A program made the position numbers and the translations under genes. The notes under the pieces were generated by a model. The model made no database searches, was not told where the DNA came from, and saw nothing but the letters and a program-made list of their open reading frames with translations. This document shows positions 1 to 34,330 of a stretch of 34,330 nt of DNA, piece after piece. Source of the DNA: a virus; the IMG/VR virus record IMGVR_UViG_3300020436_000003, positions 1-34,330 of that record. One strand, given 5' to 3'. Positions within the stretch are counted from its first letter, which is position 1; each line of letters opens with the position of its first letter.

Positions 1-77
1 CTACCACTTGCAGGATTAATTGTTCCTACGGCTCTACCTATATAAACACAGTACATATCATCTGTACCTGCTGTTGC
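1..77. repeat. Left copy of 77-bp terminal overlap (circular closure)
   Basis: These 77 bases are identical to 34254-34330. A 77-bp exact end overlap is what a de Bruijn assembler run with k=77 leaves when it closes a circle, so I read it as an assembly overlap on a circular or circularly permuted genome of 34,253 bp rather than a biological terminal repeat. The tail gene that spans the join stays in frame, which supports closure. Confidence 0.93.
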
Positions 78-275
78 TTCAGTTAGTGTTAAACTTGTGC
101 CAGAGGCAGAATACGCATATGTAGGTTCTTGTCTTACATTGTTTATATATAAAGCTATATCGTTAGCACTAGTTACAGATTGCGATAATGTATAGTTTTG
201 AGTTGCACTAACAGAAAAATCTTGTTTAACAAGCGATTGTGTAGATGTAGTAGGAGTAATACCAAGATAAGCCAT
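1..275 (-). CDS. Tail fibre/tip-type virion protein, N-terminal part (continues across the contig join)
   Basis: The ATG at 275 overlaps the stop of the upstream gene (TAATG). The frame runs off the left edge and continues at 34253 down to 33644, giving 885 nt and 294 residues over the join. The N-terminus begins MAYLGITPTTST, closely resembling MAYLGQQPITGN of the gene at 31921-32979. This opening is common in marine phage tail fibres and probably forms the particle-docking part. Residues 40-75 hold an IALYINNVRQEP stretch like the beta-rich adaptor of its paralog. The protein is inferred to be a virion tail-tip or receptor-binding component. No enzymatic motif is seen. Confidence 0.85.
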   Translation of the reverse strand, partial: MAYLGITPTTSTQSLVKQDFSVSATQNYTLSQSVTSANDIALYINNVRQEPTYAYSASGTSLTLTEATAGTDDMYCVYIGRAVGTINPASG

Positions 276-619
276 TAGGTTATCTCCATAATTGACAATG
301 CTACATCCAATGAAGCTGATGCACTTGCTTGTGCTTTAACAACATCAGTTGTTTGCACGACAACTTTTTGTCCTCCAAACACTTCAAGTGTAGTGTTAGC
401 CGGTATATCTACTGCTTTTAACAAAAAGATGTTAGCATTGGTTTCTGTATCAGAAGTATCACTTACTAATTGTACGTCTGCAGTTATTGCACTTGTTGTT
501 TTATTACACAAGGCCATACCTAATACAACTGTACTTGTGCTCGAGGGCACAGTATAGATTGTATCTAACGCACTATGATTTACACTTGCTTTTGTTTTTA
601 CTTTAAATGTATTAGCCAT
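275..619 (-). CDS. Small putative virion structural protein
   Basis: A 114-residue protein rich in Thr, Ser, Val and Ala with alternating polar and hydrophobic residues, suggesting an all-beta fold. The N-terminus MANTFKVKTKASV and the segment VDIPANTTLEVFGGQKVVVQ resemble small proteins of unknown function found beside tail genes in marine myo- and podoviruses. It lies between the tail fibre gene (633-1469) and the join-spanning tail gene, with which it shares a TAATG stop/start overlap, so the two are probably translationally coupled. A virion or tail role is inferred from position and composition. No domain name can be given with confidence. Confidence 0.8.
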   Translation of the reverse strand: MANTFKVKTKASVNHSALDTIYTVPSSTSTVVLGMALCNKTTSAITADVQLVSDTSDTETNANIFLLKAVDIPANTTLEVFGGQKVVVQTTDVVKAQASASASLDVALSIMEIT

Positions 620-632
620 AATGTTTCCTATA

Positions 633-1469
633 TTAACCTAAAGCAATAGCTAATGCAACAGGGTCGGGTGCTGTGTTAGTAATTGTTACTGTATCCGTTG
701 CACTTACAGCTACTTGCATATTTGTTCCTGCAGTAAATGTTAATGTATTTCCATCAGTTATTGTTTGTGTTGTTGATCCATCAGAAATAGTAAAACTATC
801 AAATGTGCCTGTACCATCTGCTCCTGCCGCACCGGTTGCACCTGTTGCACCTTGTGGCAAACCTAATGCCAATACACCTGTAGATGTATTATAAGATGCT
901 GTAGCTGATGCTCCGGGTGACAATGTGCTTACTGTTACACCACCTGCAATAGGTTGTGAACTTACAGAAACATTACCAGAACCATCAAAAGATAATATTT
1001 TATTGGCTCTAGTTGCCGGTACTGATAATGTAGGTGTTGTGTCATCACCATCTGTTAATCTTATACTTCTTGTAATTTGATCTTTATTATCGCTAAATAT
1101 AGCAACAGCTTTATCTAATTCTGTATTTAAGGCAGTTACATCAAAAGCACCATTAACAGGAAAATCTGTTGTTCTTTCTATAGTAATACGTCTAACAACT
1201 ACAACTTTATCATTAGCTGTAAGTCCAGAACCAAATGTAATAGTTGCACCTGTACCAAATTCATATGCACTATCGCTAGAAGAATTACTAGCTGTTACTT
1301 TATATGTTGTGGTTGTAGTAGGATTAGCATTGTATGTAGCTAATACATTATTTTTATAAACTTTAAGATCATCAATAGAAAAAAATTCAAATGTAATACT
1401 AAATGCTGTTTGACCGCCTGAAGCTGTAAAAACTTGTCTACCTGTATTCTGTGCTGATGCTATTGTCAT
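633..1469 (-). CDS. T7-type tail fibre protein with collagen-like segment
   Basis: A 278-residue protein. Residues about 1-150 match the T7 gp17 N-terminal, tail-attaching domain in pattern: FSITFEFFSIDDLKVYKNN near the start, then a VVVVRRITIERTTDFPVNGAF segment and a LDKAVAIFSDNKDQI helix. A short collagen-like Gly-X-Y run (GATGATGAAGADGTG) lies near residues 208-222, followed by a beta-rich Thr/Ser tail. It would be anchored to the tail nozzle through the N-terminus. It is much shorter than T7 gp17 (553 residues) and probably lacks the receptor-binding tip, which the following serial tail genes may supply. The start overlaps the stop of the upstream internal virion gene (ATGA). Confidence 0.85.
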   Translation of the reverse strand: MTIASAQNTGRQVFTASGGQTAFSITFEFFSIDDLKVYKNNVLATYNANPTTTTTYKVTASNSSSDSAYEFGTGATITFGSGLTANDKVVVVRRITIERTTDFPVNGAFDVTALNTELDKAVAIFSDNKDQITRSIRLTDGDDTTPTLSVPATRANKILSFDGSGNVSVSSQPIAGGVTVSTLSPGASATASYNTSTGVLALGLPQGATGATGAAGADGTGTFDSFTISDGSTTQTITDGNTLTFTAGTNMQVAVSATDTVTITNTAPDPVALAIALG

Positions 1470-4400
1470 TTTATACCTGCTAAACTATTATATGTTTCTT
1501 TAAATGTATCATCCCATAACCACAAACTATTATACGGTATCATTCGCCTAAAGATAGCATGTCTTTCACGATTTGACAAATCTGAATCAGTAAAAGCCTG
1601 ATGCAAATCCAATAACATAGATGGTGCCGCACCTGATATTTCTCCCCAAGCATCTCTTTCTGTAGGACTGCCAAATCTATTATCTAAACCTACCATAGGT
1701 CTTAACCCATATGAATTATCAAAAAACCCACCAGATATAGTTTCTACCATAAAATTCATATCTCCTGCTAAAGATAATATTCCTGATAATTCTACGGCTC
1801 TTACTACTTTTTCTCCGAATGGTTTATCTTCATATAAATCTCCGCTTTTTAATCTATCAGCTACCATACCAAATGTAACTAAAGCTAATCCTCCTGTTAT
1901 TGCAGGACTAACACCATCTCTATTTTGCACTAAGTTTGTTGTTAATCTTTTTACAGAAGATATGCCATATGAGTAAAACTGTAAAATAAGTGCTAACCAA
2001 GCATTATTAATTTTACCTCCAAGATCACTTTTTTGAAAACCAAAGTATCTCATTAAAGGATTGTCTAACATTTGTGCAATTCCTTCATCATTAATTCTAA
2101 TAACACCCTGCATCATATTTGGTCTATCTGCTACGTTTGGCGTAATAATTGTTCTTTGTATGTCAGAAAATACTGCGTTAGCTAATGCTCGTCTTGCCTC
2201 AATACCACCTCTACGACTTCCCCACGCATTTGTATTAGCTAATATTTGTTCTCCATTTTTTTCAAAAGGCATACTAGCTATAGTTTCTGCCATATTTTCA
2301 TCAATACCAAAAGAGGCCAATCTTCTTTTACCCAATCTATCTAATTGACCTCCAGATAGTTTTATACAATCTTCCATAAATCTGTGCATACTTGTAAGAC
2401 CTACAAATTCTTTAAGAATATGTGTCCACGGCGTTAGTCCATTTAACATAAAGAAAGCGTTTTGTGGTCGTTCTAGCCATTGTCCAATATATTTATCAAA
2501 CCAACCTTGTTTATTTTTTCTGCTGTTTGTAATACCACCATCATACATAAATCTTCTCATATAGTTTTGAAGAGTCATTTCAGATACAGGTGCAAGATAT
2601 TGTAAATCTTTAAGATTACTTTTTCGTAAGTTATCCATACCTTTTAAAAAAGGTTCTATATTACCTTTCATTATAGATCCAAACCCTTGTGTCATTATTG
2701 GTCTAGCTAATTCAGGTATAGCACTATATACAACTCTACCCATATACGCTAAAGATGCCCAATTCTTCATAGCTTGTGCAGAACGAACACCAAATGTAGT
2801 AGGATCGGCAGAATATAATGTGCCTAATATTTTATCTTTTTCATCTATAAAAGCATTAATAATTGCCGCTCTATCAGTATCTTTTACATTGTTTAATATT
2901 AAATCAATTTCTGTTCGTGTAAGAAAATCATTCATATGAGTATCACCAAATTTTTTTGCTAACTCTACTGCAGGTGCTACACGCTCTGAGTATGAACGAA
3001 GTAAAAAAGCGGCGTCTGTTTCAATAAAATCTAATACTTCTTTGTTAGGTATTTTTAAACTTCTTACTAATAATGGTCTTGCACCTACTTTATATCTACC
3101 ATCAAGATCAAAACCATATCCTGCTATACCTTCACCATCTTGCCATCTAGCTTCATTCTCTGTAATTTGATTAAAATAAAATTCTACTTCTGCATCAACA
3201 ATGCCTGAATGTGCATTTTGTCTATATACTATTCGTTCTGCTTCTGTCATAGCAAAACTATTCCGAATCTCAATATAACCTTCTCGTGAATGTGAGTCTG
3301 CTAATTGTTCTTCTATATGTCTACGAAGTATTTGTCTAAATTCATCTTCATTTTCTAATATAGCATCTCGTTTCCAAATTCTATGTAAATATGATTCATC
3401 TGCCCAATAAGGTCTATCTGATTGAAATACAACTTGTTGACTTGAATAAAACTCAGTTTCTGCTTTAAGTCGCTTAAACATAGTTTCTAGTCGTTTTACA
3501 TTATCTTCGCCAAGTCTATCTATGTTTGCTTGTTGTATAACTAAATCTCCATCTGCATCAAGAGAACCTACTTCTCGTACTATGCGATTCATATGAAATT
3601 GTTTCTTTTTTATTAATTGTAAATAACTTTGATTATTTGCATACATTCCATTTTCAGCTAATTGGTCATCATAAAACTTTGTTATTTTTTTATATACACC
3701 TGCTGATCTTCTTAAATTTTCTAAAACTGCATCACTAACTTGATTAGTAAGAGATTCAGGATCAACAACATATCTACCTAATAATTCACTATATTGTTTA
3801 AAATCCATTTCGTCTGATACGCCTCTTGCATTTCTAGTAAATCTATCTTGTACATTATTTACAAATGCTTTTGCCGCCTTTGCCGTTTTTACTAATTCAG
3901 TTTTAAATATACCCATTTCTGCATCAGCACCTGTTAATGATAAAAAATTATTTTCTATTTCTCGCAACCCTGCAACAATTTCTGCATTATGCCTTGTGCC
4001 TACTGCAGTAACTACAGACTCAGGTGTTGCTTTAAATAAATCATTTATTTTATTAACTGTTGCATAATCACCACTTAACTCAATCATTTTAACTATTATT
4101 TCATTTGCTAGTTTTTGGTCTTGCACTTTTTTACCAACAGTATTTAGAACCATTGAAGCATTTGTCCAATTTGGTAGCATACCTAATAACTCATTAGTAT
4201 CTGTAGTAGCTAAATAATATGATTCCACTTTAGTATCTTTTATAACAGCTTTGTTTAATCTTTTTTCATAATCTAGTGTAGATTCATCTCTAGCTTTTTT
4301 AAACTTAGGATATACAGCTTTGTAAATAGCTTTTTTAATATTATAATTTACCCAATCATTAGCCGATTTAAAGAAGTTATCACCTACTCTAATTCCTAAT

Positions 4401-5515
4401 CGTTCTTGTAAATACTGCAAATGTTTTCTTGTAATAAATTGTCCTTTTGCAACTACAAAATCAACACTTACTTGTGGCGATCCATCAACTATTTGATAAC
4501 TTGCTATTTCTGTATTTAACCTAAAATTATTACCTACAGCACTTGTAGCTTCAGCACGAGTTGTATCTTGTAATATTTTTGTTTGTCCTGTTTCACTTAT
4601 ATTACGTTCAACATCTTGTAATCGTAAACTAGCACTTCTAACTCTTGCTGTTCTTCTAGGATTTCTTCCACGAACTGTGCCATATGGTCGTACTCTAATA
4701 TTTGCAGGATCTCTTCTATTTTTAATTATAACTCCGGGAGAGTTAGCTTTAAAATTAAATATTACCTCAACATCATCATAATTTATTCCATTGTCTATAG
4801 CATCTATAATTTGATTTGCATCTTCAACAGTTGCATTAATTGTTCTATCAGCTAATATTCTTCGTGCAACTTGTTCACCAAAAGTTTCAGTCATTCTTCC
4901 GTATATACCACCAAACAAACCACTTACACCAAATGCAAATCCAATATTACCAACACTCTCACCTACAGTAGATGTAGGATCAAGAGCAGAACGTACTACT
5001 TCTGTACCTGTAACTATTCCTGCACCTGCTCCACCTGCTTTAACTGCACCTCTAAAAAATCCTAATCCTTTTGCTAGTGGTATTGGTATTAATGTAGTTG
5101 GATCAAAAGCGGCGGCAACAAAACCCGGAAGCAATCTATCGCTATAATCTAATCTATCTTTAATTTCTATATTTTTGTCTATACGCTCTATTATAGCTTC
5201 CATATGTTTTCTATTACGAACATTAAAAAATGAACGTTTATAAGGTCTGTAGCGTGAAGGCACATCTCTATCAAAATCTATATCTTCTCGTGGTTCGTCT
5301 AAATATGATCTATCTTGGTTTAAATACATATCAAGTTCACCAAGATAACTTGTTGCCATATGGTCAGTTACATCTTGAAAAAATGTATTTCTGGTTCTCA
5401 TAGGGCGTCTTGAACCTGTAAACTTTGGTTCAACTTTTTGAAACATATGTTTTTGCAACTCACTTTGTTGCTGTGGTTCTAATTGTAAATTATTTAATTT
5501 TTCAAATTTTTCCAT
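1466..5515 (-). CDS. Large internal virion protein (T7 gp16-like position)
   Basis: At 1349 residues this is the largest protein of the genome. It is third in the internal-virion series after 7835-8356 and 5517-7826, the same order as T7 genes 14, 15 and 16, and just upstream of the tail fibre gene as in T7. The N-terminal 130 residues are Arg/Asp-rich. Residues about 130-210 carry Gly/Ala-rich hydrophobic stretches (FFRGAVKAGGAGAGIVTGT; IGFAFGVSGLFGGIYG) that could enter a membrane. The rest is long, helical and charged. I do not see a convincing transglycosylase active site like that of T7 gp16. By analogy it would be ejected into the host to help form the DNA translocation channel. Confidence 0.82.
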   Translation of the reverse strand: MEKFEKLNNLQLEPQQQSELQKHMFQKVEPKFTGSRRPMRTRNTFFQDVTDHMATSYLGELDMYLNQDRSYLDEPREDIDFDRDVPSRYRPYKRSFFNVRNRKHMEAIIERIDKNIEIKDRLDYSDRLLPGFVAAAFDPTTLIPIPLAKGLGFFRGAVKAGGAGAGIVTGTEVVRSALDPTSTVGESVGNIGFAFGVSGLFGGIYGRMTETFGEQVARRILADRTINATVEDANQIIDAIDNGINYDDVEVIFNFKANSPGVIIKNRRDPANIRVRPYGTVRGRNPRRTARVRSASLRLQDVERNISETGQTKILQDTTRAEATSAVGNNFRLNTEIASYQIVDGSPQVSVDFVVAKGQFITRKHLQYLQERLGIRVGDNFFKSANDWVNYNIKKAIYKAVYPKFKKARDESTLDYEKRLNKAVIKDTKVESYYLATTDTNELLGMLPNWTNASMVLNTVGKKVQDQKLANEIIVKMIELSGDYATVNKINDLFKATPESVVTAVGTRHNAEIVAGLREIENNFLSLTGADAEMGIFKTELVKTAKAAKAFVNNVQDRFTRNARGVSDEMDFKQYSELLGRYVVDPESLTNQVSDAVLENLRRSAGVYKKITKFYDDQLAENGMYANNQSYLQLIKKKQFHMNRIVREVGSLDADGDLVIQQANIDRLGEDNVKRLETMFKRLKAETEFYSSQQVVFQSDRPYWADESYLHRIWKRDAILENEDEFRQILRRHIEEQLADSHSREGYIEIRNSFAMTEAERIVYRQNAHSGIVDAEVEFYFNQITENEARWQDGEGIAGYGFDLDGRYKVGARPLLVRSLKIPNKEVLDFIETDAAFLLRSYSERVAPAVELAKKFGDTHMNDFLTRTEIDLILNNVKDTDRAAIINAFIDEKDKILGTLYSADPTTFGVRSAQAMKNWASLAYMGRVVYSAIPELARPIMTQGFGSIMKGNIEPFLKGMDNLRKSNLKDLQYLAPVSEMTLQNYMRRFMYDGGITNSRKNKQGWFDKYIGQWLERPQNAFFMLNGLTPWTHILKEFVGLTSMHRFMEDCIKLSGGQLDRLGKRRLASFGIDENMAETIASMPFEKNGEQILANTNAWGSRRGGIEARRALANAVFSDIQRTIITPNVADRPNMMQGVIRINDEGIAQMLDNPLMRYFGFQKSDLGGKINNAWLALILQFYSYGISSVKRLTTNLVQNRDGVSPAITGGLALVTFGMVADRLKSGDLYEDKPFGEKVVRAVELSGILSLAGDMNFMVETISGGFFDNSYGLRPMVGLDNRFGSPTERDAWGEISGAAPSMLLDLHQAFTDSDLSNRERHAIFRRMIPYNSLWLWDDTFKETYNSLAGIK

Positions 5516-5516
5516 A

Positions 5517-7826
5517 TTATTTCATTAGTTCTGGACTTCTTACATTAAGTATATCTTCTAATCGTCTACGATATTCTTTGTCTTGCATACCTTTTCTTTT
5601 TAATTGCCCTTCAGTATATATCATTGATAAATCAAGTTTTCTTTTCATTTCTAAATTAGCAAACGGATATACTACAATTACTTCTTGTGTATTTTTATTT
5701 ATTAATGGCTCTTTAAAACCATTAGAATTTTTAATTATAAGATAAGGAACTTTAGATATATCATTTAATGGTATAGTTTCATCACCTGCAAACATTAAAC
5801 TAAGTCCATCAGAATCAACACCAAGACCTCTTTTTATAGCTTTCTTTCGTTCATCATCTGTTGCAAAATATCCATCATCTTTTACAACACTCATAACGTA
5901 TTTTTTTATTTCATTATATCCATCTGGTATTCCTGCATTTTTCATAATTTGTTTATTAATAGGATAACGAACTGCAACACCTTTTTTGTCGTTTGCAAAT
6001 TGACTATTACTTACTTGTATATCACTTACGCCATAATAATTTTGCGACATACTATCAAATCGTTTTTCAAAATAATCTTTAGCGTGGCTTGCTTTATAAC
6101 CATCTATTCCTGCATTTACTTTAAATCCTGCGTGTAATAAATTAATTTCCATTTCTGGTGGTTCTGCTCCAAATTTATCTTTAAATTTACTTCGTATTAC
6201 ATTTAATATATCTCGGACAGGATCTGTACCATCTGTAGTTTGTAAACCTACTGCTTGTTGTTTTTGTGCTATTTCTACATTAAATTCTTCAGCACGAAGT
6301 CTATTTCTTGTTTCTTCTGTTATTGTTCCAAATAATGCTTTATCTCTTATCATTTGATTTAATAAATATTCTGCATCTCGCAAATCTCCTCTTGGGTTAT
6401 GACCAAAAAACATAAAGTCAGGTCTACCATATTTAGGTCTATCAAGCACACCTTGTATATAATCTAAAACGCCACCTGCTTTTTGTGTATTATTTAATAA
6501 TATTTTCATTTGATTTTTTAACATAGTACCTAGTTCTGCTGTATTATGCTCTCCTAATCTACTTAATGCTATAACTGTTTTAGCTATATCTACACCCCGA
6601 TTTAAATCTGCACCTAAATAAAAACGAGCATTTGGATCACCTGAATATGTTTGTACAAATTTATCCCCGTTAGTTGGACTATCTAATATGTCTTTAGCTA
6701 TCTCTGATTTTGCAGGATTCCACAGATTACCATTAGTTTCGCCTTGTACTGCTTGTGATAAATTTTGTTCAAAACTAGCTTCTGAACCCATTTTGTTAAA
6801 ACCTGTTATTTTTGCAGTTAAAGCATCATTAATAATATTTTGTCCTGCTGTGCTTAATTTACCAACAGAATCAACCAAAGTTTTATTATCTAACATTACA
6901 GTATTGCCATCTTTATCTGTTATAGGCACTTGTGCATAAACACCATCTAATAAATATTTTATGTTTTCTGCATTAGTTTGTAGTCTTGCAATACCTACAG
7001 ATGTTTCATCAACCATATCTACAGGATCTAAATATTTACTCATAGCTTTAGTAAATGCACTTAAATCTTGATATGATTGTTTTACAACCTTACCTTCTAT
7101 TCGTGCTGTTTCTGATAACGGAGAATACAAATCTACAATTTGATTTATTTCTGCTATTTCTCCTTCTATTGACAAACCTGTTGTTACTTTAGATTGAATT
7201 GTGTTTTGTATTCTTTTTAAATCTTCTGTGTAAGATAAATCATTTTGAGCATCTGTTTGTCTGTTAAGAGCATATTGTACATCTTTTTCACCACCTACAG
7301 TTAATCTGTTAATAGTAGGTAGTATAAGATTAAATAATTCATCACCGGTTTCTTTTCTTATTTGATCAGATATAACATCTACAAATGGTTTAATTTCATC
7401 TGATGAACCTTGGTTAGCTAGAATAGATGCTTTTTTTTCATCTATTAATTGTGCTAAATCAGTTTGTATTTCATTTTTTACACGAAACACATACAGTTCA
7501 TTTTGTTTTTCTTGTTTTTCTGGATTCCACCATATATTAAGTGGTTTAGGAATATTAAATTTTGTGGTAGTTACTTCTTTTCCATTTTTGTCATATGACA
7601 CAATTTTGTCAGTAGTTATCTTAAATTCTTTATTATAGTTGTCTGCATATACATCATCTACTGCTAACTGCAAATCTTTAAAACCTTGACTGAGTTGTTG
7701 TGTTGCCTCTGCCCAAGCATCAGCAGTTAGACCTGCCTGTCTTGCCGCTTCTTTTGCACCTTTTGGCTCAACAACACCAAGTGTGTTTACTAAATTAGTT
7801 GTTAATCTTTCTCTTCGTACTGCCAT
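5517..7826 (-). CDS. Internal virion protein (T7 gp15-like position)
   Basis: A 769-residue, mostly helical, charged protein with no obvious signal peptide or membrane segment. Length and order match T7 gp15 (747 residues): it follows the gp14-like gene and precedes the giant gp16-like gene with only 1 nt between. It contains VGLQTTDGTDPVRDILNVI and an extended Lys/Asp-rich C-terminus ending in RRRLEDILNV. Its expected role is a core protein in the capsid, ejected before the DNA to build a periplasmic tunnel. The assignment rests on synteny and size. I cannot recognise sequence motifs specific to gp15. Confidence 0.78.
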   Translation of the reverse strand: MAVRRERLTTNLVNTLGVVEPKGAKEAARQAGLTADAWAEATQQLSQGFKDLQLAVDDVYADNYNKEFKITTDKIVSYDKNGKEVTTTKFNIPKPLNIWWNPEKQEKQNELYVFRVKNEIQTDLAQLIDEKKASILANQGSSDEIKPFVDVISDQIRKETGDELFNLILPTINRLTVGGEKDVQYALNRQTDAQNDLSYTEDLKRIQNTIQSKVTTGLSIEGEIAEINQIVDLYSPLSETARIEGKVVKQSYQDLSAFTKAMSKYLDPVDMVDETSVGIARLQTNAENIKYLLDGVYAQVPITDKDGNTVMLDNKTLVDSVGKLSTAGQNIINDALTAKITGFNKMGSEASFEQNLSQAVQGETNGNLWNPAKSEIAKDILDSPTNGDKFVQTYSGDPNARFYLGADLNRGVDIAKTVIALSRLGEHNTAELGTMLKNQMKILLNNTQKAGGVLDYIQGVLDRPKYGRPDFMFFGHNPRGDLRDAEYLLNQMIRDKALFGTITEETRNRLRAEEFNVEIAQKQQAVGLQTTDGTDPVRDILNVIRSKFKDKFGAEPPEMEINLLHAGFKVNAGIDGYKASHAKDYFEKRFDSMSQNYYGVSDIQVSNSQFANDKKGVAVRYPINKQIMKNAGIPDGYNEIKKYVMSVVKDDGYFATDDERKKAIKRGLGVDSDGLSLMFAGDETIPLNDISKVPYLIIKNSNGFKEPLINKNTQEVIVVYPFANLEMKRKLDLSMIYTEGQLKRKGMQDKEYRRRLEDILNVRSPELMK

Positions 7827-7834
7827 ATTATTAT

Positions 7835-8356
7835 CTAAGTAAAGAAATTACCCTTTGCACCTTGTGCCGCTCTTACTAAATCACCACCTGCACTTGCAAG
7901 ATTACCATACATTCCATACCTTGCCGCCGTTTGTCTTGCTTGAAAACCAGATGCTGAAGCCTGTGCCGCCATACTTGTTTGCTGTGCCGCCCTTTGTGAA
8001 GAAACTACATCTGCAAGTCCGTTAACTTGTAATCTGCGAATATCTTGTTTTACTGTTTTTTTACTAGCTTTAAAAAAAGCACCAAAACTTGGTGAGTCTA
8101 AATCTATATTACCTGCCGCTAAAGCAACTTTATTAGATTTCATATTTCTAAGATAATCTCGTTTTCTGTCATTAATTTTTTGTTGCATAGCTAACATAGC
8201 TTGTTTTGCATTTTCTTCTTCTTGGCGTCTTTGCATTTCATAAGCCATCTGCTCATAGTTTTGTTGTTGTCTTAAATTCTTTTGTTGTTGAAAATATCCA
8301 ACTACACTAAACGCTGTACTAATTGCACTAAAGACTGCTCCAACTGCATTACACAT
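7835..8356 (-). CDS. Internal virion protein (T7 gp14-like)
   Basis: A 173-residue protein. The N-terminus MCNAVGAVFSAISTAFSVVGYF is a hydrophobic segment (about residues 4-22). It is followed by a Gln-rich coiled coil (residues 23-70) and an Ala/Gln-rich helical region with SQRAAQQTSMAAQASASGFQ. This layout, a short N-terminal hydrophobic helix followed by an Ala/Gln-rich rod, is typical of gp14-like internal proteins of T7-like marine podoviruses, which insert in the host outer membrane on ejection. The start overlaps the tail tube B stop by 1 nt, so it is probably translationally coupled. Confidence 0.8.
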   Translation of the reverse strand: MCNAVGAVFSAISTAFSVVGYFQQQKNLRQQQNYEQMAYEMQRRQEEENAKQAMLAMQQKINDRKRDYLRNMKSNKVALAAGNIDLDSPSFGAFFKASKKTVKQDIRRLQVNGLADVVSSQRAAQQTSMAAQASASGFQARQTAARYGMYGNLASAGGDLVRAAQGAKGNFFT

Positions 8357-10806
8357 TAAAACATTACCTCTGTTGTTATTGCTAAAATTCTAAATGGTAC
8401 AGGTACAGTTTGTGTAATTTGTACATTTGGCGTTTGTGTATAGCCAAGTGTATGTACATCTTTTTTTCCTGTATATCCTACCATTTGTAATCCATTATCA
8501 TTAAGTAATAAGTCATTTCCATTGATTTGTAAATTATATGTTTTAGATAATTCTAACACAGTTTTACCTATTTTTCTTGGATATCCATATGTTGAGCCTA
8601 GTCCTCTTATTGCTGTAGCAGAATCAACGGGCAATGTTTCTATATCTACTGTGTAATTTAATCCTATATCACAAGCAGATGCAGGTAATTGAAAATTTGC
8701 TACTCCATTAGTATCTACTGTTGCTGAACCATAATATCTTATATCGTCATCTTCTGAAGAACCTGATGTTGCGTGAACTATTTTTCCTCGTAAATCTGGA
8801 TCTGCATTAAGTCCGGTAAATACTCTACTTGTTGTAAATTCAACAACAGCATTATCTGAAGCAGAAACATTAACATCTACAATAATAATATATTCTCCTG
8901 ATGTACCTGTACTATTAACACTTTGTATTGTACACGCTATAGAATTTACTGTAAATTTTTCTCCTGTTGTTGGAGCGTTTGTAAAACCATCAACTACTAA
9001 TTGTTTTGTAGTTGTTACTGCACCATTTATTTTTGGTGCTCCGTGTGGTTGATATGAACCAGAAAGAACTTTTGTTATTGAGCAATCAGTAGGTATAGCA
9101 AATTGTGAATTAGATACTTGTTCTAAATAATATTTTGTAGCACCATTAACTGTTCGTTTCGTTACAATATATAAAAAGTTAGTTAAACCTGTAGCAGAAA
9201 TGTATGTTCCATCTGTTTCCCATATTGTCCATCCTGCTAATTTTTCTTGTCGTTGTGCTGAAAATACAGCAAGTGTGCCATCTCCATTTATAAACATCAT
9301 AAACTGTTCTGTTCTTTTACCACTAGCTTTAAGTATTGCAGAGTCTTGTGGATTATTAATAGCGTGTGGAGAAATAAATGTTAAAACTGTTGGTACATAA
9401 TCTTCTGTTGCTGTATTGTAAAAAAACTCTCTTACTGTTTTACCATTTGGTTGTACAAAAATTGCCGCACCATCAAATAATCTTGGCATACATACTTGCG
9501 TACAACCTAAATTAGATTGTCGTTCTATTCGTAAATCAGTAGGCGTTAGTGGTTTTCCAACTTGTGGTTTTAAATAAAATTCACCTGTAGCTGTAAATAT
9601 TTCTAAATGTTTACCGGCTACAATATGTCTTATTTCATTAATTTGATCGGATGAAATAGATATTTGAATACTATCTGTATCTTCTGCTTCACCTACATCA
9701 AAGTTAAAAAATTCAGAAGTTTTACTACCTGCTATAAAATCTGCTATTGCTCCACCTGCAAAAAACAATCTTTGTTGATGAAACTTGCAGGTATTTGGAT
9801 AACCATTGTATGCACTATAAACTTGTTCATCCCATTGTCTTGTCGGTGGGTGTCCAATAATTCTCATATTTGTACCCCCACCATCTGCTGAATCTCCTCC
9901 TGTATCAGAACTACTTGCTGTATAAGTATATCTATCGTCATCTAATACAGTAATAGTAAATGTGCCATTCAAATTACCTGCCGCTAATCCATTACCATCT
10001 TCATTTAATATAGACTCTGCACCTTCTACAGTAATACTTGCACCCGTTGCAAAGCCGTGTGCAGGATGCAATACTGTAACTGTACCACTACCTTCTTCAC
10101 TTTTTAAAGGATCATCATCTAATTCTATTCTTACATTTTTTTTTAATGTTCCTGTTGCCGTAGTAGCATTTGTATATGCTGTTATTTCTATTTCAGATCC
10201 GTGATACCTTATCCGTGTTCCTACCATACCGGACTCAAAATAGTCAGCACTTGTTGTTAATGTTACACCTGTTCCTGCAGTTGCGGTACTTATATCTAAA
10301 GTAATTTCATCATCTGCAAATTTAAAATATGGTTGATATACTTCATCATTATTTGTACTTGTTTTAAACGCAAATGCTGACAGAGTAAATGTAGTTGCAC
10401 TTGTTCTTTTAATAATTTGAGGCACAAATGTTTTGTGTGTAACAATCATAGTATCAGCTTGTTGTGTAAATGTAAGTTCGTACAATATACTTGTTGTCCA
10501 AGAACAACCTGTAAAACTTTGTAACAATGTACCATTTGAAGAAAAGATTTTAAGTTTTGTATTTTGAAAAGCTATTAAATATTCTTGATTTTCACTAAAT
10601 ATAAAATGTTCTAACCTAGTTTCTTCACCAAGATCGTATCTAAATACTGTACCCTGCCTTCTTTCTACAGGGCCTTGGTTTAAACAAAAAACATTTCTAG
10701 CTTTTTTTAATGATTGTTGATAAGCATCAATATCTGTACGGGTAATAAATGTTTCATCTACTTCACCTCGAGTAAAACTATTTTGATGAGTTCTTTGTAT
10801 AGCCAT
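8356..10806 (-). CDS. Tail tubular protein B (nozzle)
   Basis: An 816-residue, beta-rich protein. The start MAIQRTHQNSFTRGEVDE and the segment SLKKARNVFCLNQGPVERRQG (about residues 33-53) match the N-terminal pattern of phage tail nozzle proteins (F.gGevs ... a.N......G...rRpGt). Further on are a FHQQRLFFAGG motif and a SSDQINEIRHIVAGKHLEIFTATGEFYL region, both seen in marine podovirus tail tube B proteins. It would form the distal nozzle beneath the gp11-like ring. It follows tail tube A by 8 nt. Length is close to T7 gp12 (794 residues). A loop region rich in Thr/Asp/Gly around 250-310 may be an inserted immunoglobulin-like domain. Confidence 0.9.
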   Translation of the reverse strand: MAIQRTHQNSFTRGEVDETFITRTDIDAYQQSLKKARNVFCLNQGPVERRQGTVFRYDLGEETRLEHFIFSENQEYLIAFQNTKLKIFSSNGTLLQSFTGCSWTTSILYELTFTQQADTMIVTHKTFVPQIIKRTSATTFTLSAFAFKTSTNNDEVYQPYFKFADDEITLDISTATAGTGVTLTTSADYFESGMVGTRIRYHGSEIEITAYTNATTATGTLKKNVRIELDDDPLKSEEGSGTVTVLHPAHGFATGASITVEGAESILNEDGNGLAAGNLNGTFTITVLDDDRYTYTASSSDTGGDSADGGGTNMRIIGHPPTRQWDEQVYSAYNGYPNTCKFHQQRLFFAGGAIADFIAGSKTSEFFNFDVGEAEDTDSIQISISSDQINEIRHIVAGKHLEIFTATGEFYLKPQVGKPLTPTDLRIERQSNLGCTQVCMPRLFDGAAIFVQPNGKTVREFFYNTATEDYVPTVLTFISPHAINNPQDSAILKASGKRTEQFMMFINGDGTLAVFSAQRQEKLAGWTIWETDGTYISATGLTNFLYIVTKRTVNGATKYYLEQVSNSQFAIPTDCSITKVLSGSYQPHGAPKINGAVTTTKQLVVDGFTNAPTTGEKFTVNSIACTIQSVNSTGTSGEYIIIVDVNVSASDNAVVEFTTSRVFTGLNADPDLRGKIVHATSGSSEDDDIRYYGSATVDTNGVANFQLPASACDIGLNYTVDIETLPVDSATAIRGLGSTYGYPRKIGKTVLELSKTYNLQINGNDLLLNDNGLQMVGYTGKKDVHTLGYTQTPNVQITQTVPVPFRILAITTEVMF

Positions 10807-10814
10807 AAAACATT

Positions 10815-11426
10815 CTAACTCTCTGGTACAACTGCTGTTATACCACTAGCGGTTGCTCTATTACGTACTTCTATTAATAAACTTGTATTTAACTTTCTGC
10901 TAGTTTGTGTTTGTGATTCCATACTACGAGCAACAACTAATTGCTGTCTTGCTCTTTTTTCATATAATAAAGATAATTGATCATTTCTAGCTATAGCACC
11001 TGCAAATAAACTTGCTAATTCAAAAACTAATGCTTGTGTAAAATAATCTGGAAATTCTGATTCGTGTGGTTGATATGTATAATGACATACTACTGTGTCA
11101 TTAGTACCTGTATTTGTAAACAATTCTTCACCATATCTATCATATTTAATTACATTATCAGATACTGTTACTGTATGTATCAAAATAACATCATTAGGTA
11201 TTTGATATGCTGAATCCCATTTATCTAAAGGATCTGTTGCAAGTTTTGTAAGTTGTGCTTGTTTTGAGGCAAATCTCCATCTTGCTTTAGTAAGCATTGC
11301 TCTTAATGTTGTTTCATATAATTGATTAGCTACTTTACTTTCAACTGTATTGTCAGTAAATGATGCTATTAAATTTGCACCTATTAAGACTAATCCCTGA
11401 TTACATATATCTATTTTACTTGTCAT
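10815..11426 (-). CDS. Tail tubular protein A (adaptor/gatekeeper)
   Basis: A 203-residue protein, close in size to T7 gp11 (196). It shows the family layout: ICNQGLVLIGANLIASF at the start, then AMLTKARWRFASKQAQL, then DKWDSAYQIPNDVILIHTV, and a helical C-terminus with FELASLFAGAIARNDQLSLLYEKRA. It forms the ring joining portal and nozzle. It lies directly upstream of tail tube B and is separated from the preceding gene by a stable hairpin (11439-11456), so its expression relative to the capsid genes may be reduced. Confidence 0.9.
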   Translation of the reverse strand: MTSKIDICNQGLVLIGANLIASFTDNTVESKVANQLYETTLRAMLTKARWRFASKQAQLTKLATDPLDKWDSAYQIPNDVILIHTVTVSDNVIKYDRYGEELFTNTGTNDTVVCHYTYQPHESEFPDYFTQALVFELASLFAGAIARNDQLSLLYEKRARQQLVVARSMESQTQTSRKLNTSLLIEVRNRATASGITAVVPES

Positions 11427-11438
11427 AATTTAAATATC

Positions 11439-11456
11439 GGGGGAGTTTCCTCCCCC
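11439..11456 (-). terminator. GNRA-capped hairpin after the capsid genes, possible partial terminator
   Basis: Read on the minus strand this is a 7-bp stem GGGGGAG/CTCCCCC closed by GAAA, a GNRA tetraloop, followed by GATATTTAAATT, a poor U-tract. It sits in the only gap between the capsid/decoration genes and tail tube A. T7 has its main terminator at the equivalent place, after gene 10. A leaky terminator or a 3-prime-end stabiliser for the capsid mRNA are both possible. Confidence 0.6.
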
Positions 11457-11462
11457 AATACC

Positions 11463-11711
11463 TTATGTACCATTAATACAAGTAACTGTAGCCGCCGCTG
11501 TTGCACTTGATACAACAAGGACATCTACTGTTCTTGTGCCACCTGTAGACCCAACAGTAATGATTACATCATTCTGATGAAGTTGATTGGTAGCATTGTT
11601 AAAATATCCAGATCCTGCAATAGTACCTACAGCATCTGCAGAGTTGTAGAGATAAACATTCTGATCTCCACCACCTGCAATCTTTTTTAAGTTTGCTTGA
11701 GTAAAAGCCAT
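11463..11711 (-). CDS. Small capsid-associated protein, possible decoration protein
   Basis: An 82-residue protein starting MAFTQANLKKIAGGGDQNVYLY, with a beta-rich remainder. Small proteins with this opening lie directly after the major capsid gene in many marine podoviruses. The 10-nt spacing after the capsid stop and the following hairpin place it in the high-expression capsid cluster. A decoration or head-stabilising role is inferred from position only. Confidence 0.75.
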   Translation of the reverse strand: MAFTQANLKKIAGGGDQNVYLYNSADAVGTIAGSGYFNNATNQLHQNDVIITVGSTGGTRTVDVLVVSSATAAATVTCINGT

Positions 11712-11721
11712 TAGTTTTCTC

Positions 11722-12546
11722 CTATTCTGTTATTTGACATTCTATAGCACCATCATTGTCAATCATCACAGCACCCATAGACATATATGAAGTGATTAGA
11801 TTACTGACCTTTTCAGGAATATAGTTTACTTCAGTTCTGATATCAGCACCCATAGCAAGACCAACTGATGATCTATGCCACGCATGACAATCTCTTGTAG
11901 TACCAGAAAGTGATAATCCAGAGAATGAGAACCATAAAAATCCTAACCATCTCTTAGCCGTCATACCACCTGCATATGGTAATTCTTTTTCACCAATATA
12001 CTCTGCTCTTGAAAACTGATCTATTTGTAATAAATCAGCCCAACCTGCAGAAGATACAACAAAGTATCTCTGACCATCATCAGGCACATCTGCTTCACCA
12101 AATGCTTCGTAAACTGTAAGGGCTTTAGCAAGTGTTAATGCCGCAGACCCGTGTGCTACGTTGTTACTATTAGACCCTGCATCAAGTACATCAACAATAA
12201 GTTGATCTGTTTTTCTACCTAATGCCGCCGCCGCTGATTGAGAAAGCACTTGTCTTTCATCAATGTTAGTTTTCAACTCATCTAATCTATCAACATAATC
12301 TGCCGCATAGTAATCAGATAGAGTTACGTCAACTGTATTGTGCGTGATTTCCATAGTTGGAACATTAGCGTGTCTTGACTTTTCAGTCGCAGACCCTTTG
12401 CCCACTTTCTGGAATCTCGCTTGGTTGCCTTTTACATTATTAAGCTGTCTTACTGTATTTCTCAGTTTAGAACCCATACGTTGGTATGCCATATGTACTT
12501 CAGATTCAAACTGCTTAATAAAGGCAGTAGTAATGGAAGTTGCCAT
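11722..12546 (-). CDS. Major capsid protein
   Basis: A 274-residue protein. It follows the scaffold and gp13-like genes and has the look of short HK97-fold capsid proteins of marine podoviruses. The N-terminal helical arm (residues 1-40) is followed by TMEITHNTVDVTLSDYYAA and the helix VLSQSAAAALGRKTDQLIVDV (about 100-120). Then come an ADVPDDGQRYFVVSSAGWADLL segment, typical of capsid A-domains, and a C-terminal MGAVMIDNDGAIE strand. A strong ribosome-binding site (AGGAG, 12552-12556 on the minus strand) fits high expression. No N-terminal propeptide domain or protease gene is apparent. Confidence 0.88.
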   Translation of the reverse strand: MATSITTAFIKQFESEVHMAYQRMGSKLRNTVRQLNNVKGNQARFQKVGKGSATEKSRHANVPTMEITHNTVDVTLSDYYAADYVDRLDELKTNIDERQVLSQSAAAALGRKTDQLIVDVLDAGSNSNNVAHGSAALTLAKALTVYEAFGEADVPDDGQRYFVVSSAGWADLLQIDQFSRAEYIGEKELPYAGGMTAKRWLGFLWFSFSGLSLSGTTRDCHAWHRSSVGLAMGADIRTEVNYIPEKVSNLITSYMSMGAVMIDNDGAIECQITE

Positions 12547-12576
12547 TCCTATCTCCTAGTTAGTTAATATTACAGT

Positions 12577-13113
12577 TTATGAATTGTCCGTAGAATTCTG
12601 ATTAAGGGTTCTCCAACGTGGGCCACACACATCATCTATGGGTTCACCATTAAAACCTTTCGGTTCTAAATAAAAATACTTCATTTTTACGTTTTTGACA
12701 AGTACCTCTTGTTTATCTACTGTAAAACCCATATATTCTACCCATCTTAATGTCTTTTTTTGTTCAGCAGTAGCAAAATTACACAAGAATTTGTAATGAC
12801 TTGCTACATATTCAAATACTCTTTTTTGATTTTTAAGATAATGCCAAGACTTAAAAGGTTCATCAGTAGATAACCACCAAGCGGCGGCTTTTTCTGGTGT
12901 TTTATAATATGGACAACAACCAAACATTGCTACTACATTATGATTCTTATCGTAAACTGAAAAAGTAAATGTATTAGGTCTGTTTGCACGAAACGGATAG
13001 AGCAATGACCACAATGGATCACGACCTGTAACAGCTAATTCATATTTATCTAGTTGTCTTAGTTTAGGTGCAAGTTCAAAACAATCATCTGGGATTGCTA
13101 TGTCCATATACAT
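12577..13113 (-). CDS. T7 gp13-like internal core/assembly protein (acetyltransferase-like)
   Basis: A 178-residue protein. The layout resembles the T7 gp13 family (DUF2833): CFELAPKLRQLDKYELAVTGRDPLWSL at the N-terminus, a FSVYDKNHNVVAMFGCCPY strand pair, WWLSTDEP (about 77-84), and a C-terminal LRWVEYMGFTVD segment. The last is reminiscent of GNAT-like folds (..G.k.e...GF). It lies between scaffold and capsid genes rather than next to gp14-like genes as in T7. It probably has a structural or assembly role, and catalytic activity is unproven. The start overlaps the scaffold stop by 1 nt. Confidence 0.68.
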   Translation of the reverse strand: MYMDIAIPDDCFELAPKLRQLDKYELAVTGRDPLWSLLYPFRANRPNTFTFSVYDKNHNVVAMFGCCPYYKTPEKAAAWWLSTDEPFKSWHYLKNQKRVFEYVASHYKFLCNFATAEQKKTLRWVEYMGFTVDKQEVLVKNVKMKYFYLEPKGFNGEPIDDVCGPRWRTLNQNSTDNS

Positions 13114-13892
13114 TATCTATATAACCTAGCAAAAGCATCATCTACTCTTTTAACAAAAGATTCATCTCTTTCTCTTGGATCAAAATATCTTGGATCTTTC
13201 ATCATAGACCTTACATCTTCTAATGATAATTTATTAACAGGTTCTGTCTGTACAGATGATTCAATATTTTGACGTTGCATTGCCATTATTCTTTCTATAA
13301 CTTCTATACCTTCTGCCGTTTGACCAAGTGTGCCTGAAATAAGATCAGATTGGTCTGGTGAAAAAGCTGTTGACACAAAACTATCTATTGCATCTAATCT
13401 TGCGTTTGCGTTTTCTCCAAGTTTTTGTACTTCTGCATCATAATCAGGAACAGAATTTAAAAAATTATCTACATATTTATTTACACCATCTTCATACATT
13501 TCTTGTGTATAGGCATTTTCAGAACAATGTTTATTCCACCAATCAAACATTGGATTTTCTACTACCATTGTTTCTGTAACACCATCAGGTAATGGTGGAA
13601 GAGTGTATTCTTCGGGTGCTTCACCTATAGCTTCTTCAGATAATTCGTTAATAATTTCATCTCTAAGTTCATCTTTTTTTCCTCCAACAAACTTTTCTAA
13701 CTCAGTATATCCTTTCTCTAATTCTTCTTGTGAATTAAATTTACCTAGGATAGGGGGTTCTGTATAATCTTTTTCTTCAGATGTTTCACGTGGAACATTT
13801 TGCTCTTCTACAATAGGTTGTGTTTCTTCAGCTTTAGGTTCTGCTTGTGGTTGTGTTTCTTCAGCTTGTGTATTTTCATTTTCATCTGACAT
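13113..13892 (-). CDS. Capsid scaffolding protein
   Basis: A 259-residue, very acidic protein. The first 45 residues are almost only Glu, Gln, Pro and Thr. Next comes PPILGKFNSQEELEKGYTELEKFVG (about 46-70), the motif seen in many podovirus scaffolds, then helical segments and a basic C-terminus ending DDAFARLYR, the expected capsid-binding end. It lies between portal and capsid genes, the standard place for a scaffold. It would fill the procapsid and leave before DNA packaging. Confidence 0.87.
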   Translation of the reverse strand: MSDENENTQAEETQPQAEPKAEETQPIVEEQNVPRETSEEKDYTEPPILGKFNSQEELEKGYTELEKFVGGKKDELRDEIINELSEEAIGEAPEEYTLPPLPDGVTETMVVENPMFDWWNKHCSENAYTQEMYEDGVNKYVDNFLNSVPDYDAEVQKLGENANARLDAIDSFVSTAFSPDQSDLISGTLGQTAEGIEVIERIMAMQRQNIESSVQTEPVNKLSLEDVRSMMKDPRYFDPRERDESFVKRVDDAFARLYR

Positions 13893-14172
13893 CTTTTTTC
13901 TCCTGTACTATTCGTTGACTTCTGCCTTTATTGACACGCCGTTGTATTAACCCAACTATATATCGTTGTCCTTCTAAGTGTCTTAATGCAGAGTCTGATA
14001 TTTCTGAACCTGCAACGGACTCAATAGTAATTTGTTTTAGATATCTTAGTATTTCTTGTGCATTTTCTTGTTTAAATACACTTTCAAAAAGAGTATTCAA
14101 CAGTTGTTCCTGTTGTGTATCTCGTTCAAAGTTATCTAATCCCAATATACGATTAGGCTTTGTTTGTTTCAT
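13882..14172 (-). CDS. Small protein of unknown function in the head gene cluster
   Basis: A 96-residue, mostly helical protein placed between portal and scaffold. The C-terminal part ISDSALRHLEGQRYIVGLIQRRV resembles the end of Bbp19-like small phage structural proteins (..Gqr.vv..i...). The first 50 residues are polar. It overlaps the scaffold start by 11 nt, suggesting coupling. A virion or assembly role is likely from position, but the family is not firmly recognised. Confidence 0.72.
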   Translation of the reverse strand: MKQTKPNRILGLDNFERDTQQEQLLNTLFESVFKQENAQEILRYLKQITIESVAGSEISDSALRHLEGQRYIVGLIQRRVNKGRSQRIVQEKKDVR

Positions 14173-14203
14173 ACTACATTTATATACATTAATTTATAAG
14201 AAA

Positions 14204-15808
14204 TCAACTATAGACTTTTTGAGTTGCTTCAAGAACATCTTTTGGTGCCATTCCTGCCTGTTGTCCTGTCTGCATTATTTGTCCTATTTGTTGAGCAGCT
14301 TCTTGCATTTCTTCATCTGATCTAATTAATTCTTCAGGAACTCCAAGTTTTTTAGCTACAAACTTAGCTAATTCTTGTTGTTTTATAAGTACATTAGATA
14401 ACTGTGGGCCAAGTCTTGCTTGTAATAAAGCAACAAATCTATCTATAGTTGCAATATCTTGTTGATTCTGTGCTTGTGCTAGTGGGGATGATGATTTAAC
14501 TTTTATTTCTCTACCATTTATTACAGGTATTTTAATTCTGCCTTGTTTTTTTAATATATATACAACTCTTTGAAGTACAGGTGTTACTAATTCTGCTTGT
14601 AATCTACCAAACGCCGCACCTATTTGACGAGAAAGGTCAGCCATTCTTTCTGCTACTTCTGTAGCTGACATAGGGGTTTTTTCATTTGGTGTTCCTAACA
14701 TATCATTATACAATGCTTTTTTAATATTTGTTCTCATATCTTTTACTACTAAATCAGATACTTGAAAATTACCTGCAGGTTGTACAGGTGTCAAACCACT
14801 ACTACCAACTGCTTTTGGAATAATTGTTCCGGGAATTAGTTGTATATTATCAACATTTATAACACCATCATCTTCAACTTGATACATACCAGAAATTGCC
14901 ATTTGTGCATTTTCAAGTATTAGTTCAATTACCAAGTTTGCTGTTTTAATTGCAGGTAAAGCTAGTTGTAGTGGGCCTCTACCATATACTTCTCCTGCAC
15001 ATTTACTCCATCTATATACAATAAATGGATTTGATCCAACACCCTTAAATGTATCTTCAAATAATTCAGCTTGATACATTTCAGAAATTACACAAAATTT
15101 ATATATTTCGTTTTTTGTATCATCATAATCTCTATAAACAACTTCAATGACTTTACAATCTTTCTCTGGATTGTTCATCATATCTTCTTTCATACGTTCA
15201 GGTAATACTGCTTTTGGATAAGCAACAAGTAATTGTTTATGTTTTATTAATCTTTCTCTAAATACGTGATCAATTTTATCATCATAACCTGCATCTAATA
15301 ATACTTGTGGTAATGGAATAGATTTAAATCTAACAGGTTGAATAGCATCACCTTCTTCAACAAGCAATACTCCTGTGCCTACAGCACAATCTAAAAAGGT
15401 TTCGTGTACTTCTTGAGAAAAATTAGAGTTTTGTAATACTTCAAAAACATACTCTGTTACAGTATCTAATACTTCATTAACATCTTTTTGATCTTCTTTA
15501 GGTATTTCAGAACCTGCAACAAAGTCTGCCCATCTTGCATAGTTTGGCACTATGCCAGACTGTAAACGAGATGCAAATTCTTGTACTCCAACTACAGCAG
15601 TTTCATCAAATATTCTTTCACTTCTTCTTTTTGCTATACTTTCTGAATAAAACGATTCTCTTTGTGGAAGAGCATATTCATAACAATCTTCAAACACAGG
15701 ATTCCATTGATCCTTAATTGCTTTAGCTTTTCTATATCTAGCCAATACTTGATTAACCTTTGAAGCAGATAAATCTACTGCAACCTGTGGTTTAACATCT
15801 ACGACCAT
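14204..15808 (-). CDS. Portal protein (T7-like head-tail connector)
   Basis: A 534-residue protein, close to T7 gp8 (536). Family signatures are the helical start with WNPVFEDCYEYALPQRESFY (about 36-55), KRRSERIFDETAVVGVQEFASRLQSGIVP (60-90), YGRGPLQLALPAIKTANLV (about 273-291) and TPMSATEVAERMADLSRQIGAAFGRLQAEL (about 383-412). The last forms the helical crown/stem region of head-tail connectors. It forms the dodecameric portal through which TerL packages DNA. The C-terminal 30 residues are Gln/Met-rich. It abuts the 86-residue gene upstream. Confidence 0.93.
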   Translation of the reverse strand: MVVDVKPQVAVDLSASKVNQVLARYRKAKAIKDQWNPVFEDCYEYALPQRESFYSESIAKRRSERIFDETAVVGVQEFASRLQSGIVPNYARWADFVAGSEIPKEDQKDVNEVLDTVTEYVFEVLQNSNFSQEVHETFLDCAVGTGVLLVEEGDAIQPVRFKSIPLPQVLLDAGYDDKIDHVFRERLIKHKQLLVAYPKAVLPERMKEDMMNNPEKDCKVIEVVYRDYDDTKNEIYKFCVISEMYQAELFEDTFKGVGSNPFIVYRWSKCAGEVYGRGPLQLALPAIKTANLVIELILENAQMAISGMYQVEDDGVINVDNIQLIPGTIIPKAVGSSGLTPVQPAGNFQVSDLVVKDMRTNIKKALYNDMLGTPNEKTPMSATEVAERMADLSRQIGAAFGRLQAELVTPVLQRVVYILKKQGRIKIPVINGREIKVKSSSPLAQAQNQQDIATIDRFVALLQARLGPQLSNVLIKQQELAKFVAKKLGVPEELIRSDEEMQEAAQQIGQIMQTGQQAGMAPKDVLEATQKVYS

Positions 15809-16069
15809 TTATACTCCAAGAGTATTTTTAGTTTGCAACTCACCAGACACCATAAATCCTTGTCCTCCTTTTCTACCAGAGAGCAATGATCTTCTACCCC
15901 TTTTCCCTGACAATGCGGCAACACTTTCTTGATATTGCTCATCTTTTAATTTTGCTTTTTCAGCAAGTTCGTTTTGACGAGCTTCTATTCTTTGTTGACG
16001 CAATGTTTTTTCATAAGGACTAGGTGGTGGTGGTGGTGGTGGGCTGTATCCGCCTCCGCCTCCGCACAT
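15809..16069 (-). CDS. Gly/Pro-rich small protein between TerL and portal
   Basis: An 86-residue protein. The N-terminus is low complexity (MCGGGGGY then a seven-proline run). A charged helix covers residues 18-55, and a conserved-looking GRRSLLSGRKGGQGF motif lies at about 58-72. Proteins with this architecture sit in the terminase-portal interval of many marine podoviruses and siphoviruses. Function is unknown. A head-assembly or packaging accessory role is inferred from position. It is separated from TerL by 3 nt and from portal by none. Confidence 0.75.
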   Translation of the reverse strand: MCGGGGGYSPPPPPPPSPYEKTLRQQRIEARQNELAEKAKLKDEQYQESVAALSGKRGRRSLLSGRKGGQGFMVSGELQTKNTLGV

Positions 16070-16072
16070 AGT

Positions 16073-17578
16073 TTACCTCCTTCTTTCATAGATATCTCTA
16101 GGTTTTCCACTAAAAACATCAAAATTACGTTTCGCTATTATAGGTTTACTATATTTCGTGCCAATCGTCAACGACCTACCTTCACCTGCACCTAATAATA
16201 AATATTGAAGTGCATCGTGAATATGTGAAAATCTGTTTTTATTTGGGCGTTCATCATAGCGTTCACCTGATACTTGAAGTCGTCTATAATGATAACCACC
16301 TGCAAATCCTCTAATTAAATTAATACAACTTTTATCTATAAGAATACCAGATTCACCATCTACCATTCTTGTTAATGTAGCATTTACACTTTCTAATCTT
16401 ATTAAAACATCATTACTTGGTGCGGGTCGGGCAGTTATACCTTTACCTCTTAATATTTGAAAAGGTGTGTTTTCATCTGTTTGCACTCTATGATCACCGG
16501 CAGGATCGCCAAATATATAAAATGGTCTAGGGTGATACTTTGCCATAGATTGTTTCATTAAGTCAGAAAACTTTACTATACCCATATCTTCAGCTACAAG
16601 TTCTTCTAATACTATCCATCTTGTTCTTATTTTTTGTGCAAATACACAGGCGGGAGTTAATCCAAAATCTATACCCATATAGATTGGTAAGGATTCGGCA
16701 ATAGCTAATTCACCTTTAGCTACGTGTACATCTTGTCTAAATGCTTCATAAACAGGTTTGCCATCTTCTACCTGCCCAAGTTTATTTAATACATATACAT
16801 CTATCCACGATTTTGTTTTTCCTCTAATTATATTTCTATAATAATTTTGTGTAAGGTTGTTTTGATTCTCAGATTGATTATAATTTTTATATTCAACCAC
16901 CTGATTGTTTTTATCTTTAACTTCCTCCATAGCAGGTGGTTGATTAAAAAATTTCCAGTTATCTGGTTTAATCAGCATCTTTGCTTCTTGTTTACTAATA
17001 TAGTCAGGTATAATAGTTTCACCTGCCATTATTGCCCACCAATGATCGGTATCTGGTGGGTTGGTATCGCAAACGACACCATACCATGTTGGGCCACCAT
17101 CACGCATAGATGGAAAACGACCAACACGCATAGAACAAGCATCAACGATACTTTTAGGAATCTCTCGTGCCTCATTTATCCATACCCCCGTTAATTCAAG
17201 AGATAACAGTTTCTTTACATCTTCTGGTCTATCAAGAGCCAAAAAGATTACCTCACAGTCAATATCTCCCTTTTTTAGTTTATGTGTGTAAGGTACACTC
17301 CAAGTAAAACCACCCCAATCTTCTTCGGGAAACCAATCTAGCCAAGTCTTAATTGTGGTTGTTTTAAGCTGTGGATTTGTGTTACGAATAACTGCCCAAC
17401 GGGATTTACGTATTCCTTCTTCATTTGGTTTTTGTGATATGGCTCGTTTTATTATTTCAATACAACAAGCAACAGATTTACCACTTCCTACAGGGCCACG
17501 TATTCCTCTGAAGAAAGTATCATTTTTAAGAAATTCTTTTAGTACCTGTCCATCAGGTTTATAATTTAGTGATGCCAT
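16073..17578 (-). CDS. Terminase large subunit (packaging ATPase/nuclease)
   Basis: A 501-residue protein. The Walker A motif GPVGSGKS is at residues 28-35. Walker B is GVWINEA at 131-137, with Asn-Glu in place of the common Asp-Glu. A coupling motif GVVCDTNPP is at about 167-175. The RNase H-like nuclease domain follows, with candidate metal ligands Asp304 (MGIDFG), Asp358 (FGDPAG) and His454-Asp455 (SHIHDAL). It acts with the portal to pump and cut DNA. TerS lies almost 4 kb upstream with many small genes between, an unusual spacing. The start overlaps the stop of 17559-17753 by 20 nt. Confidence 0.94.
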   Translation of the reverse strand: MASLNYKPDGQVLKEFLKNDTFFRGIRGPVGSGKSVACCIEIIKRAISQKPNEEGIRKSRWAVIRNTNPQLKTTTIKTWLDWFPEEDWGGFTWSVPYTHKLKKGDIDCEVIFLALDRPEDVKKLLSLELTGVWINEAREIPKSIVDACSMRVGRFPSMRDGGPTWYGVVCDTNPPDTDHWWAIMAGETIIPDYISKQEAKMLIKPDNWKFFNQPPAMEEVKDKNNQVVEYKNYNQSENQNNLTQNYYRNIIRGKTKSWIDVYVLNKLGQVEDGKPVYEAFRQDVHVAKGELAIAESLPIYMGIDFGLTPACVFAQKIRTRWIVLEELVAEDMGIVKFSDLMKQSMAKYHPRPFYIFGDPAGDHRVQTDENTPFQILRGKGITARPAPSNDVLIRLESVNATLTRMVDGESGILIDKSCINLIRGFAGGYHYRRLQVSGERYDERPNKNRFSHIHDALQYLLLGAGEGRSLTIGTKYSKPIIAKRNFDVFSGKPRDIYERRR

Positions 17579-17753
17579 AATTAACCGCTAGTTCATATAA
17601 TTTTTCTCTAGCTTGTTCAGATAGAGATTCTATAATTCTATCAGCTTCGTGGTTTGTTACCATCTCTTTTGGATAATGTTTCATATGTTGTGATTTAACA
17701 ACAGTACGTAGTGTGTCTATTTCTCTTATTGAATACTTTGTAAATATTGTCAT
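17559..17753 (-). CDS. Small protein of unknown function upstream of TerL
   Basis: A 64-residue protein, MTIFTKYSIREIDTLRTVV at the start and ESLSEQAREKLYELAVNYG near the end, predicted to be two or three helices. It is the least basic member of the cassette between the terminase subunits. It overlaps TerL by 20 nt and the upstream gene by 1 nt, so translational coupling is likely. The product is not recognised. Confidence 0.7.
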   Translation of the reverse strand: MTIFTKYSIREIDTLRTVVKSQHMKHYPKEMVTNHEADRIIESLSEQAREKLYELAVNYGITKL

Positions 17754-18148
17754 TATGCTCTATATTGTTTTGTTTTTTGTGCTATTCTTTTTGGTTGTTT
17801 GCTGAACTGTTTTCCACTAGCTTTGTCTTTACGTTTCTTAGCTGACGTTTGTGCATATTCTTTCGCTGATAAACTTTTAATAGCTTTGGATGGTAAATAA
17901 CGCTCTCCTGTTTCTGAAGATTTTTTTCCTGACTTTGTACGCCATTTTTGTTTAGACCATTTAGCTAATGAGTTGTTTGATTTTTTTGCACCACTATATC
18001 CACCTCCTGCTTTTTTGTATGCTTTGACAGCCGCTTGTGCTTTTCTGCCCGACCATTGACCGGCGGCAGTTCCGTGTGATGCTTGTGCTTTAATTCGTGC
18101 AACAATTCTTTTCCATAGTGAGGGATTTTTTTTAGTAGCTGATGTCAT
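17753..18148 (-). CDS. DUF5872-like basic protein
   Basis: A 131-residue, Lys/Ala/Ser-rich protein. The C-terminal half, with KWRTKSGKKSSETGERYLP followed by SLSAKEYAQTSAKKR and a KQFSKQPKRIAQKTKQYR ending, is the DUF5872 signature, found across marine phages and giant viruses. The N-terminal half has a KKAGGGY motif (residues 45-51) also present in the 588-residue protein at 18553-20319. Function is unknown. The strong positive charge suggests nucleic-acid or capsid-interior contact. The start overlaps the upstream gene by 4 nt. Confidence 0.82.
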   Translation of the reverse strand: MTSATKKNPSLWKRIVARIKAQASHGTAAGQWSGRKAQAAVKAYKKAGGGYSGAKKSNNSLAKWSKQKWRTKSGKKSSETGERYLPSKAIKSLSAKEYAQTSAKKRKDKASGKQFSKQPKRIAQKTKQYRA

Positions 18149-18372
18149 TTCTTGGCTCTATTTATACTAGCTGTTGTTACTCTAATATTTCTTTTTTTGT
18201 TATTTCTAGGATTACCATCTTTATGATCAATATCTTTACCATCTTTTTTATTTACTTTTTTCAAGCGTAAGAATAATCGTCTTAATTTATTACGAGAGGC
18301 ACGATCTTTTTTTGACGAAGAGGATGATTGGAATTTGTCATATTCTTTTCTATAATCTCTTTTATTCGTCAT
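18145..18372 (-). CDS. HNH-like small basic protein
   Basis: A 75-residue protein. Residues about 46-60 read DIDHKDGNPRNNKKRNIRV, which matches the core of HNH endonucleases (Asp-His, then Asn-Asn and Asn-x-Arg). The N-terminal part is a Lys/Ser/Arg-rich helix without the paired Cys zinc ligands of larger HNH enzymes. HNH proteins next to terminase genes take part in cos or pac cutting in some phages, so a packaging-related nickase is possible. It may also be a non-catalytic DNA binder. The gene overlaps both neighbours by a few bases. Confidence 0.72.
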   Translation of the reverse strand: MTNKRDYRKEYDKFQSSSSSKKDRASRNKLRRLFLRLKKVNKKDGKDIDHKDGNPRNNKKRNIRVTTASINRAKK

Positions 18373-18550
18373 TACTGTTCATTATATGTTGTTTTGCCAT
18401 TTCATATGCTTTTTCTTTAGAATGACCTTTAATCATTTTATATTCTGCATAGTCTTTTATTTGTTTCATTCTATGTAATTCAAGATCAGCTTTATATGTG
18501 CGAACCATTGCTTCTGCAACTTTTTCACTTCTTTTTTGAACTTTATTCAT
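18362..18550 (-). CDS. Small basic helical protein of unknown function
   Basis: A 62-residue protein starting MNKVQKRSEKVAEAMVRTYK and ending KQHIMNSNDE, predicted to be almost entirely alpha helix with about one quarter Lys/Arg/His. It lies in the overlapping chain of small genes between the terminase subunits (11-nt overlap with the HNH-like gene, 2-nt gap from the 588-residue gene). It is not recognised. Confidence 0.68.
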   Translation of the reverse strand: MNKVQKRSEKVAEAMVRTYKADLELHRMKQIKDYAEYKMIKGHSKEKAYEMAKQHIMNSNDE

Positions 18551-18552
18551 AT

Positions 18553-20319
18553 TTAATCAAACCTTTTATCTCTACTACTAGTAGCTATTATTTTTCTTAT
18601 TTGTTGTTGATATGCTTTAAGAGTAGCTTTTTTTTGTTCAAGAGTTTTGTCTTTAAATCTTAATTTATTAGATACCTTACTTGCTAAAGTTCGTAACTGT
18701 TCAAGGTCAACTTCATCACTAAACTTTTTGCTTTTCTTCATATATTCTTTTATTCGCAAATCCATCATTTTTTTTATCTCTAAAGGATTTTTACCTTTTT
18801 TCAACATATTATCAACAAACAATCTTTGTTTTTCAAATTGTTTATTTTTAAGATTCATTGCCATATCTTTTTTTACTGATTCTAATAAACCACCGGGTTT
18901 TGGCCCTTGTTTGTTTCCTGCTTTTTTAACATTACCTGCTCGTTTTACATCTCTTGATTTAGGATTCATAAATGATTTATAGTTTCTATCTAATTTAGCG
19001 GCATCATATGCTTTTGGATTTGCTTTTCTTGCACCTTTTTCTGCATTGTGTATATTTCTCATTATCATTTTTAATTTAGCAGGAACTTCGTTTAAGTCGT
19101 AGAATCCTTCTCGTTTTGATCTACCTTTAACACCTTGTACTCTGGCAGTTTTTTTTGTGACTATTTGTTTAGCTTCTTTTTTGTATGCTTCCATAAAACG
19201 ACCTCGCATTCTTATCCAATCTAGTCCTTCTTTTTCTGCCATTTGTTTTGCATTTTCCATAAACTGATTTGGCTTACCTCGTACAGTTTGGTCATAAATT
19301 CTATCTTGTCGTGTTTGTGCGGCTGATGATGATTTATCTTGTTTTTTTAAATCAGATTTTGTTTCTTGGCTTCGTTCTATTTTATTTAGTTTTCTTCTTT
19401 CTGCTTCAGCCGATTCTTCTTTTTTACGTTTGTTTTGAACATTTGTTGTTTTATCTTTTTGTTTAAATTTATTTACTGCTCCTTCTTTTTTAAAATCTTT
19501 TTTTTCTTCAGTTTTTTTTTTTGTTTTTTTTTTGGTTGTTGTTTTTGGTTTTGGAGAAGTTTTTTTATCTACATCATCTATTTTCTGTTTAAATTTTTTT
19601 GCACCTTCTTTAGCTTTTTGATAGCCACCTCCTGCTTTTTTAGTAAAGTATCTAAAGGCTTTGCCTAAAAATTCTGGACTACCTTTTACCGCTTCAGTTA
19701 ATTTTTTTCTAAACTTGCTCTTTCCAATCATACCACTAACCTTTGAAGCCGCTTTAAGACCAAGATAGGTTGTACCTGCTCCTATAGGGATTGCTCCTAT
19801 AAACTGAGCAGGATTCTCTTTTGCCCATTTAAAAAACGCCGGTAATTCTTGTTGTCCTTTTTGCATAGACCTTGCACGACTCTTACCAAGTTTTCTTTCC
19901 ATTTGCTCTCGTTTAAGCAATATTTTACGATTGATAGCTTCTTTTTCACTTTTATCAAAGACACTTCTATCGCCAATAGCAGGTTTATTTTCTGATTGTT
20001 TTTCTTTTGTTTTAACTTTGTTCTCAGGTTTTTTTACTACTTCTTGTTTTTTCTTTTCCTGTTTATTTACTTTATCTTCAGTTTTATTTTGTGCTGATGT
20101 ACTTATATCTGTTCTATTTATTGGTGTATTATATAGATTGTTGTCTGTAGTTGTTACAGTTTTATCACCTACTCTCTTAACATTGACTTTAGACTTTGTG
20201 CCTTTTTCTTGCATTTTTTTACGAAGATAGGCACGATATGCACCCATATTGGCACGAGCCGTAAAGTTTGTAGGATTACGCCTTAGTTCTTTTCTTCTAT
20301 CTTGAGGTGAGTACGCCAT
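18553..20319 (-). CDS. 588-residue lysine-rich protein of unknown function
   Basis: The chain is dominated by Lys, Glu, Gln and Thr. Residues about 78-115 and 250-330 are low-complexity Lys runs such as TKKKTKKKTEEKKDFKK. One hydrophobic Gly-rich stretch (FIGAIPIGAGTTYLGLKAA, about 173-191) could be a membrane or packing helix. A KKAGGGY motif lies at 227-233. The C-terminal 150 residues look helical and better ordered (RLFVDNMLKKGKNPLEIKKM). No family is recognised. Possible roles are a histone-like DNA condenser, an internal head protein, or a packaging accessory. It is in the late operon and much larger than its neighbours. Confidence 0.72.
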   Translation of the reverse strand: MAYSPQDRRKELRRNPTNFTARANMGAYRAYLRKKMQEKGTKSKVNVKRVGDKTVTTTDNNLYNTPINRTDISTSAQNKTEDKVNKQEKKKQEVVKKPENKVKTKEKQSENKPAIGDRSVFDKSEKEAINRKILLKREQMERKLGKSRARSMQKGQQELPAFFKWAKENPAQFIGAIPIGAGTTYLGLKAASKVSGMIGKSKFRKKLTEAVKGSPEFLGKAFRYFTKKAGGGYQKAKEGAKKFKQKIDDVDKKTSPKPKTTTKKKTKKKTEEKKDFKKEGAVNKFKQKDKTTNVQNKRKKEESAEAERRKLNKIERSQETKSDLKKQDKSSSAAQTRQDRIYDQTVRGKPNQFMENAKQMAEKEGLDWIRMRGRFMEAYKKEAKQIVTKKTARVQGVKGRSKREGFYDLNEVPAKLKMIMRNIHNAEKGARKANPKAYDAAKLDRNYKSFMNPKSRDVKRAGNVKKAGNKQGPKPGGLLESVKKDMAMNLKNKQFEKQRLFVDNMLKKGKNPLEIKKMMDLRIKEYMKKSKKFSDEVDLEQLRTLASKVSNKLRFKDKTLEQKKATLKAYQQQIRKIIATSSRDKRFD

Positions 20320-20320
20320 A

Positions 20321-20506
20321 TTATCCTTTTTTCTTTTTTAACATAATAATTCTTCTTTGTACACTTTTAGGCAAATCTTTAAAATGAAATAATTTTTTAC
20401 TAGAAGATGTATGTGTCTTTCCAGAATGAAGATCCCCATTAGGCATCTTATGTGAACCACCTGTATGAACTTTACCATCTTTGGTATAATGTTTAACACC
20501 TTTCAT
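20321..20506 (-). CDS. Small basic protein (marine phage family) of unknown function
   Basis: A 61-residue protein. MKGVKHYTKDGKVHTGGSHK, then MPNGDLHSGKTHTSSSKKL and a helical tail LPKSVQRRIIMLKKKKG. His/Gly/Thr-rich openings of this kind recur in small marine phage proteins near the terminase genes. Function is unknown. The start codon overlaps the stop of the 19-codon frame upstream (TAATG) and lies 1 nt before the 588-residue gene. Confidence 0.75.
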   Translation of the reverse strand: MKGVKHYTKDGKVHTGGSHKMPNGDLHSGKTHTSSSKKLFHFKDLPKSVQRRIIMLKKKKG

Positions 20507-20565
20507 TAGTAATTCTTTTTCTTTTTCTTTTTTTTTATTGGCTTTGGCATTTTATATCCGGGCAT
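20506..20565 (-). CDS. Possible 19-residue poly-lysine micro-protein
   Basis: The minus-strand frame reads MPGYKMPKPI followed by seven Lys and Asn-Tyr. An AGGA site about 7 nt upstream of the ATG and a TAATG overlap with the following gene give it the same coupling as its neighbours. It may be a real micro-protein or only a leader that couples translation. Coding cannot be proven at this length. Confidence 0.45.
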   Translation of the reverse strand: MPGYKMPKPIKKKKKKKNY

Positions 20566-20566
20566 T

Positions 20567-20875
20567 TTATTTTCCTTTCTTTTTTTTATTTTTTAATCGT
20601 ATTGACATTGCTTTAGCTTTTTGCCGTGCATCTTGTTTACTTGATGCTCCCCACGCTCTTAATGACAAAAGTAAACGAGTTGGTCTACCTTTGCTATCCT
20701 TTTCGGGGCCGGGCATATTTCCCATCCTAGCTAAAAAGGATGCACGTCTAGGATTATCTCCAGACTTTACCGGTGCTTTTAATGTGCCGCCTTTATAAGA
20801 AGCACGACCTTTTGCATTTAAACCACCTTTGGGATTCTTTCCTTCTTTACGTGTCCAAGCCGGTGTACTAGGCAT
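20567..20875 (-). CDS. DUF6321-like basic protein
   Basis: A 102-residue protein. WTRKEGKNPKGGLNAKGRASY near the start, then VKSGDNPRRASFLARMGNMPG and RPTRLLLSLRAWGASS, give the DUF6321 pattern common in marine phage and viral metagenome proteins. The tail is a Lys-rich helix. Function is unknown. It is part of the basic-protein cassette between the terminase subunits and is followed by the 19-codon frame. Confidence 0.85.
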   Translation of the reverse strand: MPSTPAWTRKEGKNPKGGLNAKGRASYKGGTLKAPVKSGDNPRRASFLARMGNMPGPEKDSKGRPTRLLLSLRAWGASSKQDARQKAKAMSIRLKNKKKKGK

Positions 20876-20918
20876 TAGAACACCACATAAAGAATTACTG
20901 ATACTACTATATATGTGA

Positions 20919-21224
20919 TCATTTCTTTTTTCTCTTTTTGGCTGTTTTTTTAGCTAATCTTTTTTTTCTAGCTACTTCTATTTCTGTATCTGATGTTTTC
21001 CATAAACCATCAAACCACGACTTGGATTTATCTACTTTACCATATTTATCTGTATAACGTGTTGGCTTTAATGCTTTCTCTCCAGATGTTTTTGGATTTC
21101 TAGTTACAAAATATCCACCAAGTGATTTAAGTTGTTTTGCACCCGTAAAAGGATTTACATTCTTTGCTAAAATCATACCACCAAATTTTCTAACAGACTT
21201 TTTCTGAAACTTTTTATTTGTCAT
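20919..21224 (-). CDS. Small basic protein of unknown function
   Basis: A 101-residue protein with a basic start MTNKKFQKKSVRKFGG, a central region FTGAKQLKSLGGYFVTRNPKTSGEKAL, and an extremely basic end (ARKKRLAKKTAKKRKKK). It is the first gene after TerS in the late operon, separated from it by 109 nt. The terminal Lys/Arg cluster suggests nucleic-acid binding. The family is not recognised. Confidence 0.72.
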   Translation of the reverse strand: MTNKKFQKKSVRKFGGMILAKNVNPFTGAKQLKSLGGYFVTRNPKTSGEKALKPTRYTDKYGKVDKSKSWFDGLWKTSDTEIEVARKKRLAKKTAKKRKKK

Positions 21225-21333
21225 AACCGAACCTTAACAGAAATAAAAAAAAATTGCAACGAACCTTGAAAGACTTTAATGAGTGAGTAGGACTATGTGT
21301 TAGGGTCACATATCACTTTTTAAGACCCCTACC
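21225..21333 (-). other. 109-nt spacer after TerS with T9 tract and weak hairpin
   Basis: On the minus strand GGGTC (21322-21326 region) can pair with GACCC (21304-21308 region) across a 16-nt loop. A run of nine T follows about 50 nt later, just before the next gene. The hairpin and T-run are too far apart for a standard terminator. I see no small gene here. Confidence 0.4.
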
Positions 21334-21720
21334 TTACTTTAGGTCTATGTTGATGCGGAAATCACCCTTGACCATATGTTGGTGCTTGTCTGGTGCTTTA
21401 AATCCTGCCCTGTCAAGTATATCCTTACTAGCTTCTAGCTGTACGTACTCTGATTTAGCACCAGTACATAGGTCAAGCAACCTAGATTGAGCCTTGACAG
21501 CACTCATACCCAAGTTGTGAGTAATCTGTTCAAACATATACTTCTGTACCTCTGGATTCCGTAGCATACGACTTGCACTTACTCTGGAACTATTCCCCTT
21601 GTATCCTGCGACTTTGGATGCTTCTGTAATCGTACATCCTGTTGCTACTAGCGTATCTACTAACTTCTTTGCTCTTGGAGTAATCTTGTTGTCTTTTATT
21701 GCAACGGACATACTCTTCAT
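21334..21720 (-). CDS. Terminase small subunit
   Basis: A 128-residue protein. The N-terminal helix-turn-helix region TPRAKKLVDTLVATGCTITEASKVAGYKGNSSRVSASRMLRNPEVQKYM (about 14-62) is the classical small-terminase DNA-recognition fold. The rest is an oligomerisation helix and a basic tail. It recognises the packaging site and hands DNA to TerL. It is the first gene of the late minus-strand operon. The first ATG (21720) lies inside a possible -10 box and has no ribosome site, so the true start may be the ATG at 21711 (MSVAIKDNK), giving 125 residues. Confidence 0.9.
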   Translation of the reverse strand: MKSMSVAIKDNKITPRAKKLVDTLVATGCTITEASKVAGYKGNSSRVSASRMLRNPEVQKYMFEQITHNLGMSAVKAQSRLLDLCTGAKSEYVQLEASKDILDRAGFKAPDKHQHMVKGDFRINIDLK

Positions 21721-21746
21721 ATATCAGCAACTGTTAAAAAAGTCAA
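21718..21746 (-). promoter_or_regulatory. Candidate sigma70-type late promoter at the TerS start
   Basis: On the minus strand TTGACT (21746-21741) is followed after exactly 17 nt by TATATG (21723-21718). The -35 match is 5 of 6. The -10 keeps TATA but lacks the final T. Transcription would begin near 21711, which is the A of the second ATG of TerS, implying a leaderless mRNA. The phage encodes no RNA polymerase, so host-type promoters are expected. Confidence 0.4.
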
Positions 21747-21753
21747 CATACCT

Positions 21754-21819
21754 GTTCTTCACTGATGAAGAACCAAATCACCTCACAGGGGTGAGATACT
21801 GCTGATGCTTCAGCAGTAT
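21754..21819. other. Three consecutive hairpins upstream of the late operon
   Basis: Perfect inverted repeats follow one another: GTTCTTCA/TGAAGAAC (21754-21761 and 21766-21773, loop CTGA); CTCAC/GTGAG (21782-21786 and 21791-21795, loop AGGG); ATACTGCTGA/TCAGCAGTAT (21796-21805 and 21810-21819, loop TGCT). The second and third abut. None is followed by a T-run. They may be protein-binding sites of the divergent control region or part of a folded leader. The region 21721-22144 has no gene. Confidence 0.7.
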
Positions 21820-21844
21820 GTGACAAAGCTAATTGATAAGTCCA

Positions 21845-22060
21845 GAAATATCATAGAAACAGGCCCTGCCAAAGTAGGCAGGGTTTTTGGGTATCAACTG
21901 GATCTCCAATAAAGACTCGCTTGGCAATTCATTCTTTTGGGCAATCCCAAAGTAGGGATTGCACTTTATTATTCAATTGCACAGACTCCTAGACTTTTTT
22001 GTCGGGGCTTCGGGAAAGCCCCTAGATTCAGTTGATACCCAAAAATTTCTATGATATTTC
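21845..22060 (+). ncRNA. Large two-junction structured element in the divergent control region
   Basis: P1 pairs 21845-21859 with 22046-22060 (15 bp). P3 pairs 21884-21905 with 22024-22045 (22 bp, one G-U at 21901/22028). P2 is a hairpin 21864-21870/21877-21883 inserted in the 5-prime strand only. On the 3-prime side P1 and P3 are contiguous, giving a tight three-way junction. Inside P3 lie P4 (21924-21929/21975-21980) enclosing P5 (21941-21948/21955-21962), and P6 (22004-22010/22016-22022), 1 nt from P3. P2 and P5 share the loop AAAGTA. The G-U pair would be C-A on the other strand, favouring plus-strand RNA. A DNA cruciform, origin or terminase-recognition element is an alternative. It resembles no RNA family I know. 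Confidence 0.7.
21864..21888 (+). terminator. Intrinsic-terminator-like hairpin (P2 of the large element)
   Basis: CCCTGCC/GGCAGGG, 7 bp, loop AAAGTA, followed directly by five T. In isolation this is a textbook Rho-independent terminator on the plus strand. However, its T-run is also the start of helix P3, so termination and folding of the large element may be alternatives. Confidence 0.5.
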
Positions 22061-22080
22061 GTTCCCGAATTATGAAATAT
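22054..22080 (+). other. Hairpin competing with helix P1
   Basis: ATATTTC (22054-22060) pairs with GAAATAT (22074-22080) across 13 nt. The first arm is also the end of the P1 3-prime strand, so the two pairings exclude each other. The second arm overlaps the possible -10 box at 22078. Confidence 0.4.
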
Positions 22081-22083
22081 AAT
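22078..22083 (+). promoter_or_regulatory. Possible -10 box of the early promoter
   Basis: A perfect TATAAT lies 62 nt upstream of the first early gene. No -35 hexamer is recognisable at 16-18 nt upstream (that stretch is the end of the structured element), so an activator or a divergent host promoter type would be needed. Confidence 0.3.
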
Positions 22084-22144
22084 GGTGATGTTATGTTAGC
22101 GTTATGTTTCGTAATATTAACACTCATAAATAGGAGAAAATATA

Positions 22145-22735
22145 ATGAGTAAATCTACAAAACAACAACCTGTCCAACAAGGTAAATACATTGAAACTTC
22201 AGTATATGTACCTATGAAGGATACTATGTTACAACTTGCCGATTCAGGTTACCTTGATGACGTAGCATTTCAAACTTCATCTGTACCTTTTCTTGGTATA
22301 TACAAAGACCTTACTGCTTTAGATGAACACTTCTATGGTGGTTACTTCTTATCCAATTCCATTATGGAAAAGGTTGCAGATGAATTGACAAGACAACTTA
22401 AATACAATGTCAAAAGGATGCTTGAAATCAATGATGATATTGCACTTGATGATGTATGGTCATCACATCTTGATGGTAAAGATTTAAATCAGATGTTTGG
22501 TAATCCTAACTCTCTTGCAGATGCAATGAAGGATTATCGTGACCCAGATGTAACTCTTCGTAGAGAACAAGAAAGAATGTTGTCCATTACATCTATTTAT
22601 CACATCTATATGGCTCTTGTTGATATACTTGAATGCATTGCCAAAGTAAATAATGGCAATGAATACAAGCCATATGAACCTAAAACTACTGCAAAGAAAA
22701 AGAAATCTTTTAAAGATACAAGGGATTTCTCTTAG
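22145..22735 (+). CDS. First early gene, unknown function
   Basis: A 196-residue soluble protein starting MSKSTKQQPVQQGKYIETSVYVP and ending in a Lys-rich tail KTTAKKKKSFKDTRDFS. The centre is helical and acidic (NVKRMLEINDDIALDDVWSSHLDGKDLNQMF), with SITSIYHIYMALVDILECIAKV as a long helix near residue 150. An AGGAG site lies 8 nt before the ATG. It is framed by the two main non-coding structured regions and has its own terminator (22755), so it is probably a separate immediate-early transcript. The family is not recognised. A host-takeover role is only a guess from timing and position. Confidence 0.82.
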   Translation: MSKSTKQQPVQQGKYIETSVYVPMKDTMLQLADSGYLDDVAFQTSSVPFLGIYKDLTALDEHFYGGYFLSNSIMEKVADELTRQLKYNVKRMLEINDDIALDDVWSSHLDGKDLNQMFGNPNSLADAMKDYRDPDVTLRREQERMLSITSIYHIYMALVDILECIAKVNNGNEYKPYEPKTTAKKKKSFKDTRDFS

Positions 22736-22754
22736 GTTTCCTTCCGACGATAAG

Positions 22755-22780
22755 GGTAGAACACAAGTTCTACCTTTATT
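22755..22780 (+). terminator. Rho-independent terminator after the first early gene
   Basis: GGTAGAAC/GTTCTACC, 8 bp, loop ACAA, followed by TTTATT. The stem extends outward by a G-U (22754/22775) and two A-T pairs. It lies 20 nt after the stop at 22735. Confidence 0.8.
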
Positions 22781-22799
22781 GTTGCTAGTCCTCTGATGA

Positions 22800-22872
22800 T
22801 TCAGGTAACTGCTAAAGCAGTTGCTGAAACATTATATTTGATTTCAGGTAACTGCTAAAGCAGTTGCTGAAA
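22800..22872 (+). repeat. Tandem pair of identical 30-nt hairpin repeats
   Basis: 22800-22829 and 22843-22872 are identical over 30 nt, separated by 13 nt. Each folds as TTCAG ... AACTGC-TAAA-GCAGTT ... CTGAA with a small 2/1 internal loop. The motif CAGTTGCTGA inside each copy also occurs on the minus strand just upstream of TerS (21734-21725). Two copies with a 13-nt spacer are too few and too palindromic to be a CRISPR array. Confidence 0.8.
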
Positions 22873-22875
22873 ACA

Positions 22876-23138
22876 CCCACAACACACATACGTTGTGGGG
22901 GAGATTCGTACTAAAATCAAATCACTATCATCAGATGTCTATGTGTATCTACAAGACTTCATAGATAAAGCGTGGTACAATTCCACGACTGTGAAGTCCT
23001 GTAGTTGCATAGCCCGACTAGTTGCTATAAAACTGACTAGCAATGTGCAACTATGTCAAGACTAAATAGGTTTGAATCCTATGCTTGGCACAAGGTTTTG
23101 TAGCTTGTACCTTGTAGACGGACTGTGATACTTACAGT
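22876..23138 (+). ncRNA. Contiguous array of hairpins in a gene-free region, candidate structured RNA
   Basis: After the 30-nt repeats follow: 22876-22883/22892-22899 (8 bp); 22949-22953 plus 22955-22961 with 22992-22998 plus 23000-23004 (12 bp, one mismatch), containing 22971-22975/22983-22987; 23005-23009/23046-23050 with inner 23022-23027/23038-23043; 23054-23060/23084-23090 enclosing 23066-23070/23078-23082; 23090-23096/23109-23115; and 23122-23126/23134-23138. From 22949 on, the helices abut. A U-G pair (23056/23088) favours the plus strand. No frame of useful length is present between 22736 and 23212. A tRNA was considered and rejected. The RNA class is unknown. Confidence 0.65.
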
Positions 23139-23212
23139 TGATCAGGTTAGTTATGCCGTTGGTGACAAAAACAAGTTACACTTTTATTAGACTAAAAACA
23201 AAGGAGTATATT

Positions 23213-23536
23213 ATGTCTAAATTTTTAAAAGAAGATTCACGCCAACATCATTATGAAACTATTGTGCGTGAAGAACACGTCAAAGAAATCAATCGGATCA
23301 ATACATTCCGAGAGATGTCTAATGAATATCAAGAAAAAATATCTGACTTGTATTCCAAAGATAAATTATCACACAACAAATTTGGTGTGGCTATGCACCA
23401 CTATGAAGAAATGAAGTTCTTGACACAGCTTTGTTTATTGCAAATAGAAAACAATATGATCTCTGAAGAATATGTTGGTTATATGAAAGAGATTGCTGTA
23501 GCTGTAGACAAACTAGAAAGGATTGCAAATGGCTAA
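23213..23536 (+). CDS. Small early protein of unknown function
   Basis: A 107-residue, helical, charged protein (MSKFLKEDSRQHHYETIVRE at the start, YMKEIAVAVDKLERIANG at the end). The start at 23213 is set by the site ACAAAGGAGTATATTATG. A longer reading from 23138 would run into the hairpin array and lacks such a site. It overlaps the next gene by 8 nt. The family is not recognised. It is the first gene after the structured region and so may be regulated by it. Confidence 0.8.
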   Translation: MSKFLKEDSRQHHYETIVREEHVKEINRINTFREMSNEYQEKISDLYSKDKLSHNKFGVAMHHYEEMKFLTQLCLLQIENNMISEEYVGYMKEIAVAVDKLERIANG

Positions 23537-23723
23537 AGATATATTTCTTAAATTAAATTTACAACAAACAAACGATTTACTTTATTTGTTAAGTTATATG
23601 TATTTACAAGAAAGACAGCATTGGGAAGAAAGCGATAAACCACGTGATCATATTTATCATTCTCTCAGACGACTAAGCAAATTGTTTCCAATGAAAAAGG
23701 AGGTGAATATAATTGGCAATTGA
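23529..23723 (+). CDS. Small early protein of unknown function
   Basis: A 64-residue helical protein starting MAKDIFLKLNLQQTNDLLYLL. AAAGGA lies 6 nt before the ATG at 23529, inside the end of the preceding gene. The C-terminus overlaps the next gene by 11 nt. The segment NDLLYLLSYMYLQERQHW is an amphipathic helix, not a membrane span. It is not recognised. Confidence 0.75.
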   Translation: MAKDIFLKLNLQQTNDLLYLLSYMYLQERQHWEESDKPRDHIYHSLRRLSKLFPMKKEVNIIGN

Positions 23724-23973
23724 AGCACTAGAACAACAGTACGAGTGGGAGTTGAATTCTGAACTTTACACTCTACAATACCTAATTAAGTGTGAGTATG
23801 AAATGCGAACTATACTAAAATGCACAGGTGCTATTGAAGTGGCTTTGCATAATTGTGAAGCGAAAGAGTTATCGCAAGATAATTTGACACGCATCACCAC
23901 TTCTCTAACCATACTTAAAGAACAAGCTAAGGGGTTAGCTGAACTACTACGAAAGGAAAAGTATGACCTTTAG
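23713..23973 (+). CDS. Small early protein of unknown function, TTG start
   Basis: An 86-residue helical protein, AIEALEQQYEWELNSELYTL after the initiator. There is no usable ATG, but a near-perfect Shine-Dalgarno AAGGAGGTGA (23697-23706) stands 6 nt before TTG at 23713, which decides the start. The helical content and Leu/Glu heptads suggest a coiled-coil partner, perhaps of one of the two preceding genes, with which it overlaps. It is not recognised. Confidence 0.78.
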   Translation: MAIEALEQQYEWELNSELYTLQYLIKCEYEMRTILKCTGAIEVALHNCEAKELSQDNLTRITTSLTILKEQAKGLAELLRKEKYDL

Positions 23974-24009
23974 CTTAACATTAATCTAACCATAAACAAA
24001 GGAGTAAAA

Positions 24010-24870
24010 ATGTTAGATGATATAAAACAAGACTACGAGTTTCCAACAGAAATGGTGGAACTTGAAGCACTAAACACGACAGGCCAGATTGGTAAAGACA
24101 ATTACAAAGTACCTACTGATATGGCTAGAGCGTGTGTACGTACAGATACCGGACAGGTTCTGGGTATTCACGGCAGTAAATACAAACCTATCGCACACAA
24201 AGATGTTGTTGACAATGTAATGCAAGGTGTTGATAAAACAGGCATTACAGACTACAAAACAGATATCAAAATATTTGAAAATGGTGCAAAGATGCGAGGA
24301 TCTGTAACATTTGAAAACCTTGTCATTGAACCACAAAAAGATGATATCATTAAGTTTCGTATCAACTTCTTCAATTCATATGATCAATCGTGGGCATTCT
24401 CTACAATTTGTGATGGCTTACGCTTGTGGTGTATGAATGGTTGCACAACACCTGTCAATGCTTCTACTTTGCGATTCAAACATACAACAAAAGTAAATAT
24501 TCAAAGTATCAAAGAGCGTGTTTTAGCAGGATACCACTTCTTCAAAGACAGTGGTAAAGAATATTCTGAATGGGCAACTATCCGATTGAGTAATAATTCA
24601 GTTCAAAGGTTCTTAGAACAAACTGTAGCTAAAACATTTAAGCGTTCATCTAACTCAATACCATTCAATATAACAAGAACAGAAACATTGCTTGAAGGTT
24701 TTGATCGTGAGAGTCGTTCATTAGGTAATACAAAGTGGGCGTTATACAATGCTCTTACATATTGGTCTACTCATACTGAAGGAGAGCGTGAACACGCTAT
24801 TCGTAAGCGTAGAGAAGATGAAGTAGCTAAAGCACTAGGTTCTAAACAATGGCAAGAACTAGTTGCATAG
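24010..24870 (+). CDS. DUF932 (phage/plasmid TIGR03299-like) protein
   Basis: A 286-residue protein. The family pattern is clear: VRTDTGQVLGIHGSKYKPIAH near residues 38-58, then KTDIKIFENGAKMRGSVTF, FRINFFNSYDQSWAFSTICDGLRLWCMNGCT (about 117-147) and a C-terminal helical region with WALYNALTYWSTHT. DUF932 proteins occur on plasmids and phages near recombination or replication genes. The biochemical role is unknown. Here it lies upstream of the replication and recombination genes of the early operon and has the strong site AAAGGAG. Confidence 0.9.
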   Translation: MLDDIKQDYEFPTEMVELEALNTTGQIGKDNYKVPTDMARACVRTDTGQVLGIHGSKYKPIAHKDVVDNVMQGVDKTGITDYKTDIKIFENGAKMRGSVTFENLVIEPQKDDIIKFRINFFNSYDQSWAFSTICDGLRLWCMNGCTTPVNASTLRFKHTTKVNIQSIKERVLAGYHFFKDSGKEYSEWATIRLSNNSVQRFLEQTVAKTFKRSSNSIPFNITRTETLLEGFDRESRSLGNTKWALYNALTYWSTHTEGEREHAIRKRREDEVAKALGSKQWQELVA

Positions 24871-24912
24871 TAGTATATTAATAGTATAATAATAGTACGA
24901 AAGGAATATATT

Positions 24913-25137
24913 ATGCGAGAAGATCAAATCTTTGATGAAGTCGTAGCAAGACTTGGCGAATCTGAAACAATACAAGAATTTAGATTTGCTGTACGACCAT
25001 TCAAACCAACCATATTATCATCACCACTATTTCCAAACGCATGGTGCAGAGTTGCAAAAGCATATAATAAGCACGACGAAACATTTAATGCTATAACAAT
25101 GGAAATGTGGAATGAGTATTGGGATAAATATTTATAG
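24913..25137 (+). CDS. Small early protein of unknown function
   Basis: A 74-residue acidic protein, MREDQIFDEVVARLGESETI at the start, ending NAITMEMWNEYWDKYL. The start is set by ACGAAAGGAATATATTATG. It is followed by a structured non-coding region (25145-25273). It is not recognised. Confidence 0.75.
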   Translation: MREDQIFDEVVARLGESETIQEFRFAVRPFKPTILSSPLFPNAWCRVAKAYNKHDETFNAITMEMWNEYWDKYL

Positions 25138-25144
25138 AATCATA

Positions 25145-25273
25145 TGCAAGGTTTTTTTTACTAAATTTATTGTACCTTGCAATGATATAGGTTTGGGCGT
25201 ACCTATTTATGAGAAAACGCCCACCATTATGGGCAGTAGAGGGTTCGTCTCCGTTAACTACTGCCCACCATAA
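25145..25273 (+). other. Structured leader with three hairpins
   Basis: TGCAAGGT (25145-25152) pairs with ACCTTGCA (25174-25181), its loop starting with seven T. TGGGCG (25194-25199) pairs with CGCCCA (25218-25223). TTATGG plus GCAGTAG (25227-25239) pairs with CTACTGC plus CCATAA (25258-25264, 25268-25273), leaving a bulged CCA. The 18-nt loop of the last contains GGGTTCGTCTCC. The gap 25138-25298 holds no gene. It is the 5-prime leader of the gene at 25299. Confidence 0.65.
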
Positions 25274-25298
25274 ATCCATTAAAACAAAGGAGTATATT

Positions 25299-25679
25299 AT
25301 GGATAAATATATTGTTGACTTAAAATTTGATCGCAAAACTTTAAAGTATGGTAAGTCGCCAAACACTTGTGAGTTTATTGATTTTCATTTAGATAATCCA
25401 AAAGTCTGGGAACTGTACCTACAATTTGCATCTGATATGGTACATCACGGACACAAAAAATTATCAAGTGAAATGCTTATTAATCGTGTTCGTTGGGAAA
25501 CAATGGTAAATACTACTGACAAACAATTCAAAATAAATAACAATCATAAACCTTATTATGCAAGACTCTTGCTCTCAACAAAAAGGTTTAAGAATACAAA
25601 GTTCCTTGAAGTTAGACAAAGCTGTGCAGATGACTTATCATATTCCGAATGTGAAATATTGATGAGTCCATATGTATAG
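25299..25679 (+). CDS. Conserved phage protein of unknown function
   Basis: A 126-residue protein. The start at 25299 follows the same ACAAAGGAGTATATTATG element as the gene at 23213. The segment HGHKKLSSEMLINRVRWETMV and the later FKINNNHKPYYARLLL match a widespread uncharacterised phage protein family (roughly ..G.k..s...i..riRWe......kiNN...p.yaR). Such proteins lie near replication genes in many phages. Function is unknown. The stop overlaps the HTH gene start by 8 nt. Confidence 0.82.
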   Translation: MDKYIVDLKFDRKTLKYGKSPNTCEFIDFHLDNPKVWELYLQFASDMVHHGHKKLSSEMLINRVRWETMVNTTDKQFKINNNHKPYYARLLLSTKRFKNTKFLEVRQSCADDLSYSECEILMSPYV

Positions 25680-26154
25680 AATTGCAGTCAAAGAATTACA
25701 AGAAAGACGGCAACACCTAGGATTATCTTCGCAAGAAGTTGCAGAAAAACTAGGTGTTTCCGATTCGTTAGTATCGCTTTGGGAATGTGGTAAAAAGCAA
25801 CCAAGCAGCACTATGTTTTTTAATTGGATAACTGTGCTCGGCTTTAACTTTATTCTCAATGTACATCAATCTCAAATCCCAAAAACTTTTGAGCCAAGCT
25901 ACGATACAAAGCGTTGGATTACAGAAGAATTTGGAGAAAGGTATAACTATGAGCAAGAACTTAAAATCTTTATCAACCATTATCGGGCAGGTGGAACACA
26001 TAAATCAGATTGGCAATACGCTTTCCGATCTTGGCTATTGCGTTCCAAGAAATTCCAATCCAATACAACTCAAACCACCAAAGATACTCAAGAACGCCGT
26101 GAACGAATCAATAATGTCTTTGCTATTAGCAATCAAACAAAACAAAGTAGATAA
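25672..26154 (+). CDS. HTH protein with DnaT-like C-terminus, putative replication initiator
   Basis: A 160-residue protein. An XRE-type helix-turn-helix spans about residues 7-45 (LSSQEVAEKLGVSDSLVSLWE at 18-38). Residues about 84-128, with FINHYRAGGTHKSDWQYAFR and WLLRSKKF, match the C-terminal domain found in DnaT-like and phage replication initiator proteins (f..y....g..ksDW...fr.W...). In gene order it precedes the putative loader, like lambda O before P. It probably binds an origin and recruits host helicase machinery. A plain regulator is an alternative. The last 206 nt also encode the start of the next gene in another frame. Confidence 0.75.
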   Translation: MYRIAVKELQERRQHLGLSSQEVAEKLGVSDSLVSLWECGKKQPSSTMFFNWITVLGFNFILNVHQSQIPKTFEPSYDTKRWITEEFGERYNYEQELKIFINHYRAGGTHKSDWQYAFRSWLLRSKKFQSNTTQTTKDTQERRERINNVFAISNQTKQSR

Positions 26155-26554
26155 TTATGTAGCTACAGAACGAATCGCATTGCAACATCTTAATTTATTA
26201 CGAGCATCATTATTAACCTGTCAGAAACTAATGTCACCTGCAGATCCTAAGTATATAGGCACGGCTATAGAAATGTGTGCCTCTACATTTGGGTGTGATG
26301 TACCTAATGAACTTGGTTTAAAAATATATAAAGACATATTAGCAAAGTATCCACAATGTATTATAGAAGAATACACAATAGAATTAATTAAGACTTACAA
26401 GTACAGGAGGTTGCCTGTACCTGCAGACTTTTTAAATATCTATGAACCACCATACGAACACGGGATGTTGTTCATAGAAAATACATATTTAAAAACAAGA
26501 AAGTTTGCAAACATAGTACAAAAGTGCTATAAAATAGATACGAAAGGAGTATAA
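25949..26554 (+). CDS. Putative helicase loader-like protein, out-of-frame overlap with the initiator
   Basis: A 201-residue protein starting MSKNLKSLSTIIGQ at an ATG preceded by GGAGAAAGG, 7 nt away. It is read in a different frame from the initiator for 206 nt. Residues about 118-165 (ELGLKIYKDILAKYPQCIIE then TYKYRRLPVPADFLNIY) resemble the helix pair followed by a Pro-rich LP.PADfl motif seen in phage P-type replication proteins and loaders. The rest is helical. If correct, it would deliver host DnaB to the phage origin, since no phage helicase exists. The family match is weak. The coding status of the non-overlapping part is strong. Confidence 0.62.
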   Translation: MSKNLKSLSTIIGQVEHINQIGNTLSDLGYCVPRNSNPIQLKPPKILKNAVNESIMSLLLAIKQNKVDNYVATERIALQHLNLLRASLLTCQKLMSPADPKYIGTAIEMCASTFGCDVPNELGLKIYKDILAKYPQCIIEEYTIELIKTYKYRRLPVPADFLNIYEPPYEHGMLFIENTYLKTRKFANIVQKCYKIDTKGV

Positions 26555-26555
26555 T

Positions 26556-27365
26556 ATGCAACCAAAGAAAAAAGTAGAACGACCTAAAACACTTGGTGGT
26601 TCAGATGCTATACGCATTATGGAAGGTGATTGGCACACACTCTGGCTAGAAAAGACAGGGCGTCAAGAACCTGCCAACTTGGATCGGGTGTTACCTGTAC
26701 AAATCGGCATTGTTACAGAACAATTAAACAAGCAATGGTTTGCACAGGAAACAGGACATAAACTATTATCAGCTAGTAATCAACACGAGTTCACAGATGG
26801 ATTTCGCCACGCTAGTCTTGATGGAATGGTAAATGTTAGTGACAAAATTTGTGTCCTAGAGTGTAAGCATACCAATGCCAACAACACTTTAGAAAATGTT
26901 ATACGAAAATATATGCCTCAGCTACAACATTATATGCAAGTTGCAATGATGGATAGAGCGTACCTCTCAGTAATTTTTGGTAATATGAGATACGAATGGT
27001 GTGAAATACAATATGACAATGAATACATAAAAATGCTTTACGAAATGGAAGATACCTTTTGGAAGCAACATATACTAGAAGACAAAGAACCAGAAAATAT
27101 AAAAGCAGAAAAAATTATACAAGACTATACAAACAACATAAAAGTAAACGATATGATTCGTATTGATATGGAGAAGAACAATGAGTTTGTAGCTAATGCA
27201 CATACTTGGCGTGAAACGAAAATACCATACGATCAACACCGAGCAGTTGGTAAGGTATTGAAAGAATTAATACCTGCCAACTGTCGTCTTGCTGAAGGTG
27301 GTGGTATCAAAATATCAAGAACAAAAGCAGGACACCTAACCATCAAAGAAAACAAAGGAGGTTAA
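26556..27365 (+). CDS. YqaJ-type exonuclease (PD-(D/E)XK)
   Basis: A 269-residue protein. The family motifs are in order: GGSDAIRIMEGD (residues 14-25), G-x-x-x-E at 51-55 (IGIVTEQL), SLDG with Asp89, the catalytic LECKHT with Glu102 and Lys104, and a QLQHYMQVAM segment (122-131). Lambda exonuclease-like enzymes of this kind resect double-strand ends 5-prime to 3-prime and work with an annealing protein, which is encoded next with a 1-nt gap. Site ACGAAAGGAGTATAATATG. Confidence 0.9.
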   Translation: MQPKKKVERPKTLGGSDAIRIMEGDWHTLWLEKTGRQEPANLDRVLPVQIGIVTEQLNKQWFAQETGHKLLSASNQHEFTDGFRHASLDGMVNVSDKICVLECKHTNANNTLENVIRKYMPQLQHYMQVAMMDRAYLSVIFGNMRYEWCEIQYDNEYIKMLYEMEDTFWKQHILEDKEPENIKAEKIIQDYTNNIKVNDMIRIDMEKNNEFVANAHTWRETKIPYDQHRAVGKVLKELIPANCRLAEGGGIKISRTKAGHLTIKENKGG

Positions 27366-27366
27366 T

Positions 27367-27957
27367 ATGATGGGTAACATTGAACCAAGAGTAAAGAAAA
27401 TACTACAAGAGTATGATCTTAAACCCGAACACGCACTTTGGGAACTAAAGCGTGGTGGTAAAGCAACATTAGTTATGTTGCACAAATACTGTGAACTTGT
27501 TGGAGCTAAAGCAGGTGTCGTTATTGATGACATACTTGAAGTAGAAACAAACTCTGCGCAAGGTATTGCAGTAGTTAAATGCTATGCACACAATGACAAA
27601 ATGAAAGTCATTACCTACGGAGAAGCAAGTCCTAAAAATAGTAAGGTTGCATATCCATATGCAATGGCAGAGAAACGTGCTGTAGATAGAGCCATACTAA
27701 AACTTGTTGGGTTACACGGCTTTGTGTATTCAGAAGATGAGTTTGATACAACAGACCAAAAGATAGGTTCTGCAGATGATGACGCTATCAAAACATTTCT
27801 TACTAATATTGAAGGTAGCAAAACTATTAAACAAGCTACAGGATATTATGAAATGGCAAAAGTAAACATAGCTAAAGCCAAGAAGTCCAATCCCGGATTG
27901 TATCAAATGGCTGTAGCTAAATATGAATCTAAACGAAAGGAACTACAGAGTGTATAA
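27367..27957 (+). CDS. Putative single-strand annealing protein (ERF/Rad52-like)
   Basis: A 196-residue protein. It has VVKCYAHNDKMKVITYGEAS and YPYAMAEKRAVDRAILKLVG (about 97-116). The latter is similar to the A-x-x-R-A-x-x-R-A-[IL] helix of Rad52- and ERF-type annealing proteins and is common in marine phage recombination cassettes. It lies between exonuclease and SSB, as expected for an annealing partner. Strong AAAGGAGG site with two adjacent ATG codons (27367 and 27370). The functional call rests on this helix and context. The exact superfamily is unsure. Confidence 0.72.
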   Translation: MMGNIEPRVKKILQEYDLKPEHALWELKRGGKATLVMLHKYCELVGAKAGVVIDDILEVETNSAQGIAVVKCYAHNDKMKVITYGEASPKNSKVAYPYAMAEKRAVDRAILKLVGLHGFVYSEDEFDTTDQKIGSADDDAIKTFLTNIEGSKTIKQATGYYEMAKVNIAKAKKSNPGLYQMAVAKYESKRKELQSV

Positions 27958-28363
27958 TAAAATTACATTGATAGGTAATCTAGGTGCTGACCCCGAAATA
28001 AAACAAACGGGTGCAGGATCTAATTACGCCATCTTGTCTTTAGCTACAAACAGAGTAGTTAAAGGCGAGAAAGATACCGAATGGCACAAAGTTGTTGTTT
28101 GGGATGATAAGATTGCAGACATACTTTCTAAATATAGTAAAAAAGGTAGTCGGGTTTTATTGGAGGGAAGACTAACATATCGGGATTGGACAACCGAAGA
28201 TGGTGAGAAACGAACCAAAGCTGAAATACATTTAGATAGGTTCAATTCAGAAATGAAACTTATGGATTCTAAATCTGATAACAATACACCATCACCACAA
28301 ATAGCAGGACAATCTAAAGCTACAGAAAGTCTTGACGATTTTGATGATGAGATTCCAATCTAA
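27950..28363 (+). CDS. ssb: Single-stranded DNA-binding protein
   Basis: The start is GTG at 27950: AAAGGA lies 8 nt upstream and the protein then opens (V)YNKITLIGNLGADPE as SSBs do. An in-frame upstream start at 27923 would add nine residues not seen in the family. The 137 residues contain the OB-fold with EWHKVVVWDDKIAD, then GSRVLLEGRLTYRDW and a short acidic tail ending DDFDDEIPI, like the DDDIPF tip that binds partner proteins. It overlaps the annealing gene by 8 nt. It protects single strands during replication and annealing. Confidence 0.93.
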   Translation: MYNKITLIGNLGADPEIKQTGAGSNYAILSLATNRVVKGEKDTEWHKVVVWDDKIADILSKYSKKGSRVLLEGRLTYRDWTTEDGEKRTKAEIHLDRFNSEMKLMDSKSDNNTPSPQIAGQSKATESLDDFDDEIPI

Positions 28364-28572
28364 TGTTTAAAATATTTGTCGTTACACTTTGGTTAGAATA
28401 TGAAGGTAGATTATATATGAAGTATGCTGTTCCTTTACTAACCAAGTGTAACGTCTTTACGTGGTGGAGTGTACAAGAACAATATGCAGATTCTGTAGTT
28501 AATGTAGTAGCTATGAAGTGCACACGATTTAAAGATTTTAGGTACGATAGGAGGATTTATGACCGCAAATGA
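28363..28572 (+). CDS. Small protein of unknown function
   Basis: A 69-residue protein starting MFKIFVVTLWLEYEGRLYMK at an ATG overlapping the ssb stop (TAATG) and ending in a basic tail FRYDRRIYDRK that overlaps the LexA-like gene by 14 nt. It is predicted alpha/beta, with no clear membrane span. It is not recognised. Confidence 0.65.
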   Translation: MFKIFVVTLWLEYEGRLYMKYAVPLLTKCNVFTWWSVQEQYADSVVNVVAMKCTRFKDFRYDRRIYDRK

Positions 28573-28813
28573 AGCACGTGTATTAAAGTTTGTAAAAGAC
28601 TTTTTAAGTATGTATGGGTTCAGCCCATCTTATAAAGAGATTGCAGAACATCTAGCGTTCTCATCACCTTCACAAGCACACAAAATATGTATGCAATTAG
28701 TGAAGAAAAATAAATTAATCAAAGGTGTAGGTGCAAGAAACCTAGAAGTATTAGGTACAGATTGGTATGCACACGCACCTTCAGACACGGAGCCGCAAGA
28801 TGGGAAAGTTTAG
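28559..28813 (+). CDS. LexA-type winged helix DNA-binding protein
   Basis: An 84-residue protein. NEARVLKFVKDFLSMYGFSPSYKEIAEHLAFSSPSQAHKI matches the LexA N-terminal DNA-binding domain (..G.sPs..EIa..l...S.s..h), with the recognition helix near residues 39-50. The S24 peptidase half is absent, so it cannot self-cleave. It may act as an early regulator or compete at host LexA sites. AGGAGG lies 5 nt before the ATG. Confidence 0.8.
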   Translation: MTANEARVLKFVKDFLSMYGFSPSYKEIAEHLAFSSPSQAHKICMQLVKKNKLIKGVGARNLEVLGTDWYAHAPSDTEPQDGKV

Positions 28814-29126
28814 CAAAAGCAAAGGATATAGAGTAGAAGCAAAACTTGTAAAGGAGTTTGTTAAACACGGAATAAAAGCACGACGACAACCAATGAGCGG
28901 AGCGATACCAGATTTCCCTTACGACATAGAAATAAGACAAGAACCTTGGCACAAACTAAGCGTGGAAGTAAAGGCACGGAAAGATGGAGCCGGATTTAAA
29001 ACGCTTGAAAGATGGAAGTCTGGCGCTGACCTGCTGTGCCTACACAAAGACCACGGCACAACAATGGTATGTTTAGACTTGCCTTTATTTATAGATATAT
29101 TAAAACAAAGCAATGAACAAGATTAA
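28800..29126 (+). CDS. Hjc-like PD-(D/E)XK nuclease, putative Holliday junction resolvase
   Basis: The ATG at 28800 has GGAG 7 nt upstream. 108 residues. The layout fits archaeal Hjc-type and phage PD-(D/E)XK resolvases: KSKGYRVEAKLVKEFVKHG with Glu13, RRQPMSGAIPDF with Ser-Gly at 33-34, Asp42, the catalytic EVK at 56-58 followed by ARKDGAGF, and a helix ERWKSGADLLCLHKDHG. It is expected to cut branched DNA made by recombination or replication before packaging. It overlaps the LexA-like gene by 14 nt. Confidence 0.82.
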   Translation: MGKFSKSKGYRVEAKLVKEFVKHGIKARRQPMSGAIPDFPYDIEIRQEPWHKLSVEVKARKDGAGFKTLERWKSGADLLCLHKDHGTTMVCLDLPLFIDILKQSNEQD

Positions 29127-29244
29127 TGAACAAGGGCAAATAGTTGACGACAATGGTGTACCTATTAAAGATCACAAAGGAGAAATTATAGTTGTACCCC
29201 TAGAATATAGATACAATTATCAAGAGTATCAAAAAAAAGATTAG
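29113..29244 (+). CDS. 43-residue protein at the end of the early operon
   Basis: The ATG at 29113 lies 14 nt inside the end of the nuclease gene. The protein reads MNKINEQGQIVDDNGVPIKD and ends YNYQEYQKKD. It is polar, with a beta-hairpin-like V-DDNGVPI turn. A weak AAAG site precedes it. It ends 1 nt before the stop of the convergent small gene. Coding is likely from the overlap pattern, but the short length leaves doubt. Confidence 0.55.
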   Translation: MNKINEQGQIVDDNGVPIKDHKGEIIVVPLEYRYNYQEYQKKD

Positions 29245-29245
29245 T

Positions 29246-29377
29246 CTATAGGTAGAATAAAAGTAGAATTAGCCCTACAACGGCTATAGCTGAGTACAGA
29301 GGATAAGCTGAAATCTGAAGTATAATCTTACCCCAAACCTTACTGCACACCCTTCTAGCCTTCTCTATGCTTGACAT
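29246..29377 (-). CDS. 43-residue single-span membrane protein, last gene of the late operon
   Basis: Minus-strand ATG at 29377 with GGAGG 6 nt upstream. The sequence starts MSSIEKARRVCSKVWGKII and ends with a hydrophobic segment YSAIAVVGLILLLFYL (residues 28-43). It directly follows the holin, 20 nt away. A positively charged head and one C-terminal span suit a small holin, antiholin or lysis accessory protein. Function is inferred from position. A run of eight T lies just past its stop on the minus strand. Confidence 0.68.
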   Translation of the reverse strand: MSSIEKARRVCSKVWGKIILQISAYPLYSAIAVVGLILLLFYL

Positions 29378-29397
29378 TTTTGCCTCCAAATAATCTA

Positions 29398-29784
29398 TTA
29401 TGGTTTTTTGTTTTTGTTTTGCCATTGTTGTCCAATTTTCTCAGCACTACGCCCAACAGTATAACCACCTACACCAATCATTATTATATCTAATAATGAA
29501 TTTTGCACGGACTCAGGAATGTTAGGTGCAGTAAATCCAAACCAATGTGCTACCATTAGTCCTGCAAACAATAACATCATTATTGGTCGCCAACTTCTTT
29601 GCAACCACGTACCTTGTGCTTCTAATTGTATAACAGTTGCGGCGGCTTCTATTTCTTTTAGATCGCCTGTAATAATTTTATGCTGTAACTCAGCTTTAAT
29701 TTTTTCTTTTTCTGCTTTAGATGTAATAACTTTATCTACAGTAGAGAATATTGATTTAGCTATAGGTGCAAGTAAAGGTAACAT
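29398..29784 (-). CDS. Holin (GTA 3TM holin-like)
   Basis: A 128-residue protein. Helical charged N-terminal half, then WLQRSWRPIMMLLFAGLMVAH (about 60-80) as the first clear span and DIIMIGVGGYTVGRSAEK (99-116) as the second. The R-P at the start of the span and the Gly-rich last span match holins of the three-TM gene-transfer-agent type common in alphaproteobacterial phages. The start overlaps the endolysin stop by 1 nt. It would permeabilise the inner membrane to release or activate the endolysin. Confidence 0.82.
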   Translation of the reverse strand: MLPLLAPIAKSIFSTVDKVITSKAEKEKIKAELQHKIITGDLKEIEAAATVIQLEAQGTWLQRSWRPIMMLLFAGLMVAHWFGFTAPNIPESVQNSLLDIIMIGVGGYTVGRSAEKIGQQWQNKNKKP

Positions 29785-30185
29785 TAAATTATATTATTAT
29801 AAAATTTATGATCGCCAATAGTAACTACAGGCGTTTGGCCTTGTGCCCATTTAGGCATAATGTTTGTAGTGTGATAATGCGTTGACCCTTCTGTATTATC
29901 TTTTATCTTTTCTTCTAATACCAAATGAGCAAGGGCAAACATTTTTAAATAAACTTCATCTACCATTGGTAAGTTCTCCATCTTTTCTTTATTAGGATCA
30001 CCTTCATTCCAACAACTAAATTGCCATTCTTTTAAACAGACTTCTTTTGGTGTGTTGCCATACCAACGTCTAGCCTCGGCTCTGTTTTTTATAACACTAG
30101 CTACAGCAATTTGACCACTAGTGTCTTGGTTGCGAGATTCACCCCACATTGTCTTTGCCATTATGTCTAAATCTTCAAACTTCAT
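29784..30185 (-). CDS. SleB-type cell wall hydrolase (endolysin)
   Basis: A 133-residue protein. Typical Hydrolase_2/SleB motifs: MAKTMWGESRNQDTSGQIAVA with catalytic candidate Glu16, SVIKNRAE, then a STHYHTTNIMPKWA motif and IGDHKFYN at the C-terminus. No signal peptide is seen, so export depends on the holin. It overlaps the following holin and the preceding membrane protein gene (ATGA), forming a compact lysis cassette. It would cleave peptidoglycan at the end of infection. Confidence 0.92.
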   Translation of the reverse strand: MKFEDLDIMAKTMWGESRNQDTSGQIAVASVIKNRAEARRWYGNTPKEVCLKEWQFSCWNEGDPNKEKMENLPMVDEVYLKMFALAHLVLEEKIKDNTEGSTHYHTTNIMPKWAQGQTPVVTIGDHKFYNNII

Positions 30186-30640
30186 ATAAACTTTAATAAC
30201 TTTAACTCATAATATATAAAAATCAAGAGTCCTGCAATAGCTAATGACGCAACAATAATTGTTTTCCTACGTTCTTTTTCTTCTTCTAATCGTTTTAATT
30301 CTCTTTTTTTCTCTGCACGGGCACTAGCAATCTCACCTTGCAATCGTTCCCATTGACCCGGTGAACCATATAATAAAAAAATTTCACGCAACTGATCACG
30401 CATACGAGCAAGTTCTTCTTTACGAAGATGGGCTTCTATAGCTGTTTGTTCTACCGAACTAAACTTACCAAACAAGGATCTCCCTTTTTTCTCTGCGTGT
30501 ACTTCTATGTTAGCTTCACCTATAGCCCATTTAGATATATACCCACTTAAACTAGACAAGTCTTTACCTACCTGTATACCTTTCATAATTACAGAATGAG
30601 CAGTTTTAACTGCGGCAAATGCTGAGAGCGGATCAATCAT
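30182..30640 (-). CDS. Coiled-coil protein with C-terminal membrane anchor, lysis cassette
   Basis: A 152-residue protein. A short hydrophobic start MIDPLSAFAAVKTAHSVI, a long charged coiled coil at about 67-125 (IASARAEKKRELKRLEEEK), then one C-terminal span at about 127-145 (KTIIVASLAIAGLLIFIYY). It lies immediately before the endolysin. Similar proteins sit next to lysis genes in marine podoviruses without known function. A spanin-like or tail-tip role is possible but the topology is not a classical spanin pair. Confidence 0.75.
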   Translation of the reverse strand: MIDPLSAFAAVKTAHSVIMKGIQVGKDLSSLSGYISKWAIGEANIEVHAEKKGRSLFGKFSSVEQTAIEAHLRKEELARMRDQLREIFLLYGSPGQWERLQGEIASARAEKKRELKRLEEEKERRKTIIVASLAIAGLLIFIYYELKLLKFI

Positions 30641-30795
30641 TAATGTACTCTTTCGTAATCGTGATATTCTTCAAAGCCTACAGATTCTATAAATTCTTTA
30701 GCTTCACTTAAACTGTCAAAGGATTTTGCTTCTATAACCACAACATATTGTTTGCGGTGCTTTTTAACTTTGTATGTTAATCTAACTTCTTCCAT
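30640..30795 (-). CDS. 51-residue protein of unknown function
   Basis: The minus-strand frame from ATG at 30795 reads MEEVRLTYKVKKHRKQYVVV and ends EEYHDYERVH. TAATG overlap with the next gene and a 14-nt overlap with the previous one make coding likely. It is predicted beta-beta-alpha and soluble. It is not recognised. Confidence 0.68.
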   Translation of the reverse strand: MEEVRLTYKVKKHRKQYVVVIEAKSFDSLSEAKEFIESVGFEEYHDYERVH

Positions 30796-30988
30796 ATAAA
30801 AGACCAAGTATTATAGTTATCAATAATCCAATAATAGATGCACTTGATGACCATAGCAATACCTCTAGTCTTTTTATGCGATATTCAACAGCATCAAGAC
30901 GTTGACCTGTCATTTGTCTATACACGACACATTCTCTTTCGTGAGCCCTCATTTCTTTAGCTACATCTTTTATAGTACGTGTGTCCAT
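30782..30988 (-). CDS. 68-residue membrane-anchored protein
   Basis: Charged N-terminal helix (KEMRAHERECVVYRQMTGQR) leading into one C-terminal span at about 44-65 (LLWSSSASIIGLLITIILGLL). The coiled-coil-then-span layout resembles small holin-like or spanin-like phage proteins near lysis genes (for example the haemolysin XhlA-type layout). The start overlaps the chaperone stop by 1 nt. Function is inferred. Confidence 0.72.
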   Translation of the reverse strand: MDTRTIKDVAKEMRAHERECVVYRQMTGQRLDAVEYRIKRLEVLLWSSSASIIGLLITIILGLLYGRS

Positions 30989-31284
30989 TATTTCGGTTTC
31001 TCTGGCATGGTTACAGCTTTAGCTTTATCAACTGTATCAACATCTTTAGTTATATCTCTTAACTTTTGTCTATAAGTTTTCCAAGAACTTGACATAGTTA
31101 CATCTGACATTGCCATCCAATCACATTCAGCTAACAGATTAGTTCTTTCTTGACGAATACTAGCCATAAGACGATCTAATTCACCTTTAGCCCATTCTGT
31201 ATCTCTAGCTTCTAGGTCTTTAATTTCGTCAGCAGTTAATTCTACTTCCTTACCATTAACCATTTTTGTTTTATAAATGGACAT
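30988..31284 (-). CDS. Tail fibre assembly chaperone-like protein
   Basis: A 98-residue protein. The motif R-x-x-L-L-A-E-C-D-W (about 47-56), then SSWKTYRQKLRDITK (66-80), is the signature of phage tail assembly chaperones (Phage_tail_APC: LL..sDW......W..YRq.LRdi). It follows the four tail-tip-type genes, which are its probable clients. A strong GAGG-type site precedes the ATG. Confidence 0.85.
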   Translation of the reverse strand: MSIYKTKMVNGKEVELTADEIKDLEARDTEWAKGELDRLMASIRQERTNLLAECDWMAMSDVTMSSSWKTYRQKLRDITKDVDTVDKAKAVTMPEKPK

Positions 31285-31306
31285 ATTTACCTCCTTTCAT
31301 ATTTAA

Positions 31307-31921
31307 TTAAGTTGTTAATCCATAAATTGTTATTGTTCCAGAAAAATTACCAGAACTACAAAAAAATCTTATATGTGGAGTTGCTTGATTTTGATTGTTA
31401 TATCCAGAACCCATAGCTGTAAATAAATAGTTGTGAGACGTTCTACTCATACAGTTCCAAAAATAAGAAGTATTAACAGATTCTAATAAATTATGTAGAT
31501 AAATATGACAAGAAGATACTTCTCCTGTTGCATTACTTAAATAATAATTAACATCACTACGAGCTGTGCTTGTATTTCCTGTTGCGTGAAAAGATGAAGT
31601 GCTACTAACACTATTATCACCACCACTAGAATTTATATGATTCCTTACACCACCTTTAGCAAATGCTACACTTGAACTTAAACCACCACTTGTTGTATTT
31701 ATATTAAATCCAAAATTTGCACTATCGGTAGATACTGATAAACCACTAACAGTTACAAAATATGTCTTATAAGCTGTACCTACTGTTGCACTAGTCAAAT
31801 CAAAATCAGCCGTACTAGCACTACTTGCTACTGTAGCATATAATTTAACCAACCCACCTGTTGCAAAAGGTAATGCAGTTACACTAGATAAAGTATTATT
31901 ATTTGCTCTAATTATTGCCAT
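31307..31921 (-). CDS. Tail-tip/receptor-binding-type protein 4
   Basis: A 204-residue, Ser/Thr/Asn-rich, beta protein starting MAIIRANNNTLSSVTALPFATGG and ending FSGTITIYGLTT. The ending matches those of the two upstream genes. It is last of the four serial tail genes. The start overlaps the preceding gene by 1 nt. It probably decorates the tail or binds receptor. No enzymatic motif is seen. Confidence 0.78.
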   Translation of the reverse strand: MAIIRANNNTLSSVTALPFATGGLVKLYATVASSASTADFDLTSATVGTAYKTYFVTVSGLSVSTDSANFGFNINTTSGGLSSSVAFAKGGVRNHINSSGGDNSVSSTSSFHATGNTSTARSDVNYYLSNATGEVSSCHIYLHNLLESVNTSYFWNCMSRTSHNYLFTAMGSGYNNQNQATPHIRFFCSSGNFSGTITIYGLTT

Positions 31922-32979
31922 TAGCTTTTCACTATCCCATATAAAGTAAATGTTCCACTAGCTATATTACCGGCAGAAAAATAACATCTAATATAATTTG
32001 TTGCCGCACCTTGATCTAAATAAGCAGAAAATCTATGGTGGTAATAAAGATTATTACTAGAATGTTGTACTGAATCAATTTGAACAGTTGTTCCACCTTG
32101 TGATGAATTATTAACATTATTTAAATACAAAGTATAAGTTGTAGATTCTCCTGACGCTGTTCCCGCACCATCTATAATTTCAAAATAAGTTTGGTTTGCT
32201 AAATAACCATTTGCCGAAATACTACCATTATCAAATCTTTGATAAATACCATTTGAATACCACCCTTGTGTCATATTTCCACCATTTTGGTCAGATGTAA
32301 ACCATCTGTTATAAGCACCATCACTTGTAGGTACAACTCTAGCTGCTTTTATAATATAATCATCATAGGTAGAATTTATGTAAGTATTATCAAAAGCAAC
32401 AAATGTTGTTGATGAAGATATTGTTGTTCTATTTAAAAATTTTAAACCTCCACTTGGTGCATCAACAAAACTTAAATTACCAGAACCATCTGATTGTAAC
32501 ATTTTATTTGCCGCAGGTGCTGTGCTTGGCAAGGTTAATGTATACGATTGTGCCGCACTATGAGGTGGCCCTTTAATTGTTACTCCGTGGCTATTATTTT
32601 CGCAATTTAATTTTATTGCTCCGGAATCTGATCCTGCTCCCTTTGATATAAGTGTAGGTGCAGTAGCTAACTTATCATTAGTTACAGTATTATCACTAGG
32701 TGTACCTATATTAAGAACATCACCTAATACTAAAATAAAATTTATAACATCACCGGTAACAAGGTTGGAAGCGAACGTAATTGTATGATTTGAAACGCTA
32801 AAAGACGTTCCGGGATTTTGTATTATACCATTTAAACTTACGATCATATGATTCGCAGAAGCCGGAACATAGTTTGCAGAATTATATTGCATAGTGTAGG
32901 CGGCTTGACCATTAACTACAGAAATTGTATCTAACTTTATAAAGTTTCCTGTTATAGGCTGTTGTCCAAGATATGCCAT
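31921..32979 (-). CDS. Tail fibre/tip-type protein 3, modular
   Basis: A 352-residue protein. Residues 1-115, with MAYLGQQPITGNF and IVSLNGIIQNPGTSFSVSN followed by LVLGDVLNIGTPSDNTVTNDKLA, form the adaptor module seen in marine phage fibres. Residues about 115-175 are a linker with LTLPSTAPAANKMLQSDGSG, the stem pattern of many fibres. The C-terminal module ends GTFTLYGIVKS and is related to the gene at 31307-31921. It combines a docking part and a tip module, so it is a candidate main receptor-binding protein. Confidence 0.82.
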   Translation of the reverse strand: MAYLGQQPITGNFIKLDTISVVNGQAAYTMQYNSANYVPASANHMIVSLNGIIQNPGTSFSVSNHTITFASNLVTGDVINFILVLGDVLNIGTPSDNTVTNDKLATAPTLISKGAGSDSGAIKLNCENNSHGVTIKGPPHSAAQSYTLTLPSTAPAANKMLQSDGSGNLSFVDAPSGGLKFLNRTTISSSTTFVAFDNTYINSTYDDYIIKAARVVPTSDGAYNRWFTSDQNGGNMTQGWYSNGIYQRFDNGSISANGYLANQTYFEIIDGAGTASGESTTYTLYLNNVNNSSQGGTTVQIDSVQHSSNNLYYHHRFSAYLDQGAATNYIRCYFSAGNIASGTFTLYGIVKS

Positions 32980-33644
32980 TATTTAGCTAGTCCATAAATA
33001 GTTACTGTTCCGTATGATTCAAATTTTGTTGTTGTATGGTTTAGTGAACCACCACCACCACCACCACCTACACCTAACATAAATGAAATAGTATCGTAAG
33101 ATGTATTTGCAGTAGCTAAATTCATACCACTTTCAAAATAATCTGAATTTGTATTTCCGTGCATAAGTGTATTTGAAACAACACACATTGGGTCTGTGCT
33201 TACCTGTGGATTTAAAACATCACAAAATCCACTAGCATAAACTTCTTCATTTGCTGAAAAATTTTGACAAAGTGTTCCAATATCGTAACCATCTCCATAT
33301 ACAACACTATTTGTTGTTTGGTCTGCTCTAATATAATGTAATGAATGTTTTATAGTTGTAGACCCCGTTGTGCCAACACTACCACCACTTCCAAATCTAA
33401 ATAGTAATGCACCATTAGTAGCATTAGCTGTACTAGCTTTTTCTCTTATGTTGTAATAAATTTTGTAATTTGTATAAGTAGAAGTAAAAACACTTGCAAA
33501 AACAAATCCCTCTGTTGCTTCTGAGCCACTTGCTATTGTTGTTGATGCTATCTTAACTAAACCACCCGCACCACTTACTGTACCTGTAAAAGCATAGGTA
33601 TCAGCTAGGTTCATTGATTCAGCTTGTATTTTACTTAATGGCAT
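32979..33644 (-). CDS. Tail-tip/receptor-binding-type protein 2
   Basis: A 221-residue protein. The N-terminus MPLSKIQAESMNLADTYAFTG resembles a short particle-binding peptide common in marine phage tail proteins, followed by a beta-rich module with a Gly run (nine Gly at about 193-201) and ending YGTVTIYGLAK. It is related to its downstream neighbours by the closing GT(I/V/F)T(I/L)YG(L/I) strand. 1-nt overlaps on both sides. Confidence 0.8.
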   Translation of the reverse strand: MPLSKIQAESMNLADTYAFTGTVSGAGGLVKIASTTIASGSEATEGFVFASVFTSTYTNYKIYYNIREKASTANATNGALLFRFGSGGSVGTTGSTTIKHSLHYIRADQTTNSVVYGDGYDIGTLCQNFSANEEVYASGFCDVLNPQVSTDPMCVVSNTLMHGNTNSDYFESGMNLATANTSYDTISFMLGVGGGGGGGSLNHTTTKFESYGTVTIYGLAK

Positions 33645-34330
33645 TATGAATCCTTTAAAGCTATAATTTCTAAATGAGGTACTACAAGTTGTGCTGAACT
33701 ACCTCCATCCCATAGAGCGGCTTCGTGTAATTTACATTGGTTGCCACTATCGTATTCTCTACCTTGTAGTTTCATTATTTTTGCACTTGTCCAAGAAGTA
33801 ATATCTCCGTGTGCTGTATTTGCTGAACCTGCATTACAATTAATTGTATATTGATATTCAAATCTTCCCATTAAATAATTACCATAAAAAGTTGTTCTTC
33901 CATCTGTTACTTCCGTACCATCTAAATAAAACCTTATATGTAAACCATTATAATTAGTTCCATCATATTGTGTTTGAAATATATATTTATATATAACTCT
34001 AGTAGTACCAGAAGGAGGTGTATAAGAAATACTTGAACCAGTAATATCTTCATAAGTGGTTGGTAATCTTTGTCTAGATGTAATATCAGCCATTGTATAT
34101 GTGCCACTAGGTACTGTTACTGCTGTACCATTACAAGGACTAGATAGTATTTCAAGAATATTTGAACTACTTATAGTTGCAAAACTATTATCACCTCGTA
34201 AAAATGTACTACTACTTTTTGTACCTGTAGCTGACAACTCTGCCATTCCTACACTACCACTTGCAGGATTAATTGTTCCTACGGCTCTACCTATATAAAC
34301 ACAGTACATATCATCTGTACCTGCTGTTGC
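33644..34330 (-). CDS. Tail fibre/tip-type virion protein, C-terminal part (continues from 275 across the join)
   Basis: This is the remainder of the 294-residue gene that starts at 275. 34254-34330 duplicate 1-77. After the adaptor a short linker (SGSVGMAELSATGTKSSSTFL) leads into a C-terminal module of about 180 residues with SSSNILEILSSPCNGTAVTVPSG and YKYIFQTQYDGTNYNGLHIRFYLDG, probably a jelly-roll-like tip. Unlike its neighbours it does not end in the GT.T.YG strand but in LEIIALKDS. It is inferred to be a receptor-binding or tail-tip protein. Confidence 0.83.
   Translation of the reverse strand, partial: ATAGTDDMYCVYIGRAVGTINPASGSVGMAELSATGTKSSSTFLRGDNSFATISSSNILEILSSPCNGTAVTVPSGTYTMADITSRQRLPTTYEDITGSSISYTPPSGTTRVIYKYIFQTQYDGTNYNGLHIRFYLDGTEVTDGRTTFYGNYLMGRFEYQYTINCNAGSANTAHGDITSWTSAKIMKLQGREYDSGNQCKLHEAALWDGGSSAQLVVPHLEIIALKDS
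34254..34330. repeat. Right copy of 77-bp terminal overlap
   Basis: Exact duplicate of 1-77. For a non-redundant circular map this copy should be dropped. Confidence 0.93.

Follow-up and report, generated by a model that had tools for sequence, protein, structure and literature searches.

A family of very large, fast-evolving hairpins, which would form in RNA, is fixed at the divergent gene junction of SAR11-type podophages. Compensated changes preserve the stems, and the strand that retains pairing is the one with the sense of terS, the gene for the small terminase subunit (the minus strand of the window, by which we mean the whole 34,330-nt stretch of DNA analyzed). We give a probability of about 0.36 to the reading that the hairpin is a structured terS-sense RNA that would act in cis at the boundary between early and late genes; a single-stranded DNA (ssDNA) replication signal is its main rival. 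The original prediction of a branched fold at this control point is supported, and the structure is real and under selection; what was not supported is the assignment of the RNA to the plus strand. SAR11-type podoviruses are among the most abundant viruses of the sea, and to our knowledge their gene control is almost unstudied. Our search of the open-licence literature found no published description of terS-junction hairpins. Since a cultured isolate, EXVC031P Hodr (host HTCC1062), carries such a hairpin, the reading is testable.

The window represents a podophage genome that is complete and circular. The 77 identical bases common to both ends resemble an assembly overlap, giving a genome length of ~34.25 kb; on the pac question, this 77-bp overlap at the assembly ends yields no physical genome ends. 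The phage is a SAR11-type marine podovirus. Pelagibacter phage EXVC031P Hodr is its nearest isolate and supplies the nearest record of the portal (79% identity), and among 50,697 phage records Hodr alone has a matching terS. (The record OQ414635, our locus L081, is titled EXVC031P Hodr and carries the locus tags EXVC032PBaldr; the names were possibly mixed up in the deposit.) The leftward block, on the minus strand, runs from the terS-like gene through terL and the portal to the structural genes, while the rightward genes (from 22145) include SSB, a YqaJ exonuclease, a RusA-like resolvase and a protein with HTH and DnaT-like parts. A scan of part of the gene set revealed no polymerase, helicase or primase. 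We infer the labels "early" and "late" of the two blocks from gene content. Relatives have at the place of the terS promoter a near-consensus TTGACA-N16-18-TATACT or similar, a consensus match, and in many of them it lies at or just past the right arm of the hairpin. As separate observations, the HTH and DnaT-like protein (25672-26154), which has a homologue of 34.5% identity in Hodr, is a possible replication initiator or primosome adaptor, and an iteron-like, AT-rich 11-nt tandem repeat of 2.8 copies, between two rightward genes at 24867-24897, could be an origin element.

Table 1. Hairpins, genes and promoter-like sequence at the terS junction of the window
Feature	Positions	Strand	Remarks
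Giant hairpin element, whole	21845..22060	-	terS-sense proposed as folding strand
P1 arms	21845..21859 with 22046..22060		15/15 pairs
P3 arms	21884..21905 with 22024..22045		21/22 pairs
P2 hairpin at three-way junction	21864..21883		Loop variable; stem kept, compensated once
Inner hairpin, loop identical to that of P2 (CCTACTTTGG, minus strand)	21941..21962		GC-rich
Inner GC-rich hairpin, 7 bp	22004..22022
Satellite hairpin in gap between element and terS	21796..21819		Compensated changes in 4/10 pairs
Satellite hairpin GTTCTTC..GAAGAAC adjoining terS	21754..21773		Surroundings retained in more distant relatives
terS-like gene (small terminase subunit), first of leftward block	21334..21720	-	Pfam Terminase_2 E = 4e-9; PHROG 51 E = 1e-12
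Divergent gene	22145..22735	+	Without Pfam or PHROG match
Promoter-like TTGACT..GATATA, directly upstream of terS	21720..21746	-	Consensus match only

P1, P3, P2 and the inner hairpins lie where they had been predicted, in a gene-free stretch of the divergent intergenic region (Table 1), and the single P3 pair outside the Watson-Crick set is, as claimed, G-U in the plus sense; in the minus sense it is A.C. In the window, the element occupies the space that separates terS from the divergent gene, without overlapping either of them. The structure is wider than first described, with two further hairpins towards terS, of which the one at 21796-21819 covaries. Folding beyond chance had been foreseen and was found on both strands (z about -10): the minimum free energy of 21840-22065 as RNA was -99.4 kcal/mol on each strand, against -52.8 +/- 4.5 for shuffled sequences, with a z of -10.5 on the plus strand and -10.3 on the minus strand and 0 of 200 shuffles as good. 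Folding as DNA gave -56.9 (z -11.6). In a tiled scan of the 34.3-kb genome, the element was the top inverted repeat with a score of 19; the next one scored 15 and the median was 10. The genome's second strongest inverted repeat, with 22-nt arms, is inside the terL gene (16882-16953).

Read in the plus sense, a T5 run comes after P2; it is terminator-like and is kept in all five close loci described below, so that a plus transcript might terminate within the element. The element as a whole has no T run behind it in either orientation, and P2-T5 leaves the long arms unexplained. The loop sequence CCTACTTTGG (minus strand) has only two copies in the genome, 21869-21878 and 21947-21956, both of them hairpin loops of the element; in the relative L183 both loops have switched jointly to CCTTCTTTGG. 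A second gene-free structured stretch (22740-23150, RNA z -9.0) comes right after the divergent gene. It contains two exact 30-nt near-palindromes (22800-22829 and 22843-22872) and, near 23065, a segment like a tRNA T arm, AATAGGTTTGAATCCTAT; its sequence is conserved in close relatives, with hairpins that show paired changes, and parts of it recur in more distant ones.

Compensation was assessed in a close set of five loci, the window and four relatives, with terS 98 to 99% identical or nearly so. The outer stem, the junction hairpin and a satellite hairpin are kept in this set and the interior varies; when the outer parts are aligned, 98.1% of the cells are paired. Both sides had changed in 15 of the 54 pairs, a number reached by 0 of 500 shuffles, and sliding one arm by 1 to 3 columns left only 1 to 3 compensated pairs. 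The check for compensatory changes thus favoured the structure. Nine of the 22 P3 pairs carry compensated changes, as when GGGTATCAAC..GTTGATACCC becomes GGGGGTCAAA..TTTGACCCCC; P1 has one fully compensated pair, G-C to C-G, in L088; and in the satellite stem ATACTGCTGA is replaced by ATACCCTTGA and ATAGCCTTGA, each with matching partners. Comparison of related loci yielded 149 double Watson-Crick changes versus 90 single G.T or A.C changes; where identity is high, changes are scarce and tend to be single, and where it is lower, double ones are numerous. Compensation above both the shuffles and the slid controls means that the pairing is under selection, as secondary structure of RNA or of ssDNA. 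One relative, L181, joins an outer stem like that of the window to an inner module like that of L179 (96% over 79 nt), indicating that modules recombine.

To place the element among relatives, junctions were gathered from viral contigs via terS and redundancy was removed (n = 101); a hairpin was counted when an inverted repeat with a score of at least 30 lay at most 800 bases upstream of terS. Loss of the element in relatives was looked for; instead, 72 of the 101 non-redundant relatives had a long inverted repeat there, versus 0 of 165 equally long downstream windows from the same contigs (mostly coding) and 0 of 101 shuffled junctions. An earlier scoring had given 53% of junctions and 0.4% of control windows. 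By blastn, hairpins of different clades have little or no sequence in common, exchanged modules excepted. Sequences are thus mostly unrelated across clades while position and hairpin shape persist, and the same place and folded form despite unrelated letters imply that the folding itself is selected. No comparable inverted repeat was present in HTVC010P or in OM43 phage MEP301, and the 50,697 phage records held no sequence homologue of the element. Small conserved unpaired segments flank the inner hairpins. Two local patterns were also seen. Four relatives (L102, L165, L112 and L111) have the inner module GTTAAATTGGGGGGAACC-TACTTCA-GGGGGAACCGATTTAAT, with the direct repeat GGGGGAACC, within otherwise differing hairpins, and in a distant clade (L204, L205, L213 and L215) the promoter is directly followed by a conserved terS leader that contains a pair of G-runs, GGGGGGGAACACAAGGGGGGG or variants of it.

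The folding strand was judged from isolated mismatches in the arms, all scored alike and read on the terS-sense strand. Across the 72 hairpin-bearing relatives there were 159 G.T and 21 A.C mismatches, an excess of 6.1-fold over composition (P = 5e-22), which predicts a ratio of ~1.2; the other classes were A.G 135, C.T 66, G.G 36, C.C 8, T.T 61 and A.A 35. The G.T excess was alike in the outer and inner halves of the arms. It was strongest (67:6) in phages with terS 55 to 62% identical to that of the window; the group of the window itself showed the same direction with a smaller excess (25:8, P = 0.008), and at Hodr-type loci G.T and A.C were about equal. The family-wide excess indicates that folding takes place in a single strand, the one with the terS sense. 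The original prediction had preferred a functional RNA of the plus strand because of the single G-U pair in P3, and the family counts speak against it. In the five closest loci, one G-U and three A.C cells in the terS sense cannot tell the strand, and because these window-type loci are near even, the strand case for the window leans on the wider group. The window alone is insufficient to decide the strand, and the family data outweigh a single plus-strand wobble. Strand-biased deamination was rejected as the main cause of the G.T excess, since composition is nearly even and G.G:C.C (36:8) is skewed as well.

Whether the folding strand is RNA or DNA is less clear. We lean toward RNA as the folding molecule and give ssDNA limited weight. 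DNA duplexes tolerate G.A and G.T about equally under nearest-neighbour rules. The A.G:C.T excess is just 1.8-fold (135:66), far below that of G.T:A.C; DNA stability predicts similar values for the two, so the small A.G:C.T excess favours RNA. The hairpin loops point the other way. Stable RNA tetraloops (GNRA, UUCG) were not enriched in the hairpins; enriched instead were cGNAg triloops, which have great stability in DNA. On the terS-sense strand, 10 cGAAg triloop hairpins were observed versus 0.45 expected, and 6 gCTTGc loops versus 0.17 expected. Mismatch classes favour RNA, and loop statistics (cGNAg) favour DNA.

It is conceivable, if not the outcome we expect, that the terS-sense strand is exposed in replication as the lagging-strand template of a leftward-moving fork, folds, and recruits the host primosome or helicase, perhaps via the HTH and DnaT-like protein, which both the window and Hodr encode. 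Such a signal would need no promoter, and no conserved terS-sense promoter was found upstream of the hairpin in relatives; the one candidate upstream promoter in the window (minus strand, 22858-22831) is lost in L187. The element folds well as DNA, DNA too tolerates G.T better than A.C, and the enriched small loops would suit a DNA signal. Against these points stand the gap between the two mismatch excesses and the length of the arms, since a primosome site needs no 200- to 300-bp arms running through coding sequence; no GC-skew evidence could be separated from gene direction. Were the ssDNA signal true, the element could show how a phage without its own replisome begins to replicate.

At Hodr-type loci the hairpin extends into coding sequence: the arms reach ~300 bp and cover the start of the divergent gene, the promoter of terS and its first codons. 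L119 has 294 Watson-Crick pairs between a stretch that begins ~290 bases inside the divergent gene and one that ends inside terS. Its arms hold both ribosome sites and the terS promoter TTGACA-N-TATACT. The Hodr-type divergent gene, which starts inside the hairpin arm, is unrelated to that of the window, and the right arm, as read from sequence, resembles an inverted copy of the start of the divergent gene, with stop codons soon after. Synonymous codon identity among 14 homologues of this Hodr-type divergent gene was ~0.68 over codons 1 to 48, the best-pairing part, versus ~0.56 beyond. An origin of terS and the divergent gene as paralogues by simple inverted duplication was rejected, as the proteins are unrelated.

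These overlaps suggest how a cis-acting terS-sense RNA could work. The RNA would arise when RNA polymerase passes over the junction towards terS, either by antisense read-through of the rightward genes on a circular or concatemeric genome or from an upstream promoter. The long duplex would hold an antisense copy of the start of the divergent gene together with the region upstream of terS, and at Hodr-type loci it would also take in the terS ribosome site and first codons. Crossing transcripts would thus be folded, cleaved by RNase III or kept from translation, and expression of terS and the rest of the leftward block would come solely from the terS promoter, which is located at the hairpin or slightly past it. 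Sequestration of this kind is not visible in the window because its hairpin overlaps neither the divergent gene nor the terS start.

A bolder version of the cis-acting RNA, which we hold to be doubtful, is that only a very long terS-sense duplex at the junction is inherited, neither its sequence nor a fixed fold, making it a new class of control element. Lineages would keep remaking or repairing an RNA hairpin of 50 to 300 bp, even through a gene start and codons, and this hairpin would set the border of early and late expression. If the RNA reading is true, the switch would be built from duplex length alone.

Three other explanations fare less well than the ssDNA signal. The hairpin could be a stand-alone, trans-acting phage RNA, serving packaging by a logic like that of phi29 pRNA or acting as a decoy for host RNA-binding or defence proteins, in which shape rather than sequence counts. 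Shape conserved with almost no conserved sequence would agree with this, as would the inner modules swapped between different outer stems (L179 and L181) and the small conserved unpaired segments; we nevertheless consider it improbable, as no promoter/terminator pair frames the element, a normal terS is encoded, the position is tied to the terS junction, and the arms overlap coding sequence in many relatives. A cruciform or protein-binding palindrome at the level of double-stranded DNA, such as an operator or pac site, would explain why the element adjoins terS (a usual place of pac), why the terS promoter is in or beside an arm and why mismatches are even at Hodr-type loci; it fits poorly because a cruciform needs both strands and the mismatch bias is strand specific. 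A bias of 159:21 is unexpected if both strands fold or a protein reads the duplex, and the clades have no common sequence for a protein to read, which makes this explanation quite improbable. Equally improbable is a functionless by-product of recurrent inverted duplication and template switching that make and re-perfect palindromes, which would account for arms that often resemble inverted divergent-gene starts in which the copied start codon is shortly followed by stops, for the many small indels and for a separate sequence in every clade, but not for a strand-specific mismatch bias despite near-even base composition, for single changes at high identity and double ones at lower identity as in stepwise compensation, for the fixed position or for the stronger conservation of synonymous codons where the divergent gene is paired.

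Known RNA families were rejected as an identity for the element: Rfam 15 gave no match at the gathering threshold in the window or in 15 relatives, leaving it without a matching family, and a permissive search returned only rli53 (19.2 bits against a threshold of 70) and freshwater-2 (22.4 against 49.9). tRNA and tmRNA were likewise rejected, none being found. The phi29-type pRNA has its own promoter, is ~120 to 174 nt long and occurs in phages without a classical terS. Like it, the terS-junction hairpin is a phage element whose branched fold is preserved by compensated changes as the sequence diverges; it differs in occurring beside a terS, in having no promoter that we could find, and in a size of up to ~700 nt with overlap into genes. 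Membership in the pRNA class, which packs DNA without a TerS protein, was rejected in view of the adjacent terS-like gene with its Terminase_2 match.

The G4 complementary-strand origin and the phiX174 primosome assembly site are strand-specific ssDNA hairpins with very stable small loops. The junction hairpins resemble them in strand specificity and stable small loops, and a phage that uses the replisome of its host would be well served by such a signal; the known signals, however, are short with defined sequence, whereas here arms reach 300 bp with no common sequence. Structured mRNA leaders, put-type antitermination RNAs and phage RNase III sites place hairpins near the starts of late operons. 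Unlike in mRNA leaders and put RNAs, transcripts from the terS promoter do not contain the hairpin, since this promoter lies on its 3' side or past it. Many GOLLD and ROOL RNAs are found in phages and prophages. They have conserved sequence and Rfam models, whereas the terS-junction hairpins have no match and are dominated by one long duplex. As large structured RNAs, the junction hairpins would resemble GOLLD and ROOL, which are large and ornate (PMC12286853). Structured phage RNAs with diverged sequence are already known (pRNA; GOLLD and ROOL, PMC12286853). At the terS junction, place and shape are kept while the letters are replaced; sequence-based RNA searches would miss such elements, and similar ones may be widespread.
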